Below, in pieces: positions 1 through 54,172 of a stretch of 54,172 bases of DNA. The notes beneath the pieces are model-generated. The model was not told the origin of the DNA. It made no database searches and was given only the letters and a program-made list of their open reading frames with translations. The DNA comes from a virus. Location of the stretch: positions 1 to 54,172 of IMG/VR virus record IMGVR_UViG_3300023084_000027. One strand, given 5' to 3'. Position 1 is the stretch's first letter. Each line of letters opens with the position of its first letter. A program made the translations under genes and the position numbers.

Positions 1-1
1 A

Positions 2-58
2 AAACCGCCTGCTAACCCAAGAGCAAAGAAGTGGATTGAAAAAGAACGATCTAAATAA
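2..58 (+). CDS. C-terminal end of an upstream gene (partial)
   Basis: The window opens inside a reading frame that reads to a TAA at 56-58. The visible residues end in a basic, proline-containing tail (PPANPRAKKWIEKERSK), which looks like the end of a real phage protein. The next gene starts 29 bases later in the same direction. The fragment is too short to identify. Confidence 0.5.
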   Translation, partial: KPPANPRAKKWIEKERSK

Positions 59-86
59 TTGACAAATCATAATGAGGTGATATAAT
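59..86 (+). promoter_or_regulatory. Sigma70-type promoter overlapping the start of the next gene
   Basis: TTGACA (59-64) and TATAAT (81-86) are both perfect hexamers, 16 bases apart. The -10 box abuts the ATG at 87 and lies just after the ribosome-binding site GAGGTGA (74-80). Transcription starting here would begin inside the following gene, so the promoter may serve later genes. A late-like TCTAAATA is also seen at 50-57. Confidence 0.5.
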
Positions 87-515
87 ATGAATCTTGATGT
101 ATGGGAAGTCTTTGAGAAATTTGAAAAGGCAAAGAATAGAAAAGAAAGGATCCAAGTATTGAAGGATCAAGAACAACATTGGGCACTGCGCGATGTATTG
201 CAGGGTATTTTTGATGACAGGGTACAATGGAACCTACCCAAAGGTCCTGTGCCATACACTCCAAACGCAGAGGGTGCGCCTACACCCAGCACTCTTAGAA
301 AACAGCACATGAATTTTAAATATTTCGTATCGGGTTTGAGGACTTCAGAAGATTTGCTTACGGTTAAACGTGAGCGAATGTTTGTTGATATCCTCGAATC
401 GATAGACAGTCGTGACGCAGATATTCTCGTCTCGATGATCAACAAAAAACCACCCGTGCAAGGATTAACTAAAAAAATAGTACAGGAGGCATTACCCGGT
501 TTAATCCCCGCTTGA
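87..515 (+). CDS. DUF6433-like conserved marine T4-like phage protein
   Basis: A 142-residue soluble protein with no membrane segment. The motif WNLPKGPVPYTPNAEGAP, followed by a leucine/arginine-rich stretch and FKYFVSG, is typical of a small protein family (DUF6433) found in T4-like cyanophages and pelagic myophages. No function is known to me. The start ATG has a good ribosome-binding site, GAGGTGA, six bases upstream. The C-terminal third is helical and charged (EALPGLIPA end). It lies upstream of PhoH among other small conserved genes, so a role early in infection is possible but is inference. Confidence 0.75.
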   Translation: MNLDVWEVFEKFEKAKNRKERIQVLKDQEQHWALRDVLQGIFDDRVQWNLPKGPVPYTPNAEGAPTPSTLRKQHMNFKYFVSGLRTSEDLLTVKRERMFVDILESIDSRDADILVSMINKKPPVQGLTKKIVQEALPGLIPA

Positions 516-553
516 TTATGTGAAATCCAAATCGATAACAAGGAGACTTGCCT

Positions 554-712
554 ATGGTAGCATACCAAATAGAAAGACTAAAAAAAGACTCTAGGGAACT
601 TGGACACTATATTCACAAGTTGAACAAAAAAGGAAAAACAGAAGCAGCATATCGAATGCAAAAGAAACAAGCATTTTTAGATGCAGCAATTGCGCAAGTC
701 GCAAGGGGGTGA
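554..712 (+). CDS. Small basic hypothetical protein (52 aa)
   Basis: An ATG at 554 preceded by AAGGAG (539-544) opens a 52-residue frame ending at TGA 710-712. The product is rich in Lys, Arg, Gln and Ala and is predicted to be helical (MVAYQIERLKKDSRELGHYI at the start). No cysteine motif or membrane segment is visible. The good ribosome-binding site and the fit between neighbours support it as a real gene. Function unknown. Confidence 0.65.
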   Translation: MVAYQIERLKKDSRELGHYIHKLNKKGKTEAAYRMQKKQAFLDAAIAQVARG

Positions 713-724
713 TCCTAATCTAAC

Positions 725-742
725 GGCACCCTACGGGGTGCC
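725..742 (+). terminator. GC-rich hairpin between small genes
   Basis: GGCACCC (725-731) pairs perfectly with GGGTGCC (736-742) around a TACG tetraloop. There is no U-run behind it, so it is more likely a processing or mRNA-stabilising hairpin than a full Rho-independent terminator. The stem is close in sequence to the terminator behind gp32. Confidence 0.55.
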
Positions 743-756
743 ACTAGGAACTTATT

Positions 757-1035
757 ATGCCAACATATGATCTACGTAACACAAAAACTGGAGAAATCAA
801 AGAGATGCTCCTGACCATTTCCAAGAAAGAAGAAATGGTTGCCAGCGGTGAATGGGAACAGATACACACCCGCGCACCCGCTGACGTTACTCACACCGGA
901 AACATTATCAACAAAACCAGTGGCGATTGGAAAGACCTGTTGAAAACCATTAAGAAAGGTGCAACGGGCAATTCTTCACTATCAGACGAACAACGTAAGA
1001 AACACGGACTCAGTGTGAGCAGCATCAAAACATGA
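757..1035 (+). CDS. Small conserved phage protein, FmdB-like N-terminus without cysteines
   Basis: A 92-residue protein. The N-terminus MPTYDLRNTKTGE resembles the first strand and turn of FmdB-type zinc-ribbon proteins (MPxYxYRC...GE), but the zinc cysteines are absent. The rest is charged, with a possibly disordered tail (NSSLSDEQRKKHGLSVSSIKT). The stop overlaps the PhoH start in an ATGA, so the two are translationally coupled. Proteins like this occur beside phoH-type genes in marine T4-like phages. Function unknown. Confidence 0.6.
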   Translation: MPTYDLRNTKTGEIKEMLLTISKKEEMVASGEWEQIHTRAPADVTHTGNIINKTSGDWKDLLKTIKKGATGNSSLSDEQRKKHGLSVSSIKT

Positions 1036-1733
1036 CACAAACCCGTAGGCAGCAAGCGGAGTCCATGAATATTCGTCTGGACAACCTATTAACAATAGAC
1101 CCTATCACACCGAAGCAACAAGAAGCGTGGGAGGCATATCGAGATGGTCATCATCTTGCTCTGCTAGGAACGGCAGGAACAGGTAAAACCTTCCTTGCTT
1201 TATATCTCGCACTCGAAGAGGTCATGAACAAGAGTTCTCCTTTCGAGACTGTTCACATCGTTCGAAGTGTCGTACCAACAAGAGAGGTGGGATACTTACC
1301 CGGAACACTGGAAGACAAACTTGATGCATTTACAGGTCCATATCGTGCTGCATGCACAGAGTTGTTTAACGACAACCGTGCATGGGAAAAACTAGTACAC
1401 AACGATTACATCACGTTTGGGAGCACTTCGTATATTCGTGGAGTGACATTTAACTCTAGCATCGTGATTGTGGACGAGTGTCAAAACCTAAACTTTCACG
1501 AACTTGATTCCGTTATCACGAGAGTGGGTCAAGCAACAAAGGTTATTTTCTGTGGTGACTATCATCAGACAGATTTTAAGCAAGAGAAGGATAAAGAAGG
1601 TATACATAAGTTTATTGAGATCCTTGACAACATGAGGCATTTCAGTATAATAAACTTTGGTTGGGAAGACATCGTGCGATCTGATTTCGTGCGTGACTAC
1701 ATAATGACAAAAGAATGGATGGGAATCAAATGA
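1032..1733 (+). CDS. phoH: PhoH-like ATPase
   Basis: A 233-residue P-loop protein of the PhoH family. Walker A is GTAGTGKT at residues 46-53; Walker B is the hydrophobic strand ending in VDECQN near residue 150; GDYHQTDF near residue 180 is the conserved segment after Walker B. The N-terminus (TPKQQEAWEAY) is the Q-motif-like part of the family. phoH is common in marine phages and sometimes linked to phosphate stress, but its role in phages is unproven; the fold is that of an RNA/DNA-associated ATPase. The start overlaps the upstream stop (ATGA) and the stop overlaps the next start. Confidence 0.93.
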   Translation: MTQTRRQQAESMNIRLDNLLTIDPITPKQQEAWEAYRDGHHLALLGTAGTGKTFLALYLALEEVMNKSSPFETVHIVRSVVPTREVGYLPGTLEDKLDAFTGPYRAACTELFNDNRAWEKLVHNDYITFGSTSYIRGVTFNSSIVIVDECQNLNFHELDSVITRVGQATKVIFCGDYHQTDFKQEKDKEGIHKFIEILDNMRHFSIINFGWEDIVRSDFVRDYIMTKEWMGIK

Positions 1734-1939
1734 CTGCAGGACTACACATTAGAGAACATATGAGATTGTACCTAGAAGGACAGCGAGCAAAGCACGTCTG
1801 TAACTGGGAGACATTCACCGCCAATCCCGTAGGGGTGGCAGAACATGGCGACTTCATGGAGACGCTAGAAAAAGAACTAGAGCAAATCGCAAAGTATGAT
1901 GAGTTGCTCGCAACATTGGAGACATTAAATGGATCGTAA
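1730..1939 (+). CDS. Small acidic hypothetical protein (69 aa)
   Basis: The ATG at 1730 overlaps the phoH stop (ATGA), which is a better start than the in-frame ATG at 1715. The product is helical and acidic, with a single Cys and the C-terminal helix LEKELEQIAKYDELLATLETL. It overlaps the lysozyme gene by 11 bases. Function unknown; the placement suggests co-translation with phoH and lysozyme. Confidence 0.6.
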   Translation: MTAGLHIREHMRLYLEGQRAKHVCNWETFTANPVGVAEHGDFMETLEKELEQIAKYDELLATLETLNGS

Positions 1940-2375
1940 AGCAGTATTCGAAACACTGAAGGTAGACGAAGGTGTAGTATATGAGGTATACGCAGACCAC
2001 CTCGGACTTCACACCTTTGGTGTTGGTCACCTCATTGTAGAAGGTGACGCAGAGTGGGGTGCCGAGTTCGGTACACCTGTATCAGAAGAACGGGTATGGG
2101 AATGTTTTGAGAAAGACCTCGACGTTGCCATCTCCGAATGTCATGTGTTATACGGAGAAAGCAACTTTGATGAATTTCCCGAGGAAGTCCAAGAAGTTGT
2201 GGTCAATATGATGTTTAACATGGGACGCCCCCGTTTGAGCGGATTTAAAAAATTCAACAAAGCACTACAAGGTTTTGATTGGAAAACCGCAGCAGTTGAA
2301 GGACGGGATTCGAAATGGTATCGACAAGTTACGAATCGTGCTGAAAGATTGATGTCTCGTCTGGAGGCAGTCTAA
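1929..2375 (+). CDS. T4-type endolysin (glycoside hydrolase family 24 muramidase)
   Basis: A 148-residue lysozyme that cuts the MurNAc-GlcNAc bond of peptidoglycan at the end of infection. The catalytic triad of T4 lysozyme is conserved with the same spacing: Glu14, Asp23 and Thr29, against Glu11, Asp20 and Thr26 in T4, within LKVDEG...YADHLGLHTFGVGH. The C-terminal half has the helical lobe signature (VVNMMFNMGRPRLSGFKKF, then WYRQVTNRAERLM). No signal peptide is seen, so it needs a holin; none is obvious next to it. The start overlaps the previous gene by 11 bases and the stop overlaps the next ATG (TAATG). Confidence 0.93.
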   Translation: MDRKAVFETLKVDEGVVYEVYADHLGLHTFGVGHLIVEGDAEWGAEFGTPVSEERVWECFEKDLDVAISECHVLYGESNFDEFPEEVQEVVVNMMFNMGRPRLSGFKKFNKALQGFDWKTAAVEGRDSKWYRQVTNRAERLMSRLEAV

Positions 2376-2521
2376 TGGCAGGACGTGGAGGGGTGGGCGG
2401 TGTCGTTCGCCCCGAACGCAAACCTAAAGGAACTTCTATTGGCAGTGGTAATTTCAAAAGAGCATCGCTGAACAAAAAGAAGAAAGCAAGTTACAAGAAA
2501 TACAGAGGGCAAGGCAGATAG
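2375..2521 (+). CDS. Small Gly/Lys/Arg-rich basic protein (48 aa)
   Basis: The ATG overlaps the lysozyme stop (TAATG). The 48 residues are very basic, with an N-terminal Gly/Arg patch (MAGRGGVGG) and a lysine run (NKKKKASYKKYRGQGR), suggesting binding to nucleic acid or anionic polymer. Too short for family assignment. The codon content and the overlaps at both ends support it. Confidence 0.55.
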   Translation: MAGRGGVGGVVRPERKPKGTSIGSGNFKRASLNKKKKASYKKYRGQGR

Positions 2522-2523
2522 TA

Positions 2524-2676
2524 ATGGCAAAGTATGGTCGTTTTGATCCGCGAAACAAGAAAAAAACTAAAGATAAGTATAGGTCAGAGAAGAAGCGAAA
2601 CGTTAAGAGTGCCGCTTCCGAAAAGACCAACCATAACAATCTTATGAGAGAGATTGAGAAACGTTATAATTATTGA
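2524..2676 (+). CDS. Small basic hypothetical protein (50 aa)
   Basis: This frame starts two bases after the previous stop and encodes a highly charged, lysine-rich 50-residue protein ending in LMREIEKRYNY. Together with the preceding basic gene it may form a pair of small nucleic-acid-binding proteins. It is the last gene before a terminator hairpin at 2699-2721. Confidence 0.55.
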   Translation: MAKYGRFDPRNKKKTKDKYRSEKKRNVKSAASEKTNHNNLMREIEKRYNY

Positions 2677-2682
2677 GCATGT

Positions 2683-3567
2683 ATGCTACTACAAAATCGA
2701 CACCTTACTGGGGTGTCTTTTCGGGATCCCTACTTAAATATAGAGTGGACCTTAAAAGACTCTAATATTTTAGTTAGAGGTACTCCCGGCGCAGGAGACT
2801 TCATGTTCACGATGTCTTCTGCGTTGTATGTAGCAAACCTCCTTGATACAAAGTTGAACGTCATCTTCTATTGGGATCATGATGCTGACTACCAGCATCA
2901 TTTCGAAGACCCTGAATCCATATTCGAAAAGATTGACTACTTTCATTCGTTGTGTTATCGTAACGAGTTGGTTACATATGAACACATATATAATTTTGAT
3001 GTCAAGAACATGTTCGATGGTCGCATGATGCTCAACCTAGAACGTGATACTACAGGACATGGTAAGTATATACCGAAAGGTCTATGCAGTTGGAAGTTTA
3101 AACCTCACTTATACCGTGAACCATTTGAAAACAAGGTAGCGGTGTGGAGGTTCAAATTCAACGCCGATGTACCTAATCGTTGGAAGACAATGTATACGAA
3201 TGAGCATTGGGAAGAAGCAATCAACTCAGTGCGTGAACAAGGTTATGATGTGGTGGAGTTGTGCTATCGTACACCTATACGAGAAGCATTCTACCACATA
3301 CAAACTGCACGGTTTTGCATGGGATATGATGGCATGTGGCACTACCTTGCAAGGATGCTTTACAAACCTACGTTGATCACGGGGGACAACACGATTGTCA
3401 ACATGCACAACCCTCAAGCAATGCCGTTCTACGAACCGAAGAAAGATGCTGGTCGTAAACAAACGTTCATGCAGTTTGCCAGTAACATGAAACGCAATAT
3501 AAACCGTCTCGATGCTAATTGCAAGAGATATGTTGATCAAGTGGATGATATAATTGAAAATCGATAG
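2683..3567 (+). CDS. GT-B/GT9-like glycosyltransferase-related protein
   Basis: A protein of up to 294 residues, the first gene of the glycan operon. The N-terminal RGTPGAGDFMFTMSSALYVA resembles the GGxGDxxxxxPA loop that begins family 9 (heptosyltransferase-like) enzymes. The C-terminal IQTARFCMGYDGMWHYLARMLYKPTLI resembles the GT-B donor-site segment with a Gly-x-Asp-Gly and a downstream His. The substrate is unknown. The start is uncertain: 2683 lies across a terminator, whereas ATG 2803 has a good AGGAG but would remove the GAGDF loop. I keep the long form because that loop looks conserved. It overlaps the radical SAM gene by 14 bases. Confidence 0.6.
   Translation: MLLQNRHLTGVSFRDPYLNIEWTLKDSNILVRGTPGAGDFMFTMSSALYVANLLDTKLNVIFYWDHDADYQHHFEDPESIFEKIDYFHSLCYRNELVTYEHIYNFDVKNMFDGRMMLNLERDTTGHGKYIPKGLCSWKFKPHLYREPFENKVAVWRFKFNADVPNRWKTMYTNEHWEEAINSVREQGYDVVELCYRTPIREAFYHIQTARFCMGYDGMWHYLARMLYKPTLITGDNTIVNMHNPQAMPFYEPKKDAGRKQTFMQFASNMKRNINRLDANCKRYVDQVDDIIENR
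2699..2721 (+). terminator. Rho-independent terminator closing the first operon
   Basis: GACACC (2699-2704) pairs with GGTGTC (2712-2717) and is followed by TTTT. It sits just past the stop of the small basic gene and inside the first codons of the longest version of the next frame. Confidence 0.6.
2733..2740 (+). promoter_or_regulatory. Possible late-type promoter before the glycan operon
   Basis: CTTAAATA matches TATAAATA at six of eight positions and lies directly behind the terminator. It would give a leader reaching an ATG at 2803 with AGGAG five bases upstream. Weak by itself; supported only by position. Confidence 0.25.
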
Positions 3568-4528
3568 AGCAGTGATAGAAGTGAATGGCGGGTGTAACTA
3601 CTCGTGCACTATGTGTCCGCAGGATATGCGTACAGGTGGTAGGCACAAGGGGTTTCTCGTCAAGATGTCTCTGCAAGAGTTTGAAGACAACGTAGCAGAC
3701 TGTGCTCAACATGGTCTGCGTGTAGTCAACCTCGATGGTTCAGGTGAAGCAACTCTTAATCGCAACCTACCAGAATATATCAAGATTGTCAAGAAGTATG
3801 GTGCGAAAGCATTTATCTTCTCGAACGGATATCGCATGGAAGGCGATTTCATGATGGACTGCGTTGATGCAGGACTAGACTTCTATCGCTTTTCATGGAT
3901 TGGATCTCACCCGACTAAGTATGCACAGTGGATGTACAATCGAATAGGCGGGTCATTTGGTAGCACGTGGGATAAGGTCCGCCGCATGCAGGAGTATGTC
4001 GAACACACAAACTCTGATTGCGTGGTCGCTACATATCACCTGATGACTGAGACAGATCCTGTGTTGTTCGAGTCAGAACTGACACAGTATAAAAACATCG
4101 TTGAAAAACTGGGTGTCAAGACAGAGATCTGGAAAATGCACAATTGGAGCGGGGTATACAAACCCGTCAAAGATAGAGAAGGTGAGGTAAAAACTTGTGG
4201 AAGACCCTTTAGTCCCGATGTTGTTATTCGCGCTGGCGGTATTGATGGTAAGAGAGGCGCTGTTCATCCATGCTGCCAAGTCCTTGGACGAGACGAAGAA
4301 GCAGTCTTGGGTCACACTTCCGAGCAGACTATTGAAGAGATATGGAACGGACAGGGTTATGCTACACTACGGGATCAGCATCTCTCTGGTGAGTATCCTG
4401 AGTTTTGCCGTGATTGCGATTTTCTAGTAGATGATCCTGAGATCTTAGTCTGGACTAATCATGAACGAGATTTGTATAAGATGCACGGAACAGAGTTTAA
4501 CCTGAGAGACTACCAGCATGCGAATTGA
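3554..4528 (+). CDS. Radical SAM protein with SPASM-type C-terminal cluster domain
   Basis: A 324-residue enzyme. Cys14, Cys18 and Cys21 (CNYSCTMC, the CxxxCxxC motif) bind the 4Fe-4S cluster that cleaves S-adenosylmethionine to a radical. LDGSGEATL near residue 60 is the SAM-binding GGE-like motif. The last 110 residues carry a second cysteine set (TCGRPF, HPCCQVLG, FCRDCDF) and EEIWN, as in SPASM domains that hold auxiliary clusters. It lies between glycosyltransferase-type genes with a 14-base overlap before and 11-base after, so it probably modifies a sugar, lipid or peptide carrier of the same pathway. The reaction is unknown. Confidence 0.85.
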   Translation: MKIDRAVIEVNGGCNYSCTMCPQDMRTGGRHKGFLVKMSLQEFEDNVADCAQHGLRVVNLDGSGEATLNRNLPEYIKIVKKYGAKAFIFSNGYRMEGDFMMDCVDAGLDFYRFSWIGSHPTKYAQWMYNRIGGSFGSTWDKVRRMQEYVEHTNSDCVVATYHLMTETDPVLFESELTQYKNIVEKLGVKTEIWKMHNWSGVYKPVKDREGEVKTCGRPFSPDVVIRAGGIDGKRGAVHPCCQVLGRDEEAVLGHTSEQTIEEIWNGQGYATLRDQHLSGEYPEFCRDCDFLVDDPEILVWTNHERDLYKMHGTEFNLRDYQHAN

Positions 4529-5327
4529 TGTGCTAGTGACAGGGCAGTTTCCTGCTAATATTCCATGGCAGAAAATGATCGACGTGTTGTATCGTGTCGA
4601 GAAAATCTTTTTGAATATGCCAGACCATGACGTGAAGATTCGCTACCACACGTGGAGCAAACCAGAGATGCTTGCTAAGTTTGTACCACAAACTCAGATG
4701 ATGATTCGTGCACGAGATCAAGTCCTGCTCACACAAGAACCAAAAGTATACAATCCGTATAGAGAACAGAAAAAGTTTGTAGACACCCCTCGATGGACAG
4801 AACAAGTCAAGAGACACGGTGGTCCTTATGTGGAGGGACGTAAGTCTAACTATCGTGCACTTCAAATCATGTCTACGCTTGATCTTATTAACAGCATCAA
4901 AGAACCACCCGACCTGTATATCAGGACCCGATGGGACGCACTGATAGACTACACGTTTGATTTCGAGAAATACATACAAATGGCAGCAGAGGGAACTGTG
5001 GTTGGGTTTCAACTCAATTGCAACCCCGAAGATCCATGGTGGACGATACGTGAGAGATTTGAGAAACATGACTACTGGGAAGAGAAACAAATCAAGAAAA
5101 ATGGGTGGTGGCATCAGCACGTGTTTGATTACATGGTGATGTTTAAACCAGAACAGTTCAGATCACAGGTGATCAGTCATTGGTGGAAGCACAAACTCTT
5201 GCTTGCAGCAGAGTGGGGATGGTGGCAAGTGCTGTGTCACAACGGTGACGAGGAACCAACACCACACGTAAACGTGAATGGGATCGTACCCATTATTAGA
5301 CAGATGGAAGGAATACCACATGCCTAA
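4518..5327 (+). CDS. WavE/GT-like glycan biosynthesis protein
   Basis: A 269-residue soluble protein. The segment PPDLYIRTRWDALIDYTFDF fits the conserved Arg-x-Arg-x-Asp region of WavE-type lipopolysaccharide synthesis proteins and related glycosyltransferase-like families; the Asp may coordinate metal. Aromatic residues are very frequent in the last half (WWHQHVFDYM, EWGWWQV), suitable for sugar binding. It overlaps the radical SAM gene by 11 bases and the next gene by eight. Donor and acceptor are unknown. Family assignment is tentative, role in glycan synthesis is from motif plus operon. Confidence 0.5.
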   Translation: MRIDVLVTGQFPANIPWQKMIDVLYRVEKIFLNMPDHDVKIRYHTWSKPEMLAKFVPQTQMMIRARDQVLLTQEPKVYNPYREQKKFVDTPRWTEQVKRHGGPYVEGRKSNYRALQIMSTLDLINSIKEPPDLYIRTRWDALIDYTFDFEKYIQMAAEGTVVGFQLNCNPEDPWWTIRERFEKHDYWEEKQIKKNGWWHQHVFDYMVMFKPEQFRSQVISHWWKHKLLLAAEWGWWQVLCHNGDEEPTPHVNVNGIVPIIRQMEGIPHA

Positions 5328-6102
5328 AAGACTGATATATCAGGTCTGCCTTGGCGAACAGGCAAACTCGAAACTATACAAGTTCTGCATCGAGAGCGTC
5401 AAAGACTATTGTCAAGTGAATGGTATCGATCATTTTCTGCAAGACTATCCTCTGCTACGCATTTCCCCTGATCCTTTCATGAGCAACCGAAGTAAGGAGG
5501 CAACTGCCAAGCACGGTGGGTTCCTGCCTATCTACGAGAAAGAGAATGCATTCAACTATTTAAATGAATACGACGAGATCGCGGTGATCGATGCTGACGT
5601 GTATATCAGACAGGGTGCAGCAAATATATTTGAATCGATGGGTGACGGTGCGTTTGGTGCCGTGGTTGAGCGAGAGATGCCATTGACCCAGCAATACCTT
5701 GAGAAGATTGTCAATTATTCTCGTATGCAATTTACTCCATTACAAGACGTGGACTGGAAGTGGAAACGCACAGGTGCACACTTTGCTAACATGGGTGTGA
5801 TGGTGTTCAACAAGAAACTAGAACCCTATCTCATGGGACAGGACGCAAAAGCATTTCTCAATCGATACGAGTTCAAGCGATTCATTGATGGTATCGGTGC
5901 GTGGAAGTGGAGCACAGATCAGGTGCTGCTCAACTACTGGATCAAGAAGAACAAGATTCCGTTCACCTCACTGCCGTGGAAGTTTAACGGGTTGTTCACT
6001 GCTAACCGTGACATAAACGCATGCGACTTTGTTCACTTCTTCTTGAAGGACAAACTACCGCACAAGGGAGAGGATGTAGCAGGATTGCTGCAGATGATAT
6101 GA
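5320..6102 (+). CDS. GT8-like glycosyltransferase (GT-A fold)
   Basis: The ATG at 5320 overlaps the upstream stop by eight bases and is preferred over the longer frame from 5278. The 260-residue protein has the GT-A pattern: an N-terminal strand (RLIYQVCLGEQANSKLY), EYDEIAVIDADVYIR near residue 90, where Asp-Ala-Asp is the metal/nucleotide-sugar DxD motif, and HFANMGVMVFNK plus STDQVLLNYW farther on, both typical of GT8/GT-A enzymes. It would transfer a sugar from a nucleotide donor in the cytoplasm. The sugar cannot be told. Confidence 0.75.
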   Translation: MPKRLIYQVCLGEQANSKLYKFCIESVKDYCQVNGIDHFLQDYPLLRISPDPFMSNRSKEATAKHGGFLPIYEKENAFNYLNEYDEIAVIDADVYIRQGAANIFESMGDGAFGAVVEREMPLTQQYLEKIVNYSRMQFTPLQDVDWKWKRTGAHFANMGVMVFNKKLEPYLMGQDAKAFLNRYEFKRFIDGIGAWKWSTDQVLLNYWIKKNKIPFTSLPWKFNGLFTANRDINACDFVHFFLKDKLPHKGEDVAGLLQMI

Positions 6103-7466
6103 AAGCAGTTATCTTTGACCTCGATGGCGTACTCATCGATGCAAAAGACATTCATTACAGGTGTCTCAATGAGGCACTTGGACCAGAGTATGCGATATCA
6201 TACGAAGACCATCGTAACATCTATGATGGACACAAGACCCAAGACAAACTTGAGATGCTCACAGAACGTGTGGGATTACCAAGAGAACTGCACTCGTCTA
6301 TCAATGCTAAGAAACAGAAACTTACAGAAATAGCACTAAAAACAGAACTGAAACCCAAACAGCATATCATTGATCTGATGGAGGAATTGAAGCGTCAAGG
6401 TTATCAGATTTCGATATGTTCTAATAGTATATCCGCCACACTATGGACAGCGGTGGAACTGACAGGACTAAAAAAATATATCTCGTGGGGATACAGCAAT
6501 TGCAGCGTAGACAAAAGCAAACCCTACCCATATTTGTATTGGGCTTGCATGATGAAGATGGGTGTGCTACCAGATAACACGTGGATCATCGAAGACAGTC
6601 CACCCGGATTGTTAGCAGCAAACAGATCAGGTGCTAACGTCATACGAGTCACATCACCAGAGGACGTGACAATTGATAACATCATTCCTAAGTTAGGACA
6701 GAAAGAGAAAAAAATTATGTGGAGTTCAGAGAAACTAAATGTGTTGATACCCATGGCAGGAGCAGGTACTCGCTTCTCTCAGGCAGGATACACGTTTCCA
6801 AAACCTTTGATTGATGTCAAAGGCAAACCCATGATTCAGGTGGTGGTTGAGAACCTGAACATCGATGCCAACTATATTTACGTGGTGCAGAAAGAACACC
6901 GTGAACGATTCCACCTTGATAACATGCTGCCGCTGATCTCACCTGATGGCAAGCACTGCAAAGTGGTGGAAGTGGATAAACTGACGCAGGGAGCAGCATG
7001 CACTGCCTTGCTTGCTAAGGAGTATATCAACAACGATGATCCGCTATTCTTCGCAAACAGTGATCAATGGGTGGATTGGGATCCTGTGCAGTTCATGTAT
7101 GACATGCAAGAGTCTGATGCTGATGGTGGTATCGTGATATTCAAGTCAACGCATCCCAAGTGGTCGTTTGCTGCAGTGTCTCCAAAAACTGGACTGGTCA
7201 CAGAGGTAGCAGAAAAGAATCCTATCAGCGATTGTGCTACCGTGGGATTCTACTACTGGAAGCACGGGTCTGACTTTGTCAAATATGCAGAGCAGATGAT
7301 CGAGGATGACGTGCGGGTCAATGGTGAGTTTTATGTGTGTCCCGTGTTCAATCATGCTATCAAAGATGGTAAGCGAGTGAAGACTAGCATAGCAAAAGGA
7401 ATGTGGGGACTGGGTACACCAGAGGACTTAGAGATCTTTATACGTGAAAAAGAACTGCCAGTGTAA
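6099..7466 (+). CDS. HAD phosphatase fused to sugar-nucleotidyltransferase
   Basis: The ATG at 6099 (ATGA overlap with the upstream stop) gives a 455-residue bifunctional protein; the frame extended to 6021 is not needed. Residues about 1-210 are a HAD hydrolase: DLDGVL (motif I), ICSNS (motif II), and IEDSPPGLLAA (motifs III-IV). From about 212 a sugar-phosphate nucleotidylyltransferase begins: PMAGAGTRFSQAGY, KPLIDVKGKPMIQVV, later FFANSDQW and VNGEFYVCPVFNHAI. Such a protein could dephosphorylate one sugar phosphate and activate another as an NDP-sugar for the neighbouring glycosyltransferases. Which sugar is unknown. Confidence 0.88.
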   Translation: MKAVIFDLDGVLIDAKDIHYRCLNEALGPEYAISYEDHRNIYDGHKTQDKLEMLTERVGLPRELHSSINAKKQKLTEIALKTELKPKQHIIDLMEELKRQGYQISICSNSISATLWTAVELTGLKKYISWGYSNCSVDKSKPYPYLYWACMMKMGVLPDNTWIIEDSPPGLLAANRSGANVIRVTSPEDVTIDNIIPKLGQKEKKIMWSSEKLNVLIPMAGAGTRFSQAGYTFPKPLIDVKGKPMIQVVVENLNIDANYIYVVQKEHRERFHLDNMLPLISPDGKHCKVVEVDKLTQGAACTALLAKEYINNDDPLFFANSDQWVDWDPVQFMYDMQESDADGGIVIFKSTHPKWSFAAVSPKTGLVTEVAEKNPISDCATVGFYYWKHGSDFVKYAEQMIEDDVRVNGEFYVCPVFNHAIKDGKRVKTSIAKGMWGLGTPEDLEIFIREKELPV

Positions 7467-8064
7467 CTATTGTGTAAACACCGGAGGATACCCTCACGTT
7501 TTTGAAGTCCCGAATCGTGAATGGTTGTGGGTTGACATTCCTAAAAATGCATCATATGTTATTAAACAAAATTACAGGGTTCAATTTTTGACAAGAGCAG
7601 TAACCGCTTGTTCCATGCCGAACGCGCTAACCCTGCAGCAAGTAGAAGAGATTGACAAACCAGTATATTTCATATACAGAGACCCAGTCGAGAGATTTAT
7701 ATCGACGTTCTGTTATTATTTCGTCCCCGGTAATCATGACGCATATATGGGTGTTGATTGGTTAGGGGTCACTCGATGGCAAAGACCCGCTCAATGGAAA
7801 TTAGAGTTCTTATTTGACAACCTAGATACATTACCGGAAATACAAATGTACCATCACTGGTTACCACAGTCTCATTTCGTTGGTGACTGGAACATGAGAA
7901 AACTGGTATTTAAACAGCACAGACTGCACGACTATTTTGATATGAAAATCATGTATGCCAATGAGACACGCAAAGCAGGATTCACACTGAACGAGAATCA
8001 AATAGCAAAGGTCAAAGAGATCTATGCAGATGACTACAAACTTGACATGATAGAAGAGGTATAG
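7444..8064 (+). CDS. Carbohydrate sulfotransferase-like protein
   Basis: A 206-residue protein starting with GTG at 7444, overlapping the previous gene by 23 bases. IPKNAS (residues 32-37) matches the 5'-phosphosulfate-binding loop and IYRDPVERFIS (77-87) matches the 3'-phosphate-binding motif of PAPS-dependent carbohydrate sulfotransferases. It would move sulfate from PAPS to a sugar hydroxyl. An N-terminal CQCNYC pair is unusual; it could bind metal. Its place in the operon suggests the phage-made glycan is sulfated. No PAPS synthesis gene is seen here, so host PAPS is assumed. Confidence 0.75.
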   Translation: MKKNCQCNYCVNTGGYPHVFEVPNREWLWVDIPKNASYVIKQNYRVQFLTRAVTACSMPNALTLQQVEEIDKPVYFIYRDPVERFISTFCYYFVPGNHDAYMGVDWLGVTRWQRPAQWKLEFLFDNLDTLPEIQMYHHWLPQSHFVGDWNMRKLVFKQHRLHDYFDMKIMYANETRKAGFTLNENQIAKVKEIYADDYKLDMIEEV

Positions 8065-8065
8065 T

Positions 8066-8770
8066 ATGATAGTTTATTGTGTATATACAGCACAAGATAA
8101 CGAGTCGATCAAAGGAATGAACCGATGTCGCAACTCAGCAAGAAAATATGACATCGACTTTCAACCGTGGGTAGGAGTATACTTTAAGAACCTGAAAGAG
8201 AAACACGAAGAACTGGGCATACGTGCGAAATACAAACCTGTTCCCGGTGGTAGCACCAGTTTCGATCAGAAGTACGCACCACAGTCACGTGTAGCAAACG
8301 GAACAACTCATTATGAATTGTATCTACGTGCAGCGAGACTGAACACTCCTATCGCTATCGTTGAGCATGACGCAATATTTCAGGCACCACTGCCCGAAGT
8401 GTTGCCAGAGAACATAAACGATTCCATCGTGCAGATCTCGTCACACAACGAGAAACAGATGACAGTGGAACTGCTTGAGACGTGTGGACGTGCGAACAAG
8501 ATGCGCAAGTATGGTAAGACACAAAAACCATATCGTGATTGGTCCGAAGAGATAGGAGTCATCCCGCATCCACTATCAGGGACGAACGGCACGAGTGGAT
8601 ATATCATTGGTCCGGGTGCTGCGCAGAAAATGGTTGACTACATAAAGGCAGACGGTGTGGGGTTTGCCGACAGATTGAGAGAAGAACACATAGGCGAGGG
8701 CAACTTGTATTTACAGGTACCACAGTGTGTGGTTTGTCCGCATGACATAAGATCAACGAGGTTATACTAA
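8066..8770 (+). CDS. GT25-type glycosyltransferase, copy 1
   Basis: A 234-residue protein of the LPS-type glycosyltransferase 25 pattern. The core is THYELYLRAARLNTPIAIVEHDAIF near residues 93-118: a helix followed by a Glu-His-Asp metal site. SGYIIGPGAAQKMVDYI near residue 175 is the usual second block. It begins one base after the previous stop and overlaps the next ATG. Two more GT25-like genes follow downstream (9399 and 10115) with the same EHDA motif, so the operon has a small paralog family, each perhaps adding a different sugar. Confidence 0.75.
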   Translation: MIVYCVYTAQDNESIKGMNRCRNSARKYDIDFQPWVGVYFKNLKEKHEELGIRAKYKPVPGGSTSFDQKYAPQSRVANGTTHYELYLRAARLNTPIAIVEHDAIFQAPLPEVLPENINDSIVQISSHNEKQMTVELLETCGRANKMRKYGKTQKPYRDWSEEIGVIPHPLSGTNGTSGYIIGPGAAQKMVDYIKADGVGFADRLREEHIGEGNLYLQVPQCVVCPHDIRSTRLY

Positions 8771-9402
8771 TGAGTGAATTGCTTGAGATATTTGATAAAA
8801 ATGGTTGTGACAAGGGGACAACGGGGCAATACGCACACCTCTATCACACAGTTTACGAACCCGCATTCGAACCCTTTCGTAACGATCCTATCAATATCCT
8901 TGAAGTCGGCATTTGGAAAGGCACGAGTCATCAGTCATGGGTAGATTATTTTCCTAACGCACAAGTCTATGGTATCGACGTGTTCACGCGAATGAAAGAG
9001 AGTGATGTTCCAGTTCTTCAGCACGAACGTGTTCACCATCTCAAGGCAGACAGTACCTCGTATGCTCTGCCCATGCTGGTAGAACAGGCATTCGGTAAAG
9101 ACATTCAATTTGATTTCATCATCGATGATGGTCTGCACACACCCGAAGCAAATGCGATGACGTTCAAGCACCTGATTCGATTCCTCAAACCTACAGGCAG
9201 GTTCTTCATCGAGGACGTGTGGGCACTGGACAAACTCACTACCGAAGAGAGTAAGCACCCTTGGATCCAGAAACCAGAATACAGCATGCTTGAATATAAC
9301 AAATTCATTGCAGCATTAGAAGGATATGCAGTCAAACGTCACGATCTCCGCAAGATAAGCAAGATCACTAACAGTTACATATTCGAAGTTAGGAAAGTAT
9401 GA
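8770..9402 (+). CDS. SAM-dependent sugar O-methyltransferase-like protein
   Basis: A 210-residue class I methyltransferase of the MycE/rhamnosyl-O-methyltransferase-like group. Evidence is the N-terminal DKGTTGQYAHLYHTVYEPAF, motif I ILEVGIWKGTSHQSWVDYFP, acidic strand VYGIDVF, then DFIIDDGLHTPEANAMTF, where the Asp-Asp and His are usual metal and base residues in this group, and RFFIEDVW. It probably methylates a sugar hydroxyl of the glycan built by neighbours. It sits between two GT25 genes with one- and four-base overlaps. Confidence 0.75.
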   Translation: MSELLEIFDKNGCDKGTTGQYAHLYHTVYEPAFEPFRNDPINILEVGIWKGTSHQSWVDYFPNAQVYGIDVFTRMKESDVPVLQHERVHHLKADSTSYALPMLVEQAFGKDIQFDFIIDDGLHTPEANAMTFKHLIRFLKPTGRFFIEDVWALDKLTTEESKHPWIQKPEYSMLEYNKFIAALEGYAVKRHDLRKISKITNSYIFEVRKV

Positions 9403-10118
9403 GAGCAAAAATAATTGTCCTCAGCATGAATGCTGAATCGTTCAAACATGCTGATGCATGTAACAACTCGTCTATCACAGTCGAGAACAACTTTCAGATC
9501 GAAAGGTTTCTAGCGTCCGAACCCAAAGACGTTGACAAACAAATGAGCGAGTTTGGTATCAAGTGGAATTACCCTTGGAACGGTGAGCAAGTCACCGACT
9601 TTGCATCAGGCATGGTGAAGACAGGATACCAGACTGCAGAACCCAAGAAAAGAATCGCTTGCTTTCTCTCTCACTATCGACTGTGGAGAGAGTGTGCTGA
9701 GAATGATGAACCGTATCTGATACTAGAGCATGACGCAATATTCACACGCAAACTCGACGTGAAGTTACTCAACTCTTCTCCCGTGTCGATCATATCAATC
9801 AATCAACCGCAACCCGGTGCAACACCACAAGCATTAAAATATGAGCAGGCAGTGGTCAAGTATGGTGGACAAAAAGGATCTCGAATCGTACCCGTGCCTC
9901 TTATAAACACGTGGAACGTTCCCCAAGGATTGCCGGGCAACTCTGCATACTGGATGAAACCAAAGGGAGCACAGATTATGATCGACTTGGTTGATAAATA
10001 TGGTGCATGGCCAAACGATGCCATCATGTGTAAACAACTAGTAGGACATAATAACCTTGGGTGTTTGTATCCGTTTTCTACTCGTGTTCAATCAACTTTA
10101 TCGACGACAACTCTATGA
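9399..10118 (+). CDS. GT25-type glycosyltransferase, copy 2
   Basis: A 239-residue protein with the most typical GT25 core of the three: KKRIACFLSHYRLWRECAE, then EPYLILEHDAIFTRK at about residues 105-122, and GNSAYWMKPKGAQIMIDLV farther on. The EHD residues would hold the metal and nucleotide sugar. The ATG overlaps the methyltransferase stop by four bases. Its C-terminal end (FSTRVQSTLSTTTL) overlaps the next start by an ATGA. The sugar is unknown. Confidence 0.8.
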   Translation: MRAKIIVLSMNAESFKHADACNNSSITVENNFQIERFLASEPKDVDKQMSEFGIKWNYPWNGEQVTDFASGMVKTGYQTAEPKKRIACFLSHYRLWRECAENDEPYLILEHDAIFTRKLDVKLLNSSPVSIISINQPQPGATPQALKYEQAVVKYGGQKGSRIVPVPLINTWNVPQGLPGNSAYWMKPKGAQIMIDLVDKYGAWPNDAIMCKQLVGHNNLGCLYPFSTRVQSTLSTTTL

Positions 10119-10777
10119 GAAATTTTGTAATCGCAATCCCTCACATGGCAGCATCGATGTCAGCAGCAGAACGCTGCATGAAATCTGGTGCCAAATATGA
10201 TATGAAAATAGAACCGTGGGCGGCAACAACTCCGAAGGATGACGTTCTAGCGATGTTCGAAGCACGTGGTATCAATCCACACTATTTCAACGAACAAGGC
10301 AACTCATATATTGCCAACTGCATGTCCGCATTTATGTCACACTATCGCATTTGGGAATGGTGTGACTCAAACGAGGAAGAGGTCACCATCTTCGAGCACG
10401 ATGCTGTGCTGATCGACAGGATACCAACTGTACCCTATGATGCAGCAATTACGTTTGGTCAACCCAGTTATGGCAACTGGAAACAACCGACGAACATCGG
10501 TGTTGGTCCTCTCACACATAAAAACTATTTTGGTGGTGCGCATGCCTATCGTATCAAACCCAAGGCAGCACGAGCATTCATCTATCAAGCGACAATAGCA
10601 GAACTCGCAGGACCCACGGACGTATTCATCAACAAAGACTGGTTTCCATGGTTGCAAGAGTATTACCCATGGCCAGTCATAGCACAAGATGCGTTCACCA
10701 CGATTCAACGTGAGGGTGGATGCAGAGCAAAGCACAATTGGGATCCCGACAAATATGGCATATATCAAGTCCAATGA
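10115..10777 (+). CDS. GT25-type glycosyltransferase, copy 3
   Basis: The ATG at 10115 in an ATGA overlap is the likely start (220 residues); the frame from 10061 would overlap the previous gene by 58 bases. The core is NCMSAFMSHYRIWEWCDSN and VTIFEHDAVLIDR, and GGAHAYRIKPKAARAFIYQA. It is alignable by eye with copy 2, showing duplication of the gene. It overlaps the next gene by 23 bases. Confidence 0.75.
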   Translation: MRNFVIAIPHMAASMSAAERCMKSGAKYDMKIEPWAATTPKDDVLAMFEARGINPHYFNEQGNSYIANCMSAFMSHYRIWEWCDSNEEEVTIFEHDAVLIDRIPTVPYDAAITFGQPSYGNWKQPTNIGVGPLTHKNYFGGAHAYRIKPKAARAFIYQATIAELAGPTDVFINKDWFPWLQEYYPWPVIAQDAFTTIQREGGCRAKHNWDPDKYGIYQVQ

Positions 10778-11414
10778 GATATTCATCACCGGATGCGACT
10801 CAAAATGTGAGTGGCAACTTCAGTGGTTTCTAAAGCGATATCGTAAGCACAACGACACTCCCATTGCATTTTGTGATTTTGGTGTCTCATACGAAACCAG
10901 ACTCTGGGCACAATCTGCATTTGATGAGGTCTATGAAATACCCATTCAGCACAATGCTGGGTGGTTCTACAAACCTCGTGCGATTCGACATGCACCTGCC
11001 AAAACCAAAGTATGGTTGGACACAGACATCGAGGTGCTAGGTGATCTGAGCGGCATTTTCACCCTGCTTCAACCAGAGCAACTCAATATGTGTCAAGATC
11101 GCCCTTGGATCAAGCGTCGAGGTGAGATGTGGCACAACTCTGGCACGGTGGGTGTAATTGGTACACCACAAATTCTGATTGACTGGGAGCATCGATGCGT
11201 GAATCATGCCAAGCAGGGAGATCAGGAGGTGCTGCACGAGATGCTTCAAAACGACATCTTAAGACTAAAATATATAAACACACTCCCGCAGAAATACAAC
11301 TGGTTGCGTATTCAGTTGCTTGACGGTGAGGACATGGATGGTAAATTGTGCATGCATTGGACAGGCATGAAAGGCAATATGGAAATAGAGAAGCAGATTT
11401 ATAATGACCAATAA
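10755..11414 (+). CDS. GT8-like nucleotide-sugar transferase
   Basis: Starting at ATG 10755 (219 residues). KVWLDTDIEVLGDLSGIF near residue 95 holds the Asp-Thr-Asp metal motif of GT-A/GT8 enzymes; NSGTVGVIGTPQILIDW and the closing HWTGMKGNM are the usual later blocks. The N-terminal IFITGCDSKCEWQLQWFLK is an open-strand start. It shares its fold type, not close sequence, with the gene at 5320. The overlap of 23 bases with GT25 copy 3 is the largest in this block apart from the sulfotransferase, so the start is moderately sure. Confidence 0.7.
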   Translation: MAYIKSNEIFITGCDSKCEWQLQWFLKRYRKHNDTPIAFCDFGVSYETRLWAQSAFDEVYEIPIQHNAGWFYKPRAIRHAPAKTKVWLDTDIEVLGDLSGIFTLLQPEQLNMCQDRPWIKRRGEMWHNSGTVGVIGTPQILIDWEHRCVNHAKQGDQEVLHEMLQNDILRLKYINTLPQKYNWLRIQLLDGEDMDGKLCMHWTGMKGNMEIEKQIYNDQ

Positions 11415-12108
11415 AGTGATACACGTTTTAGGCAACGGTGACAAGGCAGCATACTATCAGGAGCAACCGCGTCACGGTATGAAATTACTTTGTAATATGC
11501 CACCCTTCGAAGTGCCAGCAAAAGAGGTCTATGCAACTTGCATGGTAGATTTCAAAATGATGGCAGCACTCACCGAAGGATCGATCAACATTGATCAATA
11601 TATGTGGGTGCTGGGCACTCGTCCTCGAATCTGGATGTATGAGCGATCTGCATTCTATATGAAATATGCACCCAACATCAAAGAATTTTACACTCACGTG
11701 CCTGACTATGCTGGCAACGCGACCAACTTTAATTGTGGACACATGGCAGTGCATTATGCCTGTGCCAAGCATCGTGCAGACGAGGTACACCTGTATGGAT
11801 TCGACACTATATTTGACTTCAATATGCGTTCTATTACGGACCTCTACCTATCCAGTGATCGGACTGATGTGAACAACTATCGATTGCTCAACAACTGGAG
11901 ACCCGTATGGAGAGACATTTTTCGAGAGTTTCCAAAGACTGAGTTCATATTTCATCACAATCATTCAGATTTCAAGATTCCGAAGCTTGACAACATGCGC
12001 GTGGTAGTGTATGATAAACCTTTAAGTAAAGCACAAGAGCGTAAAGATGAATCCGATATCTCAGATGGTCGAGGCATGGATATACAACGGGTCACACCCC
12101 GTGTTTGA
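11404..12108 (+). CDS. GT42/DUF115-like putative glycan protein
   Basis: A 234-residue protein. The opening IHVLGNGDKAAYY, a later CNMPPFEVP, ATCMVDF, and NCGHMAVHYACAKHRADEVHLYGFDTIFDF recall the layout of DUF115 and family 42 (sialyltransferase-like) proteins: a Gly-Asn-Gly loop, an Asn/Asp pair, then a Ser/Cys-Gly helix followed by a GxD strand. This is a fold-level resemblance only. It closes the glycan operon; the next gene is nuclease-related. It overlaps the neighbours by 11 and eight bases. Confidence 0.45.
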   Translation: MTNKVIHVLGNGDKAAYYQEQPRHGMKLLCNMPPFEVPAKEVYATCMVDFKMMAALTEGSINIDQYMWVLGTRPRIWMYERSAFYMKYAPNIKEFYTHVPDYAGNATNFNCGHMAVHYACAKHRADEVHLYGFDTIFDFNMRSITDLYLSSDRTDVNNYRLLNNWRPVWRDIFREFPKTEFIFHHNHSDFKIPKLDNMRVVVYDKPLSKAQERKDESDISDGRGMDIQRVTPRV

Positions 12109-12796
12109 GCATGCCCAATGGTTTGTTTTAGACTACGAAGATCTCGATACCACCGAAATCAATGGCAAACGACAATATATAACACCGGAAGGTGACAGTT
12201 ATCCATCTGTCACCACAGTATTATCAATTTTATCAGAAGAATCAATTGCGAAATGGAAAGCAAGGGTTGGTGAAGATGAAGCTAATAAGATTTCTACACG
12301 TGCTTCTCGACGGGGTACTGCAGTTCATGAACTGGTCGAAAAGTATCTGGATAACTGCCCTGATTACCGTGATGGTTATATGCCTTCTACGATTGATTCT
12401 TTCTTAGCAATTAAGGGTGTACTCGATGCAAGAATCGGAAAAATTTACGCGCAGGAATGTCCTCTTTATAGCAACCATCTACGTCTCGCTGGGCGTGTTG
12501 ATTGTGTTGCTGAATTTGACGGAAAGATATCGATCATTGACTTCAAAACCTCTCGAAAAGCAAAACGTCGAAACTACATCAAAAACTATTTCGCCCAAGA
12601 AGCAGCATATGCCATCATGTGGGAAGAGCGAACTGGTATGCCTATTGAACAACTCGTTACCATCATCGCTGTAGATGATATGTACGGTGCTGGACCCGGC
12701 AATCAGGTCTATATAGAAAAACGAGATGATCACACCAAATTATTAAGGGAAACCATTGACCAATATACTCAGAGACAGCGTCAAGGATCTGCATGA
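12101..12796 (+). CDS. PD-(D/E)XK family exonuclease
   Basis: A nuclease of about 231 residues. The core GRVDCVAEFDGKISIIDFKTS has the spaced Asp, then Asp-x-Lys of the PD-(D/E)XK fold; YFAQEAAYAIMWEERTG is the Gln-containing motif of the RecB-like branch. Upstream is ITPEGDSYPSVTTVLS, typical of the exonuclease of marine T4-like phages. I choose GTG 12101 (overlapping the previous stop by eight bases, giving MFEHAQW...) over ATG 12047, which would overlap by 62. It likely works in phage DNA processing or recombination. Confidence 0.8.
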   Translation: MFEHAQWFVLDYEDLDTTEINGKRQYITPEGDSYPSVTTVLSILSEESIAKWKARVGEDEANKISTRASRRGTAVHELVEKYLDNCPDYRDGYMPSTIDSFLAIKGVLDARIGKIYAQECPLYSNHLRLAGRVDCVAEFDGKISIIDFKTSRKAKRRNYIKNYFAQEAAYAIMWEERTGMPIEQLVTIIAVDDMYGAGPGNQVYIEKRDDHTKLLRETIDQYTQRQRQGSA

Positions 12797-13280
12797 CGCA
12801 CTTGAGGCAACTCCTTTTGCGATTCGCATGTTCGAAGGTAAACTCACCGTAGCAGAACGAAAAGCATATTATGCCTCTCAACAACCCATATTCGAGTATC
12901 TAGATCAGCACGTCTGTTCAACCTACCTCGAACGTGCTCCTATTTTCCAGCACGATATTGATGCTCTTGCAGGAGCACCCGCAACTCGTCCGATTGCGAC
13001 TCACACCTATGTGTCACATCTCAAAAATCGTGCCAAAACACTCGATCCGCATCATTATGTGAACTACATGGGTTTGCTGTTTGGTGGTCAAATCATGAAG
13101 AAAATGTACCCTCAGACTACCATTTACGAATTTCCTCGCCCCATCGTGCAATGCCGTGAACTCATTCGCAATCAACATTGCCACACGATCAACTCTGAAT
13201 TCATCGAGGAAGCACGACAAGGATTCCAATTCCAAATCAATATTTTTACCGAACTAGGAGTGCTGCACCATGTGGGATGA
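12756..13280 (+). CDS. ho1: Heme oxygenase
   Basis: A 174-residue protein that would open heme to biliverdin, iron and CO. LHDALEATPFAIRMFEGKLT at the N-terminus contains the proximal heme ligand (His13), and YMGLLFGGQIMKK near residue 105 is the glycine-rich distal helix. YYASQQPIFEYLDQH is the second conserved helix. The start is TTG 12756, the only in-frame option near the conserved region, with AAGGGA (12745-12750) five bases upstream. It is shorter than cyanobacterial enzymes (about 240 residues), lacking C-terminal helices. It overlaps the exonuclease by 41 bases and the bilin reductase by 11, so the two pigment genes are coupled. Confidence 0.88.
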   Translation: MTNILRDSVKDLHDALEATPFAIRMFEGKLTVAERKAYYASQQPIFEYLDQHVCSTYLERAPIFQHDIDALAGAPATRPIATHTYVSHLKNRAKTLDPHHYVNYMGLLFGGQIMKKMYPQTTIYEFPRPIVQCRELIRNQHCHTINSEFIEEARQGFQFQINIFTELGVLHHVG

Positions 13281-13935
13281 ATTCATTCGCCTATCAGAAT
13301 CATTTTCAATACTCTTCGAAGGACATTTTGGTAAATCACAACCAATACCATTCAAAGAGCATCCAGACCACACCAATCTCGTTTACTCCTCAGATAAACT
13401 CGCACTGGGCCATATCTCGATCATCGACAAGCGAAAAGAAAAAGGTCTATGGATGATGCATGTTGCTGCCTATGCTAATTCAGACTATCCCATGCCTGTA
13501 TTCGGATATGATGTTGTAACATCTAAAACCAAGGTCACAGGTGTGTTTTTCGATGTCTCGCCCACTCTCATACCATCTAAGACAGAAAACTATTTCGCAG
13601 AACTCACACGTCCATTTAAGACAGAACGTACACGTGAACTACCACCATGGGCAAAAGAGATCTTTTCTCCTCATATGATTGCCGCAGGTATGCCCAAACC
13701 CAATGAGATCAAACAACTCTCTTATCTGGGACGTATCACTCTCACACACTGGATCGAAGAACTTCAGAATAAACAAGTACAAAGTGACATAGAATTCATT
13801 GCCCATCAAAACAAAATCCTAAAGAAATACTGCCAGAATCAGTTACAAAATACCAACTCAAAAAACGTCATGTTATCACTTGGATTAGATGAAGATTATG
13901 TCGATACATTCAAAAAATACCAATTCCCGTTTTAA
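13270..13935 (+). CDS. pcyX: Ferredoxin-dependent bilin reductase, PcyX-like
   Basis: A 221-residue protein of the ferredoxin-dependent bilin reductase family (PcyA/PebS/PcyX), which reduces biliverdin to a phycobilin. PMPVFGYDVVTSKTKVTGVF near residue 75 fits the conserved Pro-hydrophobic-Phe-Gly-x-Asp segment with its catalytic Asp, and FFDVSPT is the second family block; SPHMIAAGMP and a helical C-terminus follow. PcyX is known from uncultured oceanic viruses next to a heme oxygenase and yields phycoerythrobilin. The arrangement here is the same. The choice of PcyX over PebS rests on length, neighbours and the absence of cyanophage genes, so the exact product is inferred. Confidence 0.75.
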   Translation: MWDEFIRLSESFSILFEGHFGKSQPIPFKEHPDHTNLVYSSDKLALGHISIIDKRKEKGLWMMHVAAYANSDYPMPVFGYDVVTSKTKVTGVFFDVSPTLIPSKTENYFAELTRPFKTERTRELPPWAKEIFSPHMIAAGMPKPNEIKQLSYLGRITLTHWIEELQNKQVQSDIEFIAHQNKILKKYCQNQLQNTNSKNVMLSLGLDEDYVDTFKKYQFPF

Positions 13936-14010
13936 AACTTCAGTTTATTGCTCGCAGTTCGGTTCACACCACCCATTATAATGATATCATAATCAATTGA
14001 GGAAGTAAAA

Positions 14011-14685
14011 ATGAATCACGAAGCATTTGTCTATCTCTGGTTTGATGCCAAAAATCGTATGTTCTATCTGGGATATCACAAAGGACATCCCGATGATGAT
14101 TATACGCATTCATCCACGATAATGGAATCGTTCACCAAAAAGACTATTCCTACCTACATGCGTCGTAGAATACTTGCAACGGGTACACATCAAGAGATGC
14201 TTGATCTTGAGAATAAATTACTCGAAAATCGTAAAGAAAAGTGCTGGGACAAATATTATAATGTCAATGTAGCATTTCCACCTCCGCCTATGTATGGTGA
14301 AGATCATCCAATGTGGAAAGGAGGAATATGGTCTGACCCTGAAAAGATAAATGAATATTATCGTGATTATTATGCTAAGAATGTTGAAAAGAAACGTAAA
14401 TATGCTCGTGAATATCGACGTGAATATCGTAAAAAGAATCCTGAAAAGATGCGTGAATATGATCGTCAAAGGCGAGCAATAGATGCTGATAAGAGACGTG
14501 AATATCGTGTGAAGAATGCTGAAAAGTTACGTGAATATGATCGTAAATATCGTGAAAAGAATCGTGATACGATACGTGAAAAGAATCGTGAACGAAAACG
14601 TGAATATCGTGCTAAGAATCGTGATAAGTTACGTGAATATTACCGTCAATATTATGCTAGGAAGAAAGCAGAGAAAGCATTATAA
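14011..14685 (+). CDS. GIY-YIG-like putative homing endonuclease with REY repeats
   Basis: A 224-residue protein. The N-terminal 85 residues look like a GIY-YIG-type nuclease found in phages: FVYLWFDAKNRMFYLGYHKG, then THSS and a helix with DLENKLLE whose Glu may be the metal ligand. A short linker (YGEDHPMWKGGIW) resembles NUMOD-type DNA-binding segments. The last 110 residues repeat a highly charged unit around KNxEKxREYxRxY, predicted as long helices that may wrap DNA. A ribosome-binding site GAGGAAG is at 13999-14005. It forms a pair with the HNH gene that follows (TAATG overlap), like a mobile intruder behind pcyX. Confidence 0.65.
   Translation: MNHEAFVYLWFDAKNRMFYLGYHKGHPDDDYTHSSTIMESFTKKTIPTYMRRRILATGTHQEMLDLENKLLENRKEKCWDKYYNVNVAFPPPPMYGEDHPMWKGGIWSDPEKINEYYRDYYAKNVEKKRKYAREYRREYRKKNPEKMREYDRQRRAIDADKRREYRVKNAEKLREYDRKYREKNRDTIREKNRERKREYRAKNRDKLREYYRQYYARKKAEKAL
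14402..14639 (+). repeat. Repeated CGTGAATAT-containing units inside the endonuclease gene
   Basis: The nonamer CGTGAATAT occurs seven times at irregular spacing, usually followed by a CGT/GAT codon. It encodes the REY repeats of the charged tail. The region is a likely place for length change by slippage or recombination. Confidence 0.7.
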
Positions 14686-15047
14686 TGACTAAAAATACAA
14701 AAACTTGCACTCAGTGTTTCCAAACTCTGCCCAGAACGTTAGAATATTTTCACAGCAATGGTAAGCACTATTTTTCATCAAAATGTAAACCTTGTCATAA
14801 TGAATATAATAAAAATAGAGACAATAGAACAAGAAAATGGTACAAAGAATACAAGCAAACTCTTTTCTGTGTGCAGTGTGGATTCGATGATTACCGTGCA
14901 TTAGTCTTTCATCACAGAGATCCTAGCACCAAATCCTTTACAGTTTCAAATCATACTAATAGAAGCAGAGAAAACCTACTAAACGAAATTGCTAAGTGTG
15001 ATGTTCTATGTGCAAACTGCCACTCAATAGTTCATCATGTGGAATAA
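14685..15047 (+). CDS. HNH endonuclease
   Basis: A 120-residue HNH nuclease. Two cysteine pairs (CTQC...CKPC and CVQC...CANC) hold zinc and frame the HNH core LVFHHRDPSTKSFTVS and CDVLCANCHSIVHH; the two adjacent His of the first block and the His of the last are the active-site residues. Its ATG overlaps the previous stop. Free-standing HNH genes of this kind in T4-like phages often are homing or nicking enzymes. The following 58 bases carry a late-like promoter. Confidence 0.85.
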   Translation: MTKNTKTCTQCFQTLPRTLEYFHSNGKHYFSSKCKPCHNEYNKNRDNRTRKWYKEYKQTLFCVQCGFDDYRALVFHHRDPSTKSFTVSNHTNRSRENLLNEIAKCDVLCANCHSIVHHVE

Positions 15048-15072
15048 TGTGGGTAATTGTGGGTAAGCAATA

Positions 15073-15080
15073 TCTAAATA
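15073..15080 (+). promoter_or_regulatory. Late-type promoter before the DUF454 gene
   Basis: TCTAAATA matches the T4 late box TATAAATA at seven of eight positions. It would put the RNA start near 15086, giving a 20-base leader with AAGG before the ATG at 15106. The identical octamer occurs on the minus strand in front of gp4. Confidence 0.45.
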
Positions 15081-15105
15081 TACAAATAAAATAAGGTGCA
15101 GAATT

Positions 15106-15498
15106 ATGCGTAAAATGTTGTGGATGTGTGCGGGATATATTTCTCTTGCCCTAGCGTATATTGGATTTGTAACACCCGGTATACCGTTCAGTATCTTTCT
15201 AGTGTTCTCTGCCTACTGCTTTGCTAAGTCTTCTCCACGTATGCATGCATGGATCTACAATCACAAGCACTTTGGACCCTTCCTCACTGGATGGGTTGAG
15301 AAGAGAATATTCCCCACCCGATTTAAGTATGCTATGGTGCTTGTCATGTCATCCTCACTTGCCTTTCTATGGTTCACCACATACAATCTTAACGCAGTAC
15401 TCTGGTCTGGAATCTTCATGGCATTGGTTGCTATATGGGCATGGAGATATCCCGGTTCAGAAGAAGAATACCAAAAAAGACTTGACAAGAAGTCGTAA
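15106..15498 (+). CDS. DUF454 (YbaN-like) inner membrane protein
   Basis: A 130-residue membrane protein. YISLALAYIGFVTPGIPFSI, AKSSPRMHAWIYNHKHFGPFL and the later hydrophobic pair (YAMVLVMSSSLAFLWF and LWSGIFMALVAIWAW) are the features of the DUF454/YbaN family, with four predicted membrane passes. The cellular function of the family is unknown. It is rare as a phage gene and could alter the host envelope or complement a host homologue. It stands alone, preceded by the endonuclease pair and followed by promoters. Confidence 0.8.
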   Translation: MRKMLWMCAGYISLALAYIGFVTPGIPFSIFLVFSAYCFAKSSPRMHAWIYNHKHFGPFLTGWVEKRIFPTRFKYAMVLVMSSSLAFLWFTTYNLNAVLWSGIFMALVAIWAWRYPGSEEEYQKRLDKKS

Positions 15499-15510
15499 AT
15501 GTGTTACCCT
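15482..15510 (+). promoter_or_regulatory. Possible sigma70-type promoter at the end of the DUF454 gene
   Basis: A perfect TTGACA (15482-15487) is followed after 17 bases by TACCCT (15505-15510), a weak -10. It would transcribe the micro-frame at 15537. Confidence 0.35.
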
Positions 15511-15536
15511 AAAGCTTAACTCGAAAGGGGGAATAT

Positions 15537-15569
15537 ATGGAATATAACGTATTCCAATATTTCATGTAA
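15537..15569 (+). CDS. Possible 10-residue leader peptide
   Basis: A very strong ribosome-binding site, AAAGGGGG (15525-15532), lies four bases before ATG 15537, which reads only ten codons (MEYNVFQYFM) to a TAA. Such a site in front of so short a frame suggests a leader peptide or a translation-coupled control element. It sits between two promoters. Real translation is not shown. Confidence 0.3.
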   Translation: MEYNVFQYFM

Positions 15570-15576
15570 AAATGTA

Positions 15577-15605
15577 TTGACTTCATACCGAATGTACGCG
15601 ATAAT
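15577..15605 (+). promoter_or_regulatory. Sigma70-type promoter before the repeat leader
   Basis: TTGACT (15577-15582) and GATAAT (15600-15605) are 17 bases apart; each differs from consensus at one position. The start would be near 15612, just before the structured leader and the small genes at 15756-16293. Confidence 0.65.
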
Positions 15606-15622
15606 ATGCATATTGAATGAGA

Positions 15623-15731
15623 GGAGAGATTAGATCCCAACTGAATCGAGATAGAAAACAACTGAATGCTACTGGAGTCTACGGACTAGAATTTAACTGA
15701 AAGCAACTGGAACTCGAACTGGAATCTCTCC
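15623..15731 (+). ncRNA. Repeat-bearing structured leader RNA
   Basis: GGAGAGATT (15623-15631) is perfectly complementary to AATCTCTCC (15723-15731), closing a 91-base loop. Inside lie seven copies of ACTRRA (ACTGAA at 15640, 15661 and 15696; ACTGGA at 15671, 15706 and 15718; ACTAGA at 15685). The promoter just upstream would make this the 5' leader of the following genes. Repeated short motifs held in a loop look like sites for an RNA-binding protein. Function is inference. Confidence 0.4.
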
Positions 15732-15755
15732 CAACCCACTTTAAAAGGAATGAAT

Positions 15756-15905
15756 TTGAAAAAAGTTACCATAGAAACTCTTAAAAATGCACCTAAAGGT
15801 GATCCTGTGATGAAAAAAGCAGGCAAAGATGCAAAACTGTTAAGATTGGCATTAGATATTGCCGAAGTTCTAAATCGTGATTTAAAAGAACAGGAGAAAG
15901 TGTAA
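15756..15905 (+). CDS. Small hypothetical protein (49 aa)
   Basis: TTG at 15756 is six bases after AAGGA and gives MKKVTIETLKNAPKG...; the ATG at 15750 touches that site directly and is less likely. The product is helical and charged, with LLRLALDIAEVLNRDLKEQ near the end. Its stop overlaps the next ATG (TAATG). No family is recognised. Confidence 0.6.
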   Translation: MKKVTIETLKNAPKGDPVMKKAGKDAKLLRLALDIAEVLNRDLKEQEKV

Positions 15906-16186
15906 TGTTAAAATTCGAAAATACTGCAGAAGTCGGTGACATGATTCGCGCATATGACTTCGAACCTATTCCGGGTCGTCCTGAATTCTATGTCACAGGA
16001 AAAGTGATTGAGAAAGGTCCTATCTACCATGCTGCTGGTCGATATATCTGCGATGGGTATACGATTGTTTGCCACACAGACATGGATGATGATCGTCGCT
16101 ATGGGGAAACCATATATGTACCCTTTGAAATGAGTCTGACTGACTTTGATAACCGTATAGAAAACATCACAAGAGAGGTTGCATAA
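15905..16186 (+). CDS. Conserved small phage protein (93 aa)
   Basis: The ATG overlaps the previous stop, and the stop overlaps the next start. The protein is acidic and beta-rich, with GRPEFYVTGKVIEKGPIYH, then DGYTIVCHTDMDDDRR and a conserved-looking ETIYVPFE. It resembles small barrel proteins that occur in the early regions of T4-like marine phages. No catalytic motif is visible. Confidence 0.6.
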   Translation: MLKFENTAEVGDMIRAYDFEPIPGRPEFYVTGKVIEKGPIYHAAGRYICDGYTIVCHTDMDDDRRYGETIYVPFEMSLTDFDNRIENITREVA

Positions 16187-16293
16187 TGGACGAGGATCTG
16201 AAAGGAATAATTGCTGGTGGTGTAGGCTTGCTAGGTATATTTGCATTCTTTGCAGCACTTGCTATACTACCATGGGGAGTGCTTTACCTATAG
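16186..16293 (+). CDS. Tiny single-pass membrane protein (35 aa)
   Basis: The ATG overlaps the previous stop. After an acidic start (MDEDLKG), the rest is one hydrophobic helix (IIAGGVGLLGIFAFFAALAI) and a short WGVLYL tail. This could be a small membrane effector or a holin-like peptide, but nothing shows the role. The stop lies in the stem of the following hairpin. Confidence 0.5.
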   Translation: MDEDLKGIIAGGVGLLGIFAFFAALAILPWGVLYL

Positions 16294-16315
16294 GGGGGGT
16301 TATTGGGACCCCTAT
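16290..16315 (+). terminator. Hairpin at the end of the small operon
   Basis: ATAGGGG (16290-16296) pairs with CCCCTAT (16309-16315), overlapping the stop codon of the tiny membrane gene. There is no U-run, so it may be a stability hairpin or weak terminator. The rest up to 16380 holds nothing I can recognise. Confidence 0.45.
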
Positions 16316-16380
16316 ATGGAACACCCCTTCGAATTTATCGAGCAGCATTTTTGTGATATAACCTTTTTTGGGTATATGCT

Positions 16381-16599
16381 ATGACCATTAGATTAAAGCA
16401 AGAGATCACAGTGTGGGACAAAGCACCCAACACACCCAACCACATATACATCACTGATGGTGGTAAGCTAGTAGGATATATCCCACATGGTACATATGTT
16501 GCACAGTATTTTAATGCACCATCAAAGCAATGGAGTGGTTCACGTAGAAAATTCAAAGAGATCACATCAAAGAAACAGTTAACACAGTATTCGTATTAG
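16381..16599 (+). CDS. Small hypothetical protein (72 aa)
   Basis: A 72-residue basic, beta-rich protein (ITVWDKAPNTPNHIYITDGG, then LVGYIPHGTY and a Lys-rich end). The segment GGKLVGYIP suggests a small barrel. No good ribosome-binding site is visible before the ATG. The following 114 bases carry short GC patches and a T-run. Function unknown. Confidence 0.45.
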   Translation: MTIRLKQEITVWDKAPNTPNHIYITDGGKLVGYIPHGTYVAQYFNAPSKQWSGSRRKFKEITSKKQLTQYSY

Positions 16600-16713
16600 T
16601 GTTTTAGTAATTCGTTTGGAGTCCCGTTTCCTTTGCCCTAAACTCGATGGAACCTTAACGGTATCGATATGGGACCCTATTTTAAAATTTTTTTTCCGGA
16701 GTAAAATTTTGCC

Positions 16714-16932
16714 ATGAAAGGTTATCATAGTGTAGTGAAGTTCGTGAAGAGTTCCTTCATGAACGGTAAAGGAAAACCCGCACATGCTCATATAAAGAAC
16801 CCTTATATTGTGGGGCAAGGTGGCATGGAGTTCACTATCACATGGCAACCCGGATTTAGACTTGAATCAGAGACCATCATCGAGAATGGTTATTTGGGCA
16901 AACGTATTCGAATAGTGAAGGATGAAGAGTGA
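16714..16932 (+). CDS. Small hypothetical protein (72 aa)
   Basis: A basic 72-residue protein, beginning MKGYHSVVKFVKSSFMNGKG and ending LGKRIRIVKDEE. A GGAG lies 13 bases before the ATG, which is a poor spacing. Its stop overlaps the start of the nuclease-like gene (GTGATGG), suggesting coupling. No family is recognised. Confidence 0.45.
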   Translation: MKGYHSVVKFVKSSFMNGKGKPAHAHIKNPYIVGQGGMEFTITWQPGFRLESETIIENGYLGKRIRIVKDEE

Positions 16933-17561
16933 TGGAGTCGCAAGCACACGGAGTTGTATTCGAGAATGTCCTGATTGAATCCCTTACAGGAATGTCTAAG
17001 GACATGTATCAGAAGACTTTGACAGGTGGGTATACATCTGCATTGGACTTAGAGAAAGGTCCCCACGTGCCCTACAATGCGTCTGTGAAGACGTGTGGAG
17101 GTAATGGTATAGGATGTGGAGATATTCTTAGATTTTATGAACACTGCCATCACACCGACTTTCGAATGATTGTAGGACGATGGGAACAAGTGTCAAGTGA
17201 TGTGAAACGATTCCATGAGATACTTGAGTTTGATATGAACAAAAGTGGAGCACTTGTCTTTGGAAACGTTCCCTACTTCATACTGAAAGAGTTCGACTCA
17301 TATGTGAAGAACATTCCTCCCGGTAAAGAAGCACAGTTAGCACATCGTAGTATTTGGAAAGAGAAACGTGCGAAGATTATGTCTGACTGGAATACTGGAT
17401 TGATTGCCATTGATGCAAAGATTGACAGCAAAAAGCAGCGGCGTGTACAGTGTTCGCTTGATATACGGTCGATGAAGAAGGTGCTGCCTTGGAAGGAAAG
17501 TGAGTTGGTTGAACCGTTTGAGATTACGAGTGGTAGTCGAAAGTTCTTGACAAAGAATTAA
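16932..17561 (+). CDS. Putative restriction-endonuclease-like protein
   Basis: ATG 16932 overlaps the previous stop (209 residues). The segment VPYNASVKTCGGNGIGCGDI near residue 45 has the hydrophobic-Ser-Val-Lys strand and downstream GDI of some PD-(D/E)XK type II restriction-type enzymes, though the expected acidic residue before Lys is replaced by Ser. A C-terminal block (AKIDSKKQRRVQCSLDIRSM) is basic. It precedes a ParB-like protein and an adenine methyltransferase, which is the context of a modification module. Function is a hypothesis. Confidence 0.35.
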   Translation: MESQAHGVVFENVLIESLTGMSKDMYQKTLTGGYTSALDLEKGPHVPYNASVKTCGGNGIGCGDILRFYEHCHHTDFRMIVGRWEQVSSDVKRFHEILEFDMNKSGALVFGNVPYFILKEFDSYVKNIPPGKEAQLAHRSIWKEKRAKIMSDWNTGLIAIDAKIDSKKQRRVQCSLDIRSMKKVLPWKESELVEPFEITSGSRKFLTKN

Positions 17562-17574
17562 AATCGTGTATACT
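17547..17574 (+). promoter_or_regulatory. Sigma70-type promoter before the ParB-like gene
   Basis: TTGACA (17547-17552) and TATACT (17569-17574) are 16 bases apart. The promoter begins at the end of the nuclease-like gene and leaves a leader of about 90 bases before ATG 17673, which has AAAAGG as ribosome-binding site. Confidence 0.6.
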
Positions 17575-17672
17575 AGTATTTGTGTTGCAATGAATCTTTC
17601 GAGGTTTGAATGGAACACAATTAACCGTGTCCATGGGGCACATAAAACTTAAACAAAAAAGGTAATTTAATC

Positions 17673-18698
17673 ATGACTGCATTAATTGATATCTTAAATG
17701 GTAATAAAGTCTGGAATGACTTTAACTTCGAAAAGAGTGGCGTTATGGATGATCGTATGATCGAAAAAGGCGTCACAAAAGAAACTCGTCAGGTTCCGGT
17801 AAGTGAACTGGTTCAATACGAAGTCGATCCTCGAATGCAACGAGCATTTGAGTATCTTCGAGCGATTGGGTATTTGAAGAAAGGATTTAATCCTTTGTTG
17901 ACTCGTAACCCGGTCATTTTCGAACGAGCAGACGGAAGTAAGAAGATAGGAGACGGTCAACACACCGCGAGTATGCTTGCGAAAGTATACGGTGTGGATT
18001 CGGACACTCTTGTCGAAATAACCGTGATTCGTTTTCCTGATCAACTGAGCGAGCGAGAAGTAAGTCAGTTCGAGGCAGAATACTACATTACGACGAATAT
18101 GAATGTAGCAACCCTCAAGAAGCAAGCCCTGTTAAAAGCAGGTTTGATCTTCGACAACCCCGAGAGTGTGTACTGTTATAACCTCATGCAAAAGGTCGGC
18201 ATTATTGTCGATGACTTTGGATGCGAGGGTGGTATGCCAGTAGTTACGGCACCACGACTGTGGAGTGCCATGGGTTGGAAAGAAGGCAAAGACGATGGAT
18301 ACTATGCCGCCATGGAAAAGAGGTTTTTGGAGGGTGTGGCAAAGTATCGAGAGATCTGGCCAAATCAGGATCGCCTATATGCAGGCATCCTCGAAGGTTT
18401 GATCCGATGGTTAGAAGTCTGTGACGGATATCTCGGTCAAGCAAAAGGTAAGTTGGTGAAAGAAAAGTTCACTACACTGGGTTCTCCCGGTTCGATGGGA
18501 CAGATGGCAGTGCCATCGGTTCTACACAAGACGGTAGGATCAGGTGTGAGTGGATATAAAACCTTTGTTGCCAATGCCATTAACCAGTATGACAATTTCT
18601 TCTTACAGTCAAACCTACCACCCACTTTCGGGATTGGTGCGGGAGATCGTAAGAGCATTGCCAGTGCTGGTCTCACAGACTTGGATCTGCTTCGATGA
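17673..18698 (+). CDS. ParB/Srx-fold nuclease-domain protein
   Basis: A 341-residue protein. VPVSELVQYEVDPRMQRAFEY followed by KKIGDGQHTASMLAKVYG near residue 90 has the layout of the ParB/sulfiredoxin fold, in which G-D-G-Q-H is the nucleotide-binding or active-site loop. The remaining 200 residues are helical and carry no further known domain to my eye. Phage ParB-like proteins often accompany DNA methyltransferases, as here: the methyltransferase begins four bases before this stop. It may act in DNA modification or in transcriptional control. Confidence 0.7.
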   Translation: MTALIDILNGNKVWNDFNFEKSGVMDDRMIEKGVTKETRQVPVSELVQYEVDPRMQRAFEYLRAIGYLKKGFNPLLTRNPVIFERADGSKKIGDGQHTASMLAKVYGVDSDTLVEITVIRFPDQLSEREVSQFEAEYYITTNMNVATLKKQALLKAGLIFDNPESVYCYNLMQKVGIIVDDFGCEGGMPVVTAPRLWSAMGWKEGKDDGYYAAMEKRFLEGVAKYREIWPNQDRLYAGILEGLIRWLEVCDGYLGQAKGKLVKEKFTTLGSPGSMGQMAVPSVLHKTVGSGVSGYKTFVANAINQYDNFFLQSNLPPTFGIGAGDRKSIASAGLTDLDLLR

Positions 18699-19192
18699 GT
18701 AGAATCCTAGTCCCAACGAAAAATGCACCCGAAGCAGATATCGTGTACACTCCCGAAGAGTGGGCAGTCGATATCATCGAGCACTTTTCTCCTGCGGGGG
18801 TCCTTCTGGACCCCTGTATGGGAGACGGGGCATTCTACAATAACTTTCCCGGCGACTCGAACGAATGGTGCGAGTTGAGCAAGGGTAAAGACTTTTTTGA
18901 TTTCAACACGAAGGTTGACTGGATTATCAGCAATCCTCCGTGGAGTAAGATCAAAGAATTCCTTATACATAGTATGACGATTGCCAATGATATTGTATAC
19001 CTTATCACGATCAATCACTATACCACCAAAGCACGTCTGCGTTTAATCAAGGAAGGTGGGTTTGGTATTAAAGAAATATACTGTGTGAAGACCCCACCTA
19101 AACCATGGCCTCAGAGTGGATTTCAAACTGCGGCAATGCACATCTCGAAAGGATGGGAAGGTGAGATCACATTGTCAGGTAACATAGGTTGA
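18695..19192 (+). CDS. DNA N6-adenine methyltransferase-like protein
   Basis: A 165-residue methyltransferase. VLLDPCMGDGAFYNNF near residue 36 is the SAM-binding motif I, and DWIISNPPWSKIKEF near residue 80 is the catalytic motif IV (N-P-P-W) of adenine-N6 enzymes. The chain is short with no obvious target-recognition domain, so specificity may come from a partner such as the ParB-like protein it overlaps by four bases. It probably protects phage DNA or marks it. Confidence 0.8.
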   Translation: MSRILVPTKNAPEADIVYTPEEWAVDIIEHFSPAGVLLDPCMGDGAFYNNFPGDSNEWCELSKGKDFFDFNTKVDWIISNPPWSKIKEFLIHSMTIANDIVYLITINHYTTKARLRLIKEGGFGIKEIYCVKTPPKPWPQSGFQTAAMHISKGWEGEITLSGNIG

Positions 19193-19195
19193 ACA

Positions 19196-19726
19196 ATGAA
19201 AGAACTATACCAGAAGTATATCCAAACGGTTTCGGATGCAGGAATGTCTGCGAACTACCCTACCATCGTTGGATTTCTCGAAGAGGTCAATAGTCGCGGT
19301 TCTAAGATTGTTGCAGACCTTGGAAGTGGTATTAGTTCCATGGCAATTGCTCACGCAACAAATGTCGATAAGATATACTCCGTTGATTCCGAAGAAGTCT
19401 GGTTAAGAAAATCAGAACAGTTCGTTGCAGACAACGTAGGTATTAACGAAAAACAAGAGTTCATGTTGTGGAAGGATTGGAACAACCTAGATGTATCATA
19501 TGATTTCATCTTCTATGATATGTTTCGTACTTCTGATCGAATCAAGTATATGGAAAACATTACTCGACGATTAGCAGACGGTGGTTATATTTTATATGAT
19601 GATTGTCATAAGAAAGGCATCAATGAACAGATGAAAACAATGGTCGAACGATACGATCTAACCTTTGTTAAATCTTTCGAGAAAGATCAATTTGGACGCT
19701 GGTCAGAATTGTATGTTAAGAATTAA
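19196..19726 (+). CDS. Class I SAM-dependent methyltransferase
   Basis: A 176-residue protein with motif I VADLGSGISSMAIAHA near residue 45, the acidic strand IYSVDSE, and DFIFYDMF plus YILYDDCH later. The loop YDD(C/H) resembles small-molecule or sugar methyltransferases rather than DNA enzymes. It sits four bases behind the DNA methyltransferase and overlaps the glycosyltransferase-like gene by 14 bases, so a glycan or metabolite substrate is more likely. Substrate unknown. Confidence 0.65.
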   Translation: MKELYQKYIQTVSDAGMSANYPTIVGFLEEVNSRGSKIVADLGSGISSMAIAHATNVDKIYSVDSEEVWLRKSEQFVADNVGINEKQEFMLWKDWNNLDVSYDFIFYDMFRTSDRIKYMENITRRLADGGYILYDDCHKKGINEQMKTMVERYDLTFVKSFEKDQFGRWSELYVKN

Positions 19727-20372
19727 TGTTCTAACAACAGCAACCCCACGTCCGGAGTTGCACGAGGTCACTCTCAAACCGACTCTTGATGTGTTATCGA
19801 AACACTTTAATGTTCGTTGGCACGTCACCGTAGATGACGTTTTAACAGATCAACCTCTGGCATTATACGAAGACACCATGAAGTACCTTAAAACTTTATC
19901 GACAGGAAAGACATACCTATACCCAGTCGATTTTAAAAGTTTTAAGTTGGTTGCTAAAAAACTATACGAAAGCATCTCTCCTGAAGAAGATGATCTTTTT
20001 ATGTGGTTAGAAGATGATTGGATCCTGCAGGAAGATAAGATCGATGACTTTATCACAGCAATCAAAAAGTTTCCCGGTTCCGACTATGATTTCATTGTCA
20101 CGACAATCTACAAATATATCGGCGGTAATCCCTTGGTCTTTCGAAAGAAGTTTTTTGACCCAATGCAGAAGTACTACTTAGATACCAAGAAACCTATAGA
20201 CCCTGAACTTGCATTGTGGCAAATTCACTCTAAGATGTTTGGCGGAAGACATAAATCTAATTGTCAATTCTTAAGAGATACGTTTATCGATGCTGGTAGA
20301 GATTGGCGAGAAGAACGCGGTATCGAAAAAGCACATAAAAAAAGTCATAGCGACAAAACTTGGAAATACTAA
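19713..20372 (+). CDS. GT2-like glycosyltransferase-related protein
   Basis: ATG 19713 is preferred over the frame from 19665 because the conserved strand begins at MLRINVLTTATPRPEL. The 219-residue protein has LFMWLEDDWILQEDKIDDF near residue 95, an Asp-Asp pair placed like the DxD metal site of GT-A enzymes, then VTTIYKYIGGNPLVFRKKFF. It is the last gene before the tRNA. It belongs with the surface-glycan functions; donor unknown. Confidence 0.55.
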   Translation: MLRINVLTTATPRPELHEVTLKPTLDVLSKHFNVRWHVTVDDVLTDQPLALYEDTMKYLKTLSTGKTYLYPVDFKSFKLVAKKLYESISPEEDDLFMWLEDDWILQEDKIDDFITAIKKFPGSDYDFIVTTIYKYIGGNPLVFRKKFFDPMQKYYLDTKKPIDPELALWQIHSKMFGGRHKSNCQFLRDTFIDAGRDWREERGIEKAHKKSHSDKTWKY

Positions 20373-20380
20373 AAAATCAC

Positions 20381-20457
20381 GTCCCTATAGTTTAGGCGGC
20401 CTAGAACGTCACATTCTCAATGTGGAAACGGGGGTTCGAATCCCTCTAGGGACACCA
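20381..20457 (+). tRNA. tRNA-Glu (anticodon CTC)
   Basis: All arms fold: acceptor GTCCCTA (20381-20387) with TAGGGAC (20447-20453), an anticodon stem TCACA/TGTGG around the loop TTCTCAA, and a T-arm with TTCGAAT. The anticodon CTC (20416-20418) reads GAG. The discriminator A and an encoded CCA (20455-20457) are present. The acceptor starts as in bacterial tRNA-Glu. Confidence 0.93.
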
Positions 20458-20476
20458 ATTAAATCGGAGAAAATCT

Positions 20477-20911
20477 ATGTATGAGTATCGTTGCAAAATT
20501 AAAAGAGTGGTTGATGGGGACACTGTGGATATTGATATTGATCTTGGGTTTGATGTTGTTCTTGCCAATCAGCGTGTTCGCCTTTACGGTATTGATACTC
20601 CTGAGTCACGTACCAGAGATAAGGTCGAAAAGCGGTATGGGTATGCGGCAAAAGAGTTCCTCAAAGCAATGCTCGGAAAAGAAGGAACGTTAAAGACTCA
20701 CAAGGATGCTACAGGCAAGTTTGGTCGTATTCTTGGTGAGTTTATTGTATATGATGCAGAGACTGACAGATATTGTTCTGTGAATCAATTAATGATTGAC
20801 AAACACCTCGCAGTCGAGTATTATGGTCAGAGTAAGGATGATATTGAACATGAACACCTCAGAAACAGAGACTTGCTTGAAGGCAAATACATCGATCACA
20901 TTAAAGTGTGA
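20477..20911 (+). CDS. Staphylococcal-nuclease-like (thermonuclease) protein
   Basis: A 144-residue SNase-fold nuclease: YRCKIKRVVDGDTVDIDIDL, then VRLYGIDTPE, and GKFGRILGEF, which carry the calcium-binding Asp and active-site Arg/Glu of the family. There is no signal peptide, so it acts in the cytoplasm, maybe in degrading host or aberrant nucleic acid. GGAGAAAA lies eight bases before the ATG. It follows the tRNA directly. Confidence 0.88.
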   Translation: MYEYRCKIKRVVDGDTVDIDIDLGFDVVLANQRVRLYGIDTPESRTRDKVEKRYGYAAKEFLKAMLGKEGTLKTHKDATGKFGRILGEFIVYDAETDRYCSVNQLMIDKHLAVEYYGQSKDDIEHEHLRNRDLLEGKYIDHIKV

Positions 20912-21038
20912 TTGGGATGGTAATTTTAAATTGATTGATCCCGAAGGTATCATTTGGCATTATAAACGTGAACGATGGAGTGAGTGCCAAAAGCACATGT
21001 TCGATCTAATTAAACCCGCACAAGGAGACCCGAAGTAA
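20850..21038 (+). CDS. Small hypothetical protein (62 aa)
   Basis: This frame overlaps the nuclease gene by 62 bases if started at ATG 20850; TTG 20877 is another option. The part after the nuclease stop (LKCDWDGNFKLIDPEGIIWH) reads as a real small protein, rich in Trp and charged residues. The stop overlaps the next start. No family known. Confidence 0.45.
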   Translation: MNTSETETCLKANTSITLKCDWDGNFKLIDPEGIIWHYKRERWSECQKHMFDLIKPAQGDPK

Positions 21039-21136
21039 TGGAATTATTAGGTGGATTGTTCTTTTTGATTGTAGGTATATGTGGATTCATATATCCGTTT
21101 ATTAATGAGGAGAAAGAAAGTGATTACCCGAAGTGA
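21038..21136 (+). CDS. Tiny single-pass membrane protein (32 aa)
   Basis: The ATG overlaps the previous stop (TAATG), with AGGAGA (21023-21028) ten bases upstream. The first 24 residues form one hydrophobic helix (MELLGGLFFLIVGICGFIYP) and the end is acidic. Like the 35-residue protein at 16186 it may be a small membrane effector. It overlaps the next gene by 17 bases. Confidence 0.5.
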   Translation: MELLGGLFFLIVGICGFIYPFINEEKESDYPK

Positions 21137-21317
21137 TTTTAATGAGGAAGCGTTTGATGCATTGTTTCGTGATACGTTGATCGAACAGCTTGAGGATTTT
21201 CAGGCGACTATGGACGAAGATAGTATTGCTGATTCTAAAATAGTTGAAGCATTGAGGCGTGTAATTGCATACAACAGTGTACCCGGAACCTATGAGGATG
21301 GAAAATATGACCTGTGA
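21120..21317 (+). CDS. Small acidic hypothetical protein (65 aa), GTG start
   Basis: GTG at 21120 has GAGGAG (21107-21112) seven bases upstream, better than the ATG at 21081. The product is helical and acidic (FNEEAFDALFRDTLIEQLED and later ALRRVIAYNSVPGTYE). It overlaps thyX by 11 bases, suggesting coupling. Unknown function. Confidence 0.55.
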   Translation: MITRSDFNEEAFDALFRDTLIEQLEDFQATMDEDSIADSKIVEALRRVIAYNSVPGTYEDGKYDL

Positions 21318-21990
21318 AGTAAGTTTGGTTGGAATGACGCAACCCAGTGCAATTACTGGGTGCCACACAGCAAATGAATTGATTGCATATGCTGCTCGTG
21401 TGAGTAATCCCAGTAATCAGAACAATGAGAAGACTGCACCCAAGTTGCTGCGGTATCTAATCAAAGAAGGTCATTGGTCTCCATTCGAGATGGTTAGTGT
21501 CACAATGGAAATCAAAACAACCCGCGATATCTCGCGTCAGATTTTGCGACATCGTTCGTTCTCGTTTCAAGAGTTCAGTCAACGGTATGCTGTTAGCGAA
21601 GGATTTAACACCCAGCGAGAGGCACGTAAACAGCATCCTACGAACCGTCAGTTGTCTATGGTAGATGAGGATAGAGAACGTCAGGAAACCGCTCAGAAGG
21701 TGTTTAACGAAATGCAGGCGGAAGTTGCCAAGGTTGCTAAAGACTACTACGAAATGGCACTCAATACAGGCATTGCGAAAGAGCAGGCACGTGCCCTCTT
21801 ACCTGAAGGTCTCACTGAGACTACCCTGTATATGAGTGGCACCCTTCGATCATGGATTCACTACTGTGAATTACGTCGAGGGCATGGTACCCAAGCAGAG
21901 CATATCGAAGTTGCTGATCGATGTTGGGATGTTCTTGGAACACATTTCCCCGATGTGATTGAAGCAGTGGAGAAGTTGAATGAAAGTTAA
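21307..21990 (+). CDS. thyX: Flavin-dependent thymidylate synthase
   Basis: A 227-residue enzyme that makes dTMP from dUMP with FAD and methylene-tetrahydrofolate. The family motif is RHRSFSFQEFSQRY near residue 80, i.e. RHRxxSxxExSxR. CELRRGHGTQAEHIEVA at the end is the second dUMP-binding segment. ATG 21307 follows GAGGATGG and overlaps the previous gene by 11 bases; an earlier start at 21265 is also open but lies inside that gene. It supplies thymidine for replication. Confidence 0.95.
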   Translation: MTCEVSLVGMTQPSAITGCHTANELIAYAARVSNPSNQNNEKTAPKLLRYLIKEGHWSPFEMVSVTMEIKTTRDISRQILRHRSFSFQEFSQRYAVSEGFNTQREARKQHPTNRQLSMVDEDRERQETAQKVFNEMQAEVAKVAKDYYEMALNTGIAKEQARALLPEGLTETTLYMSGTLRSWIHYCELRRGHGTQAEHIEVADRCWDVLGTHFPDVIEAVEKLNES

Positions 21991-22144
21991 GTTGAAAAAT
22001 GGTCGTAAAGGCACGGTGGTAGAAAAGTTTGATAATGGTGTTTCGGTTCTGTTAGATCGTAAGTCTGACAAGAACTTCCGGAAGCACAAAACTGAGTATG
22101 TTGTATTTGCAAAGGAAGGTTCCTATGAAGTTCGAGATCGGTAA
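21980..22144 (+). CDS. Small basic hypothetical protein (54 aa)
   Basis: It overlaps the thyX stop by 11 bases and the next gene by 20. The product is a small beta-rich, basic protein (VKLKNGRKGTVVEKFDNGVS, LLDRKSDK), like an SH3- or KOW-type barrel. No further sign of function. Confidence 0.5.
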   Translation: MKVKLKNGRKGTVVEKFDNGVSVLLDRKSDKNFRKHKTEYVVFAKEGSYEVRDR

Positions 22145-22547
22145 AGAGTACGTTATCGGCAACAAATATAAAAAGTCTGTCGAAGAGTTTTCTTTTCTTA
22201 ACAAAGGTAAATCCAGATTCGTTATTGAGATCTTGTGGCGAAGTGGTGAGTGGTTAGTCACCCCGCAAGATGATGACGAGTGTATGATTCTTCAGTGTGC
22301 GTATGATGATGAAGATGATCTTGAAATGTGTTTTCAGGAAATGGAATTCTTGTATACCGATGACGGTATTTACGAAGAGTTTAAATTCTATGGTGACCTC
22401 GAAGACGATGAAGAAGAACAAGAACGCCTTAAAGAAGGATACTGGGACGAAGGTTATTGTTTTCTCGAAGAAGAAGGTTATACCGAACTAGATCCAGAAA
22501 CCTACATCATCGGAGGTATTCGAGCAGAGGAGCATAACCGTGGTTAG
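22125..22547 (+). CDS. Very acidic hypothetical protein (140 aa)
   Basis: ATG 22125 is six bases behind AAGGAAGG and preferred over 22098. The N-terminal MKFEIGKEYVIGNKYKKS looks like a small barrel strand, while residues about 45-120 are strongly acidic (QDDDEC, DDEDDLE, EDDEEEQE). Such a chain could mimic DNA or bind a basic host protein; that is inference from charge only. Confidence 0.5.
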   Translation: MKFEIGKEYVIGNKYKKSVEEFSFLNKGKSRFVIEILWRSGEWLVTPQDDDECMILQCAYDDEDDLEMCFQEMEFLYTDDGIYEEFKFYGDLEDDEEEQERLKEGYWDEGYCFLEEEGYTELDPETYIIGGIRAEEHNRG

Positions 22548-22791
22548 TGATATTTTTGATTTCGGGTTTACTGCAGTAACCGAAGAAGAATTAGAAGTTG
22601 TCAGCGAGTTGCAAGAGAAAGCAGACAAAACTCTAACCTATCAGACTCGATTAGAGAATCTGTATAACGCAGTTCAACCGCTGCTCAATAATCTTAAAGC
22701 GAACCCAGAGAAGGATTACATCTATTGGCCAAATCGATTAGAGAAGGTCGAAGAATTCTCTGACATGTTAGACGAAATCTATCAAGGATAA
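22540..22791 (+). CDS. Conserved small T4-like phage protein (83 aa)
   Basis: GTG start at 22540, overlapping the previous gene by eight bases. The opening DIFDFGFTAVTEEELE is a pattern I know from small proteins of T4-like marine phages. The rest is helical with NLKANPEKDYIYWPNRLEKV near residue 50, resembling the KxxYIYWPNR stretch of these proteins. Function unknown. Confidence 0.65.
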   Translation: MVSDIFDFGFTAVTEEELEVVSELQEKADKTLTYQTRLENLYNAVQPLLNNLKANPEKDYIYWPNRLEKVEEFSDMLDEIYQG

Positions 22792-22793
22792 TT

Positions 22794-23084
22794 ATGAACG
22801 GTAAAAAAGCAAAGTTGATGCGACAAGTTGGTAAGGGGTTGACAAAGAGTGATAAGCGGCTCTATAATATGCTTAATCATGTTGAACGTGGAATCCTTGC
22901 TTCCTTGTACCAAGATCTTATTGACAACAATAAAGATGTCATGAAGAAGCAACGCAGACAAGCACGAGTCGAACCAAAGTTTTTCGAAACTAAACCTGAT
23001 GGTAATCGTAAGACTCGTCGGTTTAATGCTGCGATGATGCAACGATCAACTAGGGAAATGCGTATTGCTGCTGCTAGAAAATGA
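22794..23084 (+). CDS. Basic hypothetical protein (96 aa)
   Basis: ATG 22794 begins two bases after the previous stop; AAGGA lies 5-10 bases before. The product is helical and very basic (KKQRRQARVEP, GNRKTRRFNAAMMQRSTREM), which suggests binding to nucleic acid. It overlaps the next gene by four bases. Confidence 0.5.
   Translation: MNGKKAKLMRQVGKGLTKSDKRLYNMLNHVERGILASLYQDLIDNNKDVMKKQRRQARVEPKFFETKPDGNRKTRRFNAAMMQRSTREMRIAAARK
22839..22868 (+). promoter_or_regulatory. Internal sigma70-type promoter
   Basis: A perfect TTGACA (22839-22844) and a perfect TATAAT (22863-22868) are separated by 18 bases, inside the basic protein gene. It could drive the genes from 23081 on, including the sugar cassette. 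Confidence 0.5.
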
Positions 23085-23671
23085 ATATATTCTATCTTGA
23101 TAAAGACCCGGAAACTTGTGCACAAATGCACCTCGATAAACATGCTTCCAAAATGTGTGTCGAGTATGCTCAGTTATTATCAACTGCTCACAGAGTGATT
23201 GATGGTGAACTTTGGTATGGCAAAACAATAACAGGTCGTAATATCGCACGATACTTCCTAGAAGATGGTGAGATGAATGAAGTGATATATAAAGCATGTC
23301 ACGTGAATCACCCTTCTACTAAGTGGGTAAGAAAAAGTGCTGATAACTACGAATGGTTGTATGCATTGTGGGTCAATCTCTGTAAAGAGTACTCATACCG
23401 TTATGGTCGCGTTCATGAATCTTTCCGCAAGTTAGAAATATTTTTGATGCTTCCTCCTCGAAAACTACAACACCGTGGTTTCTCAGAACCAACCCCAGCA
23501 ATGAAAAGTTTTCCAGAGTGCATAGTAGAGAATGATTCGCTTGCTTCATATATAAATTATTACTGGGTAGCAAAACGAGATTTTGCTAAATGGACTAAAC
23601 GAGAAAAACCGGAGTGGTGGAATGAACGGGAAAGGTTCGAAGCGGAGACCATCGCAGGTACCGCGCACTGA
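23081..23671 (+). CDS. Conserved phage protein, possibly DNA-glycosylase-related
   Basis: A 196-residue protein common in T4-like marine phages. MNIFYLDKDPETCAQMHLDKHASKM, YAQLLSTAHRV and NHPSTKWVRKSADNYEWL are its recognisable blocks. Such proteins are sometimes labelled pyrimidine-dimer glycosylase-like; the classical T4 DenV active-site start (Thr2) is not present here. Function uncertain. It overlaps the previous gene by four bases and the next by 50. Confidence 0.55.
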   Translation: MNIFYLDKDPETCAQMHLDKHASKMCVEYAQLLSTAHRVIDGELWYGKTITGRNIARYFLEDGEMNEVIYKACHVNHPSTKWVRKSADNYEWLYALWVNLCKEYSYRYGRVHESFRKLEIFLMLPPRKLQHRGFSEPTPAMKSFPECIVENDSLASYINYYWVAKRDFAKWTKREKPEWWNERERFEAETIAGTAH

Positions 23672-23918
23672 ATTTGAAAAAAGATGGGACGCTATTTTTA
23701 TGAAACATCAACATGAACGAGGAATCATTACCGAAGAACTTTCTCGATATTTTTCTGCTGACGGTAGACGTGAGTCTGTCGTAGTAAAAACCGAAAAGGG
23801 ATTCATGGTAGAACTGTACGAAAGAAAAAAGTACATCAGAACCGTAGATGTAACTGATCATAGCGAACAGTATGCAGAAAACACTGCAGAAAATTGGGCA
23901 TTAGGAGTATTAAATTGA
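23622..23918 (+). CDS. Conserved small phage protein (98 aa)
   Basis: ATG 23622 gives MNGKGSKRRPSQVPRTEFEK, a start typical of a small basic family in T4-like marine phages (MNGKGSKRRP). It is preceded by GGAG (23611-23614). The frame from 23583 is inside the previous gene. A C-terminal half of mixed strands (SVVVKTEKGFMVELYERKKY) follows. Function unknown; it overlaps the SDR gene by four bases. Confidence 0.65.
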   Translation: MNGKGSKRRPSQVPRTEFEKRWDAIFMKHQHERGIITEELSRYFSADGRRESVVVKTEKGFMVELYERKKYIRTVDVTDHSEQYAENTAENWALGVLN

Positions 23919-24532
23919 AAATTGGTATAACAGGTCACACAAAAGGAATAGGCGCTGCAGTCGCTGACAAGTTTATTTCTGAAGGACATGATGTCGTAGG
24001 GTTTAGTCGTTCGAACGGATATGATATTAGTTCTGCAGAGTGTCGTAAACGAATTGTTGCCGAAGCACAAGATTGTGATATCTTCTTCAACAACGCATAC
24101 TTAGAAGATGCTCAAATTCGTTTGATGCAAGATCTATGGCCGTTTTGGAAAGACACCAATAAGATTATTGTTGTGAACGGCAGTACTTCAGCACATAATT
24201 TTCAGGACCATCTAGATCACCCTGCATACGGTTCTTGGAAAGCAGGACTGCATCACTATTGTCGTGTATTATGTGAAGCATTCATGTATCCGAAAAAATG
24301 TAGAGTCACTTACTTGACTCCGGGTGTTATCACAACGGAGATGTCCACAAAACTTAATCCTACATACCCGAAGCAATTGATTCCTGAAGAGGTTGCTGAT
24401 GTGGTTTATTATGTAAGCACTCTTCCTCCTCATGTTGAATTGCAAGAGGTAAAAATTCAACATACTGAAATGCTGAATCAACTAAAAGAAGATTGCGTAA
24501 CAGCAATTTGGGCAAGGCGTGAAGGTCAGTGA
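23915..24532 (+). CDS. Short-chain dehydrogenase/reductase
   Basis: The start is TTG 23915, which shares bases with the upstream stop (TTGA) and has TTAGGAG before it. The 205-residue enzyme has the NAD(P)-binding GITGHTKGIGAAV (TGxxxGIG), NGSTSAHN with the catalytic Ser, and YGSWKAGLHH, the YxxxK catalytic pair. It belongs to a sugar cassette with the two genes that follow; it could reduce a keto-sugar. Substrate unknown. Confidence 0.82.
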   Translation: MKIGITGHTKGIGAAVADKFISEGHDVVGFSRSNGYDISSAECRKRIVAEAQDCDIFFNNAYLEDAQIRLMQDLWPFWKDTNKIIVVNGSTSAHNFQDHLDHPAYGSWKAGLHHYCRVLCEAFMYPKKCRVTYLTPGVITTEMSTKLNPTYPKQLIPEEVADVVYYVSTLPPHVELQEVKIQHTEMLNQLKEDCVTAIWARREGQ

Positions 24533-25299
24533 AAGTAGTAATTGCTGGTTATGGGTTTGTTGGCAAGGCAGTTCACGCTGCCTTGATTCAACACAAAAAC
24601 GTTGAACTCTTCATTGACGATCCTGCACAAGGGCATAACTACTATCGCGATGAACAAATTGATCCAGTCGATGCCGTAGTCGTTTGTGTAGCGACTCCTG
24701 CTCGAAAGAATGGTACGTGTAACACAGACAACGTCGAAGATGTTTTCAATAAGTATGGCGATGTGAAGTATCTGATCAAGTCGGCAGTTGACCCTGTTTG
24801 GTTGAAGTATCACGCGAACGCATTCAAAGGTTCTTATACGTATTCACCAGAGTTTCTGCGGGGCAGTCACACTCACGGAAAACCAAATGAAGAGTTTCGC
24901 AATCAGACCTTCGCAATCTATGGTGGTGATGACTGCCGTTGGTGGGACGAGTTGTTCCAAGCGGTGTTACCAAATTGCAAAGACGTTCGTTACTTGACCC
25001 TAGAACAAGCGGCGTTCGCTAAGTATCTTGAAAATACTTTTCTAGCAACTAAGGTAACGTTCTTTAACGAGATGTTTAAGATCTATCATGAAATTGGATT
25101 CGAAGGATTCGATGCAATGGTCGAAGCAATCTGTTTAGACAAACGTATTGGTAAGTCGCACACTCAAGTACCCGGACCTGATGGTAGATTTGGTTTTGGT
25201 GGGCATTGCTTGCCAAAAGATCTCGCTGCATTGCGAGTGCTGAGTAAAGACACTCCTTTGCTAGATACAGTATCTAACATTAATGATAAGATTCGATGA
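24529..25299 (+). CDS. UDP-glucose/GDP-mannose-dehydrogenase-like enzyme
   Basis: GTG start, four bases before the previous stop; 256 residues, shorter than the usual 390-450. The N-terminal Rossmann motif is VIAGYGFVGKAV; KYLENTFLATKVTFFNE is the dimer-helix motif with catalytic Lys, and FGFGGHCLPKDLAAL holds the catalytic Cys. It would oxidise a UDP-sugar to the uronate. The linker and the C-terminal domain are reduced, so the fold is a compact form. Its partner is the epimerase-like gene that follows. Confidence 0.82.
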   Translation: MKVVIAGYGFVGKAVHAALIQHKNVELFIDDPAQGHNYYRDEQIDPVDAVVVCVATPARKNGTCNTDNVEDVFNKYGDVKYLIKSAVDPVWLKYHANAFKGSYTYSPEFLRGSHTHGKPNEEFRNQTFAIYGGDDCRWWDELFQAVLPNCKDVRYLTLEQAAFAKYLENTFLATKVTFFNEMFKIYHEIGFEGFDAMVEAICLDKRIGKSHTQVPGPDGRFGFGGHCLPKDLAALRVLSKDTPLLDTVSNINDKIR

Positions 25300-26006
25300 A
25301 AGTATTACTAACAGGTGCTAACGGTTTTATTGGTCGTAACTTCTTCAAACAGTATGTGGGGAAGTATGAGTTTCTATGTATAGACATTCAGGACGACATA
25401 CGTAAGCATTGTTATGACCCTACCGTTGATGCTGTCGTGCATCTTGGTGCATATGCTGGTGTTCGAAGATCGCATGAGATGCCAGAAGAGTTCTGGTCAA
25501 TGAATGTCGAAGGATCAAAACGTATCTTCGATGAATACTTTGGTAAACCAATTGTCTGGGCATCTTCTTCGAGCATCTATGAGTGGTGGTTATCTCCGTA
25601 TGCCACAACCAAAAAAGTTTGTGAAGAGATAGCACCTAAAGGAACACTGGGTTTGAGATTTCACACGGTATACGGTGAAGACTCACGTCCAGATATGTTA
25701 TATGATAAACTGAAGAGGAGAGAAGTAGAGTACATTACTAATCACACACGTGACTGGACTCACGTTTACGATGTATGCTCTGCGATTGATCTTTGTTTGG
25801 ATCGTTTTGACGAGATGCATCGTTATCGTGCGATTGATGTTGGCAATGGACAACCCTGCACAGTTAAAGAACTGGCAGATCACCTATGGCCAGACAACAA
25901 TCTACCAGTGCGTGAAGTTACAGGAGAAAGAGAAAACACTTGCGCTGATCCAACTATTTTGTTACAATATGGTTGGAAACCTGAATATCACGTATTAAAG
26001 GATTGA
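25296..26006 (+). CDS. NAD-dependent sugar epimerase/dehydratase
   Basis: A 236-residue extended SDR: LLTGANGFIGRNFF (TGxxGxxG), VHLGAYAG, SSSSIYEWWLSPYATTKK with catalytic Ser and YxxxK, and later FHTVYGEDSRPDM. It would epimerise or dehydrate a nucleotide sugar, perhaps the product of the dehydrogenase with which it overlaps by four bases (UDP-glucuronate to UDP-galacturonate or a decarboxylated sugar). The C-terminal part is shorter than in typical GalE-type enzymes. The exact reaction cannot be read. Confidence 0.82.
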   Translation: MKVLLTGANGFIGRNFFKQYVGKYEFLCIDIQDDIRKHCYDPTVDAVVHLGAYAGVRRSHEMPEEFWSMNVEGSKRIFDEYFGKPIVWASSSSIYEWWLSPYATTKKVCEEIAPKGTLGLRFHTVYGEDSRPDMLYDKLKRREVEYITNHTRDWTHVYDVCSAIDLCLDRFDEMHRYRAIDVGNGQPCTVKELADHLWPDNNLPVREVTGERENTCADPTILLQYGWKPEYHVLKD

Positions 26007-26007
26007 C

Positions 26008-26742
26008 ATGCCTCGTAAAAAGAAAGCAACGTTCACCCCTAAAAAGAAAAAGACTCTGGTCCCAGAACCAAAGTGGGACAAACTGCGAAAAGCAAAAAGC
26101 GAAGACGCTAAGTTACAAGCGTTTTATGATGCAAGTGATTACGTTCACTATGAAATCTCTGATAGAGAGCAACTGCACTGGTTAAAGAAATGGGTACGTG
26201 AAGTCTCAGATTGGGACCTCCATAGTCAAACCGTTACTTTGCCTGATGTGTATATGCTACCCTTTGCCAAGTATGGTTGGTTAGCAATCATGTTAAAGTT
26301 TATGCCAGACAACGTATACGAAAGTCTGGTGAAGAACCTTAAACCTCTGTTAGTTCGAGCGGATGAAATTAAAGCAAAGACTACAGACGAATCGGTTCCG
26401 TTTCCTGAAGACAAAGACGATCCTCTTCACCCAGACAAAGTTAAGAAGTGGTTGTCGGTATGGAAGGATTACCTCAAAGGTATCGATAAGTACAAAGAAT
26501 CAAAAGACGCTAAACAGCGTATGGAGTATCAAATCGCACAGACCTACGTTTATAACATGTCTGTGTATTTACGAACTGGAGTATGGAACGACTCACACTT
26601 TGGCGAAAACCGCGAAAAGAAGATGATGTGGGTTGTAAAGTCTCTTGCTTATAACCCAGACGGGACAGTTAAAAGAACCCCCGGATATTACTATCCAGAT
26701 ATTGGTATGGTTTGGAAAGGAGATTTTGAGGCAGAAGTATGA
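26008..26742 (+). CDS. Conserved protein next to gp33 in T4-like marine phages
   Basis: A 244-residue soluble protein with a lysine-rich N-terminus (MPRKKKATFTPKKKKTLVP) and a helical body containing WLKKWVREVSDWD and FMPDNVYESLVKNL. This gene usually lies upstream of gp33 and gp32 in marine T4-like phages, as here, and may take part in replication or late-transcription control. No catalytic motif is visible. The stop overlaps the gp33 start (ATGA). Confidence 0.6.
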   Translation: MPRKKKATFTPKKKKTLVPEPKWDKLRKAKSEDAKLQAFYDASDYVHYEISDREQLHWLKKWVREVSDWDLHSQTVTLPDVYMLPFAKYGWLAIMLKFMPDNVYESLVKNLKPLLVRADEIKAKTTDESVPFPEDKDDPLHPDKVKKWLSVWKDYLKGIDKYKESKDAKQRMEYQIAQTYVYNMSVYLRTGVWNDSHFGENREKKMMWVVKSLAYNPDGTVKRTPGYYYPDIGMVWKGDFEAEV

Positions 26743-26975
26743 ACTTAGATGGTCTTATGCTTACTAAAAGTAAGTTCAGTAAAATGGTTGAGAGTACAGT
26801 TAAGAAAAAAACTATTTCTTACCTAGATGCTATCATTGATATTTGTAATGAACACAATATCGAAATCGACGATATCAAAAAGTTTATATCGCCTGCAATC
26901 AAATCAAAACTTGAAGCTGAGGCAATCAAGTTAAATCTTATGGTAGAGAAGAATAATAGTTTAGAGTTAGAATAA
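26739..26975 (+). CDS. gp33: Late-transcription co-activator gp33
   Basis: A 78-residue protein matching the marine T4-like form of gp33: LTKSKFSKMVESTVKKK, then TISYLDAIIDICNEHNIEID, KKFISPAIKSKLEAEA and a final LNLMVEKN. In T4, gp33 links RNA polymerase to the sliding clamp so that late promoters fire. It sits upstream of gp32, and this window contains several late promoters that would need it. Confidence 0.85.
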   Translation: MNLDGLMLTKSKFSKMVESTVKKKTISYLDAIIDICNEHNIEIDDIKKFISPAIKSKLEAEAIKLNLMVEKNNSLELE

Positions 26976-26976
26976 C

Positions 26977-27005
26977 TTGACAAGTCTAATATTTTTTGAT
27001 ACTAT
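26977..27005 (+). promoter_or_regulatory. Sigma70-type promoter of gp32
   Basis: A perfect TTGACA (26977-26982) and TACTAT (27000-27005) are 17 bases apart, directly behind gp33. The leader of about 70 bases has AAGGAAAA before the ATG at 27078 and contains short AAATACACTG-type repeats. Confidence 0.65.
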
Positions 27006-27077
27006 ATACTCTTATATTATGAATTCTGTGAAATACACTGAAATACAAAAATACACACTGTAATACAAGGAAAATAT

Positions 27078-27956
27078 ATGTCTTTTGAAGCATTAAAGCG
27101 CAATCGCGCATCCGAAATCTCACGTCTAGTTTCTGCTGCTGCTCCTACCACGGAATCAGCAACAAAGTCTTATGTCGATGAGCGTCAATGGAAACCCACG
27201 GTAGATAAAGCAGGAAACGGTTATGCCGTTCTGCGATTCCTGCCTGCTCCTGAAGGTAACGACCTCCCATGGGTTCGCTACTGGGATCATGGGTTCAAGG
27301 GTCCAACTGGTCAATGGTACATTGAGAAGTCTTTGACTTCTATTGGACAACAAGACCCAGTTTCTGAAGCAAACAGCAAACTGTGGAACTCTGGCGATGA
27401 TCGTGACAAAGAAATTGCACGTGAACGTAAGCGTAGATTGCACTACGTATCAAATGTGCTCGTCGAGCAAGATCCGGGTAACCCCGAAAACGAAGGTAAG
27501 GTGATGCTCTTCACCTATGGTAAGAAAATCCATGACAAAATCATGGACGTTATGAATCCTGAGTTTCAGGACGAAGAACCAATGAACCCTTTCGACTTCT
27601 GGTCCGGTGCATCTTTCAAACTGAAGATTCGTAAGTTTGAGGGATATCGTAACTACGATAAATCAGAGTTTGCTGCTCCTTCTGCACTGTCTGAAAGCGA
27701 TGCAGAGTTAGAAGAAATCTACGAAAAGTGTTACGATCTGAATGAGTTTATTGATCCTGCGAACTACAAGTCATACGACGAGTTGCAAGCACGTCTATTG
27801 ATGGTTCTTGGTGAAGCAAATAACAAAGGGTATCATCCTGAGTTAGCAGAAATTGAAGAACCTGTTGCACGTAAGACTGCTCCGGAACCTTCTATCGCAT
27901 CTGATGATGACGATGACACCATGTCCTATTTTGCTAGGTTAGCAGAAGAAGATTAA
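27078..27956 (+). CDS. gp32: Single-stranded DNA-binding protein gp32
   Basis: A 292-residue protein of the gp32 family. The basic N-terminus (MSFEALKRNRASEISRLV) is the LAST-type self-association region, the core has FLPAPEGNDLPWVRYWDHGF and KSLTSIGQQDPVSEANSKLW, and the acidic C-terminal tail is DDDDDTMSYFARLAEED. The zinc-binding Cys of T4 gp32 are absent: only one Cys occurs in the whole chain, so the core must be stabilised without zinc, as in many marine T4-like phages. It coats phage DNA during replication. Confidence 0.92.
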   Translation: MSFEALKRNRASEISRLVSAAAPTTESATKSYVDERQWKPTVDKAGNGYAVLRFLPAPEGNDLPWVRYWDHGFKGPTGQWYIEKSLTSIGQQDPVSEANSKLWNSGDDRDKEIARERKRRLHYVSNVLVEQDPGNPENEGKVMLFTYGKKIHDKIMDVMNPEFQDEEPMNPFDFWSGASFKLKIRKFEGYRNYDKSEFAAPSALSESDAELEEIYEKCYDLNEFIDPANYKSYDELQARLLMVLGEANNKGYHPELAEIEEPVARKTAPEPSIASDDDDDTMSYFARLAEED

Positions 27957-28043
27957 GCGAGTGGGTTAATCACCTTGGGTATCCCGCAAAGGGAGTGCAG
28001 TGTCTCGCTGTGATATGCACTTAAAACCACCAAAACGATTACA

Positions 28044-28068
28044 GGGCACCTCCGGGTGCCCTTTTTTT
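28044..28068 (+). terminator. Rho-independent terminator of gp32
   Basis: GGGCACC (28044-28050) pairs with GGTGCCC (28055-28061) and is followed by seven T. It ends plus-strand transcription and reaches into the stop codon of the minus-strand gene, so two convergent units meet here. The preceding 87 bases hold no gene. Confidence 0.9.
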
Positions 28069-29356
28069 ATCCGCCGCCTCTTTGACGCTTCCTTCGATTA
28101 GATGCGTTATTAGCGTTTGGTGTAGAACCTAGAGTCAAACTAGAATTATTATTTGATACGTTTGTGGTACTGCTGTTCGGAGCAATGACAGTGTTTCCTT
28201 TCGCCGCATCCATTGCTGCAGATTTCTTATTTGCTTCTTCTATATACGCTAAACGTTTTTCTTCTTGTTTAGCAGCAAGTTCATCTCGTCTAGCACGAAT
28301 GTTTTGTGTTGCTTCGTCATCGTCTCCGCTGAAAAATGATGATATACTATCCCAACTGGGTATTAAAGATTTAATACCTTCCCACATTTCATCGACTAGT
28401 CTAGAAAGTGCTAAAGTAACATCAATCATAATATCCGCCACAGAAAAACTATCGAGAAACTCTGATACCGGGTTACCTTCACCAAATATTTTTTCTAAGA
28501 TCCAAGAAATACCACTCTTTATGAGATCTATAAGAGAACCGAAGAAGGAGGCAGCGAAACCTCCCATAAATCCTATGATAGTAGAAACTATGTTACCGTC
28601 AGTTTCTGCTGATGCTTCTTTTGCAACCAAGAACCCATCAAAGGCAGACATTAATAAACTAATAGGGAAGAAAATTTTTCCTAATACTTTAGTGAATGCT
28701 CCACCAAACCCTTTTAAACCTTGGAACACTTTGGCAAGAATACCGTCTCCCTCTAAGGAGAAAAATGCTTTAATAGGTTTGAGTACCTCATCTAATACTG
28801 CACCTACTTTACCGCCTTTGCCTCCTTCACCGAAAAATTCTTTTATCGCAACAATCGCTTTATTGTTTTTAATGACATTTGCAAGTTGTGTTGTTTTAGT
28901 TTTCCACCATTCCGTAGTGAAAAATTCTTTGACTCCCTTTAATGCTTTGAACTCTAATCCTGTCAGACCAAGATTAGACAATCCAAGTGCGGCAAGAATG
29001 GCAGGAAGAATTATAGTGACGAATTTGGTTAGGGTTACTGCTAATGTTTTGAAAAAGTCTGCAAGAGAAAATCCACTATCATTATCTGTACTAGCAGGAC
29101 TCGATGGTGATCTTGAGGTAACGTCTGGGGTATCAGTGGATCGTAGTTTCGCAAATTGCAATCCCTTCGCCAAAGATTCGAACATGCTTGCGATTTCATA
29201 GTATACTAACTCCATCACATCTTTCATATCTTTTAAGACATCGAGAGTTTCTTGGTTTTGCTCTGTTTGGAGTTCATTCCAAGTTGCGATCTCACTAAGC
29301 ATTTCTCCGGAATTGCTCCCGGAGAGACTTAATGTAATATCAGCCATGTTTGCCAT
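28067..29356 (-). CDS. Putative tail tape measure / baseplate hub protein (gp29-like by position)
   Basis: A 429-residue protein, last gene of the minus-strand tail block. An N-terminal helix (WNELQTEQNQETLDVLKDMK) is followed by a Ser/Pro linker and several hydrophobic helices (LTKFVTIILPAILAALGL; TIIGFMGGFAASFFGSLI) and an Arg/Ala-rich coil; the tail is Asn/Ser-rich and ends in RRKRQRGGG. Hydrophobic helices separated by glycine-rich linkers are the mark of tape measures. The gene directly follows the gp26/gp51 chaperone pair, the usual place of a tape measure. If so the tail is likely short, as T4 gp29 has 590 residues. Confidence 0.55.
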   Translation of the reverse strand: MANMADITLSLSGSNSGEMLSEIATWNELQTEQNQETLDVLKDMKDVMELVYYEIASMFESLAKGLQFAKLRSTDTPDVTSRSPSSPASTDNDSGFSLADFFKTLAVTLTKFVTIILPAILAALGLSNLGLTGLEFKALKGVKEFFTTEWWKTKTTQLANVIKNNKAIVAIKEFFGEGGKGGKVGAVLDEVLKPIKAFFSLEGDGILAKVFQGLKGFGGAFTKVLGKIFFPISLLMSAFDGFLVAKEASAETDGNIVSTIIGFMGGFAASFFGSLIDLIKSGISWILEKIFGEGNPVSEFLDSFSVADIMIDVTLALSRLVDEMWEGIKSLIPSWDSISSFFSGDDDEATQNIRARRDELAAKQEEKRLAYIEEANKKSAAMDAAKGNTVIAPNSSTTNVSNNNSSLTLGSTPNANNASNRRKRQRGGG

Positions 29357-29576
29357 TCTTTCTTCTCTCGTTTTCTTCTTTTATTCTTTGAGTAAGCAAG
29401 GTTAAATAAATTTCCCTTTCCCATGGCATCATATCGTTTAACTCTGTTAGCGAATATTTGTCATTATACATTAACTCGAAGTTAGTCTTATAATGATTCA
29501 CTAACGTATCATGAGAAAGGCATATTAAAAAAAACTTTGCATACCCTCTAGTTTTAACGTGTTCTTGTGACTGCAA
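29340..29576 (-). CDS. gp51: gp51-like baseplate hub assembly protein, probably made by frameshift
   Basis: The C-terminal 60 residues fit gp51: NFELMYNDKYSLTELNDMMPWEREIYLTLL, then a charged helix. The annotated start is a TTG at 29576 with no ribosome-binding site and lies inside gp26; no good start is visible nearer. The gp51 frame instead joins gp26 through a T8 run in the -1 frame, so it may be translated as a gp26-gp51 fusion of about 296 residues. In other phages the tape-measure chaperones are made this way (lambda G and GT). It ends 17 bases into the tape-measure gene. Confidence 0.7.
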   Translation of the reverse strand: MQSQEHVKTRGYAKFFLICLSHDTLVNHYKTNFELMYNDKYSLTELNDMMPWEREIYLTLLTQRIKEENERRKNGKHG

Positions 29577-30229
29577 TGAATACAGTCGTACTTTACATTC
29601 TTCTCAAGTTTTGGCATCGTTTCGACAAAGTCCATGATGATTTTAAATTGTTCTTTTGTCATGGATTCTAAAAACTCTGTCAATTCTTCTGTTGGCACAT
29701 CATCACACTCAATTCTTTCATCGTCATATTGAATTGCATCGATACACTTTCCTGCGATGAAAAAAGTGTTTTCCGCATCATCACCATCTTCGAAATCCAT
29801 GTCTAGAAAAACGCTATACGGAGGATATCGTAATTCGATGGTAATTTCATCATTCAACGGATGTACTTTTTCTACTTTCGGCACATTGACCTTCAAATCG
29901 TCTAAAGTAACATCTACTTCATTTAATTGTTCGCACTTTTTACACGACAAACCTATCTTAACGGATTCTCCCGAAGATTTTGCCCTCATTTGAGTGAACA
30001 TGTATTCAACATCAAAGGTGGTTAGTCTATCGACATTAATTTCATCTTGACAACATGCGGAAATTGTGTCCACTACTGCAGAAAGACCAGTTTTCATGTC
30101 CTGAGACTCTACCGCCATCAAAAGAACTTTTTCTTCTTTTACTAAGTAAGGTCTAAATTTAATTTTCTTCCCTGTTGAAGGAATAGTCATCGTGTATTTG
30201 GGTGAATCATTAAGTTTGGGTAATGCCAT
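29525..30229 (-). CDS. gp26: Baseplate hub subunit gp26
   Basis: A 234-residue protein of the T4 gp26 family. MALPKLNDSPKYTMTIPSTGKKIKFRPYLVKEEKVLLMA is its hallmark N-terminus, followed by TFDVEYMFTQMRAKSSGE. Two cysteine pairs, CKKC near 108 and CIHC near 220, suggest a zinc ribbon. In tail assembly this protein works as a tape-measure or hub chaperone. Its stop follows a T8 run. It starts three bases behind the gp54 gene. Confidence 0.9.
   Translation of the reverse strand: MALPKLNDSPKYTMTIPSTGKKIKFRPYLVKEEKVLLMAVESQDMKTGLSAVVDTISACCQDEINVDRLTTFDVEYMFTQMRAKSSGESVKIGLSCKKCEQLNEVDVTLDDLKVNVPKVEKVHPLNDEITIELRYPPYSVFLDMDFEDGDDAENTFFIAGKCIDAIQYDDERIECDDVPTEELTEFLESMTKEQFKIIMDFVETMPKLEKNVKYDCIHCSHKNTLKLEGMQSFF
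29527..29534 (-). promoter_or_regulatory. T8 slippery run, candidate -1 frameshift site
   Basis: Minus-strand gp26 ends AGT TTT TTT TAA, with eight T in a row immediately before the stop. A -1 slip would read TTA ATA TGC and continue through gp51. The immediate stop in frame zero is typical of such sites. No downstream pseudoknot was tested. Confidence 0.55.
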
Positions 30230-30231
30230 TA

Positions 30232-30954
30232 TTAAAATCCTAATTTATCAGTCAATTTGTCAAAAACCGTATTTATTGCTTTGCCGAAAATGTCTCCTTT
30301 CGACGCTTCTTGTCCAACCGATGTTCTCCAGTCCTTGTATGTGAACTCTACATCGATCTGCATAAACTCTGATCTTGGCGCGTTGTCTAGTGCTATCGCG
30401 TTTACAATAGATGGATATGCATCTTCTAACACCCAAGAATATATGATTTGATCATCCAGACCAATTTGTAAATCGAACTCACCTTGTCTGAAGTTGATAG
30501 GTCCGATGTTTGGTAATCTGTTTTTGATTGCTGTAGGGATTGGTAACTTGAATTGCTTTTTAATAACGGATTGCGTGAGACCCTTTTTGAGTACATCGAT
30601 GTCTATTCGACGGGTATAATCTTTGTAGTATCCTAGAGCATAAGTGTTTGGATCAACAATCTGTGCCTGCCAGTTGTGAAAATACTCTAAAATCATACCG
30701 TCATTCAAAACTAAGAAAGACATTTGTATAGGAGCGACACCAAACCCGTTGACTACGTTAACCCTTGGCAGTCCGTATTGAACTTCAGTTCCGTTCATTG
30801 CTCTTCCGGGCACACTTGTTGCTACACACAAAAGGTTTAAACTTCTAGACTCGTAAGCACCTAAACTTGGTAGTTTAACTTGCCACAAGTTGTTCATGGC
30901 AGCACCACCAGCAAGACTAATCTCCGAGAATAAATCGTCGATACGCTGTGTCAT
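30232..30954 (-). CDS. gp54: Baseplate tail-tube initiator gp54
   Basis: A 240-residue protein with the T4 tail-tube-like fold: LWQVKLPSLGAYESRSLNLL, the core VPGRAMNGTEVQYGLPRVNVV, SFLVLNDGMILEYFHNWQAQI and YKDYTRRIDIDVL. Tail tube (gp19), tube cap (gp48) and initiator (gp54) share this pattern; since gp48 is the separate gene at 32089, this one is most likely gp54. It nucleates the tube on the baseplate. ATGA overlap with the gene before it. Confidence 0.75.
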   Translation of the reverse strand: MTQRIDDLFSEISLAGGAAMNNLWQVKLPSLGAYESRSLNLLCVATSVPGRAMNGTEVQYGLPRVNVVNGFGVAPIQMSFLVLNDGMILEYFHNWQAQIVDPNTYALGYYKDYTRRIDIDVLKKGLTQSVIKKQFKLPIPTAIKNRLPNIGPINFRQGEFDLQIGLDDQIIYSWVLEDAYPSIVNAIALDNAPRSEFMQIDVEFTYKDWRTSVGQEASKGDIFGKAINTVFDKLTDKLGF

Positions 30955-31535
30955 ATCATGCTCCTAGAATCTGCATATACTTTTCCTTGTGATGCTTTGG
31001 ACCATTGAGCAGTTGGTAAGAATGTTGCAATCTCCCACTCTGGTGCAGGAACCATTGCTAGTCTTCCTTCAACATGCGAAGTCAAATATTTTTTAAAACA
31101 AGGTTTGAAATATTTCATCTTCGCTGCTGATTTCAAGTAACTATACGACAAATCAAACCTTGTTGAATCATCAAACTTTTTGTTGCTGGTTTGGTCCATC
31201 AGTCCGTCTAAAAACTTTGCTCTTAGTGTCATAGGTAAGTAGTGCAAATTCAATCCGTAGAACCCACCTTTAGTACCTTTTACAAAAATGATGAGAGGAA
31301 AATTATCGTAGTATGGAAGTTTGTCTTTAGTTTTGGGATCATAAAAGAACATATACATTCCACCGACACCACCACGATTTCTCATGATAATTTCTTCTTC
31401 TCGCATTAAAGATCGTCTACTGATACCTCTCATGTTCTGAACTTTTTTTCTGAACCATTTACGAGACTGTGCTGTACGAGGAGTGATCCCCGCACGGAAT
31501 GCTTCTCTTTCTACTGTTGCGAACAAGTTACTCAT
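30951..31535 (-). CDS. Conserved T4-like marine phage protein, function unknown
   Basis: A 194-residue basic protein between gp4 and gp54. SRKWFRKKVQNMRGISRRSL at the N-terminus, then GGMYMFFYDPKTKDKLPYYD and GGFYGLNLHYLPMTLRAKFL. I recognise it as a family that occurs at this place in marine T4-like phages; a role in head completion or DNA end protection has been suggested for the position, but no motif proves it. A weak late box (ACTAAATA) lies on the minus strand just upstream at 31542-31549. Confidence 0.5.
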   Translation of the reverse strand: MSNLFATVEREAFRAGITPRTAQSRKWFRKKVQNMRGISRRSLMREEEIIMRNRGGVGGMYMFFYDPKTKDKLPYYDNFPLIIFVKGTKGGFYGLNLHYLPMTLRAKFLDGLMDQTSNKKFDDSTRFDLSYSYLKSAAKMKYFKPCFKKYLTSHVEGRLAMVPAPEWEIATFLPTAQWSKASQGKVYADSRSMI

Positions 31536-31540
31536 AATCT

Positions 31541-32041
31541 TTATTTAGTCTTTTTTCGGGAATATGGTTTCATTTTTTTGAGAGGTTTTAATTTACCGGG
31601 CATCTTTTTCGGCAAAATGCCCATTTTTCCTAATTTGACCTCTGTCCAAATATCAAATTGCATTTTGTGGTCTTTGCAATACTCTTCTGCCGCTTTCCAC
31701 TTGCAAGTATTTTTAATATAAGTAAATGCTTCTGTGATATAGCGTTTTGTCCGTTTGTTTCCAGTAGGAGCAGTTGTTTCTTTTTGAGGTTTGACTTCAA
31801 TGAGGGATTGTTTTCCGTTTTTCCATTTCACCCAAAAATCCGGAAAATATCTGTGCACTCTTTTGTCCCCTTCGTCGTAATAAGGGATTGTTATTTCTTC
31901 ACTGGACCATTGTACAACATCAGGAGACTTATCGAAAAACATCATGCAGTTCTTTTCCCATAAACTCCTATAGACAATATTTCTATAGTCTCCTTTATAC
32001 TTATTAGTGTTTTTAGGACGGAAGTAACCTGAGTATGCCAT
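31541..32041 (-). CDS. gp4: Head completion protein gp4
   Basis: A 166-residue protein with the features of T4 gp4: AYSGYFRPKNTNKYKGDYRN, VYRSLWEKNCMMFFDKSPDV, VHRYFPDFWVKWKNGKQSLIEVKP. The Asp in FPDF and Glu-x-Lys in IEVKP form a PD-(D/E)XK nuclease-like site, as in the known family. It works at the head-tail junction in completing DNA-filled heads. The tail is Lys-rich (MKPYSRKKTK). It begins the minus-strand late operon, right beside the divergent gp48 promoter. Confidence 0.9.
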   Translation of the reverse strand: MAYSGYFRPKNTNKYKGDYRNIVYRSLWEKNCMMFFDKSPDVVQWSSEEITIPYYDEGDKRVHRYFPDFWVKWKNGKQSLIEVKPQKETTAPTGNKRTKRYITEAFTYIKNTCKWKAAEEYCKDHKMQFDIWTEVKLGKMGILPKKMPGKLKPLKKMKPYSRKKTK

Positions 32042-32048
32042 GATGCGT

Positions 32049-32056
32049 TATAAATA
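32049..32056 (+). promoter_or_regulatory. T4-type late promoter of gp48
   Basis: TATAAATA, exact. The RNA start would be near 32062, 27 bases before the gp48 ATG at 32089. It lies on the opposite strand and only 13 bases from the start of the gp4 late box. Confidence 0.8.
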
Positions 32057-32069
32057 ATGAAATACTATC

Positions 32070-32077
32070 TATTTAGA
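32070..32077 (-). promoter_or_regulatory. Late-type promoter of gp4, divergent
   Basis: On the minus strand TCTAAATA matches seven of eight positions of the T4 late box. It would start RNA near 32064, 23 bases before the gp4 ATG, so its start site and that of gp48 face each other within a few bases. Confidence 0.5.
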
Positions 32078-32088
32078 TGAGATGAACT

Positions 32089-33258
32089 ATGCCCACTAGA
32101 GGTCAAATTAAGCAGCGGGTCGCAAAAGCCAAAGAAGAAGCGAAACAACAGTTACGCGAGGCACGTGCAAATGGTAAAGAAGCACTAGAAAATGTTCAAC
32201 TGGAATCTGAAGCATCTAAAGCAGCAAGTGCTGCTCCTTTCAACCGTAACAGGCAAGATCGTTTAAGATATCCTCTTGAGGATCGGGATGCTTACAAAGC
32301 ACAAGTAAGATTTCGTGTTGTAGAACTCGCTCCACTCGAAGCTGCGCAATTAGGCAATTTAGATTTTGTAAACGAATTGCTTTCTACAGATAAAATTTCT
32401 AAGTTGGATGATAAGATCGATAAAAAAACTGGCGATCAAACAGAACAGGACAAGAAAAAAAGAACTGAACTCACCAACAAAAATTTAGAGAAATTAAAGG
32501 GTTCAGGAAAAGATAGTTACGATAATCCCAATGCACAGAAAAAATATGCCGGGAGTGTAACTCTGTACTTACCTCAATCATACAGAATAAACGATAAAGT
32601 TAATTACAACGGAGGTGCTGCTCTAGGCGCTATTGGTGCTGGTGTCGAAGCGGGTCTGAAAGGAGGTGCTTCAGCACTAGATGCGGTTGGTGCTGGAATA
32701 ACGCAAGGTATCGATTCGTTCACAAGTCTTTTTCAACAAGGATCTTTAGATAGAGAAGCATCATCTCTAGCACTTACCAAAGTTTCTCAATCTTTTGCTC
32801 CCGAAGGAGTTGCTAACGGTGTAAGAGCGGCAACTAGGGTAACAACGAATCCTAATCTTCGTGTATTATTCGACGATGTTGGAATTCGAAGCATTCCCTT
32901 TTCGTTTCGCCTTGTTGCAAAGTCTGCTAAAGAAGCAGTGGAGATAGAAAAAATAGTTAAGTTTTTTAGGTATCAATTATATCCCGATGAAATTGTCGGA
33001 CAAATTGGTGGTGCAACGGTTTCTCTTGGTTATAAGTTTCCAGATCCCTTTGAAATCACTACTACATATGGAGAGGGATCGTCTGGGAGAAGAATAGGTT
33101 CTAAATTTTTAGATGCTTACCTTACCGAAGTAGATGTAGCATACAATGAACAAAGTATGGGATTCCATGCCGATGGATATCCTTCCGATGTTAGTATACA
33201 ACTTACCTTTATCGAAAGTAAAGCACTGACACGCAAACTTGTGGAAGAGGGTTACTAA
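32089..33258 (+). CDS. gp48: Baseplate tail-tube cap gp48
   Basis: A 389-residue protein. The N-terminal third is a helical, charged coil (QRVAKAKEEAKQQLREARAN), the middle includes GGAALGAIGAGVEAGLKGGA, a hydrophobic Gly/Ala stretch, and the C-terminal third has PNLRVLFDDVGIRSIPFSFR and AVEIEKIVKFFRYQLYPDEI, known features of T4-like gp48. It caps the baseplate and carries the first ring of the tube. Stop and next start overlap (TAATG). Confidence 0.85.
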   Translation: MPTRGQIKQRVAKAKEEAKQQLREARANGKEALENVQLESEASKAASAAPFNRNRQDRLRYPLEDRDAYKAQVRFRVVELAPLEAAQLGNLDFVNELLSTDKISKLDDKIDKKTGDQTEQDKKKRTELTNKNLEKLKGSGKDSYDNPNAQKKYAGSVTLYLPQSYRINDKVNYNGGAALGAIGAGVEAGLKGGASALDAVGAGITQGIDSFTSLFQQGSLDREASSLALTKVSQSFAPEGVANGVRAATRVTTNPNLRVLFDDVGIRSIPFSFRLVAKSAKEAVEIEKIVKFFRYQLYPDEIVGQIGGATVSLGYKFPDPFEITTTYGEGSSGRRIGSKFLDAYLTEVDVAYNEQSMGFHADGYPSDVSIQLTFIESKALTRKLVEEGY

Positions 33259-34583
33259 TGTCTTATTTTAAAAATTTTGGATTAGTAGAATACAGATATG
33301 GTGATGAAGACGAATCAACACGGGTTTTAGTCGAAGACTTAACCATATACGTTGATTTGTTAGATCAGATCGATGATCTTGTTGGGTTTTACGAGTATTA
33401 TTATATTCTTGATGGGGATCGCCCGGATACTCTATCCTATAAGTTATATGGCACTACTGACTACTACTGGACATTTTACTTAATGAATCAAAGTTTGAAA
33501 GAAACAGGTTGGCCGTTACATCAAAAAGAACTAGACGTATACGTTGCTAAATTGTTTAGCGGTATCACTTTCAGACCAGAAACTGTTAGTTTATGGAATA
33601 GATTGACACAGGATGGAAAAAGGTTACCCTATAGATTTCCTGTAGCAACTGTAGATCAATCAAATAATGTAACTAGTGCTCGACAAGATTTAGTTATAAC
33701 CACAACAATCACAGTTGATGATCCTATCGATGACAATTTAATCTATGTCTCAGAAGGTGCTGGTATTGTAACAGGATTTAATATATCCGGTTTAAATATA
33801 CCAGACGGTACCACGATAACAAATATTGAATTCACGGGTGCCAACCCTGCGAGTAGAACAGGTCCTGCTACGCTGACTTTATCAAACAATACCACAGATG
33901 ATTATGAAGCAGTCGATGGAGTTTCTTTTCCAGTGACTTTGACAGTATGGAACGGTGATGCATACAAAGTTGATCTCAATGCGCACAGTGTTGACATTCG
34001 TGTTGGCGATATCATAAGACTTGATGATGTTATTCAAGACGAAACATATGTAACAGCATATTCTAACAATGTGGTGACTTTAGATAAACCGATGATTGCA
34101 CCTTTAACGACAGGTGCTGCAATAGAGATTTGGGGACCCTTGGATTCTGAAAGAGACTATCAGTTAGGTTATGCAACTATGCATTCGACAAATAGAAGTG
34201 GACCAGAACTTCATGCATATATGCCAATTCCTTATTTTACGAACAATACATATGATATTGCAGACACTTTAAATGACACTTATCTCCTTGATAACTTACA
34301 AAGTGGTGGTGTTGATGCGGTGATTGAACCGGATGCACACCATCACTATGAAAATTCGAGTGGTGAGTGGTTAGACGCAGTAATTGCAGATAATGTTTTT
34401 AAATTAAACCCTTTAGAGTATGGTGTAGTACCAATAGAAATTGATCCGCCTCCCGGAGCGACTATTATTACTAATAGAGAATATCTTCAAGCAACCAATG
34501 ACGAAGCACGTCGAATTAGAATCATTAAACCTAACATCATCGCTAGAGTAGTCTCTGAGTTTGAACGACTAGTTAAAGGTTAA
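33258..34583 (+). CDS. gp53: Baseplate wedge gp53 with a large insert
   Basis: A 441-residue protein where T4 gp53 has 196. Residues 1-120 are gp53: YFKNFGLVEYRYG, DQIDDLVGFYEYYYILDGDRPD, LYGTTDYYWTFYLMN. Residues about 135-280 are rich in strands (NNVTSARQDLVITTTITVDD and DGTTITNIEF) and look like an inserted Ig-like or decoration domain. The C-terminal part returns to wedge-like sequence (EYLQATNDEARRIRIIKPN). It builds the wedge contact to the hub. Confidence 0.85.
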   Translation: MSYFKNFGLVEYRYGDEDESTRVLVEDLTIYVDLLDQIDDLVGFYEYYYILDGDRPDTLSYKLYGTTDYYWTFYLMNQSLKETGWPLHQKELDVYVAKLFSGITFRPETVSLWNRLTQDGKRLPYRFPVATVDQSNNVTSARQDLVITTTITVDDPIDDNLIYVSEGAGIVTGFNISGLNIPDGTTITNIEFTGANPASRTGPATLTLSNNTTDDYEAVDGVSFPVTLTVWNGDAYKVDLNAHSVDIRVGDIIRLDDVIQDETYVTAYSNNVVTLDKPMIAPLTTGAAIEIWGPLDSERDYQLGYATMHSTNRSGPELHAYMPIPYFTNNTYDIADTLNDTYLLDNLQSGGVDAVIEPDAHHHYENSSGEWLDAVIADNVFKLNPLEYGVVPIEIDPPPGATIITNREYLQATNDEARRIRIIKPNIIARVVSEFERLVKG

Positions 34584-34585
34584 TC

Positions 34586-35917
34586 ATGGCAGGCAGAGAC
34601 CAGCAATTTAAATTAGTCGAAGCATTTATTACTGCTGATCGATTTCAAGAGAAAGAAATCGAAGTTGTATCTAATGTTTTTGAAATTGTTATTTTTGAAG
34701 ATATCGAATCCGCTTGGTTAACAGGCACAATAGTAATAACAGATACGACTGGTTTTTTGAGTAAGACTCAATTTAAAGGCACAGAAAAAATAACACTTCG
34801 TCTTGCAGGAGCAGAAGAAAATGCAGACGTTGTTGTAGATAAAACTTTTTATCTGTATAACATGGAAAAAAGCGTAAGGTCGAATGATACGTCCACCACC
34901 TTTCTTTTTAATTTGATAGAAGAGCATGCTTACGTTAATGCTCTCAAACCATTTAGTAGAGCATACACCGGACCTATCGAAAAAATGATTACTCAAATTG
35001 TTACGAGTGAGTTAGGTAAAAAAGTAGATCAGTCTTATCTTAGTACAGGCAAAACAGCGCAAGGAGAACGAAAATATATTGTTCCCTATTTAACTCCAAT
35101 CGAAGCATGCGAAGTTTTGCTCGATAGAGGAACTACTGATTTTGGTTCGCCTTTATTTTTGTATTCTTCTATACACGATGATAATGTAAGACTTGCAGAT
35201 CTTGATGGAATTTTATCACAAAAAGCATTTAATTCTCAACTGCCTTACATCTATTCTCAGGCGGCAACCCAGTCTGCTGCAAGTCTAGATCCTGCTCGTG
35301 CTTCTACTCAAGTTGCTGCAATCGATTTTAAGGATCCTGTAGATACTCTTAATCAAATCGAAGAAGGGGTGTACGGAAGTTTCTACACTAACACCGATGT
35401 TTCTACAGGAATTTCATATCGAGCAAGAGTTACATTTAAAGAAATTTTTAAGAGTCTGCAAAGTAACGAAATTATAGATCCTGCTTCAGAGCAAGATATC
35501 TATGATGATTTCCAGACTATAGAAGACAAAGGCGTTGATGAATTTAACTCTGTGTATTGGCATCAGGTATCTGCTTCTAACTTATATCCAGATTACCGTT
35601 CATATCACGATGACATATCAAATGCATCGTTCGCATTGAAAGTTAGATCAAATATTTTAAGACAGGTTTTGTTATCGAACTCAATAACCATAGTTGTTCC
35701 GGGGGTTGCCTTTTTAATATCAAAAGCAACGGTTGGAGATATTCTTAGTTTGGATGTACTATCTCCGGAATCAGGTAATACCGAATTGTATGATTCCAGA
35801 TGGTCTGGTGATTACGTGATTACCAAAACCAAACATGTTTTTAGAGAGTCTACTCACAATGTTACCTGTGAAATATCGAAAATAAATAGACCTGCGAATC
35901 GTTTAGGTGCGGCATGA
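34586..35917 (+). CDS. gp27: Baseplate central hub gp27
   Basis: A 443-residue protein. EAFITADRFQEKEIEVVSNV, ESAWLTGTIVITDTTGFL and FLFNLIEEHAYVNALKPFSR are gp27-like; the end (YVITKTKHVFRESTHNVTCE) matches the fold of the hub barrels. It forms the trimeric ring above the spike. Start follows gp53 with AAAGG; it overlaps gp5 by four bases. Confidence 0.85.
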   Translation: MAGRDQQFKLVEAFITADRFQEKEIEVVSNVFEIVIFEDIESAWLTGTIVITDTTGFLSKTQFKGTEKITLRLAGAEENADVVVDKTFYLYNMEKSVRSNDTSTTFLFNLIEEHAYVNALKPFSRAYTGPIEKMITQIVTSELGKKVDQSYLSTGKTAQGERKYIVPYLTPIEACEVLLDRGTTDFGSPLFLYSSIHDDNVRLADLDGILSQKAFNSQLPYIYSQAATQSAASLDPARASTQVAAIDFKDPVDTLNQIEEGVYGSFYTNTDVSTGISYRARVTFKEIFKSLQSNEIIDPASEQDIYDDFQTIEDKGVDEFNSVYWHQVSASNLYPDYRSYHDDISNASFALKVRSNILRQVLLSNSITIVVPGVAFLISKATVGDILSLDVLSPESGNTELYDSRWSGDYVITKTKHVFRESTHNVTCEISKINRPANRLGAA

Positions 35918-36783
35918 TATATCCTTATTCATTACCAAAAGAATTTTATGGAGACGACACTCGTTGGTTTGTTGCAACGGTGGTCAACGCACAACCTCCT
36001 GCTGGGTTTGAGGGTAGAGTTCGAATTCGAATCTACGGTGTACATAACCTGTATACTGGTGACATCTCAGAGTCAGATCTTCCTTGGGCACAGGTGTTAA
36101 TTCCTAACACAGAAGGTGGTATTTCTGGGTATGGTAGAATTGCGCAGTTGTCTGCTGGGTCTTTTGTGTTCGGTGTTTTTTTAGACGGTAAAACTTCTCA
36201 GTTACCTTTAATATTAGGAAGTTTTCCTCGTATCGAACTTCCTACCGAAGTTCAAAGAAATGTAGGAAATAGTCTAACGTCTTTTAATTATGACCAAGAA
36301 AAAATCCAAAATGTTGTTACAATCAATATTGACAATGATACTTCTAGAACAGGTACCTCAGTAGCAAGAAGGAGAAGTCAGTCTCTTAAATTTTTTATAG
36401 ATAATGGTTACACTCCTTTACAGAGTGCTGCAATCACGGGTAACTTAGAAGCAGCATCAAACTTCGAAACGTTTCCTGTCGATGGGTTTCAAGGTGACGG
36501 TGTAGGGATTGCTGCATGGAGTCGTTTAAAAGGCAACAGGTACAATCGTCTTATTCAATTCGGTTCCCTTTTCCAACCCAAAGTAGATTGGAAAAATTAT
36601 TCAACTCAACTTCAATTTGTTATTTACGAACTCAGGACAACACAAAACTTGGCAAACAAAAAACTTCTTCAAGCAAAAACTATAGAAGAAGCATCTAACA
36701 TCGTGACTAAATTTTATATTAAATCTGATATACAAAACCCCTTGTCTAAATCAGAAAATGCCTTTGAAGAGGTGTTCGCATGA
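35914..36783 (+). CDS. gp5: Baseplate hub gp5 N-terminal part with tail lysozyme domain
   Basis: A 289-residue protein in two parts. Residues 1-115 form an OB-fold domain: WFVATVVNAQPPAGFEGRVR, YGVHNLYTGDI and SQLPLILGSFPR. Residues about 165-270 are a tail lysozyme of the phage-lysozyme-2 type: NGYTPLQSAAITGNLEAASN, and FQGDGVGIAAWSRLKGNRYN, where GNLE and the GxxxW stretch are usual. The T4 type catalytic domain is not present. The spike part lies in the separate gene at 38636. It overlaps the amidase gene by four bases. Confidence 0.85.
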   Translation: MIYPYSLPKEFYGDDTRWFVATVVNAQPPAGFEGRVRIRIYGVHNLYTGDISESDLPWAQVLIPNTEGGISGYGRIAQLSAGSFVFGVFLDGKTSQLPLILGSFPRIELPTEVQRNVGNSLTSFNYDQEKIQNVVTINIDNDTSRTGTSVARRRSQSLKFFIDNGYTPLQSAAITGNLEAASNFETFPVDGFQGDGVGIAAWSRLKGNRYNRLIQFGSLFQPKVDWKNYSTQLQFVIYELRTTQNLANKKLLQAKTIEEASNIVTKFYIKSDIQNPLSKSENAFEEVFA

Positions 36784-38639
36784 CAACTAAAGAAACAATA
36801 AAAACTAATCTAAACCAGACGGTTGCCTCTGTAAATGATGCGTATGAAGGTAGTGTTAAAAATGCTGCGACAAATGCTCAAACCTCTTTTGCTAATGCAA
36901 CCGAGACAAAGGTGGGGCAGGTTACAGGCGAAATTAATGGTGGTATTCAGAGTGTTACGAATCTAACGAAAGATGTGTCCGGTAAATTGAATGCGGGTGC
37001 AGTTGAAGGGGTGGTCACTGATCAGTTGTCTGCCCTCGAAGGAGCAGTAAACGACTTTGGTTCTCTACCAGCAAAAACAAAAAGTGCAGTCAAGATTGCT
37101 ATTGCTTGGAGTGACCCGGATTCTGATGGAAATGTTTATCCGATATCGTCTTCAATTGATCCTAGTTCTCAAATAGATGAATCTATTAATGCTATGCTTG
37201 CCAAAGTCACCGGGTTGCAAGTTTTTGACGGATACGTACAAAAGATTGCTGGTAATGTGATGCCGAAAGGACAGTTGAGTTTGCTTGAAAAAGCAAAGGG
37301 GAATCTAGGCAAGTTTCCCGGTGCAGACGCACTGAATGAACTTACCGCAAAGGCAAATGATCTTGCAGCAACCGCTGAGGGTGCGATCAATGATGCAGTG
37401 TCAGGTTTGGGTTCGTTGCCTGCGGGTGCTACTGCCGCTGCTAGTGATGTTGGAAAAAATTTAGCAGGGGTGGCAAGCGGTGCCGACGCAGTTACAGCAC
37501 TTCAAAGTCAAGGTGCTGCTTTAACCTCTGCTGTCGAAGGGTCGGTTACCAAAGTTGCAGATGGTCTCACGCAAAATATTGACATTAACCAAGACAAACT
37601 CAAAACAGACTTTCAGGAACAAACAGGAAAAATCGGAGAGTCTGTTTTTTCAGATGCTAAAAAAGGATTAGATGATAATTTAAACCAATTATCAAAAGGC
37701 AGAGATGCTTATGATAAAACGGTAGGTACCATTGTTAGCGATTCCAAGTCAGGGTTGCTTCAGGGATTTACGGAAAAACAAACCGGGCAAGGTACCACTA
37801 TCATGAGAAGTCTTGCACCCAATCTAACTTCTTTAGATAGGGACGAGGTTATTACTCTGGCACAAGGAGATCAAGCGGAAAGAGATAAAGCGGTTGACAT
37901 TATCTCTAAATCTTCCGGTAAAACCCCAGATGAAGTTAGGGCAGGATTAGAAGACCTTAACACAACCATTGCAGGAAGTGTGGTAATAGAGAATGAAGAG
38001 TCTGCTTTTGCGGATCCGTTTGATCTTAGTTCTACTTTAAATTTCGAAGACAAGGGAGCGAAGTTTTCGTATGTGTCTTCAGTAGAAGAATTGCAAGCGG
38101 ATATTAACTCTATCTCTCGTCAAGTAACAGAAGTTATTGTACACTGGACTGATACTTACACGAATAAGAATATTGGATCAGAAGAGATTAATCAAATTCA
38201 TATTGATCTAGGTCTTAGTGGTATAGGATATCATTATGTTATTCGAAGAGACGGTTCATTACAAAGGGGCAGACCAGTCAACAAACAAGGCGAACACGCT
38301 AATGTAAACGGACATGACGAGTATAGCATCGGACTAGTTTTTGTCGGTGGTATCAATGCTCCTTCAGGTACTGCGTTTCCGGGTTCTTATCGAGGGGTGT
38401 CATCTTTGACTCTTGCACAAATGAATACGTTTAATGCTTTTTGTGCTGCCTTCTATTCTCGATATCCGGGAGGACAAATCCTTGGACATAATGATATAGA
38501 CGTTTTAGAAGAAGATCCGGGTTTTGATGTAAGAGATTATGTCGATGATTTGTTCAACAAAAAATCATTGTTCGAAGATCCCTCTGCTAGAGGTCCTTTC
38601 TCACCGTCAGAACTTGTCACAACAAGGATACCAGAATGA
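36780..38639 (+). CDS. Tail-associated N-acetylmuramoyl-L-alanine amidase
   Basis: A 619-residue protein. Residues up to about 400 are Gly/Ala/Thr-rich coiled segments. The last 180 residues are an amidase-2 domain: VTEVIVHWTDTYTNKN (first zinc His), IGYHYVIRRDGSLQRGRPV, NKQGEHANVNGHDEYSIGLV, FVGGIN, and ILGHNDIDVLEEDPGFDV (second His and acidic ligand). It would cut the peptide stem from the sugar of peptidoglycan when the tail pierces the wall. It lies between the hub lysozyme and the spike, overlapping each by four bases. Confidence 0.8.
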   Translation: MTTKETIKTNLNQTVASVNDAYEGSVKNAATNAQTSFANATETKVGQVTGEINGGIQSVTNLTKDVSGKLNAGAVEGVVTDQLSALEGAVNDFGSLPAKTKSAVKIAIAWSDPDSDGNVYPISSSIDPSSQIDESINAMLAKVTGLQVFDGYVQKIAGNVMPKGQLSLLEKAKGNLGKFPGADALNELTAKANDLAATAEGAINDAVSGLGSLPAGATAAASDVGKNLAGVASGADAVTALQSQGAALTSAVEGSVTKVADGLTQNIDINQDKLKTDFQEQTGKIGESVFSDAKKGLDDNLNQLSKGRDAYDKTVGTIVSDSKSGLLQGFTEKQTGQGTTIMRSLAPNLTSLDRDEVITLAQGDQAERDKAVDIISKSSGKTPDEVRAGLEDLNTTIAGSVVIENEESAFADPFDLSSTLNFEDKGAKFSYVSSVEELQADINSISRQVTEVIVHWTDTYTNKNIGSEEINQIHIDLGLSGIGYHYVIRRDGSLQRGRPVNKQGEHANVNGHDEYSIGLVFVGGINAPSGTAFPGSYRGVSSLTLAQMNTFNAFCAAFYSRYPGGQILGHNDIDVLEEDPGFDVRDYVDDLFNKKSLFEDPSARGPFSPSELVTTRIPE

Positions 38640-40117
38640 CAACCAAAGAAGATAATATAGTAACACGTATCCAGAAACTGGGCGAAGGTCAGGAAGACAC
38701 ACTCGGAGTACCTCAAACAGGATTCTCTGACGCTAGTGGTCAATACCCTACACAAGATTATTATTTTGGAACTTCTACTAATAAGGCAGCAAAAGGCGAA
38801 ACCACTACACAATTGTTTAGTGGTGGTGGCGATAAAAACGTCTCGATAGAACTTCCGGATCAGAAACCGTCTCAATATCCGTTCAATCAGGTTCAGCAAA
38901 CACCCGCAGGACATTCATGGGAAATAGATGACACTCCCGGTGGTGAACGAATTATCATGAAACATCGAACGGGAGCAGGATTAGAACTTCGTGCTGATGG
39001 ATCTGTGCTATTTTCTGCGGTTAATAAAAAGGTCGAAGTCACTGGGGGAGACCACACTGTTATCGTTGAGGGTGAGGGTAACCTTGTTTACAAAGGCAAT
39101 CTCAACGTTCGAGTCACCGGAGACTATAATCTCACCGTAGATGGAAACATTAACGTTGACGTTGCTGGTAATAAAGAAGAAGCAGTGCATGGTAGTTATA
39201 CAGGTACATTCGATAACAACCATAATTCAACGATCAAGGGTTCGCAGAGCAGTCGAGTTGTTGGAACTCACACACAAACCTTATTATCAGATAATTATGT
39301 GTTTGTCAAGGGGGATCAGAACAATTGGGTAGAGGGTGATGTAGAACTCACTTCTGGGAATCGTCTTGTGACTACGGCAGAGAGTGAGTGGGCAGCATCA
39401 TCAGAGACCACGAACATCACAGGAATCACTGTGTCTGTTCTGGGGACGAAAGGAACCATCGGTGGCACATTGGTCGATCACTACGGTAAAGTCTATTCTG
39501 GACCTCCAGAAGGCGCAGGAAACGGCGGTACGACTTTCTACGGAACTCTCGTGGGTCGAGCGGCAGAGGCAATCACTGCTGATTTCGCAAACAAAGCAGG
39601 ACAAACTCCCTTTGCCAAATATGCTGAAGGTGCTGGTAAAGCAAAAACTCATAGTAATGGTTCTGGTTCCGCGCCTAGTGTGAAAGAACCGGAGAAGTAT
39701 GAAACTATTTTCCCTTTTATCGAAACTCCACCGGATGCACCAGAACCGACAACAGAACTTATTGCTCCACACTTGGCAGTGAGTAACTTTGCTATTCGTA
39801 AGGTAATTGTGGATACGGACATCGAAGATCCAAACTCTCTCGTTTCTAAGATTCTGAAAACGGACGATTACAAAGACTTGTTTGATCGTGATCCTACTAT
39901 TGATGAGATCCGTTCTAAGATCCGGGACACCGCTAATTTCAATAACAAAGAGTTTACGAACAATCTTGTCGCAGAAGGTTTACTGTCTACTGATTTCGCA
40001 AAAGCGTTTGATGGTAAGATTGGTAGAACTTCAAATAGATCTAAACAGAAGAAATTTGGTTACAAACCTTTGGGCAATAACCCCGCAGACGTGAAAAGCA
40101 AGAGATTCTTAGTATGA
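38636..40117 (+). CDS. Central spike, gp5 C-terminal-like beta-helix
   Basis: A 493-residue protein. After a disordered start (LGVPQTGFSDASGQYPTQDY) comes HSWEIDDTPGGERIIMKHRT and GLELRADGSVLFSAV, then strand-turn repeats of the type GNLNVRVTGDYNLTVDGNIN, VAGNKEEAVHGSYTG, which build the triple-stranded beta-helix of the T4 spike. Residues after 340 contain proline-rich linkers and a helical tail. With the OB/lysozyme and amidase genes it makes a divided gp5. Confidence 0.8.
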   Translation: MTTKEDNIVTRIQKLGEGQEDTLGVPQTGFSDASGQYPTQDYYFGTSTNKAAKGETTTQLFSGGGDKNVSIELPDQKPSQYPFNQVQQTPAGHSWEIDDTPGGERIIMKHRTGAGLELRADGSVLFSAVNKKVEVTGGDHTVIVEGEGNLVYKGNLNVRVTGDYNLTVDGNINVDVAGNKEEAVHGSYTGTFDNNHNSTIKGSQSSRVVGTHTQTLLSDNYVFVKGDQNNWVEGDVELTSGNRLVTTAESEWAASSETTNITGITVSVLGTKGTIGGTLVDHYGKVYSGPPEGAGNGGTTFYGTLVGRAAEAITADFANKAGQTPFAKYAEGAGKAKTHSNGSGSAPSVKEPEKYETIFPFIETPPDAPEPTTELIAPHLAVSNFAIRKVIVDTDIEDPNSLVSKILKTDDYKDLFDRDPTIDEIRSKIRDTANFNNKEFTNNLVAEGLLSTDFAKAFDGKIGRTSNRSKQKKFGYKPLGNNPADVKSKRFLV

Positions 40118-40698
40118 TATATTTACCAGATCCAGTTTATAATCCTAACTTTGCTTCTGATATTACCGCTAACACACAGTTAGCGGCAGGAGTACCTATA
40201 GTTAAGTTTTTAGGAGCGAGAGGAAGCAGGGTTCAATTCGAAAGGATAAAAACCGATAAAGATCAACTGGCACGTAATCTCTACTTGCATGCAGAATTGA
40301 TTAAAAAGACTACTGCTAACTCAGACTTTGATCAACATAGATTGACGGTTGCGGAAGGAGTTTATGTTGCTGCGGAAAAAGAAACAGTCACTTCTAATTC
40401 TACCAACGATTTGAAACAAACAGGAAGAGCAGTTGTATATCAGTTATACGGAACTAATGGAAAAATAGATTTTGCCAAGTCGTATGATCTTGCTGTATTC
40501 TGGAAAGACTATTGTGATTACGATAAATTAATCTTAGATTATGATACTTACGATCCGTCAGGAAATCCGTCTTGTCAGATTGTTGTTGAAATGCCGAATG
40601 TACCCGAAAGTTTTGATATCTCTTTTAAAAGAAATGTAGAAACTACGTTTAACACAAAACTCCAATCGAAGAACGAATTGGTTGAGATTCTGTTATAA
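40114..40698 (+). CDS. Hypothetical baseplate-region protein (194 aa)
   Basis: A 194-residue protein without a recognisable domain, containing GVPIVKFLGARGSRVQFERI, LYLHAELIKKTTANSDFDQ and YDKLILDYDTYDPSGNPSCQ. It lies between spike and gp25, overlaps the spike by four bases, and occurs at this place in related marine phages. Probably a baseplate or spike-tip associated part. The late promoter of gp25 lies in its last codons. Confidence 0.55.
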   Translation: MIYLPDPVYNPNFASDITANTQLAAGVPIVKFLGARGSRVQFERIKTDKDQLARNLYLHAELIKKTTANSDFDQHRLTVAEGVYVAAEKETVTSNSTNDLKQTGRAVVYQLYGTNGKIDFAKSYDLAVFWKDYCDYDKLILDYDTYDPSGNPSCQIVVEMPNVPESFDISFKRNVETTFNTKLQSKNELVEILL

Positions 40699-40701
40699 AT
40701 A
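40694..40701 (+). promoter_or_regulatory. T4-type late promoter of gp25
   Basis: TATAAATA, exact. By T4 spacing RNA would start at or near the A of the gp25 ATG (40707), making the transcript leaderless. Confidence 0.65.
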
Positions 40702-40706
40702 AGACT

Positions 40707-41150
40707 ATGGCAAAAATACTTTCAACAGAAGACGGTAATTTACAGGGTGCTACTCTAGTAACGAGTAGGCAGAAGGTTTATTCTGATATAGATCTTACCT
40801 TTGGTCTGAACTCTTCTACTGGAGATATATTTAAGAAAAAAGATGCTGCAGCGGTAAAACAAGCGGTTAAAAATTTATTACAGACTAACAGATTCGAAAA
40901 ACCTTTTCGTCCAGATTTTGGCGCAGACTTAAGAGGACAATTATTCAATCTTGCGGATCTGGATACAGAAGATGAAGTGCGAGAGCAAATATACGGGACC
41001 ATCGCAAGATACGAACCTCGTGCTTCTATCAAAAATTTAGACGTAAGATTCGATTTGGATAGAAACGCATGTCGAATCAGAGTTGAATTTGGTATTTTAA
41101 GTACAGATGAAAATGTCGTATTAGAAACCACAGTTTCGAGGTTAAGATAA
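40707..41150 (+). CDS. gp25: Baseplate wedge gp25
   Basis: A 147-residue protein of the gp25 family. IDLTFGLNSSTGDIFKKKDA, AVKNLLQTNRFEKPFRPDFG and LRGQLFNLADLDTEDEVREQ form the conserved core, followed by YEPRASIKNLDV and CRIRVEFGI. gp25 forms the wedge ring around the hub and its family is shared by contractile injection systems. The stop abuts the gp6 ATG directly. Confidence 0.93.
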   Translation: MAKILSTEDGNLQGATLVTSRQKVYSDIDLTFGLNSSTGDIFKKKDAAAVKQAVKNLLQTNRFEKPFRPDFGADLRGQLFNLADLDTEDEVREQIYGTIARYEPRASIKNLDVRFDLDRNACRIRVEFGILSTDENVVLETTVSRLR

Positions 41151-42926
41151 ATGGCAACAACTATTAGCAGCACGGGTTTAGATTTTAACTCGATAAGAAA
41201 TAATCTTAAAACATGGTTTGAACAGAAACCAGAATTTGCTGACTATAATTTTGAAGCGTCAGGTCTTTCTAATCTTCTTGACGTTCTTGCATATAACACA
41301 CACTATAATGGACTAACTGCAAACTTTGCTCTTAACGAAGCATTCCTCAGCACCGCTCAATTGAGATCGTCAGTTATTGGTCTGGCAACTGCAATTGGAT
41401 ATATTCCAAATTCAAAAGTATCATCTAAAGCAGTGATCAATGTTGTTGCTGCGGGTTCTGCGACTTCTGGTCCTACTCTTGTGTTGCCTGCTGGAACTCA
41501 GTTCACGACAACTGTAGAAGAAACTACTTACACTTTCCGAACTCTCAAAGACTATTTCGCATCGAAGGAAGGATCTGACCCATATTCATATACGTGGGAA
41601 AACGTTGAGATAACGGAAGGTACTGAAAAACAAAAAACATTCGTTGCTGGTAATGATGCTGAAACTGAAGCATATGTTATTCCAAACGAAGACATGGACA
41701 TCAATACGGTAGAAGTTACGGTTGGACCTACTAACAAAACGTTTAATAACGTGAACACAGTTTCTTCTTTAGATCAGAACTCTCGAATTTATGTTTTGAA
41801 AGAAACGCCAAACGGATATTATGAACTTGCTTTCGGTAATGGTGCTAACCTCGGTGAAGTTCCAGCAACCGGAGACAAAATTGTTGTCACATATAATTCT
41901 TGTGCTGGTTCTGCTGCAAATGGTGCGAAAACATTTACTACAACTGCTTCTGTTGCCACTGGTGGTACACCTTCAACTGCTTCTATTATTCCCACTACTA
42001 TTACTAACTCATATGGCGGAGCGAACAAAGAAAGTATTGAGTCTATTCGTAAAGCAGCACCGTTTTTGTATGCATCTCAAAACCGAATGGTAACCGCCGA
42101 AGATTATTCTGCTCTGATACGAAGAAATTTTTCTAATGAAATTACAGACATTCTTGCTTGGGGAGGAGAAGATAATATTCCTGCTCAATACGGAGCAGTC
42201 TATCTTTCTATCACTCCTTCTCCTAGCGAAACGTTGAAAGGTCAGATTAGAAATTTAGTTAAAGACTTAGCAGTTGTTTCGTTCGATGTTGTGTTTATAG
42301 AACCAATCACTACATACATTGAGACTTCAGTAACATTCCAGTTCAACCAAACTCTTTCTTCATACGCTACGGTTCCTGAGATTGAGTCTGTAGTAAAAGG
42401 TGTTATTGAATCATACTTAGATACGGTTACAGATGAGTTTAGTGAAACCTTTAGACGTTCAAATATGTTAACTCTTATCGATGCTTCTGATCCGGGCGTT
42501 CTTTCTAGTCAAGCGGTTATACGCATACAACAAAGATTTACACCTACCCTTTCAGTACCTAAGACGTATGAGTTAGTGTTCCCCTCGACTATTCAGGCAC
42601 CCAACCCATCGACTTACTCGATAACTTCTTCCGAATTCATTTATAACGGCAGAACCTGTATCCTAAGAAATCGTCTTAACACTAACGTGCTTGAGGTTAT
42701 CTCTGTTGTCAGCGGTAATGCTGTAGTAGATAATGCTGGTGATTACGATACCGCTACAGGTAAAGTTACACTTTCAGGTTTTGCACCACAGGCAGTTTCG
42801 TCTAACGAAATTAAAGTAACGGTTGTTCCTGCTAACCAAGGTTATGTTTCTACAGTAAGAGAGAACAAACTTGGGAAGGATACCGCTGCTATTACTGTGA
42901 CTGCCGTTGAGACAACTACACTATAA
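41151..42926 (+). CDS. gp6: Baseplate wedge gp6 (baseplate J family)
   Basis: A 591-residue protein. The start STGLDFNSIRNNLKTWFEQ, ASGLSNLLDVLAYNTHYNGL and FLSTAQLRSSVIGLATAIGY are typical gp6, as is GAVYLSITPSPSETLKG and AKGTIRAAPFLYASQNRMVT-like sequence near residue 310. It makes the iris ring of the baseplate and holds the wedges. The start follows gp25 without a gap. The last 100 residues carry an extra strand-rich region (SVVSGNAVVDNAGDYDTATG). Confidence 0.93.
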   Translation: MATTISSTGLDFNSIRNNLKTWFEQKPEFADYNFEASGLSNLLDVLAYNTHYNGLTANFALNEAFLSTAQLRSSVIGLATAIGYIPNSKVSSKAVINVVAAGSATSGPTLVLPAGTQFTTTVEETTYTFRTLKDYFASKEGSDPYSYTWENVEITEGTEKQKTFVAGNDAETEAYVIPNEDMDINTVEVTVGPTNKTFNNVNTVSSLDQNSRIYVLKETPNGYYELAFGNGANLGEVPATGDKIVVTYNSCAGSAANGAKTFTTTASVATGGTPSTASIIPTTITNSYGGANKESIESIRKAAPFLYASQNRMVTAEDYSALIRRNFSNEITDILAWGGEDNIPAQYGAVYLSITPSPSETLKGQIRNLVKDLAVVSFDVVFIEPITTYIETSVTFQFNQTLSSYATVPEIESVVKGVIESYLDTVTDEFSETFRRSNMLTLIDASDPGVLSSQAVIRIQQRFTPTLSVPKTYELVFPSTIQAPNPSTYSITSSEFIYNGRTCILRNRLNTNVLEVISVVSGNAVVDNAGDYDTATGKVTLSGFAPQAVSSNEIKVTVVPANQGYVSTVRENKLGKDTAAITVTAVETTTL

Positions 42927-42929
42927 ATA
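42922..42929 (+). promoter_or_regulatory. T4-type late promoter of gp8
   Basis: TATAAATA, exact, overlapping the gp6 stop. It would start RNA near 42935, 15 bases before the gp8 ATG at 42950. Confidence 0.75.
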
Positions 42930-42949
42930 GGACTATTACGGATTAAGAT

Positions 42950-44395
42950 ATGGCAGCGGTAGTAACAACAGAATTTATTGCACAGATCATCAAAGACACG
43001 AAAGAGACTTTTAACTCCGGGTTGTACATTGGTTTGGGCAGATCAGAAACTTGGGGTGCAGGCGAAACTCCAGCGAGTCCTCAAACCAGTTTTGAATATG
43101 CCAGAGAATCTCGTGGTTCTACTCAACACGTAAAAATCGTCACGGGTGTTTCTGCAGCGGTTGCTAGACAGGACTGGTCATCAGACACAATTTATCAACC
43201 GTATGATGATTCATCACAGACTGCTATTCCTTACGTGATGAACAGTAAATATGAATTCTTTTTGTGTATAGAACAAGGGTACACTGATGCTGGTATTGTT
43301 ATTCCTAGTGATATAGAACCAGACAGATCTTTTATTAACGGCGGAACTGGTGTTTTTTCAGATCCTATTCAACCATTAGAAAACGAATTCGTTACTCTAG
43401 ATTCACAAAGAGGAACGGGTGGTTACGGTAAAGGATATACTTGGAGATATTTGTTTACTCTAAGTCAGGTTGCTATCAATCGTTTTCTTACTCTTAACTA
43501 CATTCCTGTCTCGTCTTTTACTCAAGATCCTTTAGATCAAGACGTTGAAACCGAGCAATATGAAATTCAACAGGTTAACAAAGCAAGTTATAATCTGACT
43601 GGAGATACAACGGGTCAGGTATTAAACATTAAAGTAATTGATGGCGGTGCAGGATATAGTGGTACAAACACTACAGCAACCGTGGTAGGAGATGGCACCG
43701 GAGCAACGGCAATCGTGAGCGTTGTCGGTGGTGTTATTCAAACCGTTCGTGTTACTAATCGTGGAACAGGATATAGTGTTGCTTCTGTTGTAATTGAAGA
43801 TACTTCTATTCCTTCTGAAGACGCAACCTTAAGGGTTGTTCTTGGACCTAACAACGGAGTTGAAGCAGACCCTATTAAAACTCTTAAAGCAGAAAGTCTT
43901 CTTGTAACAACAGATTTTGAAGACGATGAGTTTTCTACACTGTTTACTGCCAACGATTTCAGACAAATACTTCTGTTTAAAGATCCAACTAATTATAATA
44001 GTTCTGATCTTTTCACTGCTAATACTGGAAAAGCAAACCGTGCTCTACAGACTACGGGTGTTACCAATATCCAAGAGGACAACATCATTGCTGGTGACAC
44101 TAGTGGTGCTAAAGCGATTGTTGACCACATTGACGGTAATGATGTATACATTCACCAAACCGCTGAAACTGGATATGCTAATTTCCGTCAAGGAGAAGTT
44201 ATTACCGATCAGGACACTGCTGGTAATGCTACTCTTATCAATGGTCCAGTTGATCTTGGTACGTTTGTACAAGCGGATCAGATAGACCCAGACCTTGATG
44301 TATATTCTGGTGAGATACTATACATAAATAATATCGCACCAATCGACAGAGACCCCAACCAAACCGAAGACATTAAGATAATTATCTCATTCTAG
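42950..44395 (+). CDS. gp8: Baseplate wedge gp8
   Basis: A 481-residue protein. LYIGLGRSETWGAGETPASP, KGYTWRYLFTLSQVAINRFL, DFRQILLFKDP and the closing SGEILYINNIAPIDRDPNQTEDIKI are the known gp8 signature. In the middle, VIDGGAGYSGTNTTATVVG and VTNRGTGYSVASVVIED are YDG/strand repeats seen in marine T4-like baseplates. It binds wedge partners gp7/gp10. Confidence 0.85.
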   Translation: MAAVVTTEFIAQIIKDTKETFNSGLYIGLGRSETWGAGETPASPQTSFEYARESRGSTQHVKIVTGVSAAVARQDWSSDTIYQPYDDSSQTAIPYVMNSKYEFFLCIEQGYTDAGIVIPSDIEPDRSFINGGTGVFSDPIQPLENEFVTLDSQRGTGGYGKGYTWRYLFTLSQVAINRFLTLNYIPVSSFTQDPLDQDVETEQYEIQQVNKASYNLTGDTTGQVLNIKVIDGGAGYSGTNTTATVVGDGTGATAIVSVVGGVIQTVRVTNRGTGYSVASVVIEDTSIPSEDATLRVVLGPNNGVEADPIKTLKAESLLVTTDFEDDEFSTLFTANDFRQILLFKDPTNYNSSDLFTANTGKANRALQTTGVTNIQEDNIIAGDTSGAKAIVDHIDGNDVYIHQTAETGYANFRQGEVITDQDTAGNATLINGPVDLGTFVQADQIDPDLDVYSGEILYINNIAPIDRDPNQTEDIKIIISF

Positions 44396-44404
44396 GATTA
44401 ACAC

Positions 44405-47400
44405 ATGCCTAACACTTATAACAGCACAACCGAATCATCGATTTATAGAGACGATTGGGACGAAGCAGAAGGTTATCACAAAATATTGTTTAACTCTGGG
44501 CGTTCTCTTCAAGCAAGAGAGTTGACTCAGTTACAAACAATTATTCAACAAGAGATAACTCGTTTCGGAAGAAATATTTTCAAAGAAGGTTCTGCGGTTC
44601 GAGCGGGACTTATTGAAGTTGACAATAATTACAAATATGTTCGTGTTACGGGAACTGGTGCAGAAACTATCGCGGTTGGTACCAATTTGGTTGGTGATAC
44701 CAGTGGTGTTTCTGCCGTTGTATTAGAAACGGTTGAAATTGCATCTAACGATGCACGTCTTTATATTCGATACACAGGAACTGGGGGAGCAGCACCGGGA
44801 GCAACAGAAACTCGTTTCACGTTGGGTGAAGGAATTAACTCTGGTGTTTACACAGTAGGTTCTAACAGCACTGACATAGGTGCTGGTGTTCGCGTAATTG
44901 TAGATTCTGGTGATTTCTTTGCGGCAGGGAGATTTGTTTATGCTCCTAAGCAATCTTTGATTGTTTCTCCAACTTCTAGAGTTTTTAATGGAACCGTAGG
45001 TTTTGTTGTTACACAAGATGTTATCACGGTAAATGATACCACAGATCTATATGATAACAGTGGTGAAACTCCAAACGTTGCCGCACCCGGTGCAGATCGT
45101 TATAGAATTCGTTTGGTGTTAACAGATAAAGCAAATGCAACGGGAACAGATTCGTTTATTTTCTTGTGTCGTATTATTAACTCTACCATCGTAGAACAAA
45201 TTAATGAGTTGGATGAGTATAACACAATTAACGACATGATGGCAAGAAGGACTTACGAAGAATCGGGGAACTACCTTGCAGAACCATTTCAGTTAACTTT
45301 CGAAGATGACGATAGCACCGACTCAGATATTTTTGCTGTTATTAGTCCCGGACTTGCATATGTTCGCGGTTACCGTGTCGAAAACGAAAATCCTCTTAAA
45401 TTAAAAATACCTCGTCCACAACAATACGAAGAACTGGAAGCAGACTATATTCCGGTTGACTATGGTACTTATGTTTATGTTGATGCTTCCAGTGCAGACT
45501 TAAGTCGCTATGCAGATGCAGGTGGATCGGATCGAGTTAACCTTTATACTTCAACCGGAGGCACCGGGGGACCTATAGGGACTGCATATATCAAGGGTTT
45601 AACATATGAGACTTCTGGTGTTTATAGGGTTCATTTAGATAATATTGAAATGGTCGATGTAAACTCAGATTTCAGTTCAGTTGCATCTATAGGAACAAGT
45701 ACTTCTGATTACTTCGATTTGACCACGGTAGGAGAATTGAAAGAATCAAATAACCAGACTGGATTGTATGCTCTCCCTCGTGTTAGACCACGTTTGATTT
45801 CTAATTATCAGTTTAGATATTGGAAGCAATACACCGTTCAAAACGGTGGTAGTATTTCTGGTGATATCTCTTCTCCAGATGAAGAATACAGAGACAAGGC
45901 GCAATGGTTGGTAGTTAGTAAAAACACTAATGCTATTGTCACCAATGCTGTTATTACTATAGGTGCAACTCCGGATAACTTTAGTATTTCTGGTCTTGGA
46001 GCAGGCGACCACTATGTTGTAGCAGTAGTAGAAAGAAACAACGCACAAAGAAAAACAAAGACTTTGTCTACGAAAACCTATACGGCAACAATCGTTGGTG
46101 GCGTAGCAGAACTTCAGGACCCAGATGTTCTTGAAGTGACCAGCATCCTTAAAGGGACTGCTGATATCACAAGAGAGTTTACGTTGGACAATGGGCAAAG
46201 AGATACGCATTATGAAATTGCTTCTCTTAAACTAAAAGACGCAGGCGCTTATACAGGAGCAATTGATGTTACCTACAAGTATTGGAGTTGGGGTAACGTT
46301 GAAGTCGGTGGTGCAGGAACTGGATTGTTCTTTGATGCAGGATCTTACGGGAATGTGGATTATACAGAAATACCCGATCATGTTCAATCTGATGGTACGA
46401 TTGTAAGTCTTAGAGACTATGTGGATTTTCGTGGACTTAAAACGGGATCTAATCGTATAGAAGCAGTTCATCCTGTTCAAGGAAGTTCAATTCAGGTTAC
46501 TGCTAGTTACTATCTTTCACGCGCAGACAAATTAATTGCTACCGAAGATGGTCAATTTCAAATATTGTTAGGACAACAGTCGAGGGATCCTCAGTTTAAG
46601 AAGACCCCTGATAATGCTTTAGAGTTGTATAAGATTGTGATGAATCCTAACACAGTCAGTCCTGAAGATATTAACACGACTTTTATCGAACACAAACGAT
46701 ATACTATGGCAGACATTGCCAAGTTAGAAAGAAAGTTAGATGCTTTAGAGGAATCATACACGTTGTCTCTTGCTGAATTAGAAGCAAAAATGGCAGCACA
46801 AAGAACCGATAATACTGGTACTCCAGTTCCAGAAACAGGAAGACAAGTAGATGATTTTACAGATCATTCTGGTTCTTTTGTAAACCATGATGACTATTGC
46901 GCTTCTTTAGACCCGGAAAACAAATTGCTTCGCGCATGTGTTTCTGATGATAACTATCGTTTGATTTATCGTCCAGATGACGGAGTCACCGATGCAGGAT
47001 TGCCAACTTATAAGCACAGTTCTAAAAACGTGCTTTTAAAAGGGGATAACATTTATATTGATCATACGGAAACACAGTGGATCGATCAACCTTTGTTCAC
47101 TCAGTCAGTTTCAATTAACGCAAACTCTAAAACCGATTATGTCGGAGATTTGGAACTTTCTCCTTCGTCAGATGAATGGAAATCTGAGCAAACGGGTACC
47201 AGAACTACACCGGGAGGAGGAAGAATAGAAGTTAAAGAAGCACTTCTTTATAACTCTCACCAATGGAATTGGCACGGACGTAGAATAGAAGATTTCGAAG
47301 TTAATCCTAATGAATTGACTCGATATGGTCGTGCAGGAGTTGTTAAAAAACCAAGAAACGTTTCTCAGCGACATCCTCGAAGAGCAGTTTCTAGTGGTGG

Positions 47401-49738
47401 GCACGTAAATCGTGTTATCTCAAACGAGACTATTAGAACAGTGAATTCTGCAGGTAGAACCGTTGATGCTGCTATTGTTCCTTGGATTCGATCACGTAAA
47501 ATTTATTTCCGTGCCACAGGGTTGAAACCAAACACTCGATTTGTTCCGTTCTTTGACGGTGTAGACGTTTCTAACTGGTGTAATGACGAAGCGTTTTCTC
47601 GTTATGCATCTAACTCAAATGATATTGGAAACCAAGGGCAAAGCAGCACTTCTGGACATCCAGACGGTTCTGCTACTTTGACCTCATCAGCATCAGGGAA
47701 AATCGAAGGTTCATTCTTCATTCCTAATGTTAGAGGCACATCAACGGTTCCTCTTCGTGCTAATGGTATTCCAAGAACCTTAGTTGCGCAAAATGACACG
47801 TCTCTTAGATTTAAATGCGGTAAGAAAGAATTTAAACTTATGGACGTAAGTACTCCGGATATTAATCAAGCGGGTAGTTATGCCGTTGCGATATATGATA
47901 CTTCTGGGATGGTAGAAAACAGAAAAGATGGTATCACTTCTCCACGCATGCCTAAAAAAGCAAGGTTAGTTGAAAGTAAAATCAAACGTCCTTACAATGC
48001 TTCAGAGATGAAAGATTATCTTAACGGTATTGGTGTTGGTGATGTTGCATTAATTCAACCAGCAATCTCTGGTGGTTGGGGTGGCGACTTCCCCGGAAAC
48101 ATTAATCTTTCTGGTATAGATCTTTCTAGTGTCATTTCAGATTACGTAGATGTCAACCAGATGTCATACGCGGGAACATCATCTTCTCCGGATGATGATG
48201 TGTCGTATCCTTTTGCACAAAGTTTCACGGTAGACAATCAGTTTGGTGTTGTATTGACTAAAGTAGATTTATTCTTTGAAACGAAAGACACTTCTATTCC
48301 GGTTACGGTTGAAATCCGAAATATGGTAAACGGAAAACCCGGAAACTCAGTAGTACCCGGATCTACGGTTACTCTGGAACCCGGTTCTGTAAACGAAAAT
48401 GCAAGTGGATTAGAATCAACAACGTTTACCTTCGAAGAACCTGTTTTCTTAGATCCCGGTAAAGAGTACGCGTTAGTAGTCAAGACACAGTCTTCAAACT
48501 ACAGAATCTTTATTGCTAAGACTGGTGAATTCAAATTAAACTCTACTGATGTTGTAGTTTCTTCTCAGGCAGCAAACGGACAACTGTTCTTGCCGCACTC
48601 AGGAAGTGCTAAAGCATCTAAAGAACTAGATCTGGCATTCACTTTGTATCGTGCAGTTTTTGAAACCAACGCAAGTTTGGTATTACGCAACGTGACCCTA
48701 CCTTACAACTTGTTACAAAAAGATCCTATCGTTCTTAATGGCACTACTACGGTTAAAGTTAAACACGACTGTCATGGATTAAGTGCGGGAGAAAGCGTAA
48801 CTATTTCTGGTGTTGAAGCAGGAAGTTTTGGTAACGGTATAACAGAGGCAAACCTTAACGCTACTCATACCGTTGTAGATGTCGATGCTAAACACTTTAC
48901 GTTTACTTTGGGTTCTGCTCCTACTACTACAGGCAACGTAGGAGGAAGTAATGTTCTTTCTAGCAGGAACAGGCAGTTCACCACCGCGATGGCAAACATT
49001 GATTCAATTGTACCTAATAAGTGTTCTATTGACGTGTCTGCACGATTCACTTCAGGCAAATCCCTTGGTGGATCTGAAACTAAGTTTGTGAAAGATCAAA
49101 ATTATTCTCGAATCGTTCCCGGCACTAATGTTGAATTTGATTTCCCCAAACTTATCGCTGATAGAAGCGTAGAAATTTCTGAACCGAGTATCTCAGGGAA
49201 CAGTGGGTTTTCACTAGACGTTAAAGTGGACCTTAAGTCTGCAAACAATTACGTTTCTCCGGTTATTGATCTCCAAAGATGTTCAATGACTTTGATTCAG
49301 AATTGTATAGACAATGGGTATTATATCGATGAAGTTGTAGAAACCGAACCTTATGGTTCTTCTGCTACTTCTCAGCATCAAACCGCACCACTAGAAACCG
49401 TAGAACCTTCTACAATTTTAGAAGCGAAAATCGATGCTAATGTTCCTAATGTAGCAAACTTAGATTTCTATTATCGTGCAGTAATGACGGGACAAAACAT
49501 CTTAGATCAGAATTGGATTAAGGTTGAACCCGGTGCTGCTGGTCTTCCTAGTGGAGCAACCGTTAACATAAAGAAAGACATAATAAAAGAAGAGAATCCT
49601 CAAATAACTCATCCGATTGAATTTGAAGTTACAGGACTTCCTAAATTTAGTATGTCACAAATTAAAGCGGTAATGAAATCTACTAACTTAGCGAAAGTAC
49701 CTCAGATCACAGGAATCAATGTAGGAACCTTCTTGTAA
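44405..49738 (+). CDS. Large baseplate/adhesin structural protein, DUF4815-like
   Basis: A 1777-residue virion protein, the largest in the window. STTESSIYRDDWDEAEGYHK and GRSLQARELTQLQTIIQQEI at the start are the pattern of DUF4815 proteins that follow gp8 in marine T4-like phages. In the middle are many Ig-like strand regions, a helical piece (LERKLDALEESYTLSLAELE), a basic stretch (RNVSQRHPRRAVSSGGHVNR), and a jelly-roll-like region near residues 1260-1380. It probably joins gp7 and gp10 functions in the wedge and carries tail fibres. Exact T4 counterpart is unsure. Confidence 0.7.
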   Translation: MPNTYNSTTESSIYRDDWDEAEGYHKILFNSGRSLQARELTQLQTIIQQEITRFGRNIFKEGSAVRAGLIEVDNNYKYVRVTGTGAETIAVGTNLVGDTSGVSAVVLETVEIASNDARLYIRYTGTGGAAPGATETRFTLGEGINSGVYTVGSNSTDIGAGVRVIVDSGDFFAAGRFVYAPKQSLIVSPTSRVFNGTVGFVVTQDVITVNDTTDLYDNSGETPNVAAPGADRYRIRLVLTDKANATGTDSFIFLCRIINSTIVEQINELDEYNTINDMMARRTYEESGNYLAEPFQLTFEDDDSTDSDIFAVISPGLAYVRGYRVENENPLKLKIPRPQQYEELEADYIPVDYGTYVYVDASSADLSRYADAGGSDRVNLYTSTGGTGGPIGTAYIKGLTYETSGVYRVHLDNIEMVDVNSDFSSVASIGTSTSDYFDLTTVGELKESNNQTGLYALPRVRPRLISNYQFRYWKQYTVQNGGSISGDISSPDEEYRDKAQWLVVSKNTNAIVTNAVITIGATPDNFSISGLGAGDHYVVAVVERNNAQRKTKTLSTKTYTATIVGGVAELQDPDVLEVTSILKGTADITREFTLDNGQRDTHYEIASLKLKDAGAYTGAIDVTYKYWSWGNVEVGGAGTGLFFDAGSYGNVDYTEIPDHVQSDGTIVSLRDYVDFRGLKTGSNRIEAVHPVQGSSIQVTASYYLSRADKLIATEDGQFQILLGQQSRDPQFKKTPDNALELYKIVMNPNTVSPEDINTTFIEHKRYTMADIAKLERKLDALEESYTLSLAELEAKMAAQRTDNTGTPVPETGRQVDDFTDHSGSFVNHDDYCASLDPENKLLRACVSDDNYRLIYRPDDGVTDAGLPTYKHSSKNVLLKGDNIYIDHTETQWIDQPLFTQSVSINANSKTDYVGDLELSPSSDEWKSEQTGTRTTPGGGRIEVKEALLYNSHQWNWHGRRIEDFEVNPNELTRYGRAGVVKKPRNVSQRHPRRAVSSGGHVNRVISNETIRTVNSAGRTVDAAIVPWIRSRKIYFRATGLKPNTRFVPFFDGVDVSNWCNDEAFSRYASNSNDIGNQGQSSTSGHPDGSATLTSSASGKIEGSFFIPNVRGTSTVPLRANGIPRTLVAQNDTSLRFKCGKKEFKLMDVSTPDINQAGSYAVAIYDTSGMVENRKDGITSPRMPKKARLVESKIKRPYNASEMKDYLNGIGVGDVALIQPAISGGWGGDFPGNINLSGIDLSSVISDYVDVNQMSYAGTSSSPDDDVSYPFAQSFTVDNQFGVVLTKVDLFFETKDTSIPVTVEIRNMVNGKPGNSVVPGSTVTLEPGSVNENASGLESTTFTFEEPVFLDPGKEYALVVKTQSSNYRIFIAKTGEFKLNSTDVVVSSQAANGQLFLPHSGSAKASKELDLAFTLYRAVFETNASLVLRNVTLPYNLLQKDPIVLNGTTTVKVKHDCHGLSAGESVTISGVEAGSFGNGITEANLNATHTVVDVDAKHFTFTLGSAPTTTGNVGGSNVLSSRNRQFTTAMANIDSIVPNKCSIDVSARFTSGKSLGGSETKFVKDQNYSRIVPGTNVEFDFPKLIADRSVEISEPSISGNSGFSLDVKVDLKSANNYVSPVIDLQRCSMTLIQNCIDNGYYIDEVVETEPYGSSATSQHQTAPLETVEPSTILEAKIDANVPNVANLDFYYRAVMTGQNILDQNWIKVEPGAAGLPSGATVNIKKDIIKEENPQITHPIEFEVTGLPKFSMSQIKAVMKSTNLAKVPQITGINVGTFL

Positions 49739-49974
49739 TGCTTGATCCTAGCAGATATCAACAAGTGATAGACCATCCGCATTTAGTAAGAGACAAAACT
49801 AGCGGTGCTTTGATAAATACGAACGTGGACGAGTTTGAAGCGTATCGTAAAACTCGTGATCTGAAATTAAAAGAACAGCAAGAGAAACAAGATCTTGTTA
49901 ATCGTATTAGCAATTTAGAAAACGATATGTCTGATATCAAAGGCATGTTACAACAATTACTGGAGAAAAACTAA
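49738..49974 (+). CDS. Small coiled-coil virion protein
   Basis: A 78-residue protein with an N-terminal segment VIDHPHLVRDKTSGALINTN and a C-terminal coiled coil (LVNRISNLENDMSDIKGMLQQLL). This design is common for small proteins next to baseplate wedge genes, perhaps a connector of the fibre complex. The start shares the stop of the large gene (TAATG), and its stop overlaps the next ATG. Confidence 0.65.
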   Translation: MLDPSRYQQVIDHPHLVRDKTSGALINTNVDEFEAYRKTRDLKLKEQQEKQDLVNRISNLENDMSDIKGMLQQLLEKN

Positions 49975-50957
49975 TGCCACAGTTATATGACGCTGGACCT
50001 CTTTACCAATGGAGGTTTGCTCGTCAAGGTGATGAAGCTTTTATAGATGCTTGTCGAGATACAGAACTAGACCTTTATGCCGCTGGCGTAAAACAAAGTC
50101 CGATGGTCGAAGGACAAGCACTAGTAGGTAACACCGAACTGTTTTTGTGGTTACATTGGGATTTGTTTAAATTCGAGTCTGTAGATCACGCTTACTATGA
50201 AAATAAACATTCAGGTCTTGGGGATCCGGTATTAGGACGAGCGACAAAACATGTTCATCGTATTGCTAGAATTTATCGTGAACGTTCTTCCGGAGAAGAT
50301 GTTGCAGTAGTTTATCCTTACTGGCAAAGACTGAGTACAGGAATGACAGACGTATATAATCTTCCCCAAGATTGTTATGGACAGTGGTGGTCGCGTGATG
50401 ACGGTTTTCATGTTCATCCTACTCATAGAGGAAAGAAACACTCTTTGTTTTTACGATTGATTGAAAGAGACCTCATGCAGTATCATTTTCCCGGCGTTAA
50501 AATTGCAGGGCAATTTTTCTATTATGATCAATATCTTCAAGCGAACCATCCTGCGTTTGTTCATAAGATTGTAGATCATAATACTGGAAATAAAGATTCT
50601 ATCGTTAGCGTTTTTAAATCTATTATTATTAATAGAGAAGAGTCTTTAGAACCCTATATGTCTCGTATCGCAGTCCCTCGTAGATTCAACGAAACTGAAA
50701 GCACTATATACGGTACTGACCCTGCACTAGGAAGAGAATGGATTGCTGTTCGAAACATGTATGATAACGAAAAAGCAGTTCAAAGAAACGCCGGGAGAGG
50801 AGCACATTACGGACACTGGGCAGATTGGTCACGCGATGTTGGACCAAGATCAAGTGACGGTAAAATTGTATGGTTAGCAGATGAAACCAAAGGTTTAAAA
50901 CCCTTTGTTAGTAGGTTTACCTCCGATTCGGATTGGATAAATACTAATTTTGCATAG
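49974..50957 (+). CDS. Tail-region paralog A with a GNAT-like motif
   Basis: A 327-residue protein, paralogous to the following gene. The N-terminus LYDAGPLYQWRFARQGDEAF is shared by all three copies, and FHVHPTHRGKKHSLFLRLIE near residue 145 has the V-H-P-x-H-R-G-K pattern of GNAT acetyl-CoA loops. The end (LKPFVSRFTSDSDWINTNFA) matches paralog B. Position next to baseplate and fibre genes favours a host-recognition or virion-modifying role. Enzyme activity is unproven. Confidence 0.55.
   Translation: MPQLYDAGPLYQWRFARQGDEAFIDACRDTELDLYAAGVKQSPMVEGQALVGNTELFLWLHWDLFKFESVDHAYYENKHSGLGDPVLGRATKHVHRIARIYRERSSGEDVAVVYPYWQRLSTGMTDVYNLPQDCYGQWWSRDDGFHVHPTHRGKKHSLFLRLIERDLMQYHFPGVKIAGQFFYYDQYLQANHPAFVHKIVDHNTGNKDSIVSVFKSIIINREESLEPYMSRIAVPRRFNETESTIYGTDPALGREWIAVRNMYDNEKAVQRNAGRGAHYGHWADWSRDVGPRSSDGKIVWLADETKGLKPFVSRFTSDSDWINTNFA
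50936..50943 (+). promoter_or_regulatory. Late-like box before paralog B
   Basis: GATAAATA matches seven of eight positions of the late box, at the end of paralog A. The RNA start near 50949 would leave a 19-base leader before ATG 50968. Confidence 0.4.
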
Positions 50958-50967
50958 GACTATTTAA

Positions 50968-51945
50968 ATGTCACACCTTTATGACATGGGACCAGTCTAT
51001 CAATGGCGATTCGCTCGTCAAGCAGATAGGGAATGGGTTGATGCTTGCTTTGACTCTCAATGGAACAAAACCGTTCAGGGGTTTGATTCTTCTCGTCAGA
51101 TAAGTGCTGATGATTTAATCAATCACACTGAATTTTTTATTTGGATGTTTAATGATTATTTCCCCCATGAATCTATAGATGTCGGTTTTTATGAAAGAAA
51201 ACATGCGGGAGAAGCGCATATTATACGTCAACATCGTTATCAATATAAGTGGGTTACTCTTATCATACATGATCGATCTATCGGGCAAGATGTTATGTGG
51301 GTTTCGGAAGACTTTTTCCGAATAAATGGTGTAAGTGCTACACAATTCAATATTAATTTTCAGAAACATTCTGGAGAATGGTGGCAACGACAAAGTGCTA
51401 TAGGAGTACACCCAGACCATCGTGGCAATAAACATCATATTTTAGTCGGACCTTTTCATCGTGGTCTAATGTCAAGAGGACATTTTCCTGCCTTTAACGT
51501 CGGAGGTTGGATTCGCCACGAAGATACGACTCTTCATGTAACACATAAACAACCAGATTCCGATCCATATCCTTGGGACAAAAGAATCTACAACGGTAAG
51601 AAAATGTCTAGTGTTGATTGGTGGAAAGAAAAGTTAAAAGAAGACGATCCATCAGAAAGTATGTTCTCTATACCCAATCAACTGAATGAACAACAAAATA
51701 ACTTATTCGCACCAAATGTTGGATATAAATGGATTGCTATTAGAAAGCGTACTGAAGCAGAATTTGCTGCACTTTATAATGATCCTAATGGTGCTATCTT
51801 TACTTGGGGAGCAGACTTTATGACGGAGGTTGGATACAACGAAGACGGTAAGTTATGTTTTCTCCCAGATCCCACAAAAAGTTTGAAACCTTATTTTTCT
51901 ATGAGATCTAGTGACACAGAGTGGATCGATTCAACCTTTGTATAA
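50968..51945 (+). CDS. Tail-region paralog B with a GNAT-like motif
   Basis: A 325-residue protein with the same layout as paralog A: LYDMGPVYQWRFARQADREW, FFIWMFNDYFPHESIDVGFY, VHPDHRGNKHHILVGPFHRG and LKPYFSMRSSDTEWIDSTFV. The middle has diverged, as expected for a selected surface or an altered acceptor site. It is followed by a vestigial third copy. Function as for paralog A. Confidence 0.55.
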   Translation: MSHLYDMGPVYQWRFARQADREWVDACFDSQWNKTVQGFDSSRQISADDLINHTEFFIWMFNDYFPHESIDVGFYERKHAGEAHIIRQHRYQYKWVTLIIHDRSIGQDVMWVSEDFFRINGVSATQFNINFQKHSGEWWQRQSAIGVHPDHRGNKHHILVGPFHRGLMSRGHFPAFNVGGWIRHEDTTLHVTHKQPDSDPYPWDKRIYNGKKMSSVDWWKEKLKEDDPSESMFSIPNQLNEQQNNLFAPNVGYKWIAIRKRTEAEFAALYNDPNGAIFTWGADFMTEVGYNEDGKLCFLPDPTKSLKPYFSMRSSDTEWIDSTFV

Positions 51946-51957
51946 AGGAAAGTCAAT

Positions 51958-52038
51958 ATGAAATACTATGACGCTGGTATATGGCAGTGGCGTTTTGGTT
52001 ACGACACTGATAATGCATGGATGGCAGAATGCATGTAG
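51958..52038 (+). pseudogene. Truncated third paralog (26 codons)
   Basis: The ATG at 51958 with AAAGGAAAG upstream opens YYDAGIWQWRFGYDTDNAWM, which aligns with LYDAGPLYQWRFARQGDEAF and LYDMGPVYQWRFARQADREW, then stops at TAG 52036. So the first 25 residues of a third copy remain; the following DNA is the next promoter. It still has a ribosome-binding site, so a short peptide may be made. Confidence 0.65.
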
Positions 52039-52046
52039 ACAAAACA

Positions 52047-52054
52047 TATAAATA
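52047..52054 (+). promoter_or_regulatory. T4-type late promoter of the fibre-like gene
   Basis: TATAAATA, exact. RNA would start near 52060, 27 bases before ATG 52087, the same distance as for gp48. Confidence 0.8.
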
Positions 52055-52086
52055 GAAGAATATTCACGCTATTCTGAACAGTTTAT

Positions 52087-54172
52087 ATGTCATCACGCCC
52101 ATTAAAAAGTCTAGGTACAGGTGCGCTTCAAGAGTTAACTCTTACTGAAGAAGAATACCTCGCATATCGTGCTGGTGTACATCTAGGCACGATGACAACT
52201 ACTTCTGCTGCGGCACTCTGTTTGGATGACACCAAAACTGCTATCGGATCTTACACAGATTCGTATTATAGTGGTTCAAGCGGCAGTGTAAACTCTCAGA
52301 CATATGATCTGGGAACACTGGTCATGGAAGTAGAATCAGGATCCGCGAACGGATCCCTAAGTGCTGCTGCTCCCAGAATATCTCCCGATGGTGCTGCTAA
52401 TTTTGGTCCTGTTCCATCTACCGTTCAGGTCGGGGACACACTTACTTTTGTCGTTCAGACAGACTACAATATATTAACAGGCGGTATACCGGAATTAATT
52501 AGTCAATATATTACTACTACAGTTGATGGAGTAACTGGGGGTTCCGTTTCTTTAAGTAACGTGACTTCACCAACTGCAAATTCTACTACTACGACTTCTG
52601 CTGTTTGGGACAGTACACAATTTAGTGCTCCTTCTTCTGGCACCCTTCAATCGACCTTTACTATGGTAGTTGAAGGTGAAGGTGAGTTGAATATTATTTT
52701 TAATGTTCTTGTATCGAAAGATGGTCTTACTCCTGATAGTGCTTCTGATTCGTGGAACATGGGTACTGAAATTTCAACGATTCAGGTTAATGCAGGATCT
52801 CCCGGTTTAATAGAAGTAAATGGCGATCCTTCTTTATATACTGATACTGATGCTCTTGGCAATGTTGAAGTAGGAACTGTTATTAATGTTACGTTAGGTG
52901 GAGGAGCAACACCGACTCCTTTTTGGAATCAAGCATTATCTACTAATCAGTCTGCATATACTGTTACTTCAACGCTGGGCGGTGATATCGGATACGAGTA
53001 TACCGTTGAAGTAACAGGAACCGGACCATGCGAATTATATTTTAACGATGGACCTCTCACTGGTGGAGATCCGGTTCAATATTATACTTTAACTTTTACC
53101 GGAGTTGCCGCTAGTGGCGGTGGTTATACTTTAAACTCAGATGTTATCAGTCTTTATCAAAATCTGACAACAGTTGCTTCTCAGAGAAACGAAGCGAATT
53201 GGCGAGGATTGTTGCAGTGGGATAAAACACAGAATCCTCCGGGATTGAAAGAGATGAACGACACTGAACTTGATGTTCTTGTCGAACGTCTTGTTAAAAA
53301 GATTATGCGAGATGAGTTCCCCGGTGTGTTTCGTCTTGCGTCTTCTTCTCCCGGTGCAGATTGGACTGTTTTCTTATCTAATGTATTTACTGATACAAGA
53401 AACGATGGACACAGTCAAAACTATTCTATTTACATAAAACAATCGGGGACTGTACCCACGAAGCGTAAAGCGATGACAGTGGAAAGGTCTTCCGGTAGTG
53501 TTGGAACTTTTGCTGGCATTAAAGAAGGCAGTGATGCAGTTCTATCTACTACATTAGGAGAACGCGCAAAAGAAGTTATCAAGTCTACGGGGATTGGTAC
53601 TTATCAGTTGAGGTCTTCTGCACAGGGTTCTCCTACTGAACCCGGAATCTGGGTGTCTAGAGGAATCGCCGTTGATACCAGAAACCAAACAACTTATACC
53701 TCTGACGTAGAACAGTATCTCGCAGATTATCAGTTAGATTACATTGCTGAATATCAAGGCGAAACAAACCCGACTTTAAACTTCACTTCTCAGTTTGAAG
53801 ATAACGTTATCTATGAAGGCGACTTTATCTTAGACATCTTGTATGAGGGCGACTTCATATTGGACATCGTATATGAAGGAGACTTTGTACTTAATATTCT
53901 TTATGAAGGCGATTTTATTGCGGACTTCATTCTTGATATCATTTATGAAGGAGACTTCATAGGAGATTTCATTCTTGATACTATTTACGAGGGAGATTTT
54001 ATAGGGGATTTCATTCTCAACATTCAGTATCAGGATGAAACGAACCCAACGATTCAGTTTCAGGACGAGACTAATCCTACTACGAATCCTGTCATACAGT
54101 ATCAAGACGAAACGAATCCGACTACTAACCCAACAATTGTCTTTGAAGGAAACTTTATTGACAACGTACAAT
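52087..54172 (+). CDS. Tail-fibre/baseplate-type protein (3' end outside window)
   Basis: An open frame of 695 codons that runs off the end with no stop. MSSRPLKSLGTGALQELTLT starts the protein; residues about 60-370 are strand-rich, Ser/Thr/Gly-rich Ig-like modules (VGDTLTFVVQTDYNILTGGI; VTLGGGATPT). A short helical block (LQWDKTQNPPGLKEMND, LVERLVKKIMRDEFPG) and a strand-rich region follow, and from about residue 560 tandem repeats of YEGDFILDI type begin. It is the likely distal fibre or adhesin, under late control. Domain family not recognised. Confidence 0.75.
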   Translation, partial: MSSRPLKSLGTGALQELTLTEEEYLAYRAGVHLGTMTTTSAAALCLDDTKTAIGSYTDSYYSGSSGSVNSQTYDLGTLVMEVESGSANGSLSAAAPRISPDGAANFGPVPSTVQVGDTLTFVVQTDYNILTGGIPELISQYITTTVDGVTGGSVSLSNVTSPTANSTTTTSAVWDSTQFSAPSSGTLQSTFTMVVEGEGELNIIFNVLVSKDGLTPDSASDSWNMGTEISTIQVNAGSPGLIEVNGDPSLYTDTDALGNVEVGTVINVTLGGGATPTPFWNQALSTNQSAYTVTSTLGGDIGYEYTVEVTGTGPCELYFNDGPLTGGDPVQYYTLTFTGVAASGGGYTLNSDVISLYQNLTTVASQRNEANWRGLLQWDKTQNPPGLKEMNDTELDVLVERLVKKIMRDEFPGVFRLASSSPGADWTVFLSNVFTDTRNDGHSQNYSIYIKQSGTVPTKRKAMTVERSSGSVGTFAGIKEGSDAVLSTTLGERAKEVIKSTGIGTYQLRSSAQGSPTEPGIWVSRGIAVDTRNQTTYTSDVEQYLADYQLDYIAEYQGETNPTLNFTSQFEDNVIYEGDFILDILYEGDFILDIVYEGDFVLNILYEGDFIADFILDIIYEGDFIGDFILDTIYEGDFIGDFILNIQYQDETNPTIQFQDETNPTTNPVIQYQDETNPTTNPTIVFEGNFIDNVQ
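53812..54150 (+). repeat. Tandem repeats in the fibre-like gene
   Basis: Seven units built on YEGDF with I/V-L-D-I or a longer GDFI insert (for example YEGDFILDI and YEGDFIGDFILDI) occur, followed by three QDETNP units and a final FEGNF. Codons differ between units (GAAGGC, GAGGGC, GAAGGA), so the repeat is older than recent slippage. Confidence 0.75.

Follow-up and report, generated by a model that had tools for sequence, protein, structure and literature searches.

Why does a record from a marine T4-like virus, in which no photosystem gene was found, carry overlapping genes for a heme oxygenase (HO) and a ferredoxin-dependent bilin reductase (FDBR), and what chemistry and purpose do the two enzymes serve? 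The locus lies in a 54,172-base linear virus record, itself a fragment (GC about 37–45%), which is referred to here as the window. Its T4-type genes include gp32 (nearest record, Methylophilales phage Melnitz, 57%), baseplate, tail lysozyme, ThyX and PhoH. The pair follows a glycosyltransferase/methyltransferase block and then a phage exonuclease gene (12047–12796, plus strand; phrog_298, PHROGs E = 1.7e-73; nearest record, Phage C48C1, 57%) that shares its last 41 nt with the beginning of the HO gene. The HO gene itself (12756–13280, plus strand; 174 residues) has a TTG start, with a Shine–Dalgarno-like AAGGGA read from the sequence 5 nt before it (12745–12750, plus strand), and overlaps the FDBR gene (13270–13935, plus strand; 221 residues). 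The block before the pair, which spans 8066–10777 and includes a family 25 glycosyltransferase along with methyltransferase functions, partly recurs in L003 and L005 (L-numbers label the HO/FDBR or DUF454 loci compared here). Elsewhere in the window, the product of 31541–32041 (minus strand) matches a TnsA-like endonuclease N-terminal domain (E = 2.2e-21) and, given the T4-like genome, probably represents a nuclease for head completion, not part of a transposase.

The open reading frames and enzyme families named in the original prediction were borne out. The HO product matches Pfam PF01126 (Heme_oxygenase; E = 2e-12, 47.8 bits against a curated cut-off of 23) and the FDBR falls inside its family by profile search (PF05996, Fe_bilin_red; E = 3.7e-15, 56.6 bits, curated cut-off 31), by structural modelling and by phylogeny with PcyA and PcyX sequences. 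AlphaFold2 models of both proteins reached a mean pLDDT of 95.7 and were aligned with VIA-align to rat HO-1 (Z 21.3, rmsd 2.2, 172 residues) and, for the FDBR, to PcyA (Z 25.7, rmsd 2.2, 215 residues) and PcyX 5OWG (Z 21.8, rmsd 1.8, 174 residues). In the model, the 174 residues of the window HO make up the entire HO fold, with shortened loops. This shortness, initially singled out as unusual, is common to the whole HO clade, and it is not a truncation, because it is a clade-wide property and the protein covers all of the aligned length of HO-1; a pseudogene or truncated gene was likewise rejected, on the complete fold and low dN/dS. The TTG start and AAGGGA had also been flagged as unusual: both are present, and the start is supported because homologue N-termini begin at the same place (M-S-N-I-R-D from an ATG in L005, M-M-N-I-R-D from a TTG in L003), an agreement that removes the TTG as an anomaly and leaves it unexceptional within the clade. 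When viral contigs were scanned with the window HO alone as query, no relative was found; an alignment of the HO clade recovered them, and scans of IMG/VR with this alignment and with the FDBR yielded some 50–60 distinct HO/FDBR loci. Plasmids scanned for the FDBR gave no match.

We then considered which kind of bilin reductase the window encodes. The nearest solved structure by sequence is PcyX 5OWG (E = 5.7e-28; PcyA, E = 4e-10), and in a maximum-likelihood tree of 64 sequences the window FDBR belongs to a clade of 17 (support 100/99) that joins a Lys-type clade (C) and the PcyX clade (A) in one branch (99/98). That branch is separate from alphaproteobacterial PcyA, cyanophage PcyA and a group of PcyA-like phage FDBRs (D), and grouping of the window FDBR with cyanobacterial/cyanophage or alphaproteobacterial PcyA was not seen in this 64-sequence tree. 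The catalytic Asp–His pair is kept (His64 and Asp81 in the window; the equivalents of PcyA His88/Asp105 are invariant in all groups), and the spacing between the Ser/Asp position discussed below and the catalytic His is two residues longer in the window clade and PcyX alike. Ledermann reportedly found in 2018 that Asp55 of PcyX is not catalytic and that the Asp–His pair is. At this position, which corresponds to Glu76 of PcyA, the window has Ser50, and Ser is present in 18 of the 18 aligned clade members, as against Asp in all 24 PcyX-type sequences and Lys in all 4 of clade C; the D-type FDBRs show a PcyA-like His-x-Glu once alignment gaps are closed. At least 30 other positions also separate the Ser-type from PcyX, being near-uniform in one group with that residue rare or absent in the other.

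These data bear on the simplest account of the locus, namely that it is an ordinary HO/PcyX pair whose chemistry is unchanged, whose product is phycoerythrobilin and whose reductase is merely a divergent PcyX lineage. We put this account at a little short of an even chance: the shared branch, the kept Asp–His pair and the common longer spacing are what it predicts, whereas the separate clade, the uniform Ser against the uniform Asp, the other group-specific positions and a partner HO that falls in a different clade (below) speak for a departure from it. PcyA Glu76 is needed for reduction of the D-ring 18-vinyl group and is absent from PcyX and pre-PcyA (PMC10151467), and Asp55 is named as PcyX-specific in Wegner 2024 (PMC11480375). 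By these sequence comparisons the earlier label of PcyX-like reductase holds as to kinship, with the window FDBR placed in a separate, strongly supported sister clade; the name PcyX as such is not justified, because Asp55 is replaced by Ser50 and the clade stands apart. Its most likely product, at slightly better than even confidence, would be phycoerythrobilin, because the enzyme groups with PcyX, a conclusion drawn from kinship. A lesser though serious candidate is a product of two-electron reduction, for example phytochromobilin or dihydrobiliverdin, and phycocyanobilin would not be expected because the Glu76 needed for 18-vinyl reduction is absent.

Several further combinations of the two enzymes were found among the compared loci. 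A third FDBR type (L009–L016, for example L015) has Lys at the Glu76/Asp55 position and is partnered by an HO that keeps Asp140; the 170 kb phage record of L015 also carries the 5-ALA synthase AlaS with DUF454, some 30 kb away. The loci L071 and L081–L088 combine an HO from the clade without Asp140 with a phage FDBR that carries the PcyA-like His-x-Glu motif, and these FDBRs may be what Wegner 2024 describes in CB_2 as 'PcyA*'. Pairs of a PcyX-type FDBR and an HO also occur on bacterially binned contigs (L097, L098, L099 and L103), among them PBPT01000016.1 (L097), a 335 kb contig of a Neomarinimicrobiota metagenome-assembled genome.

The partner HO has an altered active site of its own. Our tree unites the HOs found in Ser-type phages with those of the D phages in a single clade (support 100/98). 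With residue equivalences given in human HO-1 numbering, the window HO keeps the proximal heme ligand (His13; the proximal His is invariant in 25 of 25 clade members) and has its distal network replaced, with Phe46 for Tyr58, Asn103 for Arg136 and Leu107 for Asp140. The replacements run through the clade: a hydrophobic residue (Leu, Phe, Met, Val, Trp or Ile) occupies the Asp140 position in 25/25 members and Asn the Arg136 position in 25/25, and the Tyr58 position is Phe in 22, Met in 2 and Leu in 1 of the 25, whereas the other phage HOs retain Asp140 (27/27), Arg136 (26/26) and Tyr58 (24/24). The position of window Gln160, placed at HO-1 Asn210 from the aligned ends of the structural alignment, is His, Gln or Asn in 22 of the 25 clade members and Ala in 26 of 27 other phage HOs, a difference that suggests a rewired distal hydrogen-bond network in this clade.

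Would such an enzyme still open heme? In HO-1, Asp140 mutants lose oxygenase activity and human D140A turns into a peroxidase (PMC5623701), and the joint disappearance of the distal network residues from all 25 members would suit a protein that has become a peroxidase or heme carrier and is no longer an oxygenase. We consider this improbable, since the HO gene stands directly before that of an FDBR, an enzyme that acts on what HO produces, and does so in two different FDBR backgrounds; since not only the proximal His but also His132, Tyr134 and Gly143 are invariant in the clade; and since plant HO-1 lacks the same Arg136 and Asp140 and is nonetheless active, driven by ferredoxin and using another hydrogen-bond path (PMC7948506). 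The window HO is expected to be an active, ferredoxin-driven oxygenase. The proposal of a complete pathway that leads from heme to a phycobilin stands as regards the enzyme complement, which appears whole, and needs amending for an HO predicted to work without the canonical distal network.

Both genes are maintained under purifying selection, because dN/dS between diverged relatives is 0.07–0.13 (FDBR, window versus L003, 0.075 over 140 codons with dS 1.6; FDBR, L022/L078, 0.071; HO, L004/L063, 0.134); near-identical pairs give about 0.3. The HO gene has, in addition, been exchanged almost exactly at its ends, because the L003 contig matches the flanking DNA of the window (74% identical to 9561–12766 and 78% to 13270–13686) and shows no DNA match across the HO gene; the window and L003 proteins are correspondingly 82% identical for the FDBRs and 37–38% for the HOs. 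The HO residue signature is unchanged across this exchange. Another exchange is seen in L071, where a D-type FDBR is paired with an HO that the tree places in the window's own sub-clade.

As the original prediction had noted for the 54 kb, no Photo_RC (psbA-type) gene was found in the window, and none was found in 21 HO/FDBR phage records (up to 221 kb) under a search in which cyanophage P-SSM7, the positive control, scored 2.3e-88. Since most of these records, the window included, are incomplete, the support for absence of psbA from the whole phage genome is only indirect and comes from relatives as long as 221 kb. A cyanophage origin of the pair was rejected on the lack of psbA in these records together with an FDBR that is not of the cyanophage type. 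The phage records searched contained no phytochrome gene, and among them only that of Pelagibacter phage Mosig held a Fer2 ferredoxin.

For both enzymes, the computed evidence comprises complete folds, kept catalytic residues, purifying selection and gene linkage. We propose that the pair is probably a phage auxiliary heme-to-bilin module, on a branch separate from that of the PcyX phages characterised so far, that makes a bilin and has a DUF454 protein as partner. In this scheme, HO would open host heme to biliverdin by way of its rewired distal hydrogen-bond network, the FDBR would reduce biliverdin to a phytobilin with electrons from host ferredoxin, and the DUF454 protein would act as a membrane partner. 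The module might instead serve to release iron and to remove heme and biliverdin in iron-poor water rather than to produce pigment. HO does free iron, a role for iron is discussed in print (PMC11480375) and the 54 kb window record has no AlaS, all of which suit that purpose; we nevertheless judge it unlikely, as iron release does not need an FDBR and in related phages HO/FDBR occurs together with AlaS, whose activity uses the iron up again (PMC11480375). The likeliest purpose would be the bilin itself, made in an infected heterotroph, with the bilin rather than freed iron as the wanted product, because related phages add AlaS and the iron released by HO is bound again in freshly synthesised heme; to the phage of the window, whose record has no AlaS, this reasoning extends by analogy.

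The proposed third member of the module, a DUF454 (YbaN-like) membrane protein gene at 15106–15498 (plus strand; PF04304, E = 9.2e-27), is absent from the original prediction and emerged from gene linkage. DUF454 lies 3' of the FDBR gene in 13 of the 17 distinct clade contigs that extend far enough, directly after it in most and, in the L004 group, at a distance of about 0.9 kb. In the window the two are separated by an HNH endonuclease gene, probably a homing endonuclease (14685–15047, plus strand; PHROGs E = 3.5e-34), and its companion (14011–14685, plus strand; no Pfam match, weak PHROG), which together displace DUF454 from the pair. In L018 and L029 the HNH gene and companion are located after DUF454 rather than before it, which suggests that they are a mobile insertion.

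To gauge this linkage more widely, we used the window DUF454 as query of viral contigs and compared its best 80 viral loci with 80 control loci of similar length fetched with the window gp32. HO/FDBR or AlaS genes were held by 55 of the 80 DUF454 loci (HO/FDBR in 22, AlaS in 34), which as the nearest relatives of the window DUF454 are not independent of one another, against 3 of the 80 controls; 25 of the best 80 adjoin structural or other genes. Where AlaS is present, its end is mostly the start of DUF454, in varied surroundings, and in L226 HO, FDBR, AlaS and DUF454 are all present. Independently of HO/FDBR, DUF454 is likewise found with phage AlaS, the AlaS end coinciding with the DUF454 start in L202, L213, L215, L219 and others (DUF454 near 4995–5408). 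Among 385 sampled alphaproteobacterial genomes, 114 have DUF454 over the cut-off; in none of the 385 was it seen adjoining HO, and a Pfam scan of the neighbours at 30 alphaproteobacterial loci revealed no consistent partner (HemN_C was considered and dropped as too weak, at 2 of 77 neighbours). Our literature search found no paper connecting DUF454 or YbaN with heme oxygenase, and the main text of Wegner 2024 (PMC11480375) makes no mention of a membrane or hypothetical protein. From its linkage, the DUF454 membrane protein probably serves the same tetrapyrrole function as HO and FDBR. More speculatively, and as an idea that we hold only tentatively, there may be a phage tetrapyrrole module in which the HO dispenses with the Tyr58–Arg136–Asp140 network, the FDBR has a specificity of its own and DUF454 is a general partner of HO/FDBR and of AlaS. 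If true, this would be the first functional assignment for the widespread DUF454 family, and the tie of a family so common in alphaproteobacterial genomes to phage tetrapyrrole genes is in any case a lead. Specialists would expect the HO/FDBR pair; they would not expect clade-wide residue replacement in both enzymes or the DUF454 linkage. The branch supplies natural active-site variants of both enzymes, through which the need for Asp140 in HO chemistry and the basis of FDBR product specificity can be examined.

Finally, we compared the locus with known systems, beginning with the original claim that the pair is of a type known from oceanic viruses. That claim is right: published work already describes HO and PcyX pairs in phages of hosts other than cyanobacteria, and the pair as such is not new, because PcyX 5OWG, Pelagibacter phage Mosig and Wegner 2024 precede it. 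PcyX EBK42635 (PDB 5OWG), from an uncultured oceanic phage, shares with the window the FDBR branch, the Asp–His pair and a source outside the cyanophages, but has its own Asp55 where the window has Ser50 and sits in a separate clade; the HO type of PcyX phages keeps Asp140, Arg136 and Tyr58, unlike the window HO. Pelagibacter phage Mosig EXVC030M (MT647606; Mosig_00054/00053) is a T4-like phage of a heterotroph with annotated HO and FDBR genes that, as here, are adjacent and overlap, yet identity to the window is about 31–35% for the FDBR and 22% for HO, its FDBR has the PcyX-type Asp, its HO has Asp140, its pair adjoins neck genes and its record has no DUF454. Wegner 2024 (PMC11480375), which calls the co-occurrence of heme-to-bilin genes in phages enigmatic, describes hemO-pcyA/X-alaS cassettes in CB_2 and marine phages, with activity demonstrated for the freshwater phage CB_2. 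These, too, are phage genes for heme breakdown to bilins; the CB_2 enzyme, however, makes phycocyanobilin (PMC11480375), and CB_2-type cassettes come with alaS, of which the window record has none. A parallel to the window HO is the plant enzyme GmHO-1 (7CKA), which works with ferredoxin and without Arg136 and Asp140 (PMC7948506); the two are 16% identical (Z 15.4), and plant HOs have His at the Asp140 position where the window HO clade has a hydrophobic residue. Set beside these systems, what is new is an undescribed FDBR/HO branch in which active-site residues are swapped in both enzymes and DUF454 usually stands alongside.
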